NCBI GenBank assembly: GCA_018436595.1
Contig: JAHDLC010000032.1
Span: 1-43,551, forward strand
Reading direction: 5' to 3'
Length of the DNA: 43,551 bases
Source of the DNA: Synergistaceae bacterium
GTDB lineage: Bacteria; Synergistota; Synergistia; Synergistales; Aminobacteriaceae
Every line of letters starts with the position of its first letter. Positions within the stretch are counted from its first letter, which is position 1. Shown in pieces: positions 1 through 43,551 of the stretch. The notes under the pieces were generated by a model. That model had not been told where the DNA came from. It was given only the letters and a program-made list of their open reading frames with translations, and did no database searches. The position numbers and the translations under genes are program-made.

Positions 1-575
1 TCGAGGGCCGTGGTGGGCTCGTCGGCGATGAGCAGCTCCGGGTCCAGGGAGAGGGCCATGGCGATCATCACCCGCTGCCTCATTCCTCCGCTCAGAAGAT
101 GAGGGTAGGAATCCACCCGCTTTTCCGGCCCCGGAATGCCCACTTTTGCCAGCATCTCGACGGCCCTGTCCCGGGCTTCCCTTCGTGACATCGCCCCGTG
201 GGCCAGGATGCCCTCCACGATCTGGTCTCCCACCGTGTACACGGGGTTCAGGGACGTCATGGGTTCCTGGAAGATCATGGAGATGTCCTTTCCCCGGATG
301 TTCATCATCTCTTCGTTGGTCAGCTCCGCCAGGTTTCTGCCCTTGAACGCGATGCTGCCTCGGCAGATCTTCCCGTGGGGGCGGGGCACAAGGCCCATCA
401 CCGCCAGGGAGGTCATGGATTTGCCGCTCCCCGACTCCCCCACAAGCCCGAGGGTTTCTCCCTTCGCTATGGAGAGGCTCACGCCGTCCACCGGGAAAAT
501 GTGCCCTGAAGCCGAAGGAAAACTGACCCTGAGATCCCGTATTTCAAGGAGGGGTGTATTTGTTTTCGGCTCCAT
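1..575 (-). CDS. Peptide/nickel-type ABC transporter ATPase, OppD/DppD family (partial)
   Basis: ATP-hydrolysing subunit of a peptide-type ABC importer; acts on the cytoplasmic face of the two permeases encoded just upstream. Translating the minus strand from the ATG at 573-575 gives about 191 residues before the window edge cuts the gene, so the C-terminal part is missing. All core ABC motifs except the H-loop are visible in order: Walker [10 protein letters not shown]-loop FQEP, signature LSGGMRQR and Walker B LLIADEP followed by the D-loop. The start is supported by a G-rich ribosome binding site inside the end of the upstream permease gene, whose stop codon lies 3 bases before this ATG. 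The pairing with a DppB/DppC pair and a family 5 binding protein makes the OppD/DppD class clear; the substrate is not shown by sequence. Confidence 0.93.
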
Positions 576-578
576 GGC

Positions 579-1418
579 TCACACCCCCTCGATGTCCCGC
601 CGGAAGTGCGGGTCAAGACGGTCTCGGAGAACATCTCCCACAAGGTTGAAGGAAAGGACGGTCAGGACGATGCAGGCCCCCGGGAAAACAAGGAGCCACG
701 GTGCCCTCGTGAGGTACATCCGTCCCTCGCTGAGCATATTGCCCCAGCTCGGGATGGACGGCGGAATGCCGAGACCGAGAAAGTCCAGGGCCGCCATGTC
801 CAGGAGGGAAAAGGCGAAGGTGAACGTGGCCTGGACAATGAGGGGGGACATCATGTTGGGCAGAATATGCTTCAGGATGATCCATTTCTGCTTCACCCCC
901 GAAGCAACGGCGGCTTCGATATACGGCTCCTCCCGGAGCTTCAGGGTCAGGCCGTAGACGATACGGGTGGTCCGGGTGAGATAAGTGGCCCCCACGGCGA
1001 TGATCACGTTCCCCATGCCCCGCCCGAGGATGGAAACGAGCACCAGGGCAAGAAGCAGCGGAGGAAAGGCCATGAGGACATCGATGAGTCGCATCAGGTA
1101 CGGCTCTATCTTTCTGAAGTACCCCGACGATACGCCGATGAGCACGCCGATGGAAAGTGAAAAAAGAATGACCCCGGCGGATCCGGCCAGGCTGGTCCGG
1201 GCTCCGAAAACTACCCGGCTGAAGATGTCCCTCCCGAAATTGTCGGTCCCGAAATAGTAGGTTCCGTCAGGGGAGCGGAGCTTGTCCACGGGGTTCATCT
1301 CCTGGGGATCGAAGGTGGCGATGTAGGGGGCAAGCAGGGCCGAAACGACCAGCACCCCTATGATGAGGAGCCCGGCGAGGGCGATTTTTCTCCTGTAAAA
1401 GGCCGAAAGAAATTTCAT
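579..1418 (-). CDS. Peptide-type ABC transporter permease, DppC/OppC family
   Basis: Inner-membrane permease subunit, 279 residues, normal for DppC. It has the family's N-terminal membrane segment (about residues 13-34), then the region around the FGTDNFGRDIFSR motif (about 57-69) typical of DppC/OppC, and further membrane segments to the C terminus, including the EAA-type loop near EAAVASGVKQ. The start ATG has an AGGAGGGG site 6 bases upstream and lies 12 bases after the dppB stop, so it is translated from the same message. It forms the heterodimeric channel with the DppB-like subunit. Substrate may be a di/oligopeptide or, given the operon's amidohydrolase and SelA-like enzyme, an N-acylated or amino sugar-acid compound; the latter is inference. 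Confidence 0.93.
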   Translation of the reverse strand: MKFLSAFYRRKIALAGLLIIGVLVVSALLAPYIATFDPQEMNPVDKLRSPDGTYYFGTDNFGRDIFSRVVFGARTSLAGSAGVILFSLSIGVLIGVSSGYFRKIEPYLMRLIDVLMAFPPLLLALVLVSILGRGMGNVIIAVGATYLTRTTRIVYGLTLKLREEPYIEAAVASGVKQKWIILKHILPNMMSPLIVQATFTFAFSLLDMAALDFLGLGIPPSIPSWGNMLSEGRMYLTRAPWLLVFPGACIVLTVLSFNLVGDVLRDRLDPHFRRDIEGV

Positions 1419-1430
1419 GGTCCGCCCCTC

Positions 1431-2378
1431 CTAGCTGTACCGGATCCGCGGATCCAGAAGAGCAAAGGACAGGTCCACCAGGAGATTGATCACCATGTAC
1501 AGAAAAGCGATGATGAGAATGATTCCCTGGATGGTGGGATAGTCCCTTCTCAGAACCGATTCCACCACGAGCCGCCCGATCCCCGGAAGGGAGAAGACCG
1601 TTTCGGTCACTACGGTTCCCGCCATGAGGGCCACGAACGTAAACCCAAGGGCGGATACGACGGAGATGAGCGAATTCCGGAAGATATGCCGTATATTGAC
1701 GGCTCCCTCGGACAATCCTTTTGCCCGGGCAGTCTTCACGTAATCCGCCTTGGCCACGTCCAGCATGCTCGACCGCGTCAGGCGGATGATGAGGGCCGAA
1801 TTGGGAGCGGCCAGGGTGATGCAGGGAAGAACCAGATAGCGGAGGTTCGACCAGTCCCCCGATTCCAGGATGGAAGGGAACCCTGAGGTGGGAAGCCACC
1901 GCAGCATCACCGAGAAAAGAAGCATCAGGTTCAGCCCGAGCCAGAAGGTGGGCACCGACGCGAAGAGCATGGAAAGACCGGAAAAAAGCTGGTCGATCCG
2001 GCTGTTGTACCGGACGGCCGAAAGGATTCCTATGGGCACCCCAACGAGAATGATGAGCAGCATGGAAAAGACGGCAATAAGGACGCTTGTTTCAGCCCGG
2101 TCGAGGATGACGTGGAGCACAGGCTGGTGGAAAAATATGGATGTGCCGAAATCTCCCTTCACCACTCCAGAGAGCCAGCGGCCGTATTGCACATACAGCG
2201 GACGGTCGAGCCCCATGGCTTCGCGGAGCCCCTGGACCTGTTCCGGCGTCGCCTGGTCTCCCAGCATGATCTGGGCGGGATCTCCCGGAATCAGGTGGAT
2301 GAATGAAAACACGATGATCGAAGCGAGAAGGAGAGACGGAATCATGCTCCAGATTCGCCTGAGGATATATGAAAACAC
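1431..2378 (-). CDS. Peptide-type ABC transporter permease, DppB/OppB family
   Basis: Inner-membrane permease subunit, 315 residues from the GTG chosen here, as expected for DppB. A longer open frame extends upstream but its extra residues are not membrane-like and run into the binding-protein gene; the GTG at 2376-2378 is preceded by a GGGGGAG site and gives the usual DppB beginning, VFSYILRRIW, then the first membrane helix and the HLIPGDPAQIMLG motif that marks this family. Later helices and the EAA-type loop (DYVKTARAKGLSE) follow. It is separated from the binding-protein gene by 62 bases that hold a perfect stem-loop, and from dppC by 12 bases. Confidence 0.92.
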   Translation of the reverse strand: MFSYILRRIWSMIPSLLLASIIVFSFIHLIPGDPAQIMLGDQATPEQVQGLREAMGLDRPLYVQYGRWLSGVVKGDFGTSIFFHQPVLHVILDRAETSVLIAVFSMLLIILVGVPIGILSAVRYNSRIDQLFSGLSMLFASVPTFWLGLNLMLLFSVMLRWLPTSGFPSILESGDWSNLRYLVLPCITLAAPNSALIIRLTRSSMLDVAKADYVKTARAKGLSEGAVNIRHIFRNSLISVVSALGFTFVALMAGTVVTETVFSLPGIGRLVVESVLRRDYPTIQGIILIIAFLYMVINLLVDLSFALLDPRIRYS

Positions 2379-2407
2379 GGAGGCTCCCCCCTTTCGGCGG
2401 ATATAGA

Positions 2408-2429
2408 GGGGAGGGGAAGGCCCCTCCCC
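2408..2429. promoter_or_regulatory. Intercistronic stem-loop between binding-protein and permease genes
   Basis: GGGGAGGGG (2408-2416), loop AAGG, CCCCTCCCC (2421-2429): a perfect 9-bp G/C stem between the stop of the binding-protein gene and the GTG of dppB. No U tract follows on the minus strand, so it is more likely a 3' mRNA stabiliser or partial terminator that lets the binding protein be made in excess over the membrane parts. A similar arrangement occurs in the TRAP operon of this window. Confidence 0.6.
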
Positions 2430-2440
2430 CGGAGTTTCAG

Positions 2441-3994
2441 CTACTTGCCAAACGAAACGCCCCAGAATTTGGGCCAGATGAGGGACGATTCGGAGAGTCC
2501 ATGAACCTTCGGGCTGTAGATGTCGTAGGTGAAATGATCTCCCGTCTTCATCACGGGAACCTCTTCGTAGACAAGAGCCTGGATCCTGTCCCAGACTTCC
2601 CTCCGCTTCGCTTCGTCGAGGGTGCCGGCAAACTCGGCGGCAAGGGCTCTCTTTGTCTCCGTGATCCACCACCCCGGGTAGGACTCGCTCATGAAGGTGA
2701 AGAGGATGGGATCGGGAACGAATCCGTGATGGGTGAAGAAAATATCCCACTGGGTGGGGTCTCCCCTCTTCGAGATCAGGGTCGCCCAGTCGTAAATCTG
2801 GTGGTCGATGTTGAAGCCTGCCGCCTGGAGCTGCTTCACGATCACGAGGGTGCTGTCGTAATGGAACTTGTAGGACGTGGAGGCCATGAGGGTAATCTTC
2901 TCGCCGTTGTACCCCGCCTCTTTAGCCAGATTTTTGGTGAGTTCGGGATTGTTGGCGCTGAACCTGTCGAGCCCGGCCTTCGAATACCAGAGCGTGCTCT
3001 CGGGCATGAAGGAGCCGGAAGCCTTCCACAGTTCCGCAGGACCGATGGCCGACTGGAGCACCGGCTCCATGTTCACCGCCGCCTGGAGGGCCTGGCGGAG
3101 CTTGAAATTATCCTTGAGCACTCCCTCTCTCGAGTTGAAGAACATGAGCCCCTGGTTTGCTCCCTGGTTGACGGTGGTGACCACCGAAGGATCTTCCTTC
3201 AGTGAGTCGAAGAGGTCGCCCAGGATCTGCTCGGCATAATCGTAATCCCCTGCCTTGACGCCGTTCACCCGCGTTCCCACGTCGGGGACGGGAATGAAGC
3301 GGATTTCGTCAAAGAGGGCTTCCCGCCTGCCGGCATAGCCGTCGGCGGCCTCGGTCCTCGCGGCATAGTCTTCGTTGCGGACCAGCTTGATGTAGCGACC
3401 CGGGTTCCTCTCGGCAAATTTGTAGGGCCCCGTTCCGATGTACTGCTCGGGGGTGATCGGCGTTTTCTCGGCACCGGACGCCACATCCTTCGGGTAGATC
3501 ACGGGACCGCCGTTCATGAAGGCCAGGAGGTTCTTCCACGGAGCGAAGGGAGCCTTGAAGGTGAGAGTCACCTCAAACTTGCCCGTGGCCTCCACTTTTT
3601 CCAGGTTGCTGAAGAGCACGGGACCGCGGGCGCCGAACTTGCCCCAGCGCTCCAGAGAGGCGAGCACGTCTCCGGCATCCATCTCCTTGCCGTTATGGAA
3701 CTTCACGCCCTCACGGAGCGAGAGAACGGCTGTTTTTCCATCGTCCTTCATTTCTTCGGATTTCACCAGGAGCGGAACGGGACTGTACTTGGAATCGAAA
3801 GTATAGAGCCCCTCGAAAATATGCTGGGCGATCATGGTGGTCAGGTCGGAAGTCACCACGTGCTGGTCGAGGGTGGGAGGTTCGTCGATGACGGCGACAC
3901 GGAGGACCCCGCCCTTTTCCGCAGCGAATGCCGCTCCGGCGGCGATGACAAGGAAACACAGGCTCCACAACAGGATAGTTCTCGTCCGATTCAT
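2441..3994 (-). CDS. ABC transporter substrate-binding protein, family 5 (DppA/OppA type)
   Basis: Exported solute receptor that delivers substrate to the DppBC-like permease. 517 residues, normal for the SBP_bac_5 family. It opens with a charged n-region, a hydrophobic core and an AFAAEKGG cleavage region (signal peptide of about 25 residues), followed by the family pattern LRVAVIDEPPTLDQH, an HIFEGLYTFD block and a GTGPYKF block near residue 200. An upstream in-frame GTG at 4003 overlaps the ribosome binding site, so the ATG at 3992-3994, 8 bases after AGGAG, is the better start. It is the last enzyme-side neighbour of the amidohydrolase gene (100 bases upstream) and the first transporter gene. 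Confidence 0.92.
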   Translation of the reverse strand: MNRTRTILLWSLCFLVIAAGAAFAAEKGGVLRVAVIDEPPTLDQHVVTSDLTTMIAQHIFEGLYTFDSKYSPVPLLVKSEEMKDDGKTAVLSLREGVKFHNGKEMDAGDVLASLERWGKFGARGPVLFSNLEKVEATGKFEVTLTFKAPFAPWKNLLAFMNGGPVIYPKDVASGAEKTPITPEQYIGTGPYKFAERNPGRYIKLVRNEDYAARTEAADGYAGRREALFDEIRFIPVPDVGTRVNGVKAGDYDYAEQILGDLFDSLKEDPSVVTTVNQGANQGLMFFNSREGVLKDNFKLRQALQAAVNMEPVLQSAIGPAELWKASGSFMPESTLWYSKAGLDRFSANNPELTKNLAKEAGYNGEKITLMASTSYKFHYDSTLVIVKQLQAAGFNIDHQIYDWATLISKRGDPTQWDIFFTHHGFVPDPILFTFMSESYPGWWITETKRALAAEFAGTLDEAKRREVWDRIQALVYEEVPVMKTGDHFTYDIYSPKVHGLSESSLIWPKFWGVSFGK

Positions 3995-4094
3995 ATCAAT
4001 CACTCCTTTTCAGATCTCTCAATCGAATTGCGCCCCAAATACTTTCAACATCCCTTTTGCCCGTACCACCCCCTCCCCCGCTGCCGGAAAAAAC

Positions 4095-5357
4095 TCAACG
4101 CTCCGGAGGAATAAAAAACTCGCCTTCCCGAATGCCTTCACCGAAGGGGATCTCGCCGTATGCCGTCCCGTCCCGGGCGTTGAGGTCCCAGACCACTTCC
4201 CCTGCGAGGATCGTCATTTCGCACTCGAACCTGCGGTGAGCCCGAAGGCGCCCCCCGACGGAATCCTTGAAGCCGAAGGTCCCCTCCCGGAGGTTCCAGA
4301 GCGTCACGTCTCCCGGCGCTCCGGGCGAAAGGTGCCCCAGCTCCGGATGGCCGATCATCCGTGCCGGAACCGCCGTTGACCTGGCGATGACATCGCTGAG
4401 AGGCATCCCCATGGCGAGACACTTGGACATGGTGGTGGGCATGTCCATCATGGCGCCGTTCATGCTCTGGACGTGAAGGTCCGAGGAGACGGAATCGGGA
4501 TAGAACCCCTGGGCGAAGGCAGGCACGGCGTTCCGGAAGAGGAAGCTTCCCCCGCCGTGGCCCAGGTCGAACAGGACACCTCTTTCCCTGGCTTCGAAGA
4601 GGTATGGGTACACCTTCCCGTTTCCGTCCACCACGGGAACGGGCCCCCTGTAGCAGTGGGTGCTGATGTCGCCCTTCCTGAGCTTTTCCGTCACAAGCCG
4701 CCAGTAGGGACGTTCCTTCATAAAATAGCCGAAATCCACCATCACGGGCAGTCCCGACAGTTCCCCGGCCTCCACGGCCCGGTCCACCGACTCCCACCCC
4801 GGGTGCCAGTAATGGGCGCTTTTGATGCCCACGATGACATCCCGGTGCTTTTCAGCCTTTGCCGCCGTCGTCTCCGGATCGAAGTCGGGGGCGTGCTGCT
4901 CGATGATGTCGCTCACCATCCCGAAACTCGCGATATTCAGGAAAGAGAACACCCGGGTCTTCGCCCGGTCGATCACCGATACGCGAAACAGGTCGAAGTT
5001 CCGCCACCCGGCGCTCCCGGCGTCCACCATGGTGGTCACGCCGCTCCGGAAGCTGAATCCGTCGGGAAAAACACTGTACTCTCCCGCCCATGCGTTGGGG
5101 TTTCCCGCCGTGGCGAACAGGTGGCTGTGGATGTCGACAACCCCGGGAGTGACGATCAGTCCCTCCGCGTCAATCACCTTCGATGCGCCGCACCATGGAA
5201 GGGCCTTTCCCCTTCCGGCGACCACGCCGCCGGACAGGGCGAGGTCGCAGACTTCGTCCACTCCGTTCGCGGGGTCAATAACCCTGCCGCCCCTGATGAT
5301 CACGCTTCCCTCGGGGGGAAGAAAAAAATCCTTTTCCGGTATCTCTTCCACTCTCAT
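4095..5357 (-). CDS. Amidohydrolase/deacetylase family metallohydrolase (COG3964 type)
   Basis: Zinc-type hydrolase of the amidohydrolase superfamily, 420 residues, cytoplasmic (no signal peptide). Visible metal-ligand candidates are the HSH pair at residues 77 and 79 in GVVDIHSH, a bridging Lys at about 179 (VGIKSAH), His 234 (STHCYRG), His 267 (LGHGGGS) and Asp 293 (SSDLH). The block that in many COG3964 proteins reads MVHIG is MVDFG here (Asp 208), which I take as a subgroup feature. Family members are often misnamed dihydroorotase; some hydrolyse acyl esters or amides of alpha-hydroxy or amino acids, and physiological substrates are mostly unknown. It lies 6 bases after the SelA-like gene, an association seen in other bacteria (the EF_0837/EF_0838 type pairing). 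The start ATG is 12 bases after GGAGGG, slightly long. Confidence 0.85.
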   Translation of the reverse strand: MRVEEIPEKDFFLPPEGSVIIRGGRVIDPANGVDEVCDLALSGGVVAGRGKALPWCGASKVIDAEGLIVTPGVVDIHSHLFATAGNPNAWAGEYSVFPDGFSFRSGVTTMVDAGSAGWRNFDLFRVSVIDRAKTRVFSFLNIASFGMVSDIIEQHAPDFDPETTAAKAEKHRDVIVGIKSAHYWHPGWESVDRAVEAGELSGLPVMVDFGYFMKERPYWRLVTEKLRKGDISTHCYRGPVPVVDGNGKVYPYLFEARERGVLFDLGHGGGSFLFRNAVPAFAQGFYPDSVSSDLHVQSMNGAMMDMPTTMSKCLAMGMPLSDVIARSTAVPARMIGHPELGHLSPGAPGDVTLWNLREGTFGFKDSVGGRLRAHRRFECEMTILAGEVVWDLNARDGTAYGEIPFGEGIREGEFFIPPER

Positions 5358-5363
5358 GGCTGT

Positions 5364-6512
5364 TCATTTCCCTCCTTTGGTCAGGAAAAGGGCCTCTATC
5401 TCCTTCATCCGCTCTCCAATGGAATCCAGCTCGGAGTCCCTCAGGGTCATGGGGTTCACGAACACCGACTCCCCGTCGGCGGCCATGGTGAATATGGACG
5501 GATCCCCCTCCCGAAGCAGCCGGAGCACCTCATCGGAACACCCCGGGACGGCGAAGCGGAAGGCCATCTGGGGAAAGGGCTGCCCCGCCTCGTTCGGATA
5601 GAGCCGCTCCACCGAAACCATGGAACTGCCGGCAAAGGCTTTCATCGCCGCCGCGATGCGGCCCTCCGCCCACTGGACGCGGGCCTCCCCGTCCATGGAG
5701 ACGTACTGCTCCACGGCTGCCAGAAGACCAACTATCTCTTCTCTGCCCACCTTGAACATCCGCCCCACGCCGTAGGTGGGGAAGGCTGTTTTTTCAACCC
5801 ACGAGAAGAAATCCTTTTTCCCAACCATGAGGCCGCTCGCCTGGGGGCCCCGCAGATCCTTGCCGCCGCTGAAAATACAGGCGTCCGCTCCCAGGCAGGT
5901 AATTCTCCAGAGGTTCTCCGCCGGGGGCACCTGGGCCGCCGCATCCACGATCACGGGAATCCCGTGCCGGGAGGCGACTCGGATGGTGGCTTCGAGGGAG
6001 AGGGCTCCTTTTGCGACCCATCCTCCGGGAGGCATGAAAAAATAGAATACCGCCGCCGTATTGTCCGTGACGGCGTATTCGAGGTCGTCTTCCGTGGTGG
6101 GGAGGATCATGTTGGGGAATCCGATCTCCGTCATACGGCAGTTCAGAAGGCGGAGGGACCAGTCGTAGGGGTTGCGGTGGGCCCGGTGGACGATGATTTC
6201 ACTTTTCGCGATCTGTTCCGGGGAAAGGGAGGGGAACGGACGGCCCCATTTCCGGGCGATGGCCGAAGCTCCCGCGATGTGCAGGGCCGCGGCCGCGCCG
6301 TTCGTGACAAAAGCCGCCTCGTTTCTCGTGATGGAGGCGAGGCGTTCATGAACCTTCTGCTGCAGCTCCTTTATCACTACGTGGTTTCTCGCCGCCGACG
6401 CCATTGCCGAGAGCGTCTCCTCGCTCATGCGGGAGCCCCCCACCATGGTGTAGGTCCCCGCCGCGTTGATGACCGTCCGAACTCCGAGTTCCCTGTAAAT
6501 GTCCCGTGTCAC
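5364..6512 (-). CDS. SelA-related PLP-dependent enzyme (DgaE-like ammonia-lyase family)
   Basis: 382-residue aspartate-aminotransferase-fold enzyme of the SelA-related group. The PLP-binding Lys is recognisable at residue 218 in SGGKDLRGPQASG, and the Asp that contacts the pyridine ring at about 190 in VIVDAAAQVPP. The N terminus reads YRELGVRTVINAAGTYT, typical of the group. It is not a true selenocysteine synthase candidate: SelB, SelD and tRNA-Sec context is absent and length is shorter than SelA. A characterised relative, DgaE, removes ammonia from D-glucosaminate 6-phosphate; whether this one uses a phosphorylated substrate is unknown. The GTG start at 6512 follows an AAGGCGG site; the preceding regulator gene ends 14 bases upstream. 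Confidence 0.85.
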   Translation of the reverse strand: MTRDIYRELGVRTVINAAGTYTMVGGSRMSEETLSAMASAARNHVVIKELQQKVHERLASITRNEAAFVTNGAAAALHIAGASAIARKWGRPFPSLSPEQIAKSEIIVHRAHRNPYDWSLRLLNCRMTEIGFPNMILPTTEDDLEYAVTDNTAAVFYFFMPPGGWVAKGALSLEATIRVASRHGIPVIVDAAAQVPPAENLWRITCLGADACIFSGGKDLRGPQASGLMVGKKDFFSWVEKTAFPTYGVGRMFKVGREEIVGLLAAVEQYVSMDGEARVQWAEGRIAAAMKAFAGSSMVSVERLYPNEAGQPFPQMAFRFAVPGCSDEVLRLLREGDPSIFTMAADGESVFVNPMTLRDSELDSIGERMKEIEALFLTKGGK

Positions 6513-6526
6513 TGCGCATCGCCGCC

Positions 6527-7180
6527 TTATTTTGAAGGTTGAATTTCTGAATGGACCTCGTCAAGATAGGAGTAGAGCGTAAACTTGGAAATATCGAGAA
6601 ACTGGCAGATCCGGTTTCCCGACTTGGTGATGAGGAAAGCGCCTTTCTGGTCGAGGTATTTCACCACCCTGATCTTGTCGTCCCTGGTCATGTAGGAAAC
6701 AGGTTTGCCCACTTCTTCCATGGCTTTCTTCAGCAGGGCGTCAAGAAGCTGGTTCACGTCGTTGACGAAGAATTCCTCTTCCTTCTCCCCCTCGCCGTTG
6801 GAAATGAGGGACCGGATGGTCTTGTCGGCGACCATGAGGTTCGAGACGTCGAAGTTTACGCACAGGCACCCGATGACCTTTCCTTCGCCGTCGCGGATAT
6901 ACACGGACGATGAACGGAGTACCCTCCCGTCCCGGGTGTTGGTAAAATAACCGTACTTGTCCCCGTTGCGCACGGTACCGCGGAGTACTTCCAGACCGAG
7001 GTTGCTTCCGCAGTCGCCCACGCGCCGGTCTGTGACGTGGCCGTTCTCGATCATGACCACGGTGCTTTCGTAGCTGTCGGTGAGATCATGGAGAACCACT
7101 TCGCAGTTCGTGCCGAAGATAGCGGTGAGTCCTTTCATGAGGGACTCGAAAAAGGCGAATTCTTCCTGGACTTGTTTCAA
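6527..7180 (-). CDS. YheO-like PAS/HTH transcriptional regulator (DauR family)
   Basis: DNA-binding regulator, 217 residues. The N-terminal two-thirds is a YheO-like PAS domain (about residues 10-115, with LMKGLTAIFGTNCEVVLHDL and the IGCLCVNFDVS strand), and the C-terminal part is a helix-turn-helix (about 160-215, DDKIRVVKYLDQKGAFLITK). The start is taken as the TTG at 7178-7180, 8 bases after GGAGG; a TTG 15 bases upstream lies within that site. It is the first gene of the catabolic operon, directly behind the strong promoter at 7226-7254, so it probably controls its own operon and the divergent aldolase/dehydratase genes. The ligand is unknown. Confidence 0.88.
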   Translation of the reverse strand: MKQVQEEFAFFESLMKGLTAIFGTNCEVVLHDLTDSYESTVVMIENGHVTDRRVGDCGSNLGLEVLRGTVRNGDKYGYFTNTRDGRVLRSSSVYIRDGEGKVIGCLCVNFDVSNLMVADKTIRSLISNGEGEKEEEFFVNDVNQLLDALLKKAMEEVGKPVSYMTRDDKIRVVKYLDQKGAFLITKSGNRICQFLDISKFTLYSYLDEVHSEIQPSK

Positions 7181-7209
7181 AAGGAACGCCTCCAAAAAAA
7201 TATTTAGTT

Positions 7210-7241
7210 TGTCTGAATTTATGTTATTATACTGTCTGAAT
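7210..7241. promoter_or_regulatory. Paired operator-like direct repeats
   Basis: TGTCTGAAT occurs at 7210-7218 and again at 7233-7241, a spacing of 23 bp or about two helical turns, in an otherwise AT-rich 96-bp divergent intergenic region. One copy fills the spacer between the -35 and -10 of the leftward promoter and the other lies just downstream of the -10, which is classic repressor placement. The protein that binds is inferred to be the YheO-like regulator or a GntR protein. Confidence 0.5.
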
Positions 7242-7254
7242 ACTCTAACGTCAA
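7226..7254 (-). promoter_or_regulatory. Strong sigma70-type promoter for the leftward operon
   Basis: On the minus strand TTGACG (7254-7249) and TATAAT (7231-7226) are separated by exactly 17 bp, matching the housekeeping consensus at 11 of 12 positions. Predicted transcription start is near 7219, about 40 bases before the TTG of the regulator gene. No equally good promoter is visible for the rightward aldolase gene. Confidence 0.75.
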
Positions 7255-7276
7255 TAAATCAAGGAGTGAGCACATC

Positions 7277-7933
7277 ATGAACATCCGCAAATATGAAGTT
7301 CTGAGCCGTATTCATGACCTCGGCGTCGTCGGCATTATCCGGACGCCGGACACGGCGGGCGGCATCGCCTCCGCCGAGGCGGTGTTCCAGGGAGGAATCA
7401 CCGTCCTCGAAGTTTCCACCACCTTCCCGGGAGCCCTTGACATCATGAGGAGCACCGCCGCCTCCCACAAGAGCAGCGGCCTCATCCTGGGCGCCGGAAC
7501 GGTGGCCGATTCGGAGACGGCAAAGCTCTGCATCGATGCCGGGGCCGAGTTCATCGTCTCCCACTGTTTCAGCGAGGAAGTGGCGAGGCTGTGCAACCGC
7601 TACGGCGTTGCCTACATGCCCGGCGTGGGCACGGTGACCGAAATCGTCCGGGCCATGGAATGGGGAGCGGACGTGGTGAAGGCCTTTCCCGGAGAAGTTC
7701 TCGGCCCCAAATTCATCAAGGCGGTCCACGGGCCTCTCCCGAACGCCCAGATCATGCCCATCGGAGGCGTCAGCCCGAACAACCTGGAAGACTGGTTCCT
7801 CGCGGGGGCTTTCGCCGTCGGCCTGGGAAGCGCCCTCGTCAAGCCGGAAGGCCGGGAGGGGGACTACCCCGCCATCCGGCAGACGGCCGAAGAGATCGTC
7901 TCCCGCATAGCCCGGATCCGCACCCACGTGTAA
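7277..7933 (+). CDS. KDPG/KDPGal-type aldolase (Eda/DgoA family)
   Basis: Class I aldolase of 218 residues that cleaves 2-keto-3-deoxy sugar acids (usually the 6-phosphates) to pyruvate and an aldehyde. The Schiff-base Lys is residue 135 in DVVKAFPGE, the catalytic Glu is residue 45 in VLEVSTTFPGA, and the phosphate-loop region IGGVSPNN and GLGSALV follow. AAGGAG precedes the ATG. It is followed after 5 bases by a DgoD-like dehydratase, so KDPGal-type activity (DgoA) fits, but no 2-keto-3-deoxygalactonate kinase is present in the window; the enzyme might act on an unphosphorylated product, or the kinase is elsewhere. The divergent SelA-like enzyme leaves a DgaF-like role open. Confidence 0.88.
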   Translation: MNIRKYEVLSRIHDLGVVGIIRTPDTAGGIASAEAVFQGGITVLEVSTTFPGALDIMRSTAASHKSSGLILGAGTVADSETAKLCIDAGAEFIVSHCFSEEVARLCNRYGVAYMPGVGTVTEIVRAMEWGADVVKAFPGEVLGPKFIKAVHGPLPNAQIMPIGGVSPNNLEDWFLAGAFAVGLGSALVKPEGREGDYPAIRQTAEEIVSRIARIRTHV

Positions 7934-7938
7934 ACGCC

Positions 7939-9090
7939 ATGGCCAGGATCGAGCGGCTCGATCTTTTTAAAGTGCCGCCCAGGTGGCTTTTTCTGAAAGT
8001 CACTACGGACGAGGGCGTGGAAGGCTGGGGCGAACCGGTCGTGGAAGGCCGGGCCGACACCGTTGCCGCAGCGGTGCGGGAGATGGGAGAATACCTCGTC
8101 GGGTCAGACCCGACGAAAATAGAGGACCTCTGGCAGGCCCTCTACAGGGGCGGATTTTATCGCGGCGGCCCCATTCTTATGAGCGCCATCTCCGGCATCG
8201 AGCAGGCCCTCTGGGACATTTCAGGGAAGATGGCGGGCCTTCCCGTCCACAGGATGATGGGCGGCGCCGTGCGGGACAAAATGAGGGTTTACTCGTGGAT
8301 CGGCGGAGACCGCCCCGACGATGTCGTGACGGAGGCAAAGAAGCGGGTCGATGCGGGGATGACCGCCGTCAAGATGAACGGCACGGAGGAAATGGCCTGG
8401 ATCGACAGCTTCACCAGGATCGAGGAAGTCATTTCCCGTGTCCAGGCCCTCCGGGACGCTTTCGGCCATTCTCTGGACATCGCCGTTGACTTCCACGGCC
8501 GGGTCCACCTGCCCATGGCAAGGGTGCTCATGAAGGAGCTCGAGCCCTTCCGCCTCATGTTCATCGAAGAGCCCGTGCTCGTGGAACACCGGGAGGCCTT
8601 CCGGGAACTCCGGCGGCACACCGTCACCCCCATCGCCACCGGAGAGCGGAACTTCAGCCGCTGGGACTTCAAGGATCTCATCACCGGAGGGGGCGTCGAT
8701 ATCCTCCAGCCCGACCTGAGCCACGCGGGAGGCATCTGGGAGGTCCGGAAAATCGCCGCCATGGCAGAGGCCTACGACATAGCCATGGCCCCCCACTGCC
8801 CCCTGGGCCCCATAGCCCTGGCAGCGTGCCTTCAGCTCGATTTCTGCACCCCCAACGCCTTCATCCAGGAGCAGAGCCTGGAAATTCACTACAACAGGGA
8901 GACGGACCTGCTCGATTACCTGGAAGATCCCTCCGTCTTCCGGTACCGGGATGGTTTTGTCTCCCTTCCGGAAGGGCCGGGACTGGGAATTAAAGTAAAC
9001 GAGAGAAAGGTGCTGGAAAAAAGCAGGGAAGGACACAACTGGCACAACCCGGTCTGGCGGAACGCCGACGGGTCGGTTGCAGAATGGTAA
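7939..9090 (+). CDS. dgoD: D-galactonate dehydratase-like enolase-superfamily enzyme
   Basis: Mg-dependent dehydratase of the mandelate racemase/enolase superfamily, 383 residues, nearly the same as E. coli DgoD (382), which converts D-galactonate to 2-keto-3-deoxy-D-galactonate. Strong DgoD-like blocks are present throughout: PPRWLFLKVTTDEGVEGWGE, YRGGPILMSAI, YSWIGGDRP. Metal ligands Asp 184, Glu 210 and Glu 236, and catalytic His 186 (DFHGR) and His 286 (APHCPLGP) are all present. A longer open frame extends upstream through the aldolase gene, but the ATG at 7939 matches the DgoD N terminus and sits 5 bases after the aldolase stop. A related specificity (for example an epimeric aldonate) cannot be excluded. 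Confidence 0.88.
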   Translation: MARIERLDLFKVPPRWLFLKVTTDEGVEGWGEPVVEGRADTVAAAVREMGEYLVGSDPTKIEDLWQALYRGGFYRGGPILMSAISGIEQALWDISGKMAGLPVHRMMGGAVRDKMRVYSWIGGDRPDDVVTEAKKRVDAGMTAVKMNGTEEMAWIDSFTRIEEVISRVQALRDAFGHSLDIAVDFHGRVHLPMARVLMKELEPFRLMFIEEPVLVEHREAFRELRRHTVTPIATGERNFSRWDFKDLITGGGVDILQPDLSHAGGIWEVRKIAAMAEAYDIAMAPHCPLGPIALAACLQLDFCTPNAFIQEQSLEIHYNRETDLLDYLEDPSVFRYRDGFVSLPEGPGLGIKVNERKVLEKSREGHNWHNPVWRNADGSVAEW

Positions 9091-9124
9091 AAGAAGCCCC
9101 CGGTTGCCGGGGGCTTCTTCTTTC
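9091..9124 (+). terminator. Rho-independent terminator after dgoD
   Basis: Perfect 13-bp inverted repeat starting directly after the dgoD stop (left arm 9091-9103, loop TTG, right arm 9107-9119), with core GCCCCCGG/CCGGGGGC, followed by CTTTCC. It also faces the convergent PIN-like gene that ends at 9170. Confidence 0.88.
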
Positions 9125-9169
9125 CGTCACTCTCATCCCGCGAAAAAACGGGTTTGCCGGGAGCTCTCT

Positions 9170-9748
9170 TCAGTCGAGATAGGCGATGCGCTTGTTTTTC
9201 TCCTCGATGAACCGCTCCCGGAAGAGGTGTTCCACGATGAGCTCGATGTCCTCTTTCGTGGCCTGCCCCTGGAACAGGGTGTCGATGCTCGAGGAAAGGG
9301 TCTTTCTGGACTTGGGGCGGCGGGTTTTATCCTGTTTCTTGAGAATTTCAAGGACCTTGGCGTATTTCGGCGCCAGGTCCTTGCTGAGGGTAGGCTTTTC
9401 CTTGATGTCCTCCAGGGTGATGATGCGCTTGACCTTCTGGCCGAAGAGGGCCACGTGCTTGATCAGCGGGTCGTATCCGGCGTCCATTGAGACGATGTAG
9501 TGGCAGGAGGACGGGTCGGTGTGGTTCTTCGCAAGATAGTAGGCGATGTGGAAATCCAGAGCGTTCCGCCCCACGCCGCTGATGGTTACCCACTCCACCC
9601 GGTCGCCCATGGGCTGGGTCTTCCGGATGGTTTCGGTAGGAATCTTCTTCTGGTTCTCCCCGAGGAAAATGAGGATCTTGGCGTCCTCGATGTTCTCCAC
9701 CTGCACTCCCGGCAGATTCTCGTAGTCGATGTAAATATACTTCTTCAT
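9170..9748 (-). CDS. PIN/NYN-like domain protein
   Basis: 192-residue cytoplasmic protein that looks like a single PIN-like nuclease-fold domain (about residues 1-125) with a basic, probably helical tail. Seen in the sequence: YIYIDYENLP at the start (acidic residue in the first strand), GRNALDFHIAYYLA in the middle and SMDAGYDPLIKHV near residue 100, which supply the acidic pocket typical of the fold. PIN-like proteins of this group are presumed RNases, often with unknown targets. The ATG overlaps the upstream hydrolase stop by 4 bases, indicating coupled translation; a GAGGGAG site precedes it. I see no antitoxin-like small gene next to it, so a toxin role is not supported. Confidence 0.75.
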   Translation of the reverse strand: MKKYIYIDYENLPGVQVENIEDAKILIFLGENQKKIPTETIRKTQPMGDRVEWVTISGVGRNALDFHIAYYLAKNHTDPSSCHYIVSMDAGYDPLIKHVALFGQKVKRIITLEDIKEKPTLSKDLAPKYAKVLEILKKQDKTRRPKSRKTLSSSIDTLFQGQATKEDIELIVEHLFRERFIEEKNKRIAYLD

Positions 9749-10572
9749 GGATTGTCTCCCTCTTTCAGAAAGGAAAGCACCGCTTCGGCGAATTCCTTCG
9801 GTTTTTCCGCGTGGATGGAGTGGGCGGCTCCTTCAATGGCCAGGTACTTTCCCCGGGGAAACTTTTCTGCCAGTTCCCGTCCTGCAGCGGCGGGAAAAAG
9901 AAGGTCTTCCGTGCCCGCCAGAACCAGCGCGGGTACTTTGACGGAACGGGCAAGGCCCCGGCCGTCGAAGGCCGCGATGGCATTCACCTGGTTCCGGAAC
10001 GAGACGGGAGCCTGGGGGAAGGGATAGGAGAGGGCAAATTCGACGGCGCCTTTCACCGTACCCTCGTCCTCGAAAAAGGCGGGAGAAAAAATCCAGTAAA
10101 AAACAGTCCGGAAGAATCCGGCCGGATCGTCACCTTTCCCGTACCGGTCGGCCAGGTCGGAGAAAAGCAGGGTGTTCCTGGAGGAGCTTTTCTCGCCCGA
10201 TGCAGCGATTACAACCTTTCTCACCTTTTCGGGATAGTGTGCGGCAAGACTCAGGGCGGTGAATCCCCCCATGGAATGGCCCAGAACGTGGACGGGACCG
10301 TACCCGAGATGGTCGATCAGGGCGGCGCAGTCGTCCGCCATGAGATCCACGGAAACCGGCGCGTCCTCCGGGAGCGAGCGGCCGATTCCCCGGTTGTCCA
10401 CTATAATCACCCGGAAATGCTCCGACAGGACAGGCAGAACCGTCTGCCAGCTCGAAACATCCGACGCCAGACCGGCAACGAGCAGCAATGGAGGCCCGTC
10501 GACGCCGTGCACCTCGTAATACAGATTCGCGTCGTTCAGCATCAGCATGGAGGCCAAAAGCAGCGTAGCCAT
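9745..10572 (-). CDS. Alpha/beta hydrolase fold protein
   Basis: 275-residue hydrolase. The catalytic set is visible: nucleophile Ser in GHSMGG (about residue 104), an acid in AGTEDLLFP and His in GAAHSIHAEKP near the C terminus, with the VDNRGIGRS oxyanion-side block. Most similar in style to 3-oxoadipate enol-lactonase or haloperoxidase-like esterases, but the substrate cannot be named. The frame extends to 10611; I chose the ATG at 10570-10572 because AAAGGGG precedes it at good spacing, while the more upstream ATG has no ribosome binding site. An inner start at 10548 would remove a hydrophobic stretch (ATLLLASML). Its 4-base overlap with the PIN-like gene suggests a two-gene operon. Confidence 0.8.
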   Translation of the reverse strand: MATLLLASMLMLNDANLYYEVHGVDGPPLLLVAGLASDVSSWQTVLPVLSEHFRVIIVDNRGIGRSLPEDAPVSVDLMADDCAALIDHLGYGPVHVLGHSMGGFTALSLAAHYPEKVRKVVIAASGEKSSSRNTLLFSDLADRYGKGDDPAGFFRTVFYWIFSPAFFEDEGTVKGAVEFALSYPFPQAPVSFRNQVNAIAAFDGRGLARSVKVPALVLAGTEDLLFPAAAGRELAEKFPRGKYLAIEGAAHSIHAEKPKEFAEAVLSFLKEGDNP

Positions 10573-10621
10573 TCCACAACCCCTTTCGGCAGGATAGGGA
10601 CATCTTAACACCGTTGCCTGC

Positions 10622-10659
10622 CCGGAAAAAGGGCGAATATGCCGCCGCTGTTTTTCCGG
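10622..10659 (-). terminator. Possible terminator after the exported coiled-coil protein gene
   Basis: CCGGAAAAA (10622-10630) and TTTTTCCGG (10651-10659) form a 9-bp inverted repeat around a 20-base loop, starting right after the stop codon at 10660. The T tract is part of the stem, so this is a weaker call than a standard terminator. Confidence 0.4.
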
Positions 10660-11559
10660 CTACCGCTTCATGAACCTCCAGCCGAGGGACTTGGCCAGCC
10701 GGCTCCCGTTGGCGATGAGGACGCAGCGGTCGATGTCGTTTTGCTTCCAGGCCTCTAATATGGATTTCGCAAAGCTGTCCAGTGTGTCCCGCTGCTCCCG
10801 TACTCCCTTCCAGTCGTTGTAGAGCGCCCTCCGTTTTGCGTTTTCCCGGTTGAAAGCCTCCACTTTCGCGTTGAAATCGGCCTGCCTGAACTTGTACGTC
10901 TGGACCATGGACGACCGTGCCGCCTTGTTCTGTTCGCTCCGGATCGCGTCCGCCATCCTGGCGAGCTCGGCCCGTTCGGTGTCGAGCCGGGCTTTCCAGC
11001 TCTTCTGATGTTCGTCTATGCCTTTTATCCTGTCCGCCTGCTGATTCATTGCGCCGCTCAGGCGCTTCCGCTCGTTCGATATGGCCTTTGCCAGGGCATC
11101 CAGCCGTTTTTTGGCCCGCTCCAAGTATTCCCTGTCGAGGTTCTTGTTGTTCCCCCGCTGGATGATTTTCAGCGAAAACCGGGTCTGCTTGTTCGTCGAC
11201 GCAAGAATGCTGACCTTGTAGTGATGGTAGGCGGCTTTGTTGGCCGGTTTCCCGGAGGGGGCCGTGTGGCTCAGCTCGTGGGACGTTCTCTGGTCGCTAC
11301 CAGCCACGGAATTGTATGCCCATTCGTTTCCCGCGGGGGTCATGAAGAGGATATCCACCGATGTGGGATAGTTCGACCCCACGCTGACCGTGAAACTGTC
11401 GCCGGGGTTGCACTTGATGGTGTAGGTGGCGGGATGGGGGCCGCCGACGGTACCCGATGTGGAATAATCCGCACAGGATGGAGAAACTGCCGCGGCGCAC
11501 AGGAACAGCGCCGAGACCAGGAAAAGCAGGGAAACTCTCAGGATTCTCTTTCTTTTCAT
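10660..11559 (-). CDS. Exported protein with beta-rich domain and coiled coil, unknown function
   Basis: Not recognised as a named family. 299 residues: a signal peptide (MKRKRILR, hydrophobic core, likely cleavage near SCADYS about residue 31), a beta-rich segment of about 100 residues (TYTIKCNPGDSFTVSVGSN, then HHYKVSILASTN) and a long highly charged alpha-helical segment from about 140 to 260 rich in Lys, Arg, Glu and Gln that reads as a coiled coil. The protein is therefore probably periplasmic or cell-surface. AAAGGAGAG precedes the ATG. The next gene upstream, also exported, ends 36 bases away, so both are likely made from one message. Confidence 0.65.
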   Translation of the reverse strand: MKRKRILRVSLLFLVSALFLCAAAVSPSCADYSTSGTVGGPHPATYTIKCNPGDSFTVSVGSNYPTSVDILFMTPAGNEWAYNSVAGSDQRTSHELSHTAPSGKPANKAAYHHYKVSILASTNKQTRFSLKIIQRGNNKNLDREYLERAKKRLDALAKAISNERKRLSGAMNQQADRIKGIDEHQKSWKARLDTERAELARMADAIRSEQNKAARSSMVQTYKFRQADFNAKVEAFNRENAKRRALYNDWKGVREQRDTLDSFAKSILEAWKQNDIDRCVLIANGSRLAKSLGWRFMKR

Positions 11560-11595
11560 ATCGCTCTCCTTTCCGGGGTTGAGCGCAACCGTCTC

Positions 11596-12054
11596 TTAAA
11601 GATCCAGCCAGGCGTTCCCCATGCCGTATCGTATCTTCTCGGCATTGTCGATGAACAGGCTCTCCATAACATCGTTCAGATAGGTATAGCTTGTGATGGA
11701 ACCGCCGTCCGCGGCCACCGTCACGTAGACAAGGTCGCCCTTTTCGGGGTAAAAATAGATGGTTCCCCCCGCCGGGGGCTGCTGCCACTCGTGGTCCACC
11801 GAATAGCACGTCCCGGAAAACTTTTCCGGCACTCCTTCCGACATCGGATGTCTCAACAAAAAAACGACAGTTTTCCAGGTGCTCTGTTTCGTGGTCTCAA
11901 GCGTCTTTACCGATTCCACCATCGCCGTCGCCTTGATCTTCGACTGTTCCGACATTCGGGCGTACACATCCGGCGGCATCACGCCCTCCGCCGAAAAACA
12001 GAAGGCTGCTAAGAGAAAAACAAGCACAGAAGCGGCAACTCTGCAGTTTTTCAT
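11596..12054 (-). CDS. Small exported protein of unknown function
   Basis: 152 residues with a clear signal peptide (MKNCRVAASVLVFLLAAFCF, cleavage probably near residue 23). The mature part has two short conserved-looking blocks, FSGTCYSVDHEWQQPPAGG and TIYFYPEKGDLVYVTV, with alternating hydrophobic residues suggestive of beta strands. It resembles no family I can name. GGGGGAG precedes the ATG by 3-4 bases. It is followed by the exported coiled-coil gene on the same strand; divergent from the SH3-like protein gene at 12237. Confidence 0.6.
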   Translation of the reverse strand: MKNCRVAASVLVFLLAAFCFSAEGVMPPDVYARMSEQSKIKATAMVESVKTLETTKQSTWKTVVFLLRHPMSEGVPEKFSGTCYSVDHEWQQPPAGGTIYFYPEKGDLVYVTVAADGGSITSYTYLNDVMESLFIDNAEKIRYGMGNAWLDL

Positions 12055-12186
12055 TTACTCCCCCTCCCCTGTGTTCGGATTTTTCTTCACGGGCGCACTC
12101 CCGGATAAACTTTTTCTGCCCGCTTCGGGAGAATAACCACGGAGGACCGGAAGACAAAACGAGGCTACTTTTTGAAATTAACTCAA

Positions 12187-12195
12187 TGTTATAAT
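12187..12195 (+). promoter_or_regulatory. Extended -10 promoter
   Basis: TGTTATAAT: a consensus TATAAT at 12190-12195 with the TG extended -10 motif one base upstream. The -35 region is poor (TACTTT at 12166-12171, 18 bp away), which extended -10 promoters tolerate. It would start transcription near 12202, about 35 bases before the GTG of the SH3-like gene. Confidence 0.6.
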
Positions 12196-12236
12196 ATCAT
12201 CCGGTCCGTTGAAGCTCAAGGGAAGGGGGCTTTCCG

Positions 12237-12980
12237 GTGAACGGAAGAAAAGGGTGGATTCTGCTCTGCATTCTGTCGGCAGGAATTCTGTTTTTCACCG
12301 CTGCTCAGGCCGGAGCGTCAGTTCCATCAGGAGAGGAACTCCGGCTGAGTCCCGCACCGGCATTCGTCACGGGAGCGGGAGTGAACGTGAGAACCGGTCC
12401 GTCCACAGCCTCCAGAAGCCTGGGAAAACTTGACGGACAGGCATCGGAGGAACTCGTGGCGACCGACGTCGCAACGGGAGAGGACGGCAAAATCTGGTAC
12501 CTGGTTCTTTCGGGAAAAGTCGGTGAAGGGTGGATCAGGGGCGATTTTCTCCGATTCGAGGGCCTGGATGATCCTCTGTGGCGGCTCGCCGCACGAATCC
12601 GCCGGGATCTGGGAGTCACCCCCGACATGACGGAGAACCGCCTGGGAAAACCGGAAAGCAGGCAAAACCGTACTTTCCTCCCGGAAGACCGGAAGGAAAA
12701 AGTCACTGAAACCGTGCTGACCTACCACGAGGGAAACGTGGTCTTCTGGATTCCGAAAAATGGCAGCTTTCTCGTCTCCGCCGACTTCACGGGAAAAATC
12801 GGCGGCTTCGGAAATATAACTTTCGGGGCTGATGTCGACGCAGTGGAAAAATACCTCGGGCCGCCTCACGGTGTGCGGAACAGGGTATGGACCTACCACT
12901 CGGGCATGAGCCGGATCCATATCCGGTTCGGAATGGACGGGCGTGTCGACAGGCTGATCCTTGAGCGGGACCCCTACTAG
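12237..12980 (+). CDS. Exported bacterial SH3-domain (SH3b) protein
   Basis: 247 residues starting at a GTG with AAGGGGG upstream. A signal peptide covers about residues 1-26 (ILLCILSAGILFFTAAQAG). Residues 43-98 form an SH3b-type domain: GAGVNVRTGPSTASRSLGKL is the standard first block, and KIWYLVLSGKVGEGWIRGDF the second. SH3b domains bind cell-wall peptides. The C-terminal half (about 150-247), ending in a strand-rich segment with GNITFGADVDAVEKYLGPP, is reminiscent of repeat domains that assess sequence at the envelope but I cannot name it. The stop codon overlaps the convergent diguanylate cyclase stop in the shared CTAG at 12977-12980. Confidence 0.7.
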   Translation: MNGRKGWILLCILSAGILFFTAAQAGASVPSGEELRLSPAPAFVTGAGVNVRTGPSTASRSLGKLDGQASEELVATDVATGEDGKIWYLVLSGKVGEGWIRGDFLRFEGLDDPLWRLAARIRRDLGVTPDMTENRLGKPESRQNRTFLPEDRKEKVTETVLTYHEGNVVFWIPKNGSFLVSADFTGKIGGFGNITFGADVDAVEKYLGPPHGVRNRVWTYHSGMSRIHIRFGMDGRVDRLILERDPY

Positions 12981-13873
12981 CCCACTGTCACCCGGTTCCT
13001 GCCCTCCTGCTTGCTCCTGTACATCATAGTGTCCGCCCTCTTGACCAGGGCAGATGGCGAAGAGTCTCCTTCCTCCGACGACGTTCCTCCGATGGAGACC
13101 GTCACGGAAAGCCGCTGCCCGTCCGCTTCTATCCATGTTGCTTCAACCGCCGAGCGAAGCCTTTCCCCGATAGATGCAAGAGTCTCCCTCTCCGCGTTGG
13201 GGAAAAGCCCCACAAATTCTTCGCCTCCCCAGCGCCCTATGACATCGAAGGGGCGAACCGCTGAAACCAGGGTTTTCGCCGTCGTTTCAAGCACCCTGTC
13301 CCCTATGTCATGGCCATGGTTGTCGTTGAAGCGTTTGAAATGGTCAATGTCGAAAAAGAGGACCCCGAAGGGAACGCCGCTCTTCTGCCAGAGAGCGAAA
13401 AGGGCCGCCAGCTCCGAATCAAGGTAGCGTCTGTTGGGAACCCCGGTGAGAAGGTCGAGAAGGGATCGCCGCTCCAGTTCCGTCATCCGCTCCCTGAGGT
13501 TTTCTTCGGGGCTGATCTCGGCGAAGAGCTCGATGCCGCCCACCACGTTGCCCTCGTCGTCTTCGAGGGGGGTGGTCCTCACCGAGACGGGAACCCTGTG
13601 GCCCCTCCGGTGATGGAAGAACACCTCCGCCTCCCGGGAAAGCGTGTCCTCCATAGTGGCGAGAAGGGGACATCCTGCTTTGCAGAGGTTCTTTCCCTCG
13701 CAGTCAACATGGACGAGGATATCCTCGCTGCACCGGTGCCCTATCACCTCATGGCTCCTGAAACCCGTTAACCGTTCCGCAGCCTTGTTCCAGTAAGTGA
13801 TCCTTCTCTCGCGGTCCACAAAATAGGCTCCTTCTTTCAGAGCGTCAAGCATCCGCTGGATATCCCGGCGCAA
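12977..13873 (-). CDS. PAS-GGDEF diguanylate cyclase
   Basis: Makes cyclic di-GMP from two GTP. From the TTG at 13871-13873 (5 bases after GGAG) it has 298 residues: PAS domain about 5-120 and GGDEF domain about 138-298. The active-site loop is GGEEF (216-220), the metal-binding Asp is in FFDIDHFK, and the inhibitory RxxD site (RPFD, 207-210) lies five residues before GGEEF, so product inhibition is likely. The PAS domain carries four Cys (48, 58, 64, 68) and His/Asp in a tight cluster, suggesting a metal, heme or redox input. The longer open frame upstream crosses an AT-rich promoter-like region and is not used. No membrane segment, so cytoplasmic. Confidence 0.9.
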   Translation of the reverse strand: MRRDIQRMLDALKEGAYFVDRERRITYWNKAAERLTGFRSHEVIGHRCSEDILVHVDCEGKNLCKAGCPLLATMEDTLSREAEVFFHHRRGHRVPVSVRTTPLEDDEGNVVGGIELFAEISPEENLRERMTELERRSLLDLLTGVPNRRYLDSELAALFALWQKSGVPFGVLFFDIDHFKRFNDNHGHDIGDRVLETTAKTLVSAVRPFDVIGRWGGEEFVGLFPNAERETLASIGERLRSAVEATWIEADGQRLSVTVSIGGTSSEEGDSSPSALVKRADTMMYRSKQEGRNRVTVG

Positions 13874-13950
13874 TCCATCTCCACCCCTTCTTTTGAACTT
13901 ATTATTATAATAAGGAATAAAATTGGAAAAAGCAAGTCGGAGAGATATAG

Positions 13951-13979
13951 CAATCTCCCGCTCTTCGAGCGGGAGATTG
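13951..13979 (-). terminator. Perfect hairpin downstream of the TRAP operon
   Basis: A 13-bp perfect stem (arms 13951-13963 and 13967-13979, core TCCCGCTC/GAGCGGGA) with a 3-base loop, 41 bases past the dctM stop in the direction of transcription. There is no adjacent U tract, so it is a probable but not textbook terminator; it also insulates the diguanylate cyclase promoter region. Confidence 0.6.
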
Positions 13980-14019
13980 GGTGGTCCGGGATTGTTTCCA
14001 GGAGAACCGGCGAGCCGCC

Positions 14020-15300
14020 TTACCGGATGAACCCCAGCAGTTTCGGCAGGAAGAGAGAGATTGGAGCGACGTAGGTCACGAGAAGAAGCACTCCGAGAAG
14101 GGCGATCACGAACCGCATCGCCGCTGCGGACACTTTCTCCAGGCTCAGGCCCGTGATGCCGCAGCTCACGAAAAGACACACCCCCACCGGCGGCGTCGCC
14201 ATCCCGATGGCAAGGTTGAGCACCATCATGAAACCGAAATGGAGAGGGTTAATTCCCAGTTTCGCCGCGATGGGCGCAAGGATGGGGGCCAGGAGAATAA
14301 TTGCCGCCCCGGTCTCCATGAACATCCCCACGATGAGCAGCAGGATGTTCACTATGAGAAGGAAGACATAGGGGTTTGACGTGGCAGAGAGGAACAGGGC
14401 CGACAGCTTCACGGGAACCTGGTTCGCCGCGATGACCCAGGCAAACACGTTGGCGAGGGAGATGATCAGCAGGATGGCCCCCGTGGTGATGCCGCTCTGG
14501 AACAGGATGTGGGGAACGTCCTTCCATGCGATCTCCCGGAAAATGAACTTGCCGACGAAGAAGGAGTAGATCACCGCAACGGCGGCTGCCTCCGTGGGGG
14601 TGAACACGCCGCCGAGGATTCCTCCCAGGATGATGATGGGAGCCATCAATGCCCATACCGATGACCTGAACTCGGCGGCAACCCTCTTTCCTGAAAAGCC
14701 CTCGGAAGTGGGGTAGTTCTTTTTCTTCGCCACCCGGGTGACCACGATCATGAGAGCAAGGCCCATGAGGATTCCCGGAACAAACCCCGCGGCGAAGAGC
14801 CCTCCCACCGACACGTTCACCGACACGCCGTAGATGACCATGATGATGCTCGGCGGGATGATGGGGCCGATGGTTGCCGCCACGCTGTTGAGGGCAGCGC
14901 TGAAGTCGAGGTCGTAGCCGCTCTTCTCCATGGAGGGGATCATGATGGAGCCGATGGCGGAGGCGTCGGCCACGGAGGAGCCGCTGATTCCGGCAAAGAT
15001 CATGTTTGCCACGACACACGCATGGGCCAGCCCGCCCCGGATATGGCCAACCAGGCTGTTGGCGAAACCGATGATCCTCACGGTGGTTCCTCCCCGGTTC
15101 ATCAGGTCTCCCGCAAGAATGAAGAACGGAACCGCCATCAGGGGGAAGGAGTCGATCCCGGTAAACATCCTCTGGGCGACGACTTCGAGGGGAACGCCCA
15201 TGGCGATAAGGACGACGATTCCCGTGATTCCCATCACGAGAGCGAGAGGAATGCCCATGAAAAAGCAGACGAGAAATGCGGCAGTCATAAGGTATGTCAT
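14020..15300 (-). CDS. dctM: TRAP transporter large permease, DctM family
   Basis: 426 residues, the usual length for DctM, with about 12 hydrophobic segments. Family blocks seen: FFMGIPLALVMGITG at the N terminus, FFILAGDLMNRGG near residue 65, GISGSSVADASAIGSIMIP near 110 and GIATPPVG-like MATPPVGVCLF near 365. It is the Na+- or H+-coupled transport subunit for a carboxylate or sugar acid. The ATG overlaps the stop of the small permease by 4 bases. It is the last gene of the operon. Confidence 0.95.
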   Translation of the reverse strand: MTYLMTAAFLVCFFMGIPLALVMGITGIVVLIAMGVPLEVVAQRMFTGIDSFPLMAVPFFILAGDLMNRGGTTVRIIGFANSLVGHIRGGLAHACVVANMIFAGISGSSVADASAIGSIMIPSMEKSGYDLDFSAALNSVAATIGPIIPPSIIMVIYGVSVNVSVGGLFAAGFVPGILMGLALMIVVTRVAKKKNYPTSEGFSGKRVAAEFRSSVWALMAPIIILGGILGGVFTPTEAAAVAVIYSFFVGKFIFREIAWKDVPHILFQSGITTGAILLIISLANVFAWVIAANQVPVKLSALFLSATSNPYVFLLIVNILLLIVGMFMETGAAIILLAPILAPIAAKLGINPLHFGFMMVLNLAIGMATPPVGVCLFVSCGITGLSLEKVSAAAMRFVIALLGVLLLVTYVAPISLFLPKLLGFIR

Positions 15301-15830
15301 TGCCCGTCACCGTCCTTTCCCTTCAGGGCCGCTTCAAGCTCCAGGTCCGCCGTGGATATGGACTGGGAAGACCGGCTCAGCACAAGGTACAGAAGGTGCA
15401 TGAACATATACACGGAACCGACAGGGATCGCCAGGTAGGGTATCCACATGGGAAAATCCATGGCCGGCGACGTCTGGCCCCAGAGACCGATCATGAGCTT
15501 GATCCCCTGCACGGTCACCGCGGCGAGAAAGACCATGATGATGATCTCGGCGGCAAAGGTCACTTTCCACCGGGCACCTTCGGGGAGCTTCTCCACGAAC
15601 ATGGTGACGCCGATATGCCTGCCTTTTCCCATGGCGTACCCCGCCCCGAGAAAGGTCACCCAGACCATCATGTACCGTGCCGCTTCTTCGGACCATGTAA
15701 TGGGGTCATGGAGGACGAACCTGTAAAAGACGGCCATAAAGGCTATGACTCCCATGGCTCCCATGAGGGCTGCCACAAGGATGAAGGCTGCCCGGTCAAA
15801 CACTTCGAGAAATCCCTTCAGCAGTTTCAC
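15297..15830 (-). CDS. dctQ: TRAP transporter small permease, DctQ family
   Basis: 177 residues with four predicted membrane segments (about 14-36, 47-66, 88-110, 128-150), matching DctQ. The motif VTWSEE-like ITWSEEAARYMMVWVTFLGA around residue 44 is diagnostic of the family, as is the following GHIGV-type RHIGVTMF block. Overlaps dctM by 4 bases; separated from the binding-protein gene by 98 bases holding a stem-loop. Confidence 0.93.
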   Translation of the reverse strand: MKLLKGFLEVFDRAAFILVAALMGAMGVIAFMAVFYRFVLHDPITWSEEAARYMMVWVTFLGAGYAMGKGRHIGVTMFVEKLPEGARWKVTFAAEIIIMVFLAAVTVQGIKLMIGLWGQTSPAMDFPMWIPYLAIPVGSVYMFMHLLYLVLSRSSQSISTADLELEAALKGKDGDGQ

Positions 15831-15856
15831 TTCTCCACCTCTCCTTCAGTACGAAA

Positions 15857-15887
15857 GGGGGACAGGGCGGTCGTCCGCCCCTCCCCC
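15857..15887. promoter_or_regulatory. Intercistronic stem-loop between dctP and dctQ
   Basis: Inner stem GGGCGG (15865-15870) / CCGCCC (15875-15880) with loop TCGT, extended by a second stem GGGGGA (15857-15862) / TCCCCC (15882-15887) across a small internal loop. It falls in the only sizeable gap of the operon and probably adjusts permease expression below that of the binding protein. Confidence 0.55.
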
Positions 15888-15928
15888 GCACATCTGCAGA
15901 TATTGGAAAACGCTCTTTATTCCGGCGG

Positions 15929-16960
15929 CTACTTCAGCATGCCGGCCATCTTGGCCTCTGCCGCCGCCACCGCTTCCAGGGCTTCCTTCACCCACTGCTC
16001 GCCCGCCTGGGACTTCACGTAGTCGAGCACGGGAGGCTGGGAGACGGATCGGAACTCGTTGAGCTGGGCCGCCGTGGGAACATAGACGGTCATGCCCTTT
16101 TCCGTCACGTTAAGGATGCCCGACTGGACCTGCCGCTCGGAAATGGCCCTCTGGGCGATGTTGAAGAGCTGGGCTCCCTCGTACAGGGCCGCCTTCTGGT
16201 CCTCGGAGAGCTTCCCCCACACCTTATCGTTCACGAACATGATCAGGGGGTTGTACAGGTGGCCGTCAAGGATTGTGTGCTTCTGCACCTCGTAGTACTT
16301 GCCGTTGTTGGTCAGGGTCATGGGAAGCTCGCAGCCGTCCACCACGCCCTGCTGGAGAGCCATGTACAGCTCGCCGAAGGCCACGGGGGTGGGGGAAGCG
16401 CCGAGGGCCTCCACCATCTTCATGTGGGCGGGGTTCTCCATGGTCCTGATTTTCAGGCCCTTCATGTCCGCCACGGACTTGATCTGCTTCTCGCTGGTGA
16501 CGAAGTGGCGGTAGCCGTTCTCGCTGATGGCGAGGGTACGGATGCCGGTAACCTTCCTCATCTCCTCCATGAGCTTCCTGCCGAAGGGACCGTCAAGAAC
16601 TTCCCACGCCACGACCTGGTTCGGGAAGAGGTAGGGGATGTCGAACACCATGATGGGCTTGAAGAGGGTGGGAACGGGCCCCGTGGTGATGGTCCCGAGT
16701 TCGATGGTCCCCATCTTCAGTCCTTCCAGGATCTCCTTTTCATTGCCGAGCTGGGAGGCGTGGAACACCTCGATCTTCACCGAACCGCCGGTTTTGTTTT
16801 GCACGTGGTTCCTGAACAGCTCCACGGCGATGACTGTCCGGTCCTCCGGGTCCGCCGGTCCGGCGTTGGCCAGCTTCAGGGTAAAATTCTCGGCGGCGGC
16901 CGATCCCGCCAGGGACACTACCAGAACAAGGGCGCACAACACTTTCACCATTTTTTTCAT
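15929..16960 (-). CDS. dctP: TRAP transporter substrate-binding protein, DctP family
   Basis: Periplasmic receptor, 343 residues, with a signal peptide (MKKMVKVLCALVLVVSLAGS, cleavage near SAAAE). Family features: LKLANAGPADPEDR at the mature N terminus, the GGSVKIEVFHASQLGNEKEI block and GLKIRTMENPAHMKMVEALG around residue 170 that contains the Arg which binds the ligand carboxylate. The ligand is therefore an organic acid; the flanking IlvD/Edd dehydratase suggests a sugar acid. First gene of the operon, behind the promoter at 17008-17035. Confidence 0.94.
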   Translation of the reverse strand: MKKMVKVLCALVLVVSLAGSAAAENFTLKLANAGPADPEDRTVIAVELFRNHVQNKTGGSVKIEVFHASQLGNEKEILEGLKMGTIELGTITTGPVPTLFKPIMVFDIPYLFPNQVVAWEVLDGPFGRKLMEEMRKVTGIRTLAISENGYRHFVTSEKQIKSVADMKGLKIRTMENPAHMKMVEALGASPTPVAFGELYMALQQGVVDGCELPMTLTNNGKYYEVQKHTILDGHLYNPLIMFVNDKVWGKLSEDQKAALYEGAQLFNIAQRAISERQVQSGILNVTEKGMTVYVPTAAQLNEFRSVSQPPVLDYVKSQAGEQWVKEALEAVAAAEAKMAGMLK

Positions 16961-17007
16961 CTTCTCTCTCCGACCTTTCTTTTAAATCTTGGTAAATTTG
17001 CCCTAGC

Positions 17008-17035
17008 ATTATAAACTAAAGTTTGAAATCCGCAA
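17008..17035 (-). promoter_or_regulatory. Promoter for the TRAP operon
   Basis: On the minus strand TTGCGG (17035-17030) and TATAAT (17013-17008) with 16 bp between; transcription would begin near 17001, about 40 bases before the dctP ATG. The divergent region also holds two similar segments, AAATTT-GCCCTAG (16994-17006) and AAATTT-CGCGCTAG (17049-17062), which might be operator half-sites; that is weak. Confidence 0.55.
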
Positions 17036-17094
17036 GTGGCAATACAACAAATTTCGCGCTAGACTTGTAAAAATTTACGTAAGGGGGAAAACAA

Positions 17095-17637
17095 ATGAAC
17101 TGCCTTGCGCTGCTCGGAAGCCCGAGAAAAGACGGCAACACCGCCGCCCTCCTCACCTCATTTCTGGACGGGGCGGCCTCGAAAGGACATACTGTGCGCA
17201 CTGTCCGTCTCCAGGAAAAGAAAATCCTGCCCTGTACCGGCTGCAACGGCTGCAAGAAAGACGGGAAAGGAACGGGCAGATGCGTCCTCACCGACGACAT
17301 GGGCGGCCTGTACCCTGCGGTGCTCGAGGCGGACGTCATCGTCCATGCCTTTCCCGTCTACTGGTGGTCCATGCCCGCCCAGACGAAGCTGTTCCAGGAC
17401 AGGCTCTACGCTCTCGACTACGGCCTCTTCAGCGGAAAGAAAATGTACCTCCTGACCACCTACGGAGGAGAAGACCCCAACTCAGGCCCCGATATTGTGG
17501 AGCGGACCTTCCGGGACGTCTGCAGTTTTCTCGGCATGGAGTTCCGCGGCAGCCTCGGCGCCTGTTCAGGGTCTCTCGCCGTGAAGGAAAACACGTCCAT
17601 CCTCGAAAAGGCGTTCCGGATGGGCGCCGGTATCTGA
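17095..17637 (+). CDS. Flavodoxin-fold NAD(P)H-dependent oxidoreductase (iron-sulfur flavoprotein-like)
   Basis: 180 residues with the NADPH-dependent FMN reductase fold: the FMN phosphate loop GSPRKDGNT at residues 8-16, and a VYWWSMPAQTKLFQDR block near 90 that contacts the flavin. Two to three Cys in CTGCNGCKK (about 46-54) match the cluster region of iron-sulfur flavoproteins, though the third typical Cys spacing is not exact. It likely transfers electrons from NAD(P)H to an unknown acceptor. AGGGGG precedes the ATG. Divergent from the TRAP operon and convergent with the dehydratase, 13 bases away at their ends. Confidence 0.8.
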   Translation: MNCLALLGSPRKDGNTAALLTSFLDGAASKGHTVRTVRLQEKKILPCTGCNGCKKDGKGTGRCVLTDDMGGLYPAVLEADVIVHAFPVYWWSMPAQTKLFQDRLYALDYGLFSGKKMYLLTTYGGEDPNSGPDIVERTFRDVCSFLGMEFRGSLGACSGSLAVKENTSILEKAFRMGAGI

Positions 17638-17650
17638 GGCAGGCCCTCCT

Positions 17651-19339
17651 CTACTCCGCCCTCACCACCGCCCCCTTCGCCGCCGAGGACGCCAGCCTGG
17701 AGTACAGGGCCAGGTGTCCCCGGGTGACCTTGGGGGCGGGTTTTTCCCACGATGCAAACCTTTCCCTGATCCCCCCGTCTGAAACGTGGAGGTGCAGGGT
17801 GCCTTCGATCACGTCGATGGTGATTTTGTCGCCGTCCCGGACGATGGCCAGCGGGCCGCCCTCCGCCGCCTCGGGAGAGATGTGCCCCACGAAGCACCCG
17901 TTGTTCGTTCCCGAAAACCGGCCGTCGGTGACCAGGGCGGTGCTCTTGTTCAGCCCCATGCCGTAAAGGTACTTCATGGCCCGGTACATCTCCCGCATGC
18001 CCGGGCCGCCCTTGGGCCCCTCGTAGCGGATCACCACCACGTTTCCAGCCTGGATTTTTCCGGCCAGGATGGCGGCGTTCGCGTCGTCCTCGCTGTCGAA
18101 CACCCGGGCCTCGCCGGTGAACACGTGGAGCGAGGGGTCGATGGCCCCCGGTTTGGTCACTCCCGTGTCCGGGGCGAGGTTCCCCCTGAGGACGGCGATG
18201 CCTCCCCGTGGCGAGAAGGGTGCCTCGAGGGTCTTCATCACCTCGTCGTTCTCCGGGAAGGGGAAGACATACCCCGACACGTTCTCCTCCACAGTACGGC
18301 CCGTGCAGGTGAGAGCGTCCTTCTGCAGCAGGGACAGCATTCTTTTCAGCATCCTGGGGATGCCCCCGGCCATCCAGAAATCTTCCGTATTCCACTTCGA
18401 CGCCGGGTTGACCCGCACGATCTGGGGGGTCTCCGGCCCCAGGCGGGAGAAGAGGTCCATGACATCCACGCCGGCCTCCGCCTCGGCGGCGATGGCCGCC
18501 AGGTGCATCACAGCGTTGGTGGACCCGCTCATGGCGAGGGTGGCCCGGACGGCGTTCTCGATGGACAGTCCGTTGAGGATCTTCCGGGCGGTGAGGCCTT
18601 CCCGGGCCATGCGGCATATCCTCTCTCCCGTTTCGCACGCAAGCCGGAACCGCTCGGAGTACACGGCCGGAACGAGAGCTGAACCGGGAAGGGCCATGCC
18701 GAGAACTTCCGCGAGACAGCACATGGTATTGGCCGTGCCGAAGAAAGAGCAGGACCCGCAGGTAGGAGCACACAGATTCTCCAGGGACCGGAACTCCTCC
18801 TCCGTTATGCGGCCTGCGGTCAGCATTCCCAGGGCCTCGTGCAGGGATGTCTCGTCGGTCTTCCGGCCGTCGAACACCACGCCGCCGAGGGTGGGACCGC
18901 CGGTGATCATGATGGCGGGGATGTCGAGCCGTGCCGCGGCCATGAGCATTCCGGGAACGATCTTGTCGCAGGACGCCACGAGAACCAGGGCGTCCAGGTG
19001 GTGCGCCTCGGCCACAAGCTCGATGGAGTCGGCGATGACCTCCCTCTGGGGCAGGATGAAGTGCATTCCCCGGTGCCCTTCGCAGACACCGTCGCAGGAG
19101 GCGATGACGCCGAACTCGGCCGCCACTCCCCCCGCCCTGTGGATCCCCTTCTTCACCTGCTCGCTGACCATATTCAGGTTGAAATGGCCCGGAACGAGAG
19201 TGTTCCAGGAATTGGCGATGCCGATCACCGGCCTGTCCCCGAAATCACCGTCGCAATACCCCATGGATTTCCACAGCGCCCGCGCCCCGGCGTTCTGGGG
19301 ACCGGCGAAAACCTCCGAACTTCTCCACCCCTTTGACAT
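17651..19339 (-). CDS. IlvD/Edd family dehydratase
   Basis: 562 residues, normal for dihydroxy-acid or sugar-acid dehydratases that use an iron-sulfur cluster. Cluster-ligand Cys are visible in VASCDKIVPG and in PTCGSCSFFGTANTM; other conserved blocks are MSGSTNAVMHLAAIA and TDGRFSGTNNGCFVGHISPEA. The frame runs further upstream, but the ATG at 19337-19339 has a perfect AGGAGG site 6 bases away and gives the family N terminus. The family covers branched-chain amino-acid synthesis (IlvD) and aldonate dehydratases; no ilv genes surround it while an organic-acid TRAP operon does, so a catabolic sugar-acid dehydratase is favoured but not shown. Confidence 0.88.
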   Translation of the reverse strand: MSKGWRSSEVFAGPQNAGARALWKSMGYCDGDFGDRPVIGIANSWNTLVPGHFNLNMVSEQVKKGIHRAGGVAAEFGVIASCDGVCEGHRGMHFILPQREVIADSIELVAEAHHLDALVLVASCDKIVPGMLMAAARLDIPAIMITGGPTLGGVVFDGRKTDETSLHEALGMLTAGRITEEEFRSLENLCAPTCGSCSFFGTANTMCCLAEVLGMALPGSALVPAVYSERFRLACETGERICRMAREGLTARKILNGLSIENAVRATLAMSGSTNAVMHLAAIAAEAEAGVDVMDLFSRLGPETPQIVRVNPASKWNTEDFWMAGGIPRMLKRMLSLLQKDALTCTGRTVEENVSGYVFPFPENDEVMKTLEAPFSPRGGIAVLRGNLAPDTGVTKPGAIDPSLHVFTGEARVFDSEDDANAAILAGKIQAGNVVVIRYEGPKGGPGMREMYRAMKYLYGMGLNKSTALVTDGRFSGTNNGCFVGHISPEAAEGGPLAIVRDGDKITIDVIEGTLHLHVSDGGIRERFASWEKPAPKVTRGHLALYSRLASSAAKGAVVRAE

Positions 19340-19455
19340 GCTTATCCTCCTCAGTGAAAATTCTTCGTTTTCAAAATTCATGGTAGGTGAAGAACCTGCG
19401 CCGGTCAACGGGGGAATTCATGGCCGCCTCCCTCCACCTCGGTATCATGGATTGC

Positions 19456-19548
19456 TGTCATCCTGAGGCCGGTCTTTTGGCCGAAGGATCTCGGTTTTGA
19501 TTCTGGAGAGAACCAAGCCCGAGATCCTTCGCTCCGCTCAGGATGACA
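19456..19548. repeat. Hairpin-forming intergenic repeat element (copy A)
   Basis: A 93-bp element bounded by perfect 12-bp inverted repeats, TGTCATCCTGAG (19456-19467) and CTCAGGATGACA (19537-19548), with a second, inner 13-bp inverted pair (core GAAGGATCTCGG at 19483-19494 and its complement at 19519-19530). It would fold into a long two-part hairpin. It carries no gene and belongs to the same family as the block at 23271-23850. The surrounding gap 19340-19814 otherwise holds only a TATAAT at 19721-19726, the probable -10 of the Tm-1-like operon. Confidence 0.75.
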
Positions 19549-19552
19549 ACCC

Positions 19553-19664
19553 TGTCGTCCCGAGCGAGCGAAGCGAGGAGGGACCTGACTTTGGTTCCGG
19601 ATTGTCTCAAAACCAGATCCCTCGCATTCGCTCGGGATGACAAACCGCTCCGCTCAGGATGACA
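19553..19664. repeat. Hairpin-forming intergenic repeat element (copy B)
   Basis: Adjacent second copy: TGTCGTCCCGAG (19553-19564) pairs with CTCGGGATGACA (19631-19642) with one mismatch, and a further orphan end CTCAGGATGACA follows at 19653-19664. The nested or truncated ends suggest repeated insertion or rearrangement within the same gap. Confidence 0.65.
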
Positions 19665-19814
19665 AATCTCCGGAACAATCAATGAGCCAGGAACATTTCG
19701 CAAATTTGCCTCAAAAGGGCTATAATTTCCGGGGGAAACATCATACCCTTTCCCAAGTACGGCCTTTCTCCCCCGCTGCCGGGGGTATCCTGTCCGAAAT
19801 AAAAGGAGGATGTC

Positions 19815-21008
19815 ATGAAGAAAGCCTACATTGTCGGAACCTGCGACACGAAGTACGAAGAGCTCGCCTTTGTCCGGGATATCATCGCCGGGAGGGGCGT
19901 GGAGACCGTCCTGGTGGACGTGGGAACCCAGCCTCACGGAAACCCCGTGGACGTGGCAGCAGCCGAAGTGGCCGCATGCCATCCTTCAAAACCCGGCTTC
20001 CTCTCCTCCGCGAAGGAGCGTGGAGAGGCCGTGGGCGCCATGGGCGAGGCCCTGGCGGCCTTTCTTCCCAAAAGAGACGACCTCGGCGGTGTCATCGGCC
20101 TCGGCGGCTCCGGCGGAACGTCCATCATCACCTCCGGCATGAGAATGCTGCCCCTTGGAACGCCGAAGATCATGGTCTCCACCATGGCATCGGGCAACGT
20201 GGCCCCCTACGTGGGCCCCAACGATATCGCCATGATGTATTCCGTCACCGACGTGTCGGGGATCAACAGGGTCTCCAGGGTGGTCCTGGCGAACGCCGCC
20301 AACGCCCTCGCCGGCATGGTAAGCGGCCCCGTCCCCCACGGGGAGGACAGGCCCCTTCTCGGCATGACCATGTTCGGTGTTACCACCCCCTGCGTGGACA
20401 TGGTCCGCCATACCCTTGAAAAGGACTTCGACTGCCTCGTCTTCCACGCCACCGGAACCGGCGGCCAGTCCTTCGAAAAACTCGTGGACTCGGGGATGAT
20501 GAAGTGCGTCCTTGACATCACCACCACGGAAATCTGCGACCACCTCATGGGCGGCGTCCTCTCCGCGGGAGAAGGCCGGCTCGACGCCTTCATCCGGACC
20601 GGGATCCCCTACGTGGGCTCCGTGGGCGCCCTGGACATGGTGAACTTCGGGGCCATGGACACTGTGCCCGAGAAGTACAAGGGCAGGAAGCTCTATGTCC
20701 ACAACCCCCAGGTGACCCTCATGCGCACCACCCCCGAGGAAAACACCCGCATGGGCGAATGGATCGGCGACAAGCTGAACAGGTTCCCCGGGCCCGTGCG
20801 CTTCCTGCTGCCCCTGAAGGGCGTCTCCATGATCGACGCGCCGGGGCAGGCCTTCCACTGGCCTGAGGCGGACGAAGCCCTTTTCTCCGCCCTCGAGCGG
20901 ACCTTCAGACAGTCGGACCAGCACCGCCTGGTGAAACTGCCCCTGAACGTGAACGATCCCGAGTTCGCCGCGGCCCTCGTGGAGAACTTCCGGGAACTGC
21001 ATCCATAA
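19815..21008 (+). CDS. Tm-1-like ATP-binding domain protein (UPF0261)
   Basis: 397 residues, full length for the stand-alone Tm-1 N-terminal-like family, named after the plant virus-resistance protein Tm-1. Conserved blocks are VGTCDTKYEELAFVRD at the start, GLGGSGGTSIITSGMR near residue 95 (the glycine-rich nucleotide-binding loop), FHATGTGGQSFEKLVDSGM near 215 and MVNFGAMDTVPEKY near 275. Its bacterial role is unknown. AAAGGAGG precedes the ATG. The next gene encodes the partner that is fused to it in plants and some fungi, 24 bases downstream. Confidence 0.88.
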   Translation: MKKAYIVGTCDTKYEELAFVRDIIAGRGVETVLVDVGTQPHGNPVDVAAAEVAACHPSKPGFLSSAKERGEAVGAMGEALAAFLPKRDDLGGVIGLGGSGGTSIITSGMRMLPLGTPKIMVSTMASGNVAPYVGPNDIAMMYSVTDVSGINRVSRVVLANAANALAGMVSGPVPHGEDRPLLGMTMFGVTTPCVDMVRHTLEKDFDCLVFHATGTGGQSFEKLVDSGMMKCVLDITTTEICDHLMGGVLSAGEGRLDAFIRTGIPYVGSVGALDMVNFGAMDTVPEKYKGRKLYVHNPQVTLMRTTPEENTRMGEWIGDKLNRFPGPVRFLLPLKGVSMIDAPGQAFHWPEADEALFSALERTFRQSDQHRLVKLPLNVNDPEFAAALVENFRELHP

Positions 21009-21032
21009 CCCAAAGGGAAGGGAAGGGATTTC

Positions 21033-21863
21033 ATGAAACGGTTCACCCGTACCGAACTTCTGGCCCGCTTCCACGACATGGCGAAAAAGAAGGAGCCCAT
21101 CATCGGCGGCGGAGCAGGCACAGGCATATCCGCCAAGTGGGAAGAGGCCGGCGGCATCGACCTCATCGTCATCTACAACTCCGGCCGCTACCGCATGGCG
21201 GGACGGGGGTCCCTCGCGGGACTCCTCGCCTACGGCAACGCCAACGACATCGTCAAGGAGATGGCCTACGAAGTCCTCCCCGTAGTGAAGAAAACGCCCG
21301 TCCTGGCCGGCATCAACGGCACCGACCCCTTCGTCATCTGGGACAAATACTTCGACGAGCTGATCTCCCTCGGCTTCGCCGGGGTACAGAACTTCCCCAC
21401 CGTGGGGCTCATCGACGGGGTCTTCCGGGCCAACCTGGAGGAGACCGGCATGGGGTACGCCCTTGAGGTGGAGGCTATCCGGGCCGCCCACGAGCGGGAC
21501 CTCCTCACCACCCCCTACGTCTTCAGCGAAGAGGACGCCGTGGCCATGACGAAGGCCGGAGCGGACATCCTCGTGTGCCACATGGGGCTCACCACAAAGG
21601 GATCCATCGGCGCGAAGACCGCCAAAACCCTCGACGAATGCGCCGTCCTCATCGAAAAATGGGCGAAGGCGGCCAAAAAGGTCCGCAAGGACGTGATCGT
21701 CCTCTGCCACGGCGGCCCCATCGCCATGCCGGAAGACGCGTCCTTCATCCTCAAGAAATGCAAGAACGTCCACGGGTTCTACGGCGCCAGCTCCATGGAG
21801 CGCCTGCCCACGGAAACGGCCATCAAGGCCCAGACGGAAGAGTTCAAGAAGATCACTTTCTAG
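21033..21863 (+). CDS. Phosphoenolpyruvate hydrolase-like TIM-barrel protein
   Basis: 276 residues, matching the PEP_hydrolase family (the C-terminal half of plant Tm-1). Seen: [20 protein letters not shown] at 26-45, [32 protein letters not shown] (about 92-102) and [15 protein letters not shown] near 233, the usual phosphate- and metal-binding loops. The family name reflects one reported activity; the true reaction in this cluster is unknown. AGGGAAGGG lies before the ATG. Forms an operon with the Tm-1-like gene and the SRPBCC gene. Confidence 0.88.
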
Positions 21864-21903
21864 GAACCGAAGCGGCACCACAGACAGAAAAGGAGGGAAC
21901 GCC

Positions 21904-22416
21904 ATGCCCAGAGTGTATTACAGCACCATCATCTCCGCCCCCATCGAGGAAGTATGGGAATACGTGAGGGACTTCAACGCCCTGCCCAAGTGGCACCCGG
22001 GGATCAAGGCCAGCGAAATAGAGGGAGGCTGCGGCCCCGACTGCACCGCCTGCGTGGGCAGCGTCCGCCATTTCCAGCTCGCCGATGACTCCTGGATGAG
22101 GGAACAGCTTCTCGCCCTCTCCGACGCAGATTATTCCGTCACCTACACCATCCTCGAAACGGGCATGAAGCTGAAGAACTACGTGGCATCCCTGAGCCTC
22201 GCACCGGTCACCGCCACCGATGAAACCTTCGCCGAATGGGAGGCCGTCTTCGACGCCACCGATCCCGCAGCGGAGGAAGAGACGGTGGACGCGGTCTACG
22301 GGGTCTTCAGTTCAGGCCTTGAAAACCTGGACGAAATGCTCATGGAGGAATTCGACATCGATTCCTGCGGCGAAGGGGAATGCGGCGGCTGCGGATGCGG
22401 CTGCGGAGAGAAATAG
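21904..22416 (+). CDS. SRPBCC-fold protein with Cys-rich C-terminal tail
   Basis: 170 residues. The first 150 are a START-like hydrophobic-ligand-binding (polyketide cyclase type) domain: VYYSTIISAPIEEVWEYVRD and LPKWHPGI at the start are diagnostic, and a long C-terminal helix (GLENLDEMLMEEF) closes the pocket. The last 16 residues are unusual, with six Cys among Gly residues (GECGGCGCGCGEK plus DSCG), which looks like a metal-binding tail. AAGGAGG precedes the ATG. It follows the PEP hydrolase-like gene by 40 bases and ends in a terminator, so it is the third gene of that operon. Confidence 0.82.
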   Translation: MPRVYYSTIISAPIEEVWEYVRDFNALPKWHPGIKASEIEGGCGPDCTACVGSVRHFQLADDSWMREQLLALSDADYSVTYTILETGMKLKNYVASLSLAPVTATDETFAEWEAVFDATDPAAEEETVDAVYGVFSSGLENLDEMLMEEFDIDSCGEGECGGCGCGCGEK

Positions 22417-22429
22417 CCTGATGCTGACC

Positions 22430-22460
22430 GGGCCGGACAGATGCGTCCGGCCCTTTCTTC
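22430..22460 (+). terminator. Terminator after the SRPBCC gene
   Basis: GGGCCGGAC (22430-22438), 6-base loop, GTCCGGCCC (22445-22453), then TTTCTTCTTC: a 9-bp perfect stem and T-rich tail directly after the stop. Confidence 0.85.
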
Positions 22461-22479
22461 TTCAAAAGGGGATGGGCTC

Positions 22480-23223
22480 ATGATGAAAAAAACGGCAGTG
22501 CTCGTTTTCCTGCTTCTTTTCCTTGCCGGCGCCGGAGAAGGCGCGGGCTGGTACAACATGTACACGGGAGGGGTCTGGAACAACCCCGGATCCTGCCTTA
22601 TCGACACCATGATCTACAACAAGACGATGGCCAACGCCGCCCTCAAGAACATGCAGAAAAACCAGTCCCAGGCGGCCCGGCCCCAGAAGAAGCCCCAGCA
22701 GGTTCCCCAGGCCCGCCCGACCACCTACCGCCCGTCAGGAAAGCCGTCCCCCGTGCCGGCCGCCCTCGCCCGGACCCTCACCGACAGAAAGGCCGACAGG
22801 GACACCATGACCGCCTTCTTCAAAGAGGCTCTGGCGAACTACGGGGACTATGCACGGCAGGCAAAGCGCCCCAACGATCTTGGGCTCGCCATGGCCTTCT
22901 TCTTCGGGGTGTGCATCGGCATCACCACCGACAACCAGGTGGACGACCCGGCCATATTCGCCACCGCCCGGCAGATGGACACGGTCCTTGCCGAACAGAC
23001 GGGCGTAGCCTCGGCTCCCGATGCGAAAAAGGAGGAAATGGCCCATACCCTGGCCTGCCTCGCCACCTTCGCCCTTGCCGGGGTGACCCAGGCGGAGGAG
23101 GAAGGGAACTCCGAGGGGGCGGAATCCTTTCGGGAACTGGCACGGCAGTCCATGAGCGAGGTCTTTGGCATCGACGTGAACAACACCCGGATGGACCACT
23201 CGGGGCTGCGGCTCTTGGACTGA
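22480..23223 (+). CDS. Exported protein of unknown function
   Basis: 247 residues from the ATG at 22480 (AAAGGGGAT upstream; the next codon but one region has a second ATG at 22483). A signal peptide covers about residues 1-22 (TAVLVFLLLFLAGAGEGAG). The mature N terminus has WYNMYTGGVWNNPGSCLID, then a Gln/Pro/Lys-rich low-complexity linker (about 60-95) and a helical C-terminal domain (about 100-230) with MAFFFGVCIGITTDNQVDD. I cannot assign a function; the pattern is that of a periplasmic or surface protein. It sits after a terminator, so it must have its own promoter, which I cannot see. Confidence 0.65.
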   Translation: MMKKTAVLVFLLLFLAGAGEGAGWYNMYTGGVWNNPGSCLIDTMIYNKTMANAALKNMQKNQSQAARPQKKPQQVPQARPTTYRPSGKPSPVPAALARTLTDRKADRDTMTAFFKEALANYGDYARQAKRPNDLGLAMAFFFGVCIGITTDNQVDDPAIFATARQMDTVLAEQTGVASAPDAKKEEMAHTLACLATFALAGVTQAEEEGNSEGAESFRELARQSMSEVFGIDVNNTRMDHSGLRLLD

Positions 23224-23270
23224 GCCCCCGGTAAACAGAATGGTTTGACATCCCGAGCGCAGCGTATGTT

Positions 23271-23509
23271 TTGTCATCCCGAACGACCGAAGGGCGGAGG
23301 GATTGAGCTTTTGCTGTCGTTCTGAGCGAAGCGAAGAACCTCGCTCTTGCTGTCGTTCAGAACTGAACGGTTGATCGCGGTCGCATTTGTTTGTCATCCC
23401 GAACGACCGAAGGGCGGAGGGATTGAGCCTTTGCTGTCGTTCTGAGCGAAGCGAAGAACCTCGCTTTTGCTGTCGTTCTGAACTGAACGGTTGACCGCGA
23501 TCGCATTTA
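23271..23509. repeat. 120-bp intergenic repeat, two tandem copies
   Basis: The 120-bp unit at 23271-23390 is repeated at 23391-23509/10 with only a few changes. Each begins TTGTCATCCC-GAACGACCGA and contains TGTCGTTCTGAGCG and GAACTGAACGGTTGA. Not coding: the six-frame readings are repetitive and lack ribosome binding sites. Confidence 0.85.
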
Positions 23510-23850
23510 TTGTCATCCCGAACGACCGAAGGGCGGAGGGATCTCGCCTTTGGTTCCGAGTGCCGTCAAACCCTGAGATCCCTCCCCTCCGGGGACGCGA
23601 TCGGCCAAAAACCGGCCTCGGGATGGCTCCTGAAAACCCACTGCGAGATCCTTCACTTCGTTCAGGATGACAAACCGGGATCCTCCACCTCCGGGGACGC
23701 TCCCTCCGCTTCGTTCTGGATGCTGCGCGAGCGTGATCGCATTTGTTTGTCATCCCGAACGACCGAAGGGCGGAGGGATCTCGCCTTTGGTTCCGAGTGC
23801 CGTCAAACCCTGTGATCCCTCGGCCAAAAACCTGGCATCGGGATGACAAT
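23510..23850. repeat. Further copies of the intergenic repeat family
   Basis: A third copy starts at 23510 and a fourth at 23748 with the same first 31 bases, then both switch to a different internal sequence (CTCGCCTTTGGTTCCGAG...). The block ends with GGGATGACAA near 23839-23848, the inverted complement of the starting TTGTCATCCC, so the family has inverted ends like the elements at 19456-19664. Together with the tandem pair this fills the gap 23224-23940 before the GntR promoter; nothing else is visible there. Confidence 0.75.
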
Positions 23851-23942
23851 CCGAGGGGGAGTGACCTTCTCCCCCGGGGCCCCCTTCCCTCCTGCATCCA
23901 GCCTCCTTTTCGGAAATTCCCGTTGTGAAAAAAAGAATCAAT

Positions 23943-23971
23943 TTGACTCTTCTTTTCGTGAGTGCTAACGT
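23943..23971 (+). promoter_or_regulatory. Promoter of the gntR-transketolase operon
   Basis: TTGACT (23943-23948) and TAACGT (23966-23971) with 17 bp between, and a TG one base before the -10 hexamer (TGCTAACGT), so both a good -35 and an extended -10. Transcription would begin near 23978, inside the operator. Confidence 0.7.
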
Positions 23972-23987
23972 TGTCTGACAACAGACA
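23971..23987. promoter_or_regulatory. Palindromic operator, probably for the GntR protein
   Basis: Two nested palindromes: TTGTCTGACAA (23971-23981, form TTGTC-N-GACAA) and TGTCTG-ACAA-CAGACA (23972-23987). The first has the shape of FadR-subfamily GntR sites. It covers the predicted transcription start, so binding would block the promoter; autoregulation by the gene 70 bases downstream is the natural inference. Confidence 0.65.
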
Positions 23988-24057
23988 TTTCAGATCAAAA
24001 ATGAATCCTGCTTCTGCTCAACCCTGGCCGAAAACGACACTGAGGAGGAGTCTTTTC

Positions 24058-24804
24058 TTGGACGTCATCCCATTCCAGAGGAAAAACCGGAGCGACGTGA
24101 TTTTTGAAAAACTCCAGGAACTCATAGGTGACGGGCAATGGAAGCCCGGAGACCGTTTCCCCACGGAAATGGAACTAACCCGCCTGTTCAACGTGGGGCG
24201 GTCCACGGTCCGGGAAGCGCTGAACCACCTGAAAACCTCAAACCTCATCCAAGTCATTCCCGGAAAGGGCACCTTCGTTACAAAACCTCTCGGGGTGGAG
24301 CATCAGATCCTCTCCCGCCACATTCCCGACAGCGCAACCGCACAGGAACTGTTCAATATCATCGAGTTCCGCATCTGCATCGAGCCCTCCACCGCCTATC
24401 TTGCGGCGGAACGGATCTCCGGCCCCCAGAAAAAAAGACTCCTCAGCATCGCCGGAGCTGTGGACAACGAAGAACTCTCTCCTGCGGAATTCGCCGAGAC
24501 GGATATCGCCTTCCACATCTTCCTGGCGGAAATCACGGGAAACCCCCTCTGCGTGGAGATCATGAACTACCTCCACACATTCTTCTACAAGCAGCAGATC
24601 GTCACATCCCTCATATCGGCTCGAAAAAAGGCGGCGGCCCAAAGCCACATCGCCATTGCAAAAGCCGTGGCCGCCCATAACGCAAAGACAGCGGAAAAAG
24701 AAATGCGTGCTCATCTGTGCAATACACGGGAATATCTCGAAAGCATCGTCCGGGAAACGGCCCTCCCGGAAATTTCCAAAAATCAGTCCGGAGGTGGATC
24801 ATGA
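24058..24804 (+). CDS. GntR-family transcriptional regulator (FadR subfamily)
   Basis: 248 residues from the TTG at 24058, which follows GAGGAGGAG by 7 bases; the longer frame crosses the promoter and operator and is not used. Winged helix at about 15-80 with the recognition helix in EMELTRLFNVGRSTVREALNHL and wing GKGTFV. The C-terminal FCD domain (about 95-230) has the metal and ligand set typical of the group: Asp and His in ETDIAFHIF, His in QSHIAIA and His in AAHN. Ligands are usually organic or sugar acids. Its stop overlaps the transketolase start by 4 bases (ATGA), tying it to the catabolic genes it probably represses. Confidence 0.9.
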   Translation: MDVIPFQRKNRSDVIFEKLQELIGDGQWKPGDRFPTEMELTRLFNVGRSTVREALNHLKTSNLIQVIPGKGTFVTKPLGVEHQILSRHIPDSATAQELFNIIEFRICIEPSTAYLAAERISGPQKKRLLSIAGAVDNEELSPAEFAETDIAFHIFLAEITGNPLCVEIMNYLHTFFYKQQIVTSLISARKKAAAQSHIAIAKAVAAHNAKTAEKEMRAHLCNTREYLESIVRETALPEISKNQSGGGS

Positions 24805-25622
24805 ATCCTGAAAGAATCGCAGAACTGAAAGAAAAGGCGCGGGCTGTGCGCCTCGGCATTATAGAGGCCCTCGGCCTCGAGAAGAGGGGACATCTCGGCG
24901 GTTCCATGTCATGCGCCGACATCGTGGCGGCACTGTATTTCTACAAAATGCGCCATGATCCGAAAGACCGCTTTATGCCCGACCGGGACCGGTTCATCAT
25001 GAGCAAGGGACATTCCGTGCTCGCCCAGTACGCCGCCCTCGCGGAGGCAGGCTATTTCCCGAAGGAAACCCTGAAAAAAACCAAAACCCTGGGATGCATT
25101 CTCCAGGGACACCCCGAGCGGGAAACCCCGGGAGTGGAGGCCAACACCGGTTCCCTCGGACAGGGGCTGTCCATCGGAATCGGCATGGCTCTCGGAGGGC
25201 GCCTTGACGGTCTCGGCTACCACACGTGGGTTATCCTCGGCGACGGGGAACTTGCGGAAGGGCAGGTCTGGGAAGCTGTCACGGCAGCATCGGCCTTCAA
25301 GCTGGACAACCTCACCGCTATCGTGGACATGAACGGCATCCAGGCAGTGGGCAAGACCTGCGACCGGTACGATCTCGGCGACATCCGCGGCAAATTCTCC
25401 GCTTTCGGCTGGAAGACCTTCGAGATCGACGGCCACGACATGACCCAGATAGTCCGTGCCCTGGATGAGGCATCCGAAGTCAAGGGAGTCCCCACCGCCA
25501 TCATCGCCCGGACGGTGAAGGGCAAAGGCGTATCCTTCGCCGAGAACACCCACGCCTACCACAACAACCTGCTGACGAAGGAACAGCAGGAACAGGCCGT
25601 GCGCGAAATACTCGCCATGTGA
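24801..25622 (+). CDS. Transketolase, N-terminal (thiamine diphosphate-binding) subunit
   Basis: 273 residues, the standard size for the N-terminal half of a split transketolase. The thiamine diphosphate motif GDGELAEGQVWEA is at about 144-156 and the substrate-site block RGHLGGSMSCADIV at about 27-40; the GMG-type GSLGQGLSIGIGMALG is also present. The ATG at 24801 has GGAGGTG upstream and overlaps the regulator stop. It needs the C-terminal subunit encoded next. Such split enzymes also include two-carbon transferases that do not act on classical pentose phosphates; given the reductase, dehydrogenase and carboxylate transporter around it, a specialised substrate is plausible. Confidence 0.9.
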   Translation: MNPERIAELKEKARAVRLGIIEALGLEKRGHLGGSMSCADIVAALYFYKMRHDPKDRFMPDRDRFIMSKGHSVLAQYAALAEAGYFPKETLKKTKTLGCILQGHPERETPGVEANTGSLGQGLSIGIGMALGGRLDGLGYHTWVILGDGELAEGQVWEAVTAASAFKLDNLTAIVDMNGIQAVGKTCDRYDLGDIRGKFSAFGWKTFEIDGHDMTQIVRALDEASEVKGVPTAIIARTVKGKGVSFAENTHAYHNNLLTKEQQEQAVREILAM

Positions 25623-25636
25623 GGAGGACGGGAACG

Positions 25637-26560
25637 ATGTTGATCAACCTTCGGACTGCCTACGGCGAGGAACTTCTCGCCCTTGCGAAAGAAAATTCCA
25701 GGGTCGTGGCACTGGACGCGGACCTCTGCGGCTCCACCCAGTCGGTGGTGATCGAGAAGAACTTCCCCGAGCGGTATTTCGAGATGGGCATCGGCGAACA
25801 GAACATGATCTCCGTGGCGGCAGGCCTTTCCCTCACAGGCAAGATCCCCTTCGCCCACTCCTTCGCCGTGTTCGCCTCGGGGCGCCCCTTCGACCAGATC
25901 CGCCAGAGTGTCTGCCTGCCGAAGCTCAACGTGAAAATCGTCGGTTCGAGCTGCGGCCTCTCCGACTTCGGCGACGGCGCCACCCACCAGTCTTTCGAGG
26001 ATCTGGCCACCATGAGGGTGCTTCCCGGAATGACCGTCTTCTGCCCCGCCGATGCAGTGGAGACGAAGTGGGCCGTCCGGCAGGCGGCAGCCATCGACGG
26101 ACCTGTCTACATCAGGCTGAACCGGAACGACCTTCCCGTTCTCTTCGACGAAAAGACTCCCTTCGAAACAGGAAAACCCCTGGTGGTGAAAGAAGGCTCC
26201 CAGGTCGCCCTCGTCGCTACGGGCACCATGACGGCCATCGCCATGGAAGCCGCCGGCCTCCTTGAAACGAAGGGCATCTCCGCCAGGGTCATCCACCTCG
26301 GGACCATCAAGCCTCTCGACACAGCCGCACTCGCGAAGGCGGTAAACGGCGTCAGGGGCATCGTCACCTGCGAAGAGCACACCATCTACGGCGGACTCGG
26401 TTCGGCAGTGGCGGAAGCCCTGTGTGCAGCTCCCCTGCCCATGCGCATGGTGGGAATCCAGGACAGGTATGGCCAGTCGGCGGTCTGCTACGACGAACTT
26501 CTCGTGCATTACGGCCTGACGAAGGAAAATATCGCGGCGGCTGCCGAAAAACTGCTGTAA
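25637..26560 (+). CDS. Transketolase, C-terminal subunit
   Basis: 307 residues containing the pyrimidine-binding domain (about 1-160; YFEMGIGEQNMISVAAGLS holds the conserved Glu that activates thiamine) and the C-terminal transketolase domain (about 180-300; VALVATGTMTAIAMEAAGLL, EEHTIYGGLGSAVAE). A GTG overlapping the upstream stop is in frame, but the ATG at 25637 follows GAGGAGG by 9 bases and is preferred. Makes the active heterodimer with the preceding gene product. Confidence 0.9.
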   Translation: MLINLRTAYGEELLALAKENSRVVALDADLCGSTQSVVIEKNFPERYFEMGIGEQNMISVAAGLSLTGKIPFAHSFAVFASGRPFDQIRQSVCLPKLNVKIVGSSCGLSDFGDGATHQSFEDLATMRVLPGMTVFCPADAVETKWAVRQAAAIDGPVYIRLNRNDLPVLFDEKTPFETGKPLVVKEGSQVALVATGTMTAIAMEAAGLLETKGISARVIHLGTIKPLDTAALAKAVNGVRGIVTCEEHTIYGGLGSAVAEALCAAPLPMRMVGIQDRYGQSAVCYDELLVHYGLTKENIAAAAEKLL

Positions 26561-26596
26561 AATTTCGATAAAAGATACCCAACGGGAGGGATTGCA

Positions 26597-27481
26597 ATGC
26601 AGAACATTGGATTCATCGGTCTCGGGATCATGGGGAAGCCCATGGCGAAGAACCTTCTGAAGGCAGGGAAATCACTGGTAGTGTACGATATCGTACCCGC
26701 AGCGGTGGAAGAGCTCGTCTCCGAAGGCGCCCAGAAGGGAACGAGCCCGAAGGACGTGGCGGAGCGGAGCGACATGGTCATCACCATGCTGCCGAACTCT
26801 CCCCACGTGAAGGAAGCCGTCTGCGGCGAAAAGGGCATCCTCGAAGGGGCCAAAAAAGGACAGATCATTGTTGACATGAGCTCCATCGCCCCCCTGGTGA
26901 GCCGGGAACTCGGGGCGCTCCTCGCCGAAAAGGGAGCCGAGATGCTCGACGCCCCCGTCAGCGGGGGCCAGGAAAAGGCCGAGAAGGGAACCCTCGCCAT
27001 CATGGTGGGCGGAAGCGAAGCATCCTATGAAAAGGTGAAAGACATCCTCGCCTTCATGGGCAAGAGCACCCTCGTGGGCGATCTCGGCGCAGGGCAGACC
27101 ACCAAGCTGGTGAACCAGAGCATCGTGGCCGTGAACATCGCCGCCGTCGCCGAAGGCATGGCCTTCGCGAAAAAGGCCGGAGTAGACCCCGAAAAGGTGT
27201 TCAACGCCATCCGGGGCGGCCTCGCCGGCAGCCAGTGCATGGAGGACAAGGCCCCCCGCATGTTCGAGGGCAGATACAACCCGGGCTTCCGGATCAACCT
27301 CCACATCAAGGACCTGAACAACGTCCTCGAGACGAGCCGCTCGCTCCACGTGTCCATGCCTCTGACGGCCCAGCTCATGGAAATGTTCCAGAACCTGGCC
27401 GCCGACGGCCACGAGACCCTGGACCACGGCGCCCTGGGCCTGTTCTACGAAAAGCTCAACACCCTGTCGCTGAAGAAATAG
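26597..27481 (+). CDS. garR: 2-hydroxy-3-oxopropionate (tartronate semialdehyde) reductase-like, HIBADH family
   Basis: 294 residues. Rossmann loop GFIGLGIMGKPMAKNL at 5-20, substrate loop DAPVSGGQEKAEKGTL at 118-133 and catalytic Lys 170 in GAGQTTKLVNQ: all features of beta-hydroxyacid dehydrogenases, and the overall pattern is closest to GarR. GarR reduces tartronate semialdehyde to glycerate with NAD(P)H; 3-hydroxyisobutyrate or other beta-hydroxy acids remain possible. GGGAGGG lies before the ATG. Followed by a gap of 154 bases with a hairpin before the transporter genes. Confidence 0.85.
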   Translation: MQNIGFIGLGIMGKPMAKNLLKAGKSLVVYDIVPAAVEELVSEGAQKGTSPKDVAERSDMVITMLPNSPHVKEAVCGEKGILEGAKKGQIIVDMSSIAPLVSRELGALLAEKGAEMLDAPVSGGQEKAEKGTLAIMVGGSEASYEKVKDILAFMGKSTLVGDLGAGQTTKLVNQSIVAVNIAAVAEGMAFAKKAGVDPEKVFNAIRGGLAGSQCMEDKAPRMFEGRYNPGFRINLHIKDLNNVLETSRSLHVSMPLTAQLMEMFQNLAADGHETLDHGALGLFYEKLNTLSLKK

Positions 27482-27498
27482 GGAAAGCAGTCCGGAAG

Positions 27499-27518
27499 CC
27501 GCTCCCTCCGGGGAGCGG
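27499..27518. promoter_or_regulatory. Intercistronic hairpin with UNCG-type tetraloop before tctC
   Basis: CCGCTCCC (27499-27506), loop TCCG, GGGAGCGG (27511-27518): perfect 8-bp stem closed by C-UCCG-G, a very stable tetraloop class. No U tract, so it may mark mRNA processing or a 3' end between the enzyme genes and the transporter genes, allowing separate levels. Confidence 0.5.
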
Positions 27519-27635
27519 CACACCTGCGGAAAAGGAGGGATGCCTGGGGGGAAAGCCGGGTGATCCAGAAAGGGTAGGCGGAAAGACAGCTTCTGTTCCA
27601 CAGATACCAATACCTGACAAGAAGGAGTGGTTATT

Positions 27636-28691
27636 GTGAAGAAGTTCGCTACCATTATCGCCGTTGTCCTCATTGCGGCCCTCGCCCTCGGCGGCACCGC
27701 CTTCGCGGCGGACAAGATCTGGCCCAAGGGAACCCCCACGGTCATCGTCGGCTTCGGTGCCGGCGGCGGCACCGACACGTCCGTGCGGCCCATGGTCGCC
27801 CTCATGTCCAAGTACCTGAACGAAACCATCAACGTGGCCAACATGCCCGGCGCAGCCAGCGCGGTCGCGGCCGAGCACGTCCTCGGGCTCCCGGGAGACG
27901 GCTACACCATGTTCGCCACCGGATCCGGATGCTTCGGCGGCTTCAAGATCAAGGAAACGTCCAATTCCGGCTGGGAAGAGTGGACGTCCTGGCATCCCTT
28001 CCAGGGTCCCGCAGCCATCCTCGTGGGCGCCAACAGCGAAATGAAGACCTTTGACGACGTGGCGAAGGCCCTCAAGGAAGGCAAGATCAACATGGGCATC
28101 TCCGGCTTCGGCAACGGACCCCACGTCATCATGCAGGCCATCGCGGAAGTCGCGGGCATCAACGAGATCAACTACGTCACCTTCGACGGCGACCGGAACG
28201 TGGCCACCGCAGTCCTCGCCGGTGAAGTCGAAGTGGGCATCGTGACCTTCTCCTCCGCCATCGACATGGCCCAGGCAGGAACCATCCGCGCCGTCACCGT
28301 CATGATGAAGGAACCCATGAAAATCACCGACACCATCACCATCGATCCCATCGTCAAAGTTCTTCCCGGCAGTGACAAGATCCCCGACCTGAGCGAAACC
28401 TGGCCGATCTGCATCCGCCGCGACGCTCCCCAGGAGATCAAGGACAAGATCACCGAGGCCTTCCACTGGGCCCTCAAGCAGCCTGAAATTCTTGAATACA
28501 CGAAGCAGAAGGGCCTGAACATCGTCGGGCTCACCGGCGACGATGCCGACCGCTTCCTCTCTCTCCAGATCTCCGGTTACTCGTGGGTGCTCTTCAACGC
28601 GAAGATGGCGGAGAAATCCCCCGCCGACTTCAACATTCCCAAGCTCGCCGACTGGAACTGGGAGACCGAAAAGAAGAAGCTGAACAAATAA
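27636..28691 (+). CDS. tctC: Tripartite tricarboxylate transporter substrate-binding protein, TctC family
   Basis: Periplasmic receptor of 351 residues from the GTG at 27636 (AAGGAG 8 bases upstream). Signal peptide about 1-25 (FATIIAVVLIAALALGGTAF). Mature protein starts KIWPKGTPTVIVGFGAGGGTD, the first of two ligand loops of the TctC family, followed by NVANMPGAASAVAAEHV and GDGYTMF. Ligands are usually di- or tricarboxylates or other organic acids. Its genes lie with the permeases in the usual C-B-A order. Confidence 0.92.
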   Translation: MKKFATIIAVVLIAALALGGTAFAADKIWPKGTPTVIVGFGAGGGTDTSVRPMVALMSKYLNETINVANMPGAASAVAAEHVLGLPGDGYTMFATGSGCFGGFKIKETSNSGWEEWTSWHPFQGPAAILVGANSEMKTFDDVAKALKEGKINMGISGFGNGPHVIMQAIAEVAGINEINYVTFDGDRNVATAVLAGEVEVGIVTFSSAIDMAQAGTIRAVTVMMKEPMKITDTITIDPIVKVLPGSDKIPDLSETWPICIRRDAPQEIKDKITEAFHWALKQPEILEYTKQKGLNIVGLTGDDADRFLSLQISGYSWVLFNAKMAEKSPADFNIPKLADWNWETEKKKLNK

Positions 28692-28692
28692 C

Positions 28693-29181
28693 ATGACAGG
28701 AAGAGTGCACAAGGGCTCCGGGGCGGACTATATCTCCGCCGTATGCCTGATCGTCTTCGGGGCGGCGTTTTCAGCCGCCGCCCTGAAGATGCGGGTATTC
28801 AACAACTCCCTTCTCGTCTCCCCCGGGCTTTTTCCTCTCATTCTGGGAGGCGTGTTCATCCTTCTGGGCTTCCTCCTTCTCCGCTCCGCAGCAAAGCGGG
28901 GCGGAAAGGACCAGGCCCTCCATGTCCTCGGGAAGGAAAACCTGACCGCTTTTTTCTCCTCTCCGAAGGTACGGAAAGGAACCGTCCTGCTCCTCCTCGT
29001 CGTCGCGTATGTCGCGGCGGTGGCATATATCCCGTTCCTCTGGGCAACAGCGGGATATCTCATCGTCACGTTCCTCTACCTCAAGGCCATGAAGCTGCAC
29101 TGGAGCATTCTCCTGGCCTTTGCGGCGGCCTGGGTGATCACCGCAGCCTTCCGGGATCTCTTCCGGATCCCCATGCCGTAA
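28693..29181 (+). CDS. tctB: Tripartite tricarboxylate transporter small permease, TctB family
   Basis: 162 residues with four predicted membrane segments (about 12-30, 43-62, 98-115, 130-155), as in TctB. It starts one base after the tctC stop. The ribosome binding site is weak (purine-rich end of tctC), consistent with translational coupling. Confidence 0.85.
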   Translation: MTGRVHKGSGADYISAVCLIVFGAAFSAAALKMRVFNNSLLVSPGLFPLILGGVFILLGFLLLRSAAKRGGKDQALHVLGKENLTAFFSSPKVRKGTVLLLLVVAYVAAVAYIPFLWATAGYLIVTFLYLKAMKLHWSILLAFAAAWVITAAFRDLFRIPMP

Positions 29182-29196
29182 GAAAGGGAGGAGATC

Positions 29197-30756
29197 ATGG
29201 AAATACTGCATCTTCTCGCGGATGAAGCAGCACAGGTCGGGGTCTCCCTTGTGGGAGCCCTCAACCCGACAATTCTCGGACTGATCTTCGGTGGAAGCCT
29301 CCTGGGAATGCTCGTGGGAGCGATCCCCGGACTCACGGCCACCATGGCCCTGGCCCTGCTGATCAACCTCTCCTATGGCATGCCCCTGGAGAACGCCGTG
29401 GCCTTTCTTCTCGCCGTGTACGTAGGGGCCGTCTCCGGAGGTCTCAACGCGGCCATCATGATCAACATCCCCGGCACCCCATCGGCGGCGGCCACCTGCC
29501 TCGACGGCTTCCCCCTGGCGAAGCAGGGCAAGGGCGGCCTTGCCATCGGCACGGGGCTCATCGCCTCCTTCGTGGGTACCCTCTTCAGCATTCTGGTCAT
29601 GATCTTCCTCTCCCCCCTCATCTACAAGATCGCCCTGAGGTTCGGCCACTGGGAACTCTTCCTGCTGGCCCTCTTCGGCATCATGATCTGCGGTACCCTC
29701 TCCGCAGGAAAGGACCCCCTCAAGGGGTGGATCGTGGGCTTCCTCGGCTTCGCAGCCGCCATGGTGGGCATGGAGCAGATCTTCGCCTACCCGAGGCTCA
29801 CCTTCGGCTTTTTGCAGCTTAAGGGCGGCCTTCCGCTCATTCCTGCGCTCATCGGCGTCTTCGGGGTCTCCGAGTTCCTCGCCGTCCTCCAGGAGGAAGT
29901 GGCCTACAAGATCGAAGGAAAAGTCGGCAAGGTCATCCCACCCATGAAAGAATTCGTTCCCCTCATCCCTTCGGCGATCCGCTCGGGAATCATCGGCGTC
30001 ATCATCGGCGCCATCCCCGGAGCCGGAGAGGACATCGGAAGCTGGCTTTCCTACGACGTGGGCAAACGGCGCTCCAAGAAGGGACATCTCTTCGGCACCG
30101 GCAGCTATGAAGGCCTCGTCTGCTCCGAGGTGGCCAACAACGCCGTCATCGGCGGCGCCATGATCCCCCTGCTCACCCTCGCCGTTCCCGGCAGCCCCCC
30201 GTCGGCCATGTTCCTGGCCGCCGTCTGGCTTCACGGCGTCCGGCCCGGCCCCATGCTCAACTTCGAAAACCCCGGCTTCCTGCCCCTCGTGGCCGCCATG
30301 CTCATCCTCGGATCCATCGCCATGCTCATCTGGGGGCTGTCACTCGCCAAGCCTATGGTGGCGGTGCTCAAGATCAAGCGGGAAATCCTTCTGCCCATCG
30401 TCATTCCCCTGACGGTGATCGGCGCCTACGCCGGCGGCGTCAGGCTTTTCGACGTCTACCTCATGCTCGCCTTCGGCGTGCTCGGCTACGTGCTGCGCCA
30501 GATGGACTACCCCCTCGCTCCGCTGGTCCTGGGACTCATCCTCGGCCCCCTGGCCGACACAAGCTTCCGGAGGGCCCTGCAGCAGAGCCGCGGCGCCATA
30601 ATGCCCCTTCTCGAACGGCCCATCGGCCTCATCCTGCTGGCCTGCGTCGCGTGGCTGATCTGGACCGGCATCAGGGGAACCAGGAGATACTATGCAGAAA
30701 AGGCGGTAATCGACGCGGCGGAAGACGCCGCTGCGGAAGCCGCCGAGCAGAATTGA
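29197..30756 (+). CDS. tctA: Tripartite tricarboxylate transporter large permease, TctA family
   Basis: 519 residues, about 11-12 membrane segments. Family signature blocks are GALPGLT-like GAIPGLTATMALALLINLSYG (about 47-65), INIPGTPSAAATCLDGFPLA (about 90-109) and a second half with GAIPGAGEDIGSW and LAVPGSPPSAMFL. AGGGAGGAG precedes the ATG. It is the transport channel of the TctCBA system. Confidence 0.93.
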   Translation: MEILHLLADEAAQVGVSLVGALNPTILGLIFGGSLLGMLVGAIPGLTATMALALLINLSYGMPLENAVAFLLAVYVGAVSGGLNAAIMINIPGTPSAAATCLDGFPLAKQGKGGLAIGTGLIASFVGTLFSILVMIFLSPLIYKIALRFGHWELFLLALFGIMICGTLSAGKDPLKGWIVGFLGFAAAMVGMEQIFAYPRLTFGFLQLKGGLPLIPALIGVFGVSEFLAVLQEEVAYKIEGKVGKVIPPMKEFVPLIPSAIRSGIIGVIIGAIPGAGEDIGSWLSYDVGKRRSKKGHLFGTGSYEGLVCSEVANNAVIGGAMIPLLTLAVPGSPPSAMFLAAVWLHGVRPGPMLNFENPGFLPLVAAMLILGSIAMLIWGLSLAKPMVAVLKIKREILLPIVIPLTVIGAYAGGVRLFDVYLMLAFGVLGYVLRQMDYPLAPLVLGLILGPLADTSFRRALQQSRGAIMPLLERPIGLILLACVAWLIWTGIRGTRRYYAEKAVIDAAEDAAAEAAEQN

Positions 30757-30804
30757 AGATCCGCTCCGGAGAATACCCCGGTTCATGAGGAGGAGAGAGA
30801 AACT

Positions 30805-31842
30805 ATGCGTGCAGTGGTGAAATACAAAAGGGAAGACGGCAACACGGAAGTGCGGGACGTTCCCGTACCGGAGATCGGGCCTTCCGATGTCCTGGTGAAG
30901 GTGGCCTATATCGGCATCTGCGGAAGCGACCCCCACATGTTCCACAACCAGGTTTCATACCCCATGGCGGTGCCCATCATCCTCGGGCACGAATTCTCGG
31001 GGACCATTGAAAAAGTCGGTTCGGACGTGAAAAACTGGAAGCCCGGCGACCGGGTCACCGCCGAAACCCATGCCCGCTTCTGCGGCAAATGCGTCCTCTG
31101 CAAGACCAACGACTACCGCTTCTGCAGGGAACGCAAGGGATACGGCTTCGGTGTGGACGGCGCCTTCGCCGAATTCGTCTCCGTTCCTGAGAGAATCCTC
31201 CACGCCGTTCCCGACTCGGTCACCCTCAAGGACGCCTCCTGCACCGAACCCGTCTGCGTGGCCTACAACGTGGTCATCGCCAAGATGGGCGTCAAGGCCG
31301 GCGACTCCGTGGCCGTCCTCGGCCCCGGACCCATTGGCATCCTGTGCATTCACATGGCCAAAACGGCGGGAGCCAGCAACATCGTCGTCTTCGGCGCCCC
31401 CGGCGACGAAAAGCGCCTCGAAATCGCCCGGGCCTACGGGGCGACAGAGACCTACGTCCTGGGCGGATCGGTGGATCCCAAGACCGTGGCGGCCAAGTTC
31501 AACGAAGGCTACGGATTCGACAAGGTGGTCGACGCGGCGGGACCAGCCGCAACCCTGAAAATATCCATGGACGTCGTCATGCCCGGCGGCATCATCAACA
31601 AGGTCGCCTGGGGTCCCAAGCCGGTGGACATGAGCCTCGACCCCCTGCTCTCCAAGGGCGTCACCCTCCAGGGCTCCTTCAGCCACACCTGGGACATCTG
31701 GGAAAAGGTCCTCGTCATGATGGGCCAGGGACAGATGCCCCTGGACGCCCTCATCACCCACGAACTGCCCCTCGAGGAATGGCACGAGGGCTTCGAGCTC
31801 ATCGAAAGCAGGGAAGGCCTCAAGGTCGTCCTGAAGCCCTGA
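30805..31842 (+). CDS. Zinc-dependent alcohol/polyol dehydrogenase (MDR family)
   Basis: 345 residues. Catalytic zinc ligands are seen in GICGSDPHMF (Cys) and GHEFSG (His, Glu); the structural zinc site has four Cys in CGKCVLCKTNDYRFC. The cofactor loop is VLGPGPIGILCIH. Most like sorbitol, L-threonine 3- or L-idonate 5-dehydrogenases; a polyol or hydroxy acid linked to the transketolase/GarR pathway is the likely substrate. GAGGAGGAG lies before the ATG. Last gene of the operon, ended by the terminator at 31856-31898. Confidence 0.88.
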   Translation: MRAVVKYKREDGNTEVRDVPVPEIGPSDVLVKVAYIGICGSDPHMFHNQVSYPMAVPIILGHEFSGTIEKVGSDVKNWKPGDRVTAETHARFCGKCVLCKTNDYRFCRERKGYGFGVDGAFAEFVSVPERILHAVPDSVTLKDASCTEPVCVAYNVVIAKMGVKAGDSVAVLGPGPIGILCIHMAKTAGASNIVVFGAPGDEKRLEIARAYGATETYVLGGSVDPKTVAAKFNEGYGFDKVVDAAGPAATLKISMDVVMPGGIINKVAWGPKPVDMSLDPLLSKGVTLQGSFSHTWDIWEKVLVMMGQGQMPLDALITHELPLEEWHEGFELIESREGLKVVLKP

Positions 31843-31855
31843 CAGCAAAAAGCAG

Positions 31856-31898
31856 AGACACAACGGGCCGGGGAGACGATCCCCGGCCCGCTGTGTCT
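31856..31898. terminator. Strong terminator, probably bidirectional
   Basis: Outer stem AGACACA (31856-31862)/TGTGTCT (31892-31898) and inner stem CGGGCCGGGGA (31864-31874)/TCCCCGGCCCG (31880-31890), with a short loop. It lies between the stop of the dehydrogenase and the stop of the convergent Spy-like gene and can serve both. Confidence 0.85.
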
Positions 31899-31917
31899 TA
31901 CGTTTGAGTACCGTTCG

Positions 31918-32718
31918 CTATTTCCTCGGGCGCCGGCCGTGCCTGCTCCACATCCTGTCGGCCTTCTCGAGCTGTTCGTGGGTCAGCATCCCGCGGAATT
32001 CGCCGTAGGTTCCCGCCATGGCGAGGGCTCCTTCAGAGAGAATATCCACGGCCTTTTCGGCGGTCTTGCCGATCATCCCGTCATCCATTGTTCCGTCCCG
32101 GAGGGCGGCCCGGCCTTCCTTCAGCACGGCCAGCAGCTTGCCCATCCGCTCCTGCATGCCAGGGGCCGAATCTTTAAAGAGTTTTTCGGCCTTCTCCCGC
32201 TGTTCTTCCGTCAGGTCCAGGAAATCACGCCTGAAATGGGGATGTTTCCCGGGAAAATCCGCAATCCGCTGCTCCGCCCGTTTCTCCAGGAGGGCAAGGA
32301 CATTCTCCACCTTGGCGCGCTGTTTTTCGTCCAGCATCCCGTACAGGTCCGCAGCGGCCCGGAGGGCTCCCTCCGCCACCTCCAACAGTCCGGGGCGCGC
32401 AGCCGCAAGGGCTTCCCCGGCCTTTTTTCCGTCGAAGGGCTCAGCACCGGAAAACAGCATACGGGCCTCCCCCCGAAGACCGAACAGAACCCTGGCCGCA
32501 GTCCATTTCTGCTCCCGCAGCTTCTCCAGTATGCCGTCCGCCTTTGCCCACTGCTCTTCAGTGAAATCCAGCGGGTTGACCGCCCGGAACAGTTCCGCCC
32601 TGAAGGACGGCTCTCCGCTCCTCCACCGCCCCGGAGCCCCCCAGGCCAGCGCTCCTCCGAGAAGAACCAGGACCGCCGCTGCCAACAGCCCCGTGGTAAA
32701 TATCGATCGTTTTTTCAT
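31918..32718 (-). CDS. Spy/CpxP-like periplasmic protein with duplicated LTxxQ-type domains
   Basis: 266 residues from the ATG at 32716-32718 (GGAGGGAGG 8 bases upstream; an earlier in-frame start has no site). Signal peptide about 1-30 (IFTTGLLAAAVLVLLGGALAWGAPG split across its core). The mature protein has four helical motifs of the LTxxQ type: LDFTEEQWAKAD, GMLDEKQRAKVE, LDLTEEQREKAE and GMLTHEQLEKAD. A normal Spy or CpxP is about 160 residues with two motifs, so this looks like two fused copies. Spy-type proteins are periplasmic chaperones, and CpxP restrains CpxA. It is divergent from a CpxR/CpxA-like pair, which supports such a role. Confidence 0.8.
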   Translation of the reverse strand: MKKRSIFTTGLLAAAVLVLLGGALAWGAPGRWRSGEPSFRAELFRAVNPLDFTEEQWAKADGILEKLREQKWTAARVLFGLRGEARMLFSGAEPFDGKKAGEALAAARPGLLEVAEGALRAAADLYGMLDEKQRAKVENVLALLEKRAEQRIADFPGKHPHFRRDFLDLTEEQREKAEKLFKDSAPGMQERMGKLLAVLKEGRAALRDGTMDDGMIGKTAEKAVDILSEGALAMAGTYGEFRGMLTHEQLEKADRMWSRHGRRPRK

Positions 32719-32848
32719 GTGTTCTGCCTCCCTCCGCAAGATGCCGGGGTGTTCCCCGGTGCGGCAGGATCATACACCGGAGAGCATGAAGGTGCCCTTC
32801 AGACAATCCGCAGGAACATCAAGAAAAGTAAACCTCTTCTCCCCCTTC

Positions 32849-32863
32849 TTTACCAACCTTTAC
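32849..32863 (-). promoter_or_regulatory. CpxR-type binding box
   Basis: On the minus strand GTAAAGGTTGGTAAA, an exact match to GTAAA-N5-GTAAA, the CpxR consensus known from Enterobacteria. It lies between the Spy-like gene and the cpxR-like gene. A further single GTAAA is at 32828-32832 on the plus strand. Its centre (32856) is about 42 bases upstream of the start predicted from the TATAAT at 32886-32891, the position used by activators that touch sigma factor. Confidence 0.75.
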
Positions 32864-32885
32864 CCCCCGACCCTTCCCGCTGTCG

Positions 32886-32891
32886 TATAAT
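32886..32891 (+). promoter_or_regulatory. -10 element of the cpxR-like promoter
   Basis: Consensus TATAAT, with no recognisable -35 at 16-18 bp (GC-rich spacer), as expected where an activator replaces it. Transcription would begin near 32898. Confidence 0.6.
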
Positions 32892-32952
32892 GGCTTCAGC
32901 GCCGGGAAGGTTATTGTCCCGGCCGATTCATGCACGAGAGGAGGCGATGGCC

Positions 32953-33651
32953 GTGCATACCCTTCTTCTGCTCGACGACGACAGGGAGCTCTGCGACCTG
33001 CTGACGGACTACCTGAAGCCCGAGGGATTCGAAATCCTCACCGCCCACGACGGCAACACGGGACTGGCGGCCGCCCTGAACTTCCCGTCCCTGGACCTCA
33101 TTCTGCTCGACGTGATGCTCCCGGGGAAAAACGGTTTCGACGTCCTCCGGGAACTGCGAGTCCATTCCGGGGTTCCCGTCCTCATGCTCACCGCCAAGGG
33201 GGACGAAGTGGACAGGATCGTGGGCCTCGAACTGGGGGCTGACGACTATCTGCCCAAGCCCTTCAACCCCCGGGAGCTCCTGGCCCGCATACGGGCCATC
33301 CTCCGCCGGAAAGACTCCCCCGCTGCCCCCAACGCCCATGAGCGGCTTGTCTCCGGGGACATCGAACTGGACCCCGCCCGGCGGACAATCCGCGCGGGAG
33401 GAGCGGACATCGACCTCACCACGGTGGAATTCAAGCTCCTGGAAGCCCTTCTCCGCACCCCGGGCAAGGTGGTCTCCCGGGATGCCCTCTCCCGGGCCGC
33501 CCTGGACCGTCCCCTCTCCCCCTTCGAGCGGAGCCTGGACGTCCACATGAGCAACCTTCGGAAAAAACTCGGCCCCTGCCCTGACGGATCGCCCCGGATC
33601 AGGACCCTCAGGAGCGAAGGATACCTCCTGGCATGCGAAGCTACACACTGA
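32953..33651 (+). CDS. OmpR-family response regulator, CpxR-like
   Basis: 232 residues from the GTG at 32953. An ATG 6 bases earlier (32947) is only 2 bases from AGGAGG, while the GTG is 8 bases from it and gives the usual beginning MHTLLLLDDD. Receiver domain about 1-120: acidic pocket Asp 8-10, phosphoacceptor Asp 53 in LLDVMLPG, switch Thr in MLTAKGDE, Lys in LPKPF. C-terminal winged helix about 130-228 with SLDVHMSNLRKKL recognition helix and LRSEGYLL. Divergent from the Spy-like gene and followed by a sensor kinase overlapping its end by 19 bases. Confidence 0.88.
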   Translation: MHTLLLLDDDRELCDLLTDYLKPEGFEILTAHDGNTGLAAALNFPSLDLILLDVMLPGKNGFDVLRELRVHSGVPVLMLTAKGDEVDRIVGLELGADDYLPKPFNPRELLARIRAILRRKDSPAAPNAHERLVSGDIELDPARRTIRAGGADIDLTTVEFKLLEALLRTPGKVVSRDALSRAALDRPLSPFERSLDVHMSNLRKKLGPCPDGSPRIRTLRSEGYLLACEATH

Positions 33652-34994
33652 AGCTCTTCTGGTGGTTCTGGCTCACCGCCGCCGTGGCGGTCGTTGCCAG
33701 CCACATGATAGGCAAGCTCGCCGAGGAGGAGCAGTTCCGGAACCGGGGGGAGACCATGCGGGAAATCGCCGCCCTCTATGGCGAAAAAGCCTCCTCCACC
33801 CTCGCCCGAAACGGCAGGGAGGCAGCCCTGGACTACATCGCCGGGCTGCAGCGCACCATCCGCATCACCGGTTTTCTCTTCGAAGAAAATGGAAAGGAAA
33901 TGCTGGGCCAGCCTGTCCCGGACTACATCCACGCCATCCTCGCCGAGGCCCGGAAGAAGAACGGACCGGCGAGCACCTTCGAACGGGGGCGGCCTGTCTT
34001 CGCCGTTCCGCTGGAGTCCTTCCCGGGACACTACTTCGCCGGGGCCCTGCCGAACCTCTTCAGGGAAAAGAGTTCCGCCGCCACTCTCTACCGCCTTCTC
34101 GCAGCCGTATTTGCCGCCGCCCTTCTCTCGTGGATCCTGGCGGTCAGGCTCACCCACCCTCTCAAGGGACTGGGAAAAACCATGAGGAAATTCGCCGCCG
34201 GGGCCCTTGACGCCCGGGAAGAGCGGGCAGCCCGACGGAAGGACGACATCGGCACCCTGGCGCGGGACTTCAACGCCATGGCCGCCAGGATCGAAGAACT
34301 GCTGAAGGGACAGCGGAGGCTCCTTGCCGACGTGTCCCACGAACTGCGCTCCCCCCTCACCCGTCTCGGCGTGGCCCTGGAGCTCGCGAGAAGGCACATC
34401 CCGGAGGAAGCGGCCGGGGAATATGAGAGAATGGAGAACGAGCTGGAACGGATGAACGCCCTCATCGGCTCCCTGCTTCAGCTCTCGAGACTCGACGCCC
34501 TCGACAGGCCCGAAAACCGGCAGACCATGGACCTCTCGGCCCTCGTGGGGGAGATCGCCGAGGACGGCGAATTCGAGGGGGCCCCCCACGGCAGGGGAGT
34601 ATCCGCGGACATCCTGCCCGGAGTATCCTATTCCGGCGACCCCGCCTTACTTCGGAGCGCCGTGGAAAACCTGGTCCGCAACGCCCTCCGCTACTCCCCC
34701 GAAGGGGGAACGGTGGACGTATCCCTTTCGAGGCAAGGCGGAGCCGTCCGCATCCTCGTGGAGGACAGGGGACCGGGAGTGCCCGATGAGGAACTGGAGC
34801 ACATCTTCACTCCCTTCCACAGGGTGGAGCAGGCCCGGGAACGGACGCTCCCCGACGAAGGCTGCGGTCTCGGCCTCGCCATCGCGGGACGGGCGGCGGC
34901 CCTCCACGGAGGCACCGTCACCGCCAGGAACAGGCCCGAAGGAGGCCTTGCCGTGGAAATTCTGCTGCCGGAAGACCGGCCGGAAAAAGACTGA
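33633..34994 (+). CDS. Sensor histidine kinase, CpxA-like
   Basis: 453 residues. Membrane segment 1 about 8-24, periplasmic loop about 25-150, membrane segment 2 about 152-172, HAMP about 173-225, dimerisation helix with the phosphorylated His 236 in DVSHELRSPLTRL, and ATPase domain with N box NLVRNALRYSPEGG, G1 DRGPGVPDEEL and G2 GCGLGLAI. The order and the short periplasmic loop match CpxA. Overlaps the response-regulator gene by 19 bases. With the Spy-like protein it makes a likely envelope-stress circuit. Confidence 0.87.
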   Translation: MRSYTLKLFWWFWLTAAVAVVASHMIGKLAEEEQFRNRGETMREIAALYGEKASSTLARNGREAALDYIAGLQRTIRITGFLFEENGKEMLGQPVPDYIHAILAEARKKNGPASTFERGRPVFAVPLESFPGHYFAGALPNLFREKSSAATLYRLLAAVFAAALLSWILAVRLTHPLKGLGKTMRKFAAGALDAREERAARRKDDIGTLARDFNAMAARIEELLKGQRRLLADVSHELRSPLTRLGVALELARRHIPEEAAGEYERMENELERMNALIGSLLQLSRLDALDRPENRQTMDLSALVGEIAEDGEFEGAPHGRGVSADILPGVSYSGDPALLRSAVENLVRNALRYSPEGGTVDVSLSRQGGAVRILVEDRGPGVPDEELEHIFTPFHRVEQARERTLPDEGCGLGLAIAGRAAALHGGTVTARNRPEGGLAVEILLPEDRPEKD

Positions 34995-35006
34995 GGAGGA
35001 GACATC

Positions 35007-35204
35007 ATGCCGGGAAGGACACGGGCGAACATCGCCCCGGGAATGAAAGTGAAGGTTGTGAAGAAGGAAGACCAGGGAACGGGAAAGCTCACCGAAGGCA
35101 TCGTGGAAAGCCTGCTGACCAAAAGCCCCCACCACCCGCGGGGCATCAAGGTCCGCCTCGTGGGCGGCGAAGTGGGAAGGATGCAGGAAATACCGGAAGA
35201 ATAA
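35007..35204 (+). CDS. YwbE-family small protein
   Basis: 65 residues, full length for the family (DUF2196). GTRANIAPG-like GRTRANIAPGMKVKVVKKED and LTEGIVESLLTKSPHHPRGI are the conserved blocks; the small SH3-like beta barrel is probably RNA- or protein-binding, but no function is established. GGAGGAG precedes the ATG, 12 bases after the kinase stop, so it may be co-transcribed. Confidence 0.85.
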   Translation: MPGRTRANIAPGMKVKVVKKEDQGTGKLTEGIVESLLTKSPHHPRGIKVRLVGGEVGRMQEIPEE

Positions 35205-35241
35205 AGCTGCCCTCAAAAAAAAGCGCAAGGAGCGTGCTGCC

Positions 35242-35760
35242 ATGAGAAGCGCGGAAGAAAAAGCGGAATCCCGGAGGGCCGTCCTCGAACAGCTCGGCCG
35301 GATGGGCATTTCCTACGAGATGATCGAGCACGAAGCGGCCTATACGGTGGAGGACATTGACCGGATCGGCTTCGGCGAACACGTGACCGTCTGCAAGAAC
35401 CTCTTCGTCCGGGACCAGAAGAAAAAGCCCTCCCACTGGCTCGTGGTGGTGCACAAGGACAAACGGGCCGACCTGGACAGCCTGGCGGAGCAGCTCGGCA
35501 CAAAGCACCTCAGCTTCGCCTCCGCCGACCGGCTGAAACGGTACCTCGGCCTCGCCCAGGGGGAGGTCACGCCCCTCGGCGTCCTCAACGACGCGAACCA
35601 TGAAGTGACCGTGGTCTTCGATCAGGACCTCAAGGGGCTGGAACACCTGGGCGTGCACCCCAACGACAACACGGCCACCCTGATCCTCTCCTACGACGAC
35701 ATCCTCAAGTTCGTCACCGGACAGGGCAACCCCGTCCGGCACATCACCGTCAGGGGATAG
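35242..35760 (+). CDS. YbaK/ProX-like aminoacyl-tRNA deacylase
   Basis: 172 residues, one YbaK/prolyl-tRNA editing domain. Conserved: YEMIEHEAAYTVEDID at the start, KNLFVRDQKKKPSHWLVVVHKDK (substrate-pocket Lys/Asn), LGVLNDANHEVTVVFDQDL and HPNDNTATLIL. These enzymes hydrolyse mischarged tRNAs such as Ala-tRNAPro. AAGGAG is 9 bases before the ATG. Convergent with prfC; the two stops are 18 bases apart. Confidence 0.88.
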   Translation: MRSAEEKAESRRAVLEQLGRMGISYEMIEHEAAYTVEDIDRIGFGEHVTVCKNLFVRDQKKKPSHWLVVVHKDKRADLDSLAEQLGTKHLSFASADRLKRYLGLAQGEVTPLGVLNDANHEVTVVFDQDLKGLEHLGVHPNDNTATLILSYDDILKFVTGQGNPVRHITVRG

Positions 35761-35774
35761 CCCGGCCGGCCGGG
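35761..35774. terminator. Palindrome between convergent genes
   Basis: CCCGGCCGGCCGGG, a 14-bp perfect palindrome between the ProX-like and prfC stops. It could fold as a short hairpin and act in both directions, but there is no U tract. Confidence 0.35.
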
Positions 35775-35778
35775 GAAC

Positions 35779-37389
35779 TCAGCGCAGTTCCCTGGTGGTG
35801 TGGAAGACGATCTCCGGCCACTTCTCCCCCACGTACTTCAGCAGCCACTCCCCTTCGGCGAGGAAGGCCAGGTTGCCTTCCCCGTCGAGGGCGAGCTGGT
35901 TCTGGTTGACCTTCTGGAACTCCGCCAGCCGCTTCGGATCGTCGCAGGTCACCCACCGGGCCAGGGAGTAGTTCACCGGCTCGTAATCGGCCTCCACGCC
36001 GTATTCGGCCTTCAGGCGGGCGATGGTCACGTCAAACTGCAGCACCCCCACCGCTCCGAGAATATAATCGTTCCTCGCGAGGGGCCGGAAAAGCTGCACC
36101 GCCCCTTCCTCCGTGAGCTGCAGCAGCCCCTTCTGGAGCTGCTTCGCCTTCAGGGGCGACTGCAGCCGCACCCTCCGGAAGTGCTCCGGGGCAAAGCTCG
36201 GGATGCCGGTGAACTTCAGGGGCTCCTTCTCGCTGAAGGTATCGCCGATCTTGATGGTGCCGTGGTTGTACAGGCCCACGATGTCCCCCGGCCAGGCTTC
36301 CTCGGCCAGGGCCCGCTCCTGGGCCATGAAGATCACCGGGTTCGCCGCCGTCACATCCTTGCCGATGCGGTGATGCCGCATCTTCATCCCCCGCTCGAAC
36401 TTCCCCGAACAGACCCGCAGAAAAGCAAGCCTGTCCCGGTGGGACGGGTCCATGTTGGCCTGGATCTTGAAGACGAACCCCGAAAAGGCTTCCTCCTCCG
36501 GGGCCACCGTGCGGCTCACCGCCTCACGGGGCCGGGGCGCCGGGGCGATCTCCACGAAGGCGTCCAGCAGCTCCCTCACGCCGAAGTTGTTCACCGCGCT
36601 GCCGAAAAAGACCGGCGTCTGGTTCGCCCTCAGGTAATGCTCCAGCTCGAAGGGGTTCGCCGCCCCCTCCAGCAGGGCCAGATCGTCCCGAAGCTCCTCC
36701 GCCTGCCGGCCGAGCGCCTTGTCCAGAGCGGGGTCGTTCACGTCCCGGATGGTCCGCACGTCCTCCACCCGGTCGCTTCCCGGGGTGAAGAGGTTCAGCT
36801 CCTTCCGGAAGAGGTTGTAGGTGCCCCGGAAGAGCTTCCCCATGCCGATGGGCCACGACAGGGGGGCGCACTCCACCTGGAGCTTCTCCTCGATGTCGCC
36901 CAGGATGTCCAGGGGGGCCATACCCTCCCGGTCCAGCTTGTTGATGAAGGTGATGATGGGGGTGTTCCGCATCCGGCACACCTCCATGAGCTTCCGGGTC
37001 TGGGTCTCCACGCCCTTCACGCTGTCGATCACCATGATCACGCTGTCCACGGCGGTCAGCACCCGGTAGGTGTCCTCCGAGAAATCCTCGTGCCCCGGCG
37101 TGTCCAGCAGGTTGATTTCGAAACCTCTATACTCGAACTTCATCACCGAGCTGGTGACGGAAATGCCCCGCTCCTGCTCGATGCTCATCCAGTCGCTGGT
37201 GGCGTGGCGGCTTGCCTTCCGGGCCTTCACCGCCCCGGCGAGATTGATGGCCCCTCCGAAGAGAAGCAGCTTCTCCGTCAGGGTGGTCTTTCCCGCGTCG
37301 GGGTGGCTGATGATGGCGAAGGTCCGCCGCCGTTCGATCTCCTTCCGGAGAGATGATTTTTGGTGTGGAACGTCGCTGTGTGCTGCCAT
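35779..37389 (-). CDS. prfC: Peptide chain release factor 3
   Basis: Translational GTPase that recycles release factors 1 and 2 from the ribosome. 536 residues, normal for RF3. GTP-binding motifs are all visible: P-loop SHPDAGKTT (about 29-37), switch ITSVTSSV-like [12 protein letters not shown]3 DTPGHEDFS and G4 INKLDREG; the N terminus [20 protein letters not shown] is specific to RF3. The AAGGAG site is 12 bases before the ATG, rather far, but no other in-frame start fits. A good promoter is at 37467-37494. Confidence 0.95.
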
Positions 37390-37466
37390 GGTTCTTCATT
37401 GCTCCTTCTTGCCGAGGAAACGGCACAACAGGACCGGAGGTCGCCCCCGGCCGTTTTGAAGGTATT

Positions 37467-37494
37467 ATTTTACGCTATCGGGAGGGATTTTCAA
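37467..37494 (-). promoter_or_regulatory. Promoter of prfC, and the 342-bp gap 37390-37731
   Basis: On the minus strand TTGAAA (37494-37489) and TAAAAT (37472-37467) with 16 bp between. Elsewhere in the gap a TATAAT at 37571-37576 on the plus strand is a probable -10 for the amidinotransferase gene, with no good -35. Nothing else is visible in the gap. Confidence 0.6.
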
Positions 37495-37731
37495 AAGGGG
37501 CAGGCGAACATTGATCAAGGAAATCACCGGCAGCCCACCTGTAACAGCGCGCAGGCGGTTCCGTGCGGTGTATAATTTCAAAAGTTGTGATCGACATCTG
37601 GTGTACCTGCCGCCGCCGGACAGAAAAGACCGGCTGCCGAAAAACCATCCTGTCCGGTTCATGTTCCGGGGACCGGAGGCGTGCCGGTGGAAATGGAAAA
37701 AGAAAATAAGCCGCTAACGAGGAGAGATACC

Positions 37732-38850
37732 ATGAAAATAGTGATCGTGGCTGCATGTGCACTCCTGGCCTTCGGAGCGTTTTCGTTTTTCCCCCGGACC
37801 GCAAACGCAGCGGAACCTTCTGTTTCTGTCGATTACGAATACGGCGATCTGAAAGAGGTGATCGTCGGCCTGCCCTACGGCATGTCGCCGTCGCTGGAAG
37901 CGAAATGGTTTGCCGACGCGCTGAAAGTCCTGCCGGATGATGAAGCGGAATACGCCCGGAAGACAGCGGGAATGCTCTGGACGGAGATGATCAATCCCGA
38001 CACGGGAAAGAGCGAAACGCAGATGCTGGAAGAGGAAAACCAGGCGTTCATCGCGATCCTGCAGTCCCTGGGCGTCACAGTGTACCGCCCGGCGGAGATC
38101 ACCGTCGATTTCATCAAAAAACATTACGGCGCGGATGTACTGCTCAACGGCTTCAGCCAGGACTTTCCCCGCGACAACATGGCCGTCATCGGCAACAGCG
38201 TCATCGAGTTCAATCTGCGGACGCCGATCCGCAAGGTGGACATCTCCGGATTCCGGGATATTCTGACCGAAAAATGCTCCGACCCGGCAGTCAGGTGGTT
38301 CTCCATGCCCCACACCGAGCTCCTCGAACCCGCCCGCGCCGATGCGCCCTTGCTGGAGGGCGGCGACGTCATCGTGCTGGGCAGAACCGTCCTGGTCGGC
38401 AATACGGAAAACCCCAGCGTGGGATCCAACGAAGCTGGCTGCAGGTGGCTCAAAAACATCCTGGGCGATGACTATACGGTGAAACGCGTCCGGCTTGTGG
38501 AAAGCGTGCTGCACCTGGACTGCGTGCTGTCCGTGCCCCGCAGCGGGCTCGCCATCATCTGCGAAGAAGCCTTTCTTGACGGTCTGCCCGAAGAGATCAA
38601 GGACTGGGACCTGATCAGAGTGAGCCTGGATGATGTCAAGCGGCTGGCCGTCAACGGCCTTCCAGTCAATTCCCAACACTACGTTCTGTCCTATAACCTG
38701 CACAACGACAACCGCTACATCCAGACCGAGCTCGAAAAGCGGGGCATCACAGTCCACCGCGTGTTTTTCGGAACCCACAACGGCCAGGGAGGATCGCTGC
38801 GCTGCGCCACCCAGCCTCTGAAACGGGAGGTCAGGACGACGAAACCTTAA
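37732..38850 (+). CDS. Exported amidinotransferase/deiminase-family protein
   Basis: 372 residues from the ATG at 37732 (GAGGAGA upstream). The fold is that of amidinotransferases and arginine deiminases: first block YEYGDLKEVIVGLPYG, then FPRDNMAVIG, the LLEGGDVIVLGRTVLVG block, catalytic His in ESVLHLDCVLS and the catalytic Cys near the C terminus in GGSLRCATQPL. Unusually, it carries a signal peptide (about 1-27, VIVAACALLAFGAFSFFPRTANAAE), so it would act outside the cytoplasm. The substrate could be a guanidino compound or peptidyl-arginine; unclear. It lies at the edge of the AT-rich island but its own composition matches the rest of the chromosome. Confidence 0.82.
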   Translation: MKIVIVAACALLAFGAFSFFPRTANAAEPSVSVDYEYGDLKEVIVGLPYGMSPSLEAKWFADALKVLPDDEAEYARKTAGMLWTEMINPDTGKSETQMLEEENQAFIAILQSLGVTVYRPAEITVDFIKKHYGADVLLNGFSQDFPRDNMAVIGNSVIEFNLRTPIRKVDISGFRDILTEKCSDPAVRWFSMPHTELLEPARADAPLLEGGDVIVLGRTVLVGNTENPSVGSNEAGCRWLKNILGDDYTVKRVRLVESVLHLDCVLSVPRSGLAIICEEAFLDGLPEEIKDWDLIRVSLDDVKRLAVNGLPVNSQHYVLSYNLHNDNRYIQTELEKRGITVHRVFFGTHNGQGGSLRCATQPLKREVRTTKP

Positions 38851-38880
38851 GACCTTAAAAGGGCACGTACGGTCAAGCGG

Positions 38881-38896
38881 GGAGAACGTGTTCTCC
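38881..38896. repeat. 16-bp palindrome
   Basis: GGAGAACGTGTTCTCC, perfect except for the central GT. Located 30 bases after the amidinotransferase stop; could be a protein-binding site or part of the 3' end structure. Confidence 0.4.
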
Positions 38897-38897
38897 A

Positions 38898-38937
38898 GCT
38901 CCTGCGGGATACTCAGACTCTCCCGCCGGAGCGTTTT
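38898..38937 (+). terminator. Terminator after the amidinotransferase gene
   Basis: GCTCCTGCGGGA (38898-38909) pairs with TCCCGCCGGAGC (38921-38932) at 11 of 12 positions with an 11-base loop, followed by GTTTTC. The remainder of the gap up to 39064 is AT-richer and holds nothing I can identify; the island begins somewhere here. Confidence 0.6.
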
Positions 38938-39064
38938 CAGGTATCTTCGGGAAGCCGTGGCCTATTGCGGGAAAGTGGATGTCCCTTGACACCCGTAGCA
39001 TTCAAAAAACTTGGCATGAAGGACAGAAATATAACACTATGAATAAGCGTTTGTCCTATTTTGC

Positions 39065-40828
39065 TTATTCGACTTGTCTACTTTGTAAGCGCCATCGCTT
39101 ACCCACTTCAGATAAATGCTGATCCGTGATTGTATCAGACTGCCACCCCTTATCAAAATCAATATCCTGAGAGCGTGGAAGTGATTTCCCTTCTTTGACC
39201 AAATCCCGTATAAGGATTCGTGAGGGAATAATTGCCGCTTGTCCGACAAAAATTGCTTCTCGACGCCGAAGGCCTGAGAGAACTTTTGTCAACCCTGCAA
39301 GAGAATCAGGCAACACACTCTGTACATGCCTTCGGTCAGAATCGTTCGTAATGCGCAAGACTATCCAAGAATTGCATTGAGATAATACCGTTGCTTCCAC
39401 TTCGCTTGGACGTTGGGAAACAAGCATCAATCCAATACCATATTTGCGTCCTTCTTTAGCAAGTCTTTTAATCGCATCCTGTGCAGCTTCATATTGCGCT
39501 TCACCACGGTCTGGTACATAACGATGTGCTTCCTCGCAAACAAGCAGTACTGGGTTTTTCTCGCGTTCTTCCCGCGTCTGCCAGAGTTTTAAGGAAAACA
39601 GAGTCCTTGCAATCGCGGAACTTGCCGCACCTGCAACTTCGTTTGGGACACCTGATAAATCAACGATTCGAATAGATGGCCCTTCACCAACAAACTGCTT
39701 AACAATGCTAGGTAATAAGTCGGTAACACCGTCCCAATCCTTCATCATGAACATTTTACGACTGTCTCGGCATAACGATTCGACTTTTCGGATTACTTTT
39801 GTGTAACCCTCATGCTTCTTTTTGTCCGTACCTTCAGGTCGAAGAGAGTTTACAGCACCAACAAAACCAATTTCATTATCTCTTGCCCCGTCCTTGTTTC
39901 CAAGTTCGTCCAGGTCGTATGGATCACCAATGGAATATGGAATAGGGGAATCAACTGTAATGCAATTAACGTCTATGCCAAGTTTCTTTGCACCTTGCTG
40001 TCGAGCTATCCAGAGTGCATTCATTACAATATTCGTCTGTGAAGTCGCGGTTTCAGCTTTTCCAACAAATAGGGCAACCGTCTCTTCCAAGTTCAGAAGC
40101 CAATACGGAAGCAAAAGGGAATTTTCGTCGGTACATAATCTGATATGCTCCGGAAATGCTGTGCTGTATTCATTGTGGGGATCGAGAACAACAATTTGAG
40201 GATGCCACTTAGAATGATTTGCATTCTTTCCTCGATCAAGAATGGAGTGTAGTACGGCAGCAACTGTTCCCGATTTCCCAGCACCGGTTGATCCCAATAT
40301 CGCTGTGTGTTTACCAAGAAGATCATTCATTTCTGCGTAGCAAGGTGTTCCACCGGAACCGACATGCTCACCTAGAAGAATTGTCGAGCCACTTCCCTCT
40401 CCATAAATGAATCCCAAATCGGAGCGAGGAGTAAGGTAAACCTTCTGTTGCGGCAAAGGGAAGGTAGTAACCCCACGTTCAAAGTTTAGTTTCCACTCTC
40501 CTTTGCCGCATATCCATTCGCCCTCACCAAATAAATCAGCCTCTACAACACGTGCGGTTCCATCCGATTCTGGAGCAAGCCCTTTTTCGCGCTCGAACTC
40601 CGATTTCATGCGAAGCCTACCAACATAACCAAATATTATTCGTACACCAAAGTGTATCTTAATAATCGAACCAAATTGACCTATAGGGTATATTATGCCA
40701 CCAAAAACTCGAGTAAGTTCGGTAATCTTCGGGTCGAGCTCAGCAACTATATGCGTTCCATCTACTTCAATAACAGCCCCGACTTCCAGATTTGGAATCG
40801 GTTCGTTGGGGTTCTTCCTGCCACTCAT
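39065..40828 (-). CDS. HerA-type hexameric ATPase/DNA translocase of a SIR2-HerA defence pair
   Basis: 587 residues. An N-terminal beta-barrel (HAS-type, about 10-130) is followed by the RecA-like core with Walker A GSTGAGKS at 179-186 and Walker B LLVCEEAH at 428-435; VSQRPSEV near 470 and the C-terminal segment match HerA/FtsK-type motors. In archaea HerA works with NurA in end resection; here no NurA-like gene is present and the partner is SIR2-like. Its start overlaps the SIR2 stop by 4 bases (ATGA). The size fits HerA proteins of described SIR2-HerA antiphage systems. Composition is AT-rich compared with the chromosome. Confidence 0.88.
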   Translation of the reverse strand: MSGRKNPNEPIPNLEVGAVIEVDGTHIVAELDPKITELTRVFGGIIYPIGQFGSIIKIHFGVRIIFGYVGRLRMKSEFEREKGLAPESDGTARVVEADLFGEGEWICGKGEWKLNFERGVTTFPLPQQKVYLTPRSDLGFIYGEGSGSTILLGEHVGSGGTPCYAEMNDLLGKHTAILGSTGAGKSGTVAAVLHSILDRGKNANHSKWHPQIVVLDPHNEYSTAFPEHIRLCTDENSLLLPYWLLNLEETVALFVGKAETATSQTNIVMNALWIARQQGAKKLGIDVNCITVDSPIPYSIGDPYDLDELGNKDGARDNEIGFVGAVNSLRPEGTDKKKHEGYTKVIRKVESLCRDSRKMFMMKDWDGVTDLLPSIVKQFVGEGPSIRIVDLSGVPNEVAGAASSAIARTLFSLKLWQTREEREKNPVLLVCEEAHRYVPDRGEAQYEAAQDAIKRLAKEGRKYGIGLMLVSQRPSEVEATVLSQCNSWIVLRITNDSDRRHVQSVLPDSLAGLTKVLSGLRRREAIFVGQAAIIPSRILIRDLVKEGKSLPRSQDIDFDKGWQSDTITDQHLSEVGKRWRLQSRQVE

Positions 40829-41961
40829 TGTTCACCTCCTAGCAAACGCGTAAGAATTTCAAACTTCCACCACTCCAAAACATCAGTATCTCGCTCATAT
40901 TTCTTGTTTCCATGGAAGAAGCCCTTGTTCGCATATACCCGGATTTGCGAACTAATAGAGTCATCTTCTAGCCATTTAAGAAGTCTGCCCTCAGGTTCGT
41001 TCGTTCCAATAAAAGCCGCGATAGTCAGTCTCCCCTCAGATTGATACAAGGCGTTTTCGATTTCCGAGTCAATATGTGAATCTCCGAAGCTATATCCACA
41101 TATTGCAAGCACCATTTCACTTCCTTCACTCGGGCAGAGGCTTTGACGCATGAAGTGCAACATTTGCGCGAATGGATCACGTTGAGTTTCCTGATACTTC
41201 GTGGCGGCGGGGTATATTAGAACATGATTCATTCCGGATTCAGTCCTGATACCGGAACGAATCCGTCTTGGCAGGGAATCTTTCATTAGACACCAATCAA
41301 TTGAACCGTGGATCTTGAAGACACGGGCCATCTTTTCGTTAGTTCTGAAAGTGTTTGGCTCCCACCAACCTGTCGCTGAACCATTAAAACCATCGCAATA
41401 GACCACTTGTTCAAGTCCAAGCGCATCTTCAATCAACGTGTCGTAATTGAGAACAAAGTAATCTACCCCCCTACCAGACTTGCCCGCCTGCAAAGATCCG
41501 TGTATAGCCCTGACAAATTGTTGATGTGTTGCAATGTCGACCTCTTGATCACCAATTACTGCAGAAATGGCGGTTTTTATATCATTGAGTGCAATTTGCA
41601 GTTCATTTGCCTCTCTCTCCTGATCTCCGATTGAAACCTTGGAATGATCAGCTCCGCGCAGTGTTCGTCTTTCCGCGATAGAAAGAAAATCGACAATCTC
41701 ACTCATATAATCTTCAATGGTTGCTCGAGTAGCGCCTGAGAATAATTTCTGAACATTACTAAGGAGGTTTTGGGTCTCCCTGCAAATTTTCTTGTGACCA
41801 AAGACTTTTTCCGTAAGGTCTGGCATTAAAGGGAGTCCAGCGATTTTGCTACATCCAGCACCAAGCAAAAATGCAAGTCTACTCTGAGACATCAAATCTC
41901 GCATGTCTTGAACGATGTTTTTGAGTTCTGGTGATGAAAAAACTGACAAATCTTCACTCAT
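40825..41961 (-). CDS. SIR2-like NADase-family protein of a SIR2-HerA defence pair
   Basis: 378 residues with a SIR2-like domain over most of the length: glycine loop LLGAGCSK (32-39), Asn 172 in LNYDTLIED and His 218 in KIHGSIDW, the residues that position NAD and carry out hydrolysis. A C-terminal block (AICGYSFGDSHIDSEIENAL) is typical of phage-defence SIR2 proteins. In known SIR2-HerA systems the two proteins form a large complex that depletes NAD or cuts nucleic acid on infection. AGGAG precedes the ATG. The 4-base overlap with herA indicates strict co-expression. No sign of frameshift or lost key residue. Confidence 0.85.
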   Translation of the reverse strand: MSEDLSVFSSPELKNIVQDMRDLMSQSRLAFLLGAGCSKIAGLPLMPDLTEKVFGHKKICRETQNLLSNVQKLFSGATRATIEDYMSEIVDFLSIAERRTLRGADHSKVSIGDQEREANELQIALNDIKTAISAVIGDQEVDIATHQQFVRAIHGSLQAGKSGRGVDYFVLNYDTLIEDALGLEQVVYCDGFNGSATGWWEPNTFRTNEKMARVFKIHGSIDWCLMKDSLPRRIRSGIRTESGMNHVLIYPAATKYQETQRDPFAQMLHFMRQSLCPSEGSEMVLAICGYSFGDSHIDSEIENALYQSEGRLTIAAFIGTNEPEGRLLKWLEDDSISSQIRVYANKGFFHGNKKYERDTDVLEWWKFEILTRLLGGEQ

Positions 41962-42357
41962 TTGGTTCTCCTATTCTTAAACCAAACTTAAAACTAATCG
42001 GAGGAGCATGGTGTTATCCGCTTAATGCAAGTGTTAGAATGCACACTTAAACCTGTCCACTTCCAAGCTCTGAAGGAGCATGGATACTGCGGTCATTTTT
42101 CCTCCTGAATCCTTCTTCATGGTACTTTTCGTCCGCGGTCTTGCCTCTGAGACTCCCTTGCCTTAAGAAAACATGACGAACAGCAAAATGATTAAGCTTG
42201 TCACTTCCTCACAAGTTCGCTCGTAAGACACGTTCTCAGGGTGCGGAAGCCTCCAAATTATTAGTCGTCAGACAATTGCAAGTTTTTTAACGATCGCATT
42301 AATCGGAGAGCAAAAGGAGTATAAAGCGGTGCTTTAGGAAGCCTTCGTTGAACCCAA
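41962..42357. other. 396-bp intergenic region in the island
   Basis: AT-rich and without a supported gene. It should contain the promoter of the SIR2-HerA operon. Seen: an inverted repeat AAGTGT (42029-42034)/ACACTT (42043-42048), and two copies of GGAGCATGG (42003-42011 and 42073-42081). A minus-strand open stretch ending at about 42045 (reading KTADEKYHEEGFRRKNDRS) has no start codon or ribosome binding site and may be a gene remnant; unrecognised. Confidence 0.4.
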
Positions 42358-42528
42358 TCATGGTTTCTTGGGCGGTGGACTCGGAAAGTCAACAGGTTTC
42401 GCTTCACTTGCCGTTGATTGATAATTGTTCGTCACACTTTCTCCCGCCTGATTATTTGGCTTAGGTATGGGCTGGTAACCTTTTTTTAATGGCTGGTAAC
42501 CTTCCTCTATTTTTTTCTTGTCAGTCAT
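42358..42528 (-). CDS. 56-residue protein with YQP repeats, unknown function
   Basis: Small gene found by direct translation. The ATG at 42526-42528 follows AAGGAGG by 5 bases, an excellent site. The protein starts MTDKKKIEEGYQPLKK, repeats the GYQP unit (GYQPLKK, GYQPIPK) and ends in a Pro-rich tail (FPSPPPKKP). It is probably disordered. It overlaps the end of the membrane-protein gene by 8 bases, so the two are coupled. No family known to me. Confidence 0.7.
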   Translation of the reverse strand: MTDKKKIEEGYQPLKKGYQPIPKPNNQAGESVTNNYQSTASEAKPVDFPSPPPKKP

Positions 42529-43129
42529 GATTGCCTCCTTGTTCTATGGTGAAGAGTTCAATGGAAATAATCTCCGGGGTCAATATAATGATTCCCGCTG
42601 TATCATTTCTCTTTCTTTCAAATCCACCATCATTATTTACAACCCAGGCCTCTTCAAGATATAGTTGCTCAGGAGCAGGTGCACTTGATGCAAAAGATGA
42701 ACTATCGTAAAGACCTGCGATCTGTTTGCCATCTTTTAGCGTAACAATAACCCAATATGGCTTTCGTTGGCTAAATACGTAATCCCATGGCTTTCCTGTT
42801 GGGTGAGGCATTATCGATTGGAAGCATTGAGTTGTACGCAATTTCTTAAAAACCAATACCCACGCGACCGGGGCTATCAAAAATACAATTACATAGAAAA
42901 GAATGTAAAAATTTGGGAATTTGGTTTTTACCTGATGTATTTCCACCACAGAGATAGGCCAAAACAGCAGAGCGTAGTTGACACAACTGTACGCAATTGC
43001 GTCGATTAGTTGTTTTGTTGATTCCTTCGGGGTCGACGCAAGGAGGAGTTCATAAGTCTTCAGGCTAACAAAACCTGGAATTACAAACGCAATAAATAAG
43101 AACATTTTATCGGTTCCCCAAATATCCAT
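42521..43129 (-). CDS. DUF6338-like membrane protein
   Basis: 202 residues from the ATG at 43127-43129, which has GGAGG 5 bases upstream (an earlier TTG overlaps that site). Three membrane segments (about 9-28, 45-66, 76-97), then a cytoplasmic domain with YWVIVTLKDGKQIAGLYDSSS, PEQLYLEEAWVV and TAGIIILTPEIISIELF, a pattern I associate with the DUF6338 family. Function unknown. AT-rich like its neighbours. It may be the membrane part of the island or an independent passenger. Confidence 0.7.
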   Translation of the reverse strand: MDIWGTDKMFLFIAFVIPGFVSLKTYELLLASTPKESTKQLIDAIAYSCVNYALLFWPISVVEIHQVKTKFPNFYILFYVIVFLIAPVAWVLVFKKLRTTQCFQSIMPHPTGKPWDYVFSQRKPYWVIVTLKDGKQIAGLYDSSSFASSAPAPEQLYLEEAWVVNNDGGFERKRNDTAGIIILTPEIISIELFTIEQGGNHD

Positions 43130-43194
43130 TATTGCCTCCAAATAAATACAAAAAAGATAAATATATAAATTTAGTTTATTTATTAAAAATTTCT

Positions 43195-43344
43195 ACCCAT
43201 AACACAACTGGAAAACACGGCGAAACTGAGCCACCCGCGCGGAGTGTTAGAGCCACCGGCGCGCCGGCACGGAGCCGGTCAGAGCGAACTCCTGTAAGAT
43301 CGAATTACCGTCGGAAGACGGAATTTATCTCAGGAGGTATTCAA
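43195..43344. mobile_element. Left end of an IS21-family element
   Basis: The GC content rises sharply here. GAGCCACC-type repeats at 43228-43235 and 43250-43257 (22 bp apart, each followed by a CGCG-rich stretch) resemble the multiple terminal repeats of IS21 elements. The exact end and target duplication are not determinable because the other end is outside the window. Confidence 0.55.
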
Positions 43345-43551
43345 TTGTCAGATTTTCTCACCATTGTCCGGGCCGTTTACAGCGGCCTGAGTCAGCGCAA
43401 GGTCGCCGCTACGCACGGGGTGTCCAGAAACACGGTGTCGCTGTATCTGCGTAAGGCGCGGGATCAAGGCTGGCTCACCCTGAAAGACCTGGACGCATTG
43501 GACGACACCGCCGTGACGCAAGGCTTGCTGCAAATCACCGCCCCGTCCCGA
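43345..43551 (+). CDS. istA: IS21-family transposase IstA, N-terminal part (partial)
   Basis: Starts at a TTG 7 bases after AGGAGG and reads through the window edge for 69 residues. It begins with a helix-turn-helix: LSQRKVAATHGVSRNTVSLY is the typical IstA N-terminal DNA-binding segment. IstA is the DDE transposase; the catalytic core and the IstB helper would lie outside the window. Confidence 0.75.
   Translation, partial: MSDFLTIVRAVYSGLSQRKVAATHGVSRNTVSLYLRKARDQGWLTLKDLDALDDTAVTQGLLQITAPSR

What the first reader, a model, noticed from the sequence alone, without database searches (positions are those of the whole stretch)
32719..34994. Cpx-like envelope-stress circuit with an exact CpxR box outside Proteobacteria
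A Spy/CpxP-like gene diverges from a CpxR/CpxA-like pair and the gap holds GTAAA-N5-GTAAA exactly (32849-32863). The box sits near -42 from the predicted start of the cpxR-like gene, ideal for class II activation. If the organism is a Synergistota member, both circuit and recognition sequence are conserved across phyla.
Basis: partly seen in the sequence, partly recalled or inferred. Interest (0 to 1): 0.7.

Follow-up and report, generated by a model that had tools for sequence, protein, structure and literature searches.

The report
Cpx envelope-stress circuit in Synergistota
A bacterium of the phylum Synergistota carries a stress-sensing gene circuit of the same kind as the Cpx system of E. 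coli, and its control region holds the same DNA "address label", which is also found next to the same genes in distant members of its phylum.

Summary
The exact GTAAA-N5-GTAAA box is at 32849-32863, on the minus strand, so it reads TTTAC-N5-TTTAC towards cpxR. Its centre lies 42 bp upstream of the start predicted from a conserved TATAAT. The host is a Synergistota member.

The regulator groups with E. coli and P. aeruginosa CpxR, apart from OmpR, BaeR, CreB, PhoB and RstA. Upstream of Synergistota orthologues the box is strongly enriched: exact in 5 of 24 lineages (shuffles 0.017) and within one mismatch in 10 of 24 (shuffles 0.40). It is absent upstream of 14 other OmpR-type regulators. An unbiased scan of 16,384 spaced repeats ranks overlapping versions of this repeat first.

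Corrections:
- The exact box is species-specific; genus mates carry one mismatch.
It is GTCAA-N5-GTAAA in relatives, a variant that P. aeruginosa CpxR selects in vitro.
- The Spy-like protein is two CpxP units fused in tandem.
- CpxA's sensor domain is not recognisably that of E. coli.

Binding, transcription start and stress response remain untested. I found no published Cpx system in Synergistota.

The parts
31918..32718 (-). Spy/CpxP-like periplasmic protein, 266 aa, signal peptide, two tandem CpxP-like units (LTXXQ-type motifs near residues 53, 130, 170 and 246)
   Evidence: Pfam LTXXQ 30.7 bits, above cut-off; first half aligns to whole E. coli CpxP, second half also, and the halves align to each other (hhalign E 9e-8, 2e-6, 4e-11)
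32818..32832 (+). Operator site A, ATCAAGAAAAGTAAA; the most conserved block of the gap (GTCAAGAAA[AC]GTAAA in G004 and three genomes of another genus)
   Evidence: invariant TCAAGAAA-GTAAA in 6 genomes of 2 genera; relaxed motif GTMAAGAANNGTAAA has one genome-wide hit in each of three relatives, always here; GTCAA-N-GTAAA is a CpxR HT-SELEX motif (PMC12802237)
32849..32863 (-). Operator site B, exact GTAAAGGTTGGTAAA box of the finding, overlapping the place of the missing -35 hexamer
   Evidence: exact match; one mismatch in G001 and G004, two in another genus, same position; 31 bp from site A
32886..32891 (+). TATAAT -10 element of the cpxR promoter, within invariant GTCGTATAATG
   Evidence: no -35 hexamer
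32953..33651 (+). CpxR-like OmpR-family response regulator (alternative start ATG 32947)
   Evidence: receiver and winged-helix domains; best NCBIfam model CpxR, 236 bits; 49% identity to E. coli CpxR; CpxR clade
33633..34994 (+). CpxA-like membrane histidine kinase (HAMP, HisKA, HATPase), overlapping the regulator gene
   Evidence: best model Legionella CpxA, 273 bits over the full length; E. coli CpxA, probability 100 from HAMP to the end; two hydrophobic segments near residues 8 and 155

Best explanation
This is a Cpx-type envelope-stress circuit in a Synergistota bacterium. The kinase senses misfolded protein or other envelope damage and phosphorylates the CpxR-like regulator. The phosphorylated regulator binds two opposed operators (A and B) in the shared gap. 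From site B, which covers the position of the missing -35 hexamer, it activates its own gene. From the pair it activates the divergent gene for a double-length CpxP-like chaperone, which binds misfolded protein and damps the kinase. Shown here: gene families, gene layout, CpxR-clade placement, and conservation of the box in the cpxR control region across families of the phylum. Inferred: binding, activation, the inducing signal and the feedback role of the chaperone.
For: Regulator in one supported clade with E. coli and P. aeruginosa CpxR, apart from OmpR, BaeR, CreB, PhoB and RstA. It scores higher against the CpxR model (236 bits) than P. aeruginosa CpxR does (202 bits), and P. aeruginosa CpxR is known to bind the GTAAA-N5-GTAAA box (PMC12802237, PMC5063474). 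Box enrichment upstream of Synergistota orthologues: exact 5/24 against 0.017, within one mismatch 10/24 against 0.40 in shuffles; overlapping versions of this repeat rank first among 16,384 tested. None of 14 other OmpR-type regulators has a box within one mismatch. GTMAAGAANNGTAAA occurs 15 times in 21 genomes, 6 of them in the cpxR control region; the reversed control gives 4. LTXXQ genes in the phylum mostly sit beside this pair. The E. coli locus has the same divergent layout, with a box 56 nt upstream of cpxR on the cpxR strand. Where spy heads the operon (G179, G180), box-like repeats lie upstream of spy instead.
Against: No binding or expression data. More than half of the lineages tested lack a box within one mismatch upstream of the regulator. 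The sensor domain of the kinase does not match the E. coli CpxA periplasmic domain in Pfam or hhalign. The system is patchy: 44 of 185 genomes at the threshold used, missing from two of five genomes of its own genus. Only one other exact box exists in the genome, so any regulon is small or uses looser sites.
Confidence: 0.85

Rival explanations
1. The pair is a Cpx-like two-component system autoregulated through the box, but it senses something else (for example metal or redox stress), and the Spy-like protein is a metal- or stress-binding periplasmic protein rather than a CpxP-type brake.
For: Sensor domain unlike E. coli CpxA; the Spy-like protein also hits the Metal_resist family; several related kinases in other families share only the cytoplasmic part.
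Against: The kinase matches the Legionella CpxA model over its full length; P. aeruginosa CpxS also lacks the Pfam CpxA sensor domain and still works in a Cpx system (PMC12802237); E. coli CpxP itself also hits Metal_resist weakly.
Confidence: 0.3
2. The exact box at 32849-32863 is a chance match; the functional operator is only the neighbouring site A.
For: Site A is better conserved; site B carries 1-2 mismatches in all relatives.
Against: Site B is alignable at the same place in two genera, sits where an activator is needed at a promoter without a -35 hexamer, and an opposed site 31-32 bp from the plus site recurs in two genera of another family; chance expectation of an exact box in the gap is 0.0001.
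Confidence: 0.12
3. The system was transferred from Proteobacteria together with its control region, so conservation of the box says nothing about deep ancestry.
For: Patchy distribution in the phylum; E. coli CpxR nests among Synergistota sequences with weak support.
Against: Synergistota sequences form several deep lineages that mostly follow genera, with only 49% identity to E. coli CpxR; no plasmid record has a regulator match over 60% identity.
Confidence: 0.2

Closest known systems
CpxP-CpxRA of Escherichia coli K-12 (NC_000913, 4103602-4106320)
   Same: Divergent cpxP and cpxRA, overlapping regulator and kinase genes, exact GTAAA-N5-GTAAA in the gap; regulator 49% identical
   Different: Single CpxP unit of 166 aa instead of a tandem pair; recognisable CpxA periplasmic domain; box orientation and distance to the start differ
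Cpx system of Pseudomonas aeruginosa (PA3204-PA3206)
   Same: CpxR that diverged about as far from E. coli yet binds the same box; kinase without the Pfam CpxA sensor domain
   Different: Gene order cpxR-cpxP-cpxS on one strand; single CpxP unit
Granulicella tundricola (Acidobacteriota) Spy-regulator-kinase operon, NC_015057
   Same: Same three gene types outside Proteobacteria, regulator in the same clade
   Different: All on one strand, single short Spy, no GTAAA box found upstream

Membership tests
Cpx envelope-stress system | Response regulator of the CpxR clade | tested here: met
   Tree, 95/97 support, apart from OmpR, BaeR, CreB, PhoB and RstA; long branches make the finer order unsure
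NCBIfam CpxR equivalog NF008199 (enterobacterial CpxR) | Regulator passes the curated cut-off (341 bits) | tested here: not met
   236 bits; but experimentally studied P. aeruginosa CpxR scores 202, so the cut-off delimits enterobacterial-type CpxR, not the Cpx system
Cpx envelope-stress system | CpxA-type kinase with periplasmic sensor | tested here: inconclusive
   HAMP-HisKA-HATPase part matches E. coli CpxA, full length matches the Legionella CpxA model below its cut-off; no Pfam CpxA_peri match, as in P. aeruginosa
Cpx envelope-stress system | Linked CpxP/Spy gene with LTXXQ motifs | tested here: met
Cpx envelope-stress system | GTAAA-N5-GTAAA box in the cpxP-cpxR control region, conserved in relatives | tested here: met
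Cpx envelope-stress system | Regulator binds the box; induction by envelope stress | not testable with these tools
   needs the bench
Spy/CpxP chaperone family | LTXXQ domain above Pfam cut-off | tested here: met
   30.7 bits against 24.3
Spy/CpxP chaperone family | Cradle-shaped dimer fold | not tested

The most novel reading that the evidence does not exclude
The CpxR recognition code and the CpxP-CpxRA circuit predate the split between Proteobacteria and Synergistota, and in Synergistota the CpxP dimer has become one chain by tandem duplication, so that one gene makes a complete cradle.
Probability: 0.3. Interest if true: 0.7.

Novelty: new variant of a known kind. Interest (0 to 1): 0.52.

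Why it matters
A 2025 study describes Cpx systems as spread through alpha-, beta- and gamma-Proteobacteria (PMC12802237). Finding the circuit together with its DNA recognition sequence in another diderm phylum makes the age of envelope-stress control testable and gives a way to predict stress regulons in little-studied anaerobes. The fused CpxP offers a natural single-chain version of a dimeric chaperone. The bare presence of the genes is less surprising, since an Acidobacteriota relative is already annotated as Spy plus two-component system.

Tried and rejected
Genome-wide box counting as evidence: rejected, 2 exact boxes against 6 in the reversed control. The second exact box (G000 contig C10:47472-47486) upstream of a TolC-like outer-membrane efflux gene looked like a regulon member and is kept in two genus mates. 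However, the whole region is 95% identical between them and the box follows a GC-rich stem like the T tail of a terminator, so it is only a candidate. NCBIfam cut-offs as a test of Cpx-system membership: rejected after the P. aeruginosa control. Literature search for Cpx in Synergistetes gave one irrelevant paper.

Full report
What is there. The window holds a gene for a Spy/CpxP-like protein (31918-32718, minus) divergent from a response regulator (about 32953-33651, plus) and a histidine kinase (33633-34994, plus), with a gap of 228-234 bp. The box GTAAAGGTTGGTAAA lies at 32849-32863 on the minus strand. It is exact and is one of two exact copies in the 3.2 Mb genome. The host is a Synergistota member: the nearest named contigs are Synergistales and Synergistaceae MAGs, which match genomes of the same family.

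The promoter. Alignment of the gap with two genus mates and three genomes of another genus shows three conserved islands: TCAAGAAA[AC]GTAAA (window 32819-32832), a degenerate CTT..CAA..C.TTAC that is site B, and GTCGTATAATG. TATAAT at 32886-32891 predicts a start near 32898 and puts the centre of site B at -42. There is no -35 hexamer, which fits an activator-dependent promoter (inference). The first island is a second operator, site A, on the plus strand: ATCAAGAAAAGTAAA here, GTCAAGAAA[AC]GTAAA in G004 and the other genus. GTCAA-N-GTAAA is one of the motifs that P. aeruginosa CpxR selected in vitro (PMC12802237). Sites A and B face each other, 31 bp apart (32 in one relative). A similar opposed partner at 32 bp occurs in two genera of a distant family (G181, G176), though not in most others.

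Is the box more than chance? From 185 genomes of the phylum, 44 have a close kinase. Taking one sequence per genus or paralogue lineage (24) and 250 nt upstream of the regulator, GTAAA-N5-GTAAA is exact in 5 and within one mismatch in 10. Dinucleotide shuffles give 0.017 (maximum 1) and 0.40 (maximum 3). Without naming a motif in advance, I scored all 1,024 pentamers as direct repeats with 16 spacers: the top entries are AAAGA-N5, TAAAG-N5 and GTAAA-N5, overlapping versions of one 10-bp repeat, about G[TC]AAAGAANT. The representatives were chosen by first occurrence, not by box content. Among 14 other OmpR-type regulators of the same genus none has a box within one mismatch. The stricter pattern GTMAAGAANNGTAAA occurs only 15 times in 21 whole genomes, 6 of them in the cpxR control region; the reversed pattern occurs 4 times. 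In three genomes (G037, G040, G041) the cpxR site is the only one in the genome. That pattern was chosen after seeing the sites, so this count shows how specific it is and is not an independent test.

The proteins. The regulator is 49% identical to E. coli CpxR. A maximum-likelihood tree puts it in a clade with E. coli, P. aeruginosa, Agrobacterium and Granulicella regulators (95/97), away from E. coli OmpR, BaeR, CreB, PhoB and RstA and most Synergistota paralogues; long branches leave the inner order uncertain, and one paralogue (par_L018) falls inside the clade on a long branch. It misses the NCBIfam CpxR cut-off (236 against 341 bits), but so does the experimentally studied P. aeruginosa CpxR (202). 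The kinase matches E. coli CpxA from the HAMP domain to the end, not in the periplasmic part; P. aeruginosa CpxS also lacks the Pfam sensor domain. The Spy-like protein is double-length: each half aligns with E. coli CpxP (E 9e-8 and 2e-6) and the halves with each other (4e-11). The four LTXXQ glutamines are invariant in eight aligned Synergistota proteins, and paired LTXXQ hits in one frame recur in several genera.

Association. LTXXQ genes were found in 20 of 185 genomes, mostly beside this kinase-regulator pair. In G179 and G180 spy lies upstream of the regulator on the same strand, and box-like repeats sit upstream of spy rather than of the regulator. A paralogous lineage uses GCAAA-N5-GCAAA.

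Mechanism. Best supported is an autoregulated Cpx-type circuit with a feedback chaperone. Shown: families, layout, clade and cis-element conservation. Inferred: binding, activation from site B, the inducing stress, and the damping role of the chaperone, by analogy with E. coli and P. aeruginosa (PMC12802237).

Verdict. It is a known kind of system in a phylum where I found no description of it, with a fused CpxP and opposed twin operators as variant features.

Noticed in passing
G000 contig C10:47472-47486 (L001:1501-1515): Second exact GTAAA-N5-GTAAA box, 106 bp upstream of a TolC-like outer membrane efflux gene, identical in two genus mates; it overlaps the T-rich tail after a GC-rich stem, so it may be part of a terminator.
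   Followed up: partly
L115:3079-3103, L116:3390-3414: A paralogous CpxR-like lineage (which also includes G000 C10:36477-37145) carries GCAAA-N5-GCAAA in tandem upstream in some members, suggesting a diverged recognition sequence after duplication.
   Followed up: partly
L062 / L078 (G013): The CpxR-like gene next to an exact box appears split between two reading frames and the kinase has an internal TGA: a decaying copy or assembly error.
   Followed up: no
L122:1501, L123:1501, L124:1501 (G105, G106, G108): GTAAAGAACCGTAAA conserved near what looks like a flagellar gene block (a FlgK-like protein start, named from memory, not searched) in three genomes.
   Followed up: no
window 35007-35760: Just downstream of the kinase lie a YwbE-family gene (DUF2196) and a YbaK-like tRNA-editing gene on the same strand.
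   Followed up: no

Follow-up and report, generated by a model that had tools for sequence, protein, structure and literature searches.

The window analyzed here, a stretch of 43,551 nucleotides that makes up the entire contig C43 in a draft genome of 3.2 Mb, very probably carries near its right end a complete, horizontally acquired two-gene SIR2-HerA (Nezha-type) antiphage system, as judged from sequence, predicted folds, and analogy with studied systems. The pair is an ordinary SIR2-HerA system, of a kind that is already known.

Organization and family assignment of the gene pair

Both open reading frames lie on the minus strand. The SIR2-like NADase gene (positions 40825 to 41961) encodes 378 amino acids, and the gene for a HerA-like hexameric-type ATPase (positions 39065 to 40828) encodes 587. 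The stop codon of the former and the start codon of the latter overlap by 4 bases in the sequence ATGA (positions 40825 to 40828, minus strand). Shine-Dalgarno-like motifs could be read from the sequence 5′ of each gene on the same strand: AGGAG for SIR2 (positions 41968 to 41972) and AGGAGGTGA for HerA (positions 40832 to 40840). A sequence-only reading had already described the two overlapping frames with intact active-site motifs, and its coordinates and residue numbers proved correct. In the SIR2 protein, the GAG loop begins at residue 34, Asn172 lies within LNYD, and His218 lies within KIHGS; in HerA, residue 179 opens the Walker A motif GSTGAGKS, and the EEAH that closes Walker B is at residue 432. 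Asn172 and His218 are invariant among eight aligned homologues, and both align with the corresponding residues of PsSIR2. Likewise, G179, K185, S186, E432, and E433 of HerA are invariant in its homologue alignment.

HerA matches the PADLOC profile PDLC04105 over 564 of 576 profile positions (E value, 1e-128) and SIR2 matches PDLC04088 over 378 of 390 (E value, 3.9e-78). Since these matches are nearly full length at such E values, chance does not account for them, and the ATPase, which had been called HerA-like from its motifs, falls inside the defense-associated HerA family. In keeping with a HerA/FtsK-type ATPase, Pfam assigns it to DUF87, the HerA central domain (PF01935; E value, 1.8e-27), and assigns the partner to SIR2_2 (E value, 1.9e-11). 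Scores against the NCBIfam equivalogs SIR2_antiphage (NF042942; 45.6 bits against a cutoff of 500) and HerA_antiphage_2 (NF042944; 273.3 bits against a cutoff of 850) stay far under the cutoffs, and the pair is therefore outside those narrower subfamilies.

The best PDB sequence matches of both proteins are subunits of solved SIR2/HerA complexes. A profile built from the SIR2 homologue alignment matched 8w9l (E value, 1e-52), 8yhx (5.3e-29), and 8j4u (8.9e-23), and the corresponding HerA profile matched 8wiv and 8wld (2.1e-154). As a single sequence, SIR2 matched 8w9l with an E value of 3.8e-17 and is distant from the studied members. AlphaFold2 monomer models were of moderate confidence (mean pLDDT, 69.8 for SIR2 and 73.5 for HerA), with poorly modeled SIR2 segments at residues 191 to 207 and 226 to 261, which flank the catalytic His. 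The earlier reading had proposed a comparison with characterized pairs by structure prediction; the SIR2/HerA antiphage complex 8wld was the top Foldseek match of both models, with E values of 3.0e-15 (SIR2) and 2.6e-41 (HerA) and a probability of 1.00 each. After the SIR2-HerA entries, the matches of the SIR2 model include the defense sirtuins ThsA and DSR2, which are NADases.

Linkage of SIR2 and HerA in related loci

If the two genes form one system, they should be linked in homologous loci, and in each of the 21 loci where a SIR2 relative could be tested in this way, HerA directly follows SIR2. Fourteen of these, the window included, have HerA directly next to SIR2 (L001, L017 to L022, L024, L025, and L053 to L057). 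Counted with them are L023, whose contig stops 73 residues into HerA, L059, in which HerA is broken off after about 90 residues by a transposon, and the plasmid loci L060 to L064, in which the next gene is annotated as a HerA-like or ATP-binding protein. L058 and L065 were left out because their records end, and other plasmid matches were also left out. L059 is the conjugative plasmid pS22302 of Shewanella baltica (positions 1 to 7423), on which the SIR2-HerA pair directly follows type I restriction genes and the truncated HerA adjoins a Tn3-family transposase gene.

In several other SIR2-HerA loci, a small KTSC-domain gene (PF13619) lies immediately 3′ of HerA (L018:8225-8515, L019:5480-5701, L061:5448-5660, L062:5372-5593, and L063:5521-5730). 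KTSC has been mentioned together with HerA and a nuclease in place of SIR2 (PMC9503650). As a third gene of the present system it was rejected, as none was found in the whole genome that contains the window. A gene for a DUF6338 protein with a hydrophobic N-terminal part lies upstream of SIR2 on the minus strand (positions 42521 to 43141; 206 amino acids with a TTG start, the first ATG being at 43129), separated from it by a stretch of about 560 bp in which no clear gene lies (positions 41962 to 42520). DUF6338 is absent from related SIR2-HerA loci and was rejected as a third component; we regard it as a passenger in the AT-rich island that holds the pair.

Homologues and horizontal acquisition

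The closest homologues with complete copies share 75 to 79% (SIR2) and 79 to 84% (HerA) amino acid identity and come from planctomycete, Peptococcaceae, and desulfobacterial genomes, under the record names Thermogutta sp., Phycisphaerales, Peptococcaceae bacterium CEB3, and Desulfosudis oleivorans; three of these four records are metagenome assembled, which makes the host names less certain. The other sampled genomes of the window's genus (four species) gave no SIR2-HerA match, and the best identities within the family were at most 37% for SIR2 and 47% for HerA. Across the phylum, 11 of 188 genomes contain a SIR2 relative (E value, ≤1e-10). No close relatives of the pair were matched among IMG/VR viral contigs, and phage records yielded just three matches, all weak. 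Approximate dN/dS values were 0.05 to 0.12 in comparisons with three SIR2 homologues and one HerA homologue, dS being saturated in three further comparisons. These low ratios argue for a selected function and are consistent with selection during the transfers.

Composition, absence from the sampled genus-mates, and nearest homologues in other phyla together support acquisition of the pair by horizontal transfer. The sequence-only reading had also counted the neighboring IS21 element as evidence of transfer; that part of its argument is not supported, for reasons that lie in the structure of the island.

The AT-rich island and the IS21-family element

The change in composition that had been noted beside the pair is confirmed: at about position 39000 the GC content drops from about 60% to 43 to 45% across the region, and the AT-rich island (positions 38992 to 43208) has 43% GC compared with 60.5% elsewhere on the contig. 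The window has no tRNA gene that could serve as an integration site, and no RNA families were found between positions 38800 and 43551. Three genomes of sister species (G001, G003, and G004) match the window past a 389-amino-acid open reading frame at positions 37681 to 38850. In G001 and G004 the common sequence reaches about position 38991, ending with a relic repeat, TGTCAAGGGACATCCACTTTCCCGC (positions 38967 to 38991, minus strand), beyond which the sequences diverge; the G003 contig stops short of the border. At the island site, G001 carries genes for type I restriction methylase and specificity proteins together with RadC and an AAA ATPase. The sequence that bounds the site on its far side in G001 has its match at the end of C10, a further contig of the window's genome. 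This chromosomal site is variable.

The border repeat, of the form TGTCAAGGGACA(T/C)CCA...CCCGCAATAG, resembles a relic insertion sequence end. It also occurs at several other sites in sister species (L013:1571, L014:462, and L016:4890), and its unit is doubled in places. A separate sister-genome segment, L013:13784-14165, matches the contigs of the window's genome at more than 100 scattered places, each time over a short length, and is a dispersed short repeat family.

The element at the right end of the window is indeed of the IS21 family, as had been supposed. The window holds its first 343 bases, comprising the left end and the start of an IstA-type gene (positions 43209 to 43551, plus strand), and the contig ends within it. 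L051, a full-length copy from a sister species, encodes an IstA-type protein with an rve/Mu-type C-terminal domain, followed by IstB (IstB_IS21; E value, 5.3e-53); with TG...CA termini and target duplications of 5 to 8 bp, this gene order assigns the element to IS21. The left-end sequence TGGAAAACACGG at position 43209 is common to four copies, and two of the sister-species copies have target duplications of 5 and 8 bp. The end of C10 holds the right part of the same element (istB and the terminus), and the only IS21 right end that a pattern search found in the genome is at C10:142478. The flanks at the window and C10 ends agree in a 5-bp duplication, ACAAC; the probability of such a match by chance alone is about 1 in 1000, and synteny lends further support.

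On C10, about 310 bp of 35% GC lie between the IS21 end and the sequence resembling G001. The simplest reading is that the island is a single unit of about 4.5 kb (positions 38992 to 43208 plus the 310 bp) with a secondary IS21 inside it, the join being putative. Because its two ends carry the ACAAC duplication within AT-rich sequence, the IS21 element was rejected as the vehicle of acquisition and is best read as a separate, later insertion inside the island.

Predicted function and alternative explanations

Studied SIR2 and HerA proteins assemble in a 12:6 ratio, and the complex depletes NAD+ and blocks phage (PMC11559045; PMC12198126). In Vibrio cholerae, the SIR2 mutations N168A and H227A, at the equivalent Asn and His, abolish immunity, and loss of herA weakens it, with more phage plaquing (PMC11559045). 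The activation signal of SIR2-HerA has been described as unclear (PMC12198126). From these systems we infer that the present pair forms a complex, depletes NAD+, and confers phage resistance. In the preferred account, the pair arrived by horizontal transfer within the island of about 4.5 kb, and IS21 inserted there later. SIR2 and HerA would most likely be cotranslated, and a HerA hexamer would most likely dock on SIR2 rings to give a large complex. Upon phage infection, the SIR2 subunits would hydrolyze NAD+ and phage replication would be stopped, with HerA contributing ATPase/translocase activity and keeping SIR2 in its active state.

That HerA is a housekeeping DNA repair protein beside an unrelated gene is extremely improbable. 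The archaeal HerA of DNA end resection belongs to the same superfamily, and the NCBIfam helicase_HerA model does match the window protein (E value, 1.5e-34), but the defense HerA profiles outscore it by far, and neither the patchy spread in the phylum nor the constant pairing with SIR2 fits such a role. It is also unlikely, though less so, that the pair is intact in sequence and yet silent or inactive in its host, in which case the island would carry it as a passenger. Such a fate would be in keeping with the IS21 insertion in the same island and with the transposon-cut HerA of the related Shewanella plasmid pair. However, both frames are open and have ribosome-binding sites, homologues are under purifying selection, and the IS21 element lies about 1.2 kb upstream of SIR2, beyond the DUF6338 gene, leaving the region upstream of SIR2 uninterrupted. 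From its intact motifs and this purifying selection, the pair is probably active.

What that activity would be has also been seen differently: modification of a macromolecule has been proposed from genomic context for HerA-linked sirtuins, because nuclease and sirtuin interchange (PMC9503650), and the sirtuin might, instead of depleting NAD+, ADP-ribosylate phage DNA, for example, while HerA translocates. We consider this very unlikely, since SIR2-HerA (Nezha) of V. cholerae causes NAD+ depletion and depends on the same two active-site residues (Asn and His; PMC11559045), the nearest solved structures are SIR2-HerA complexes, and NADases are among the further fold matches. NAD+ depletion remains the preferred reading. 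It is likewise very unlikely that this clade, about 20 to 30% identical to the solved members and carried between phyla, senses a different phage trigger or uses an extra partner such as DUF6338.

Relation to known systems

The best match in both sequence and fold is PsSIR2-HerA (8w9l, 8wiv, and 8wld), which has the same two families with the catalytic Asn and His aligned. In fold alignments with the 8wld chains, identity is about 21% for SIR2 and about 29% for HerA, and the window SIR2 has GAGCS where PsSIR2 has AAGCP. The Escherichia coli SIR2-HerA/Nezha (8j4u, 8su9, and 8uae) is the same pair, recovered by both the SIR2 and the HerA profile, and has been solved as a SIR2 dodecamer with a HerA hexamer. 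It is more distant (17 to 21% identity in fold alignments), and the window pair scores under the NCBIfam equivalog cutoffs. The HerA of HerA-DUF4297 (8xau, 9c1m, and 8ziq) is closely related (profile E value to 9c1m, 1.3e-108), but the effector there is a DUF4297 protein instead of SIR2. On pS22302 of S. baltica, a SIR2 with 45% identity is followed by the start of HerA, as in the window, whose HerA is full length in contrast to the plasmid copy.

The window adds a complete, uninterrupted SIR2-HerA pair from a bacterial lineage remote from those in which such pairs have been studied, and it is a documented case of transfer between phyla, with 75 to 84% protein identity. It leaves the picture of the family unchanged, and the divergent clade to which it belongs could help locate the residues that recognize the SIR2-HerA trigger.

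Follow-up and report, generated by a model that had tools for sequence, protein, structure and literature searches.

The closest described counterpart of the gene pair analysed here is found in P. stutzeri ATCC 14405, where a DUF6338 gene lies in a predicted operon with three proline-rich proteins of under 50 amino acids (PMC10433244). According to that report, digest-free sequencing of lysates of uninfected cells revealed the small proteins, which were well expressed (44–114 PSMs), and the DUF6338 protein itself was not detected. The small proteins were judged to be restricted to P. stutzeri and to be possible de novo genes, and DUF6338 was said to occur in biosynthetic clusters. We liken this operon to the module described below by the description of its small proteins. 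However, whereas the small proteins are regarded there as restricted, we find such partners across phyla by motif; this suggests that the P. stutzeri-only judgement arose because a BLAST identity threshold was used on disordered proteins that evolve fast. The accumulation of the small proteins without detected DUF6338 in P. stutzeri fits a ligand in excess and proves nothing. The literature searched, mostly without subscription journals and preprints, gave no other description of DUF6338, and others may exist. A preliminary description of the locus knew of no account of the pair; this is nearly right, but PMC10433244 does report the three P. stutzeri small proteins beside DUF6338.

In the window (the whole stretch of 43,551 nucleotides that was analysed) the pair lies on the minus strand, with the following features:

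42521 to 43129, minus strand: DUF6338 gene, 202 amino acids, ATG at 43129 and stop at 42521.
42358 to 42528, minus strand: gene of a small disordered GYQP-repeat protein of 56 amino acids, MTDKKKIEEGYQPLKKGYQPIPKPNNQAGESVTNNYQSTASEAKPVDFPSPPPKKP; ATG at 42528, stop ending at 42358.
42545 to 42805, minus strand: Sm-like domain of DUF6338, residues 109–195, from Foldseek and VIA; predicted to be cytosolic.
42746 to 42748, minus strand: DUF6338 residue 128, Ile here, in strand beta-1 of the Sm-like domain, picked out by covariation.
42692 to 42694, minus strand: DUF6338 residue 146, Phe (as in 76 of 77 loci), candidate contact of the Gly of GYxP, from a single event.
42490 to 42501, minus strand: first GYQP motif, residues 10–13 of the small protein, read from the sequence.
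42469 to 42480, minus strand: second GYQP motif, residues 17–20, read from the sequence.
42361 to 42378, minus strand: C-terminal PPPKKP tail, residues 51–56, the commonest tail of the family.

The larger protein is a member of Pfam PF19865 (E=1e-37, 130.2 bits against a cut-off of 26.5, profile positions 6–201 of 205), an entry that gives no function and describes neither the Sm-like domain nor the regular small partner. The two genes overlap by 8 bases (42521–42528), and the mini-gene has a strong ribosome binding site (AAGGAGG, 42540–42534), both as first described; the DUF6338 gene likewise has one (GGAGG, 43139–43135), and each site lies 5 bases ahead of its ATG. The "YQP repeats" of the preliminary description amount to the two exact GYQP copies, the third copy being degenerate (NYQS). 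Known defence families (PADLOC-DB 2.0.0, E up to 1) gave no match to DUF6338 and none to the small protein, and PHROGs gave none of value for either.

We drew DUF6338 loci from plasmids, phages, IMG/VR and species genomes. In all 82 loci with enough downstream sequence, DUF6338 is followed on the same strand by one to three small ORFs with GYxP-type motifs, and the pairing of the two genes as a unit is thus kept in every testable locus. These partners are about 40–85 amino acids long and mostly have a proline-rich end (PPPKKP, PPGDE, PPKER or PPKKK), with PPPKKP terminating 32 of 99 small ORFs. The strict pattern of motif plus proline-rich tail is found directly downstream of DUF6338 in 77 of the 82 loci, compared with 42 of 10,037 (0.4%) other ORFs of 35–110 amino acids at the same loci. 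The remaining five comprise four divergent forms (L062, L097, L099 and L102) and an in-frame fusion (L055, 3874–4599), in which DUF6338 and a GYQP protein share one frame of 241 amino acids that keeps the RBS-like AGGAG and ATG of the small gene. Across the 99 small ORFs there are 232 motifs, 227 of them with Gly before the aromatic residue. Since their median dN/dS is 0.12 (26 independent pairs of relatives), the small ORFs are constrained proteins; their conservation in frame in relatives, on which the preliminary description had made its reading depend, is upheld. Among the carriers of the pair are Pseudomonadota as well as MAGs labelled Nitrospirota, Candidatus Viridilinea and Sumerlaeota. 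Behind several DUF6338 genes of Actinomycetota (Streptomyces, Rhodococcus, Dietzia and Curtobacterium) there are likewise small ORFs bearing one or two YxP-type motifs, but these ORFs are more divergent and less certain as partners; viral contigs yielded no actinobacterial DUF6338. On this comparative evidence, DUF6338 and its small ORF are a real, conserved and mobile module.

Two features go beyond the preliminary description: a Sm-like domain that ends DUF6338, and covariation of both partners. An AlphaFold2 model of DUF6338 built from 67 sequences (pLDDT 86) begins with three long helices and ends in a barrel, and we model the protein as three transmembrane (TM) helices followed by a Sm/LSm-fold domain, placed in the cytosol by loop charges (positive-inside). 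The layout of the barrel in the model is of Sm type, with a helix (H114–120), then strands, forming a five-stranded barrel. Among solved structures, its best matches belong without exception to the Sm, LSm and Hfq proteins. Using the predicted structure, Foldseek gave a best E of 3.3e-3 (probability 1.00) and VIA aligned the domain to AF-Sm1 with Z 8.1 over 73 residues at 23% identity, although a Z near 8 can also arise from a common small barrel arrangement. We keep the Sm reading despite the modest Z because the match list is uniform, the whole domain is covered and weak Pfam matches agree; these profile matches to Sm-like families lie below their cut-offs (SM-ATX, E=0.07; ROF, E=0.12–0.17). 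No significant relative of DUF6338 was found among PDB sequences. The mechanosensitive channel MscS also has three TM helices and a Sm-like beta domain. It is absent from the Foldseek and VIA matches listed, and as a structural analogue of DUF6338 it is only an idea.

The small protein's last eight residues and the Sm-like domain have net charges that vary inversely (rho −0.79), and the relation persists in phylogenetically independent contrasts (r=−0.49, t=−4.8; 35 contrasts of opposite sign against 12). Two controls gave no signal: the Sm-like domain paired with the remainder of the small protein (r=−0.09), and the TM part of DUF6338 paired with the tail (r=−0.01). In a scan of all 202 DUF6338 columns, residue 128 came out best. 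Where it is K or R the small protein ends in D or E (19 loci), where it is E the small protein ends in K (2 loci), and where it is uncharged, that is hydrophobic or T, the end is P, K or R (56 loci), so that 77 of 77 loci are concordant (table 19/0/0/58). Both traits change five times on the DUF6338 tree, every time on shared branches among 152, and two of these changes are K-to-E at residue 128 together with E-to-K at the peptide end. A blind choice of five shared branches would have a chance of about 1 in 6e8, a figure that takes no account of branch lengths, nor of the column having been chosen after the fact from a scan, and these may cost it perhaps three orders of magnitude. Further loci of the same clade obey the rule, with only the uncharged class among them; the strict fit in Actinomycetota is 2 of 6 pairs, and a search of viral contigs for new acidic-tail loci gave three matches, none with DUF6338.

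The covariation of charge, and of residue 128 with the last residue, is strong evidence from sequence that the peptide C-terminus binds the Sm-like domain directly. For the GYxP motif, locus L068 is the only one with F146C and also the only one in which every repeat is SYxP and not GYxP, and this coincidence is moderate evidence that the motif would dock on the same domain. The natural fusion L055 speaks for the pairing as well; its AlphaFold2 model gave pLDDT 57–60 over the GYQP part and about 70 at PPPKKP, with no strand and no confidently docked tail. DUF6338 and the small protein very probably form a receptor-ligand complex.

The module is an autonomous cargo of mobile elements, carried by prophages, plasmids and a Tn7-like element, the latter also holding TIR and caspase-family genes. 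In prophages it is often oriented against the surrounding replication genes, for example in E. coli (L107) and in a P2-like Pantoea plasmid-prophage. Ten loci share one prophage type. Adjoining genes include six integrases, several TIR proteins, two reverse transcriptases and two SNF2 helicases; farther away the genes are mostly housekeeping or generic mobile ones. As the neighbours are diverse and none is constant, we rejected a fixed larger operon; a TIR-caspase pair alone recurs. This pair, a small TIR protein and a caspase-family protease, lies next to DUF6338 modules at L006:6853-8221, L076:9643-11002, L077:8482-9872 and L113:3160-4523, in distant hosts (Proteus, Lysobacter, Photobacterium and Curtobacterium) and in differing orientations, and might constitute a separate two-gene defence system. 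On two Acinetobacter plasmids (L007:2513-7096 and L118:4858-9096) metallohydrolase and ThiF/MPN-type genes immediately precede the module and a WYL regulator is close by, an arrangement that resembles ubiquitin-like conjugation operons. A Streptomyces plasmid (L108:4641-8959) has DUF6338, a 48-amino-acid GYTP protein and a 1172-amino-acid CHAT-domain protein in overlapping or nearly contiguous genes.

R-M, TIR, TIR-caspase, ThiF/MPN or CHAT genes occur within 5 kb in roughly 6–8 of 12 annotated contexts, against about 3–4 of 20 ten-kilobase control windows from four of the same plasmids, both being small numbers. A near/far comparison with PADLOC, made by family and not by protein, is uninformative per locus, and its far set holds defence genes too. 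The defence enrichment of DUF6338 neighbourhoods, whose absence was to count against the preliminary reading, is suggestive only and favours a defence-type role; a defence or exclusion role of the module is the likeliest reading, with roughly even chances.

A reverse search, for DNA encoding a C-terminal PPPKKP followed by a stop, gave 89 ends, 52 of them with an in-frame GYxP-type motif. Just behind DUF6338 lie 36 of these 52 and none of the 37 motif-less ends; one motif-bearing end (L187) has DUF6338 on the same contig, outside the stretch compared. Orphans of about five unrelated families, on phage contigs without DUF6338, have a GYQP whose end lies 14–23 residues from a C-terminus that reads PPPKKP, where the chance expectation for exact GYQP is 0.03. 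In one family (L126, L140, L155, L161, L179, L190 and L192) the small ORF has the lysis genes on one side and the small terminase gene on the other; a relative occurs in Providencia phage PSTCR8lys. Further phage proteins with the GYQP-linker-PPPKKP end are found in L121, L150, L164 and L184; four orphans are Cys-rich, and L147 has the same tail with a different N-terminus. Because they share the end of the cognate ligand, the orphans are candidate mimics of it, and copying this end likens them to phage-encoded antitoxin mimics or counter-defence decoys. Unlike these, however, the orphans sit in late gene regions, where an early inhibitor is not expected.

As a whole, these observations are best explained, we think with somewhat better than even probability, by a two-component mobile receptor-ligand module in which a membrane receptor restrained by its ligand may act in phage exclusion or abortive infection. 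DUF6338 would be an inner-membrane protein, its cytosolic Sm/LSm-fold domain acting as receptor and, by analogy with the Sm fold, assembling into a ring-like oligomer. The small proteins would be disordered multivalent ligands, whose one to three GYxP motifs and proline-rich end dock on the Sm-like domain so that the last residue comes to lie against residue 128. Bound ligand may hold DUF6338 in a resting state; an infecting phage would disturb the binding and release DUF6338, the cell would be blocked or killed, and phage exclusion or abortive infection would result. The orphan phage proteins would be mimics keeping DUF6338 silent. More tentatively, and rather less probably, this would amount to immunity or exclusion of a kind not recognised before: a membrane-anchored Sm-like receptor checked by small multivalent GYxP peptides, which are read out to the last residue, and countered by GYQP...PPPKKP look-alikes of phages.

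The same carriage by plasmids, prophages and islands, and the same small disordered partner that appears to bind a larger protein, would also suit a toxin-antitoxin-like addiction module that maintains the mobile element, with DUF6338 as toxin and the small protein as antitoxin, as would overlapping or near-adjacent genes each with its own ribosome binding site. However, the partner lies downstream, often in two or three tandem copies, which is unusual for antitoxins, and there is no DNA-binding regulator; the only toxin-antitoxin match of the pair is to TsaT, below threshold (E=0.09). We regard this explanation as unlikely.

If the fold were taken as a guide, DUF6338 could be a membrane-anchored RNA-binding Sm protein modulated by the small protein, given that its best structural matches bind RNA. 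Fold likeness shows no function, however, and inspection of the equivalent loops found no conserved residues of the D-x-M-N (Sm1) or R-G (Sm2) type. The invariant residues include instead W115, D116, F119, S148 and W162, with F146 nearly so. DUF6338 shares the fold of Sm/LSm/Hfq proteins, but differs from them in being membrane-anchored, in that canonical RNA-binding residues are not evident and in that its apparent ligand is a peptide; a role in RNA binding seems distinctly improbable.

Several paralogous short genes with repeated motifs, together with the biosynthetic clusters mentioned in PMC10433244, could indicate bacteriocin or RiPP precursor peptides that DUF6338 exports or protects. 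Yet no modification, protease or transporter gene is conserved beside the pair, a leader-core pattern is missing, and the P. stutzeri small proteins were found in cell lysates by digest-free sequencing. We consider precursor peptides very improbable.

That the pair serves as an accessory of the neighbouring SIR2-HerA anti-phage system, as was first suggested, might be read from the arrangement in the window. SIR2 (41961–40825) and then HerA (40828–39065), both PADLOC matches, follow on the same minus strand and share a low-GC island with the pair: GC is 43–45% over HerA, SIR2, the pair and the contig end (38900–43551), against 58–66% in the preceding 7 kb. Because of this low GC, and because DUF6338 exceeds the family cut-off in this genome only among 188 searched in the phylum, the island was probably acquired. 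No Rfam family or tRNA was found within it; from about 43345 an ORF whose IS21- and HTH-type matches are weak extends beyond the contig end. Elsewhere in the window, a tandem repeat (23269–23542) has 2.3 copies of 120 bases that are 94% alike. Against an accessory role, the small ORF and SIR2 are 396 bp apart, the proteins of the two systems are unrelated and SIR2-HerA occurs near DUF6338 at only 1 of 77 related loci (L081), 6–9 kb away. Promoter and terminator scans bearing on co-transcription gave signals at chance level. We therefore rejected this role on linkage as highly improbable, the adjacency being incidental. Of the preliminary alternative, a separate defence or immunity unit, the separateness from SIR2-HerA holds, and a defence-type role is plausible.

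Polyproline and C-terminal proline slow translation and termination, which could make the small ORFs nascent-chain sensors whose PPPKKP-stop ends stall ribosomes and so monitor the translation state. This is barely credible, as many members end in PPGDE, PPKER or PPKKK, the small ORFs come last in the unit, the P. stutzeri small proteins accumulate (PMC10433244) and the covariation of residue 128 is left unexplained.

Read as a membrane receptor and its peptide, DUF6338, so far of unknown function, and the overlooked small genes behind it become a receptor-ligand pair that can be tested by mutating single residues. Prophages, plasmids and islands of several phyla carry it. The conserved module argues against counting such small proteins among de novo orphan genes, and suggests that a Sm fold was co-opted for peptide binding at the membrane. 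The phage-borne look-alikes would offer a direct test of immunity and counter-immunity.
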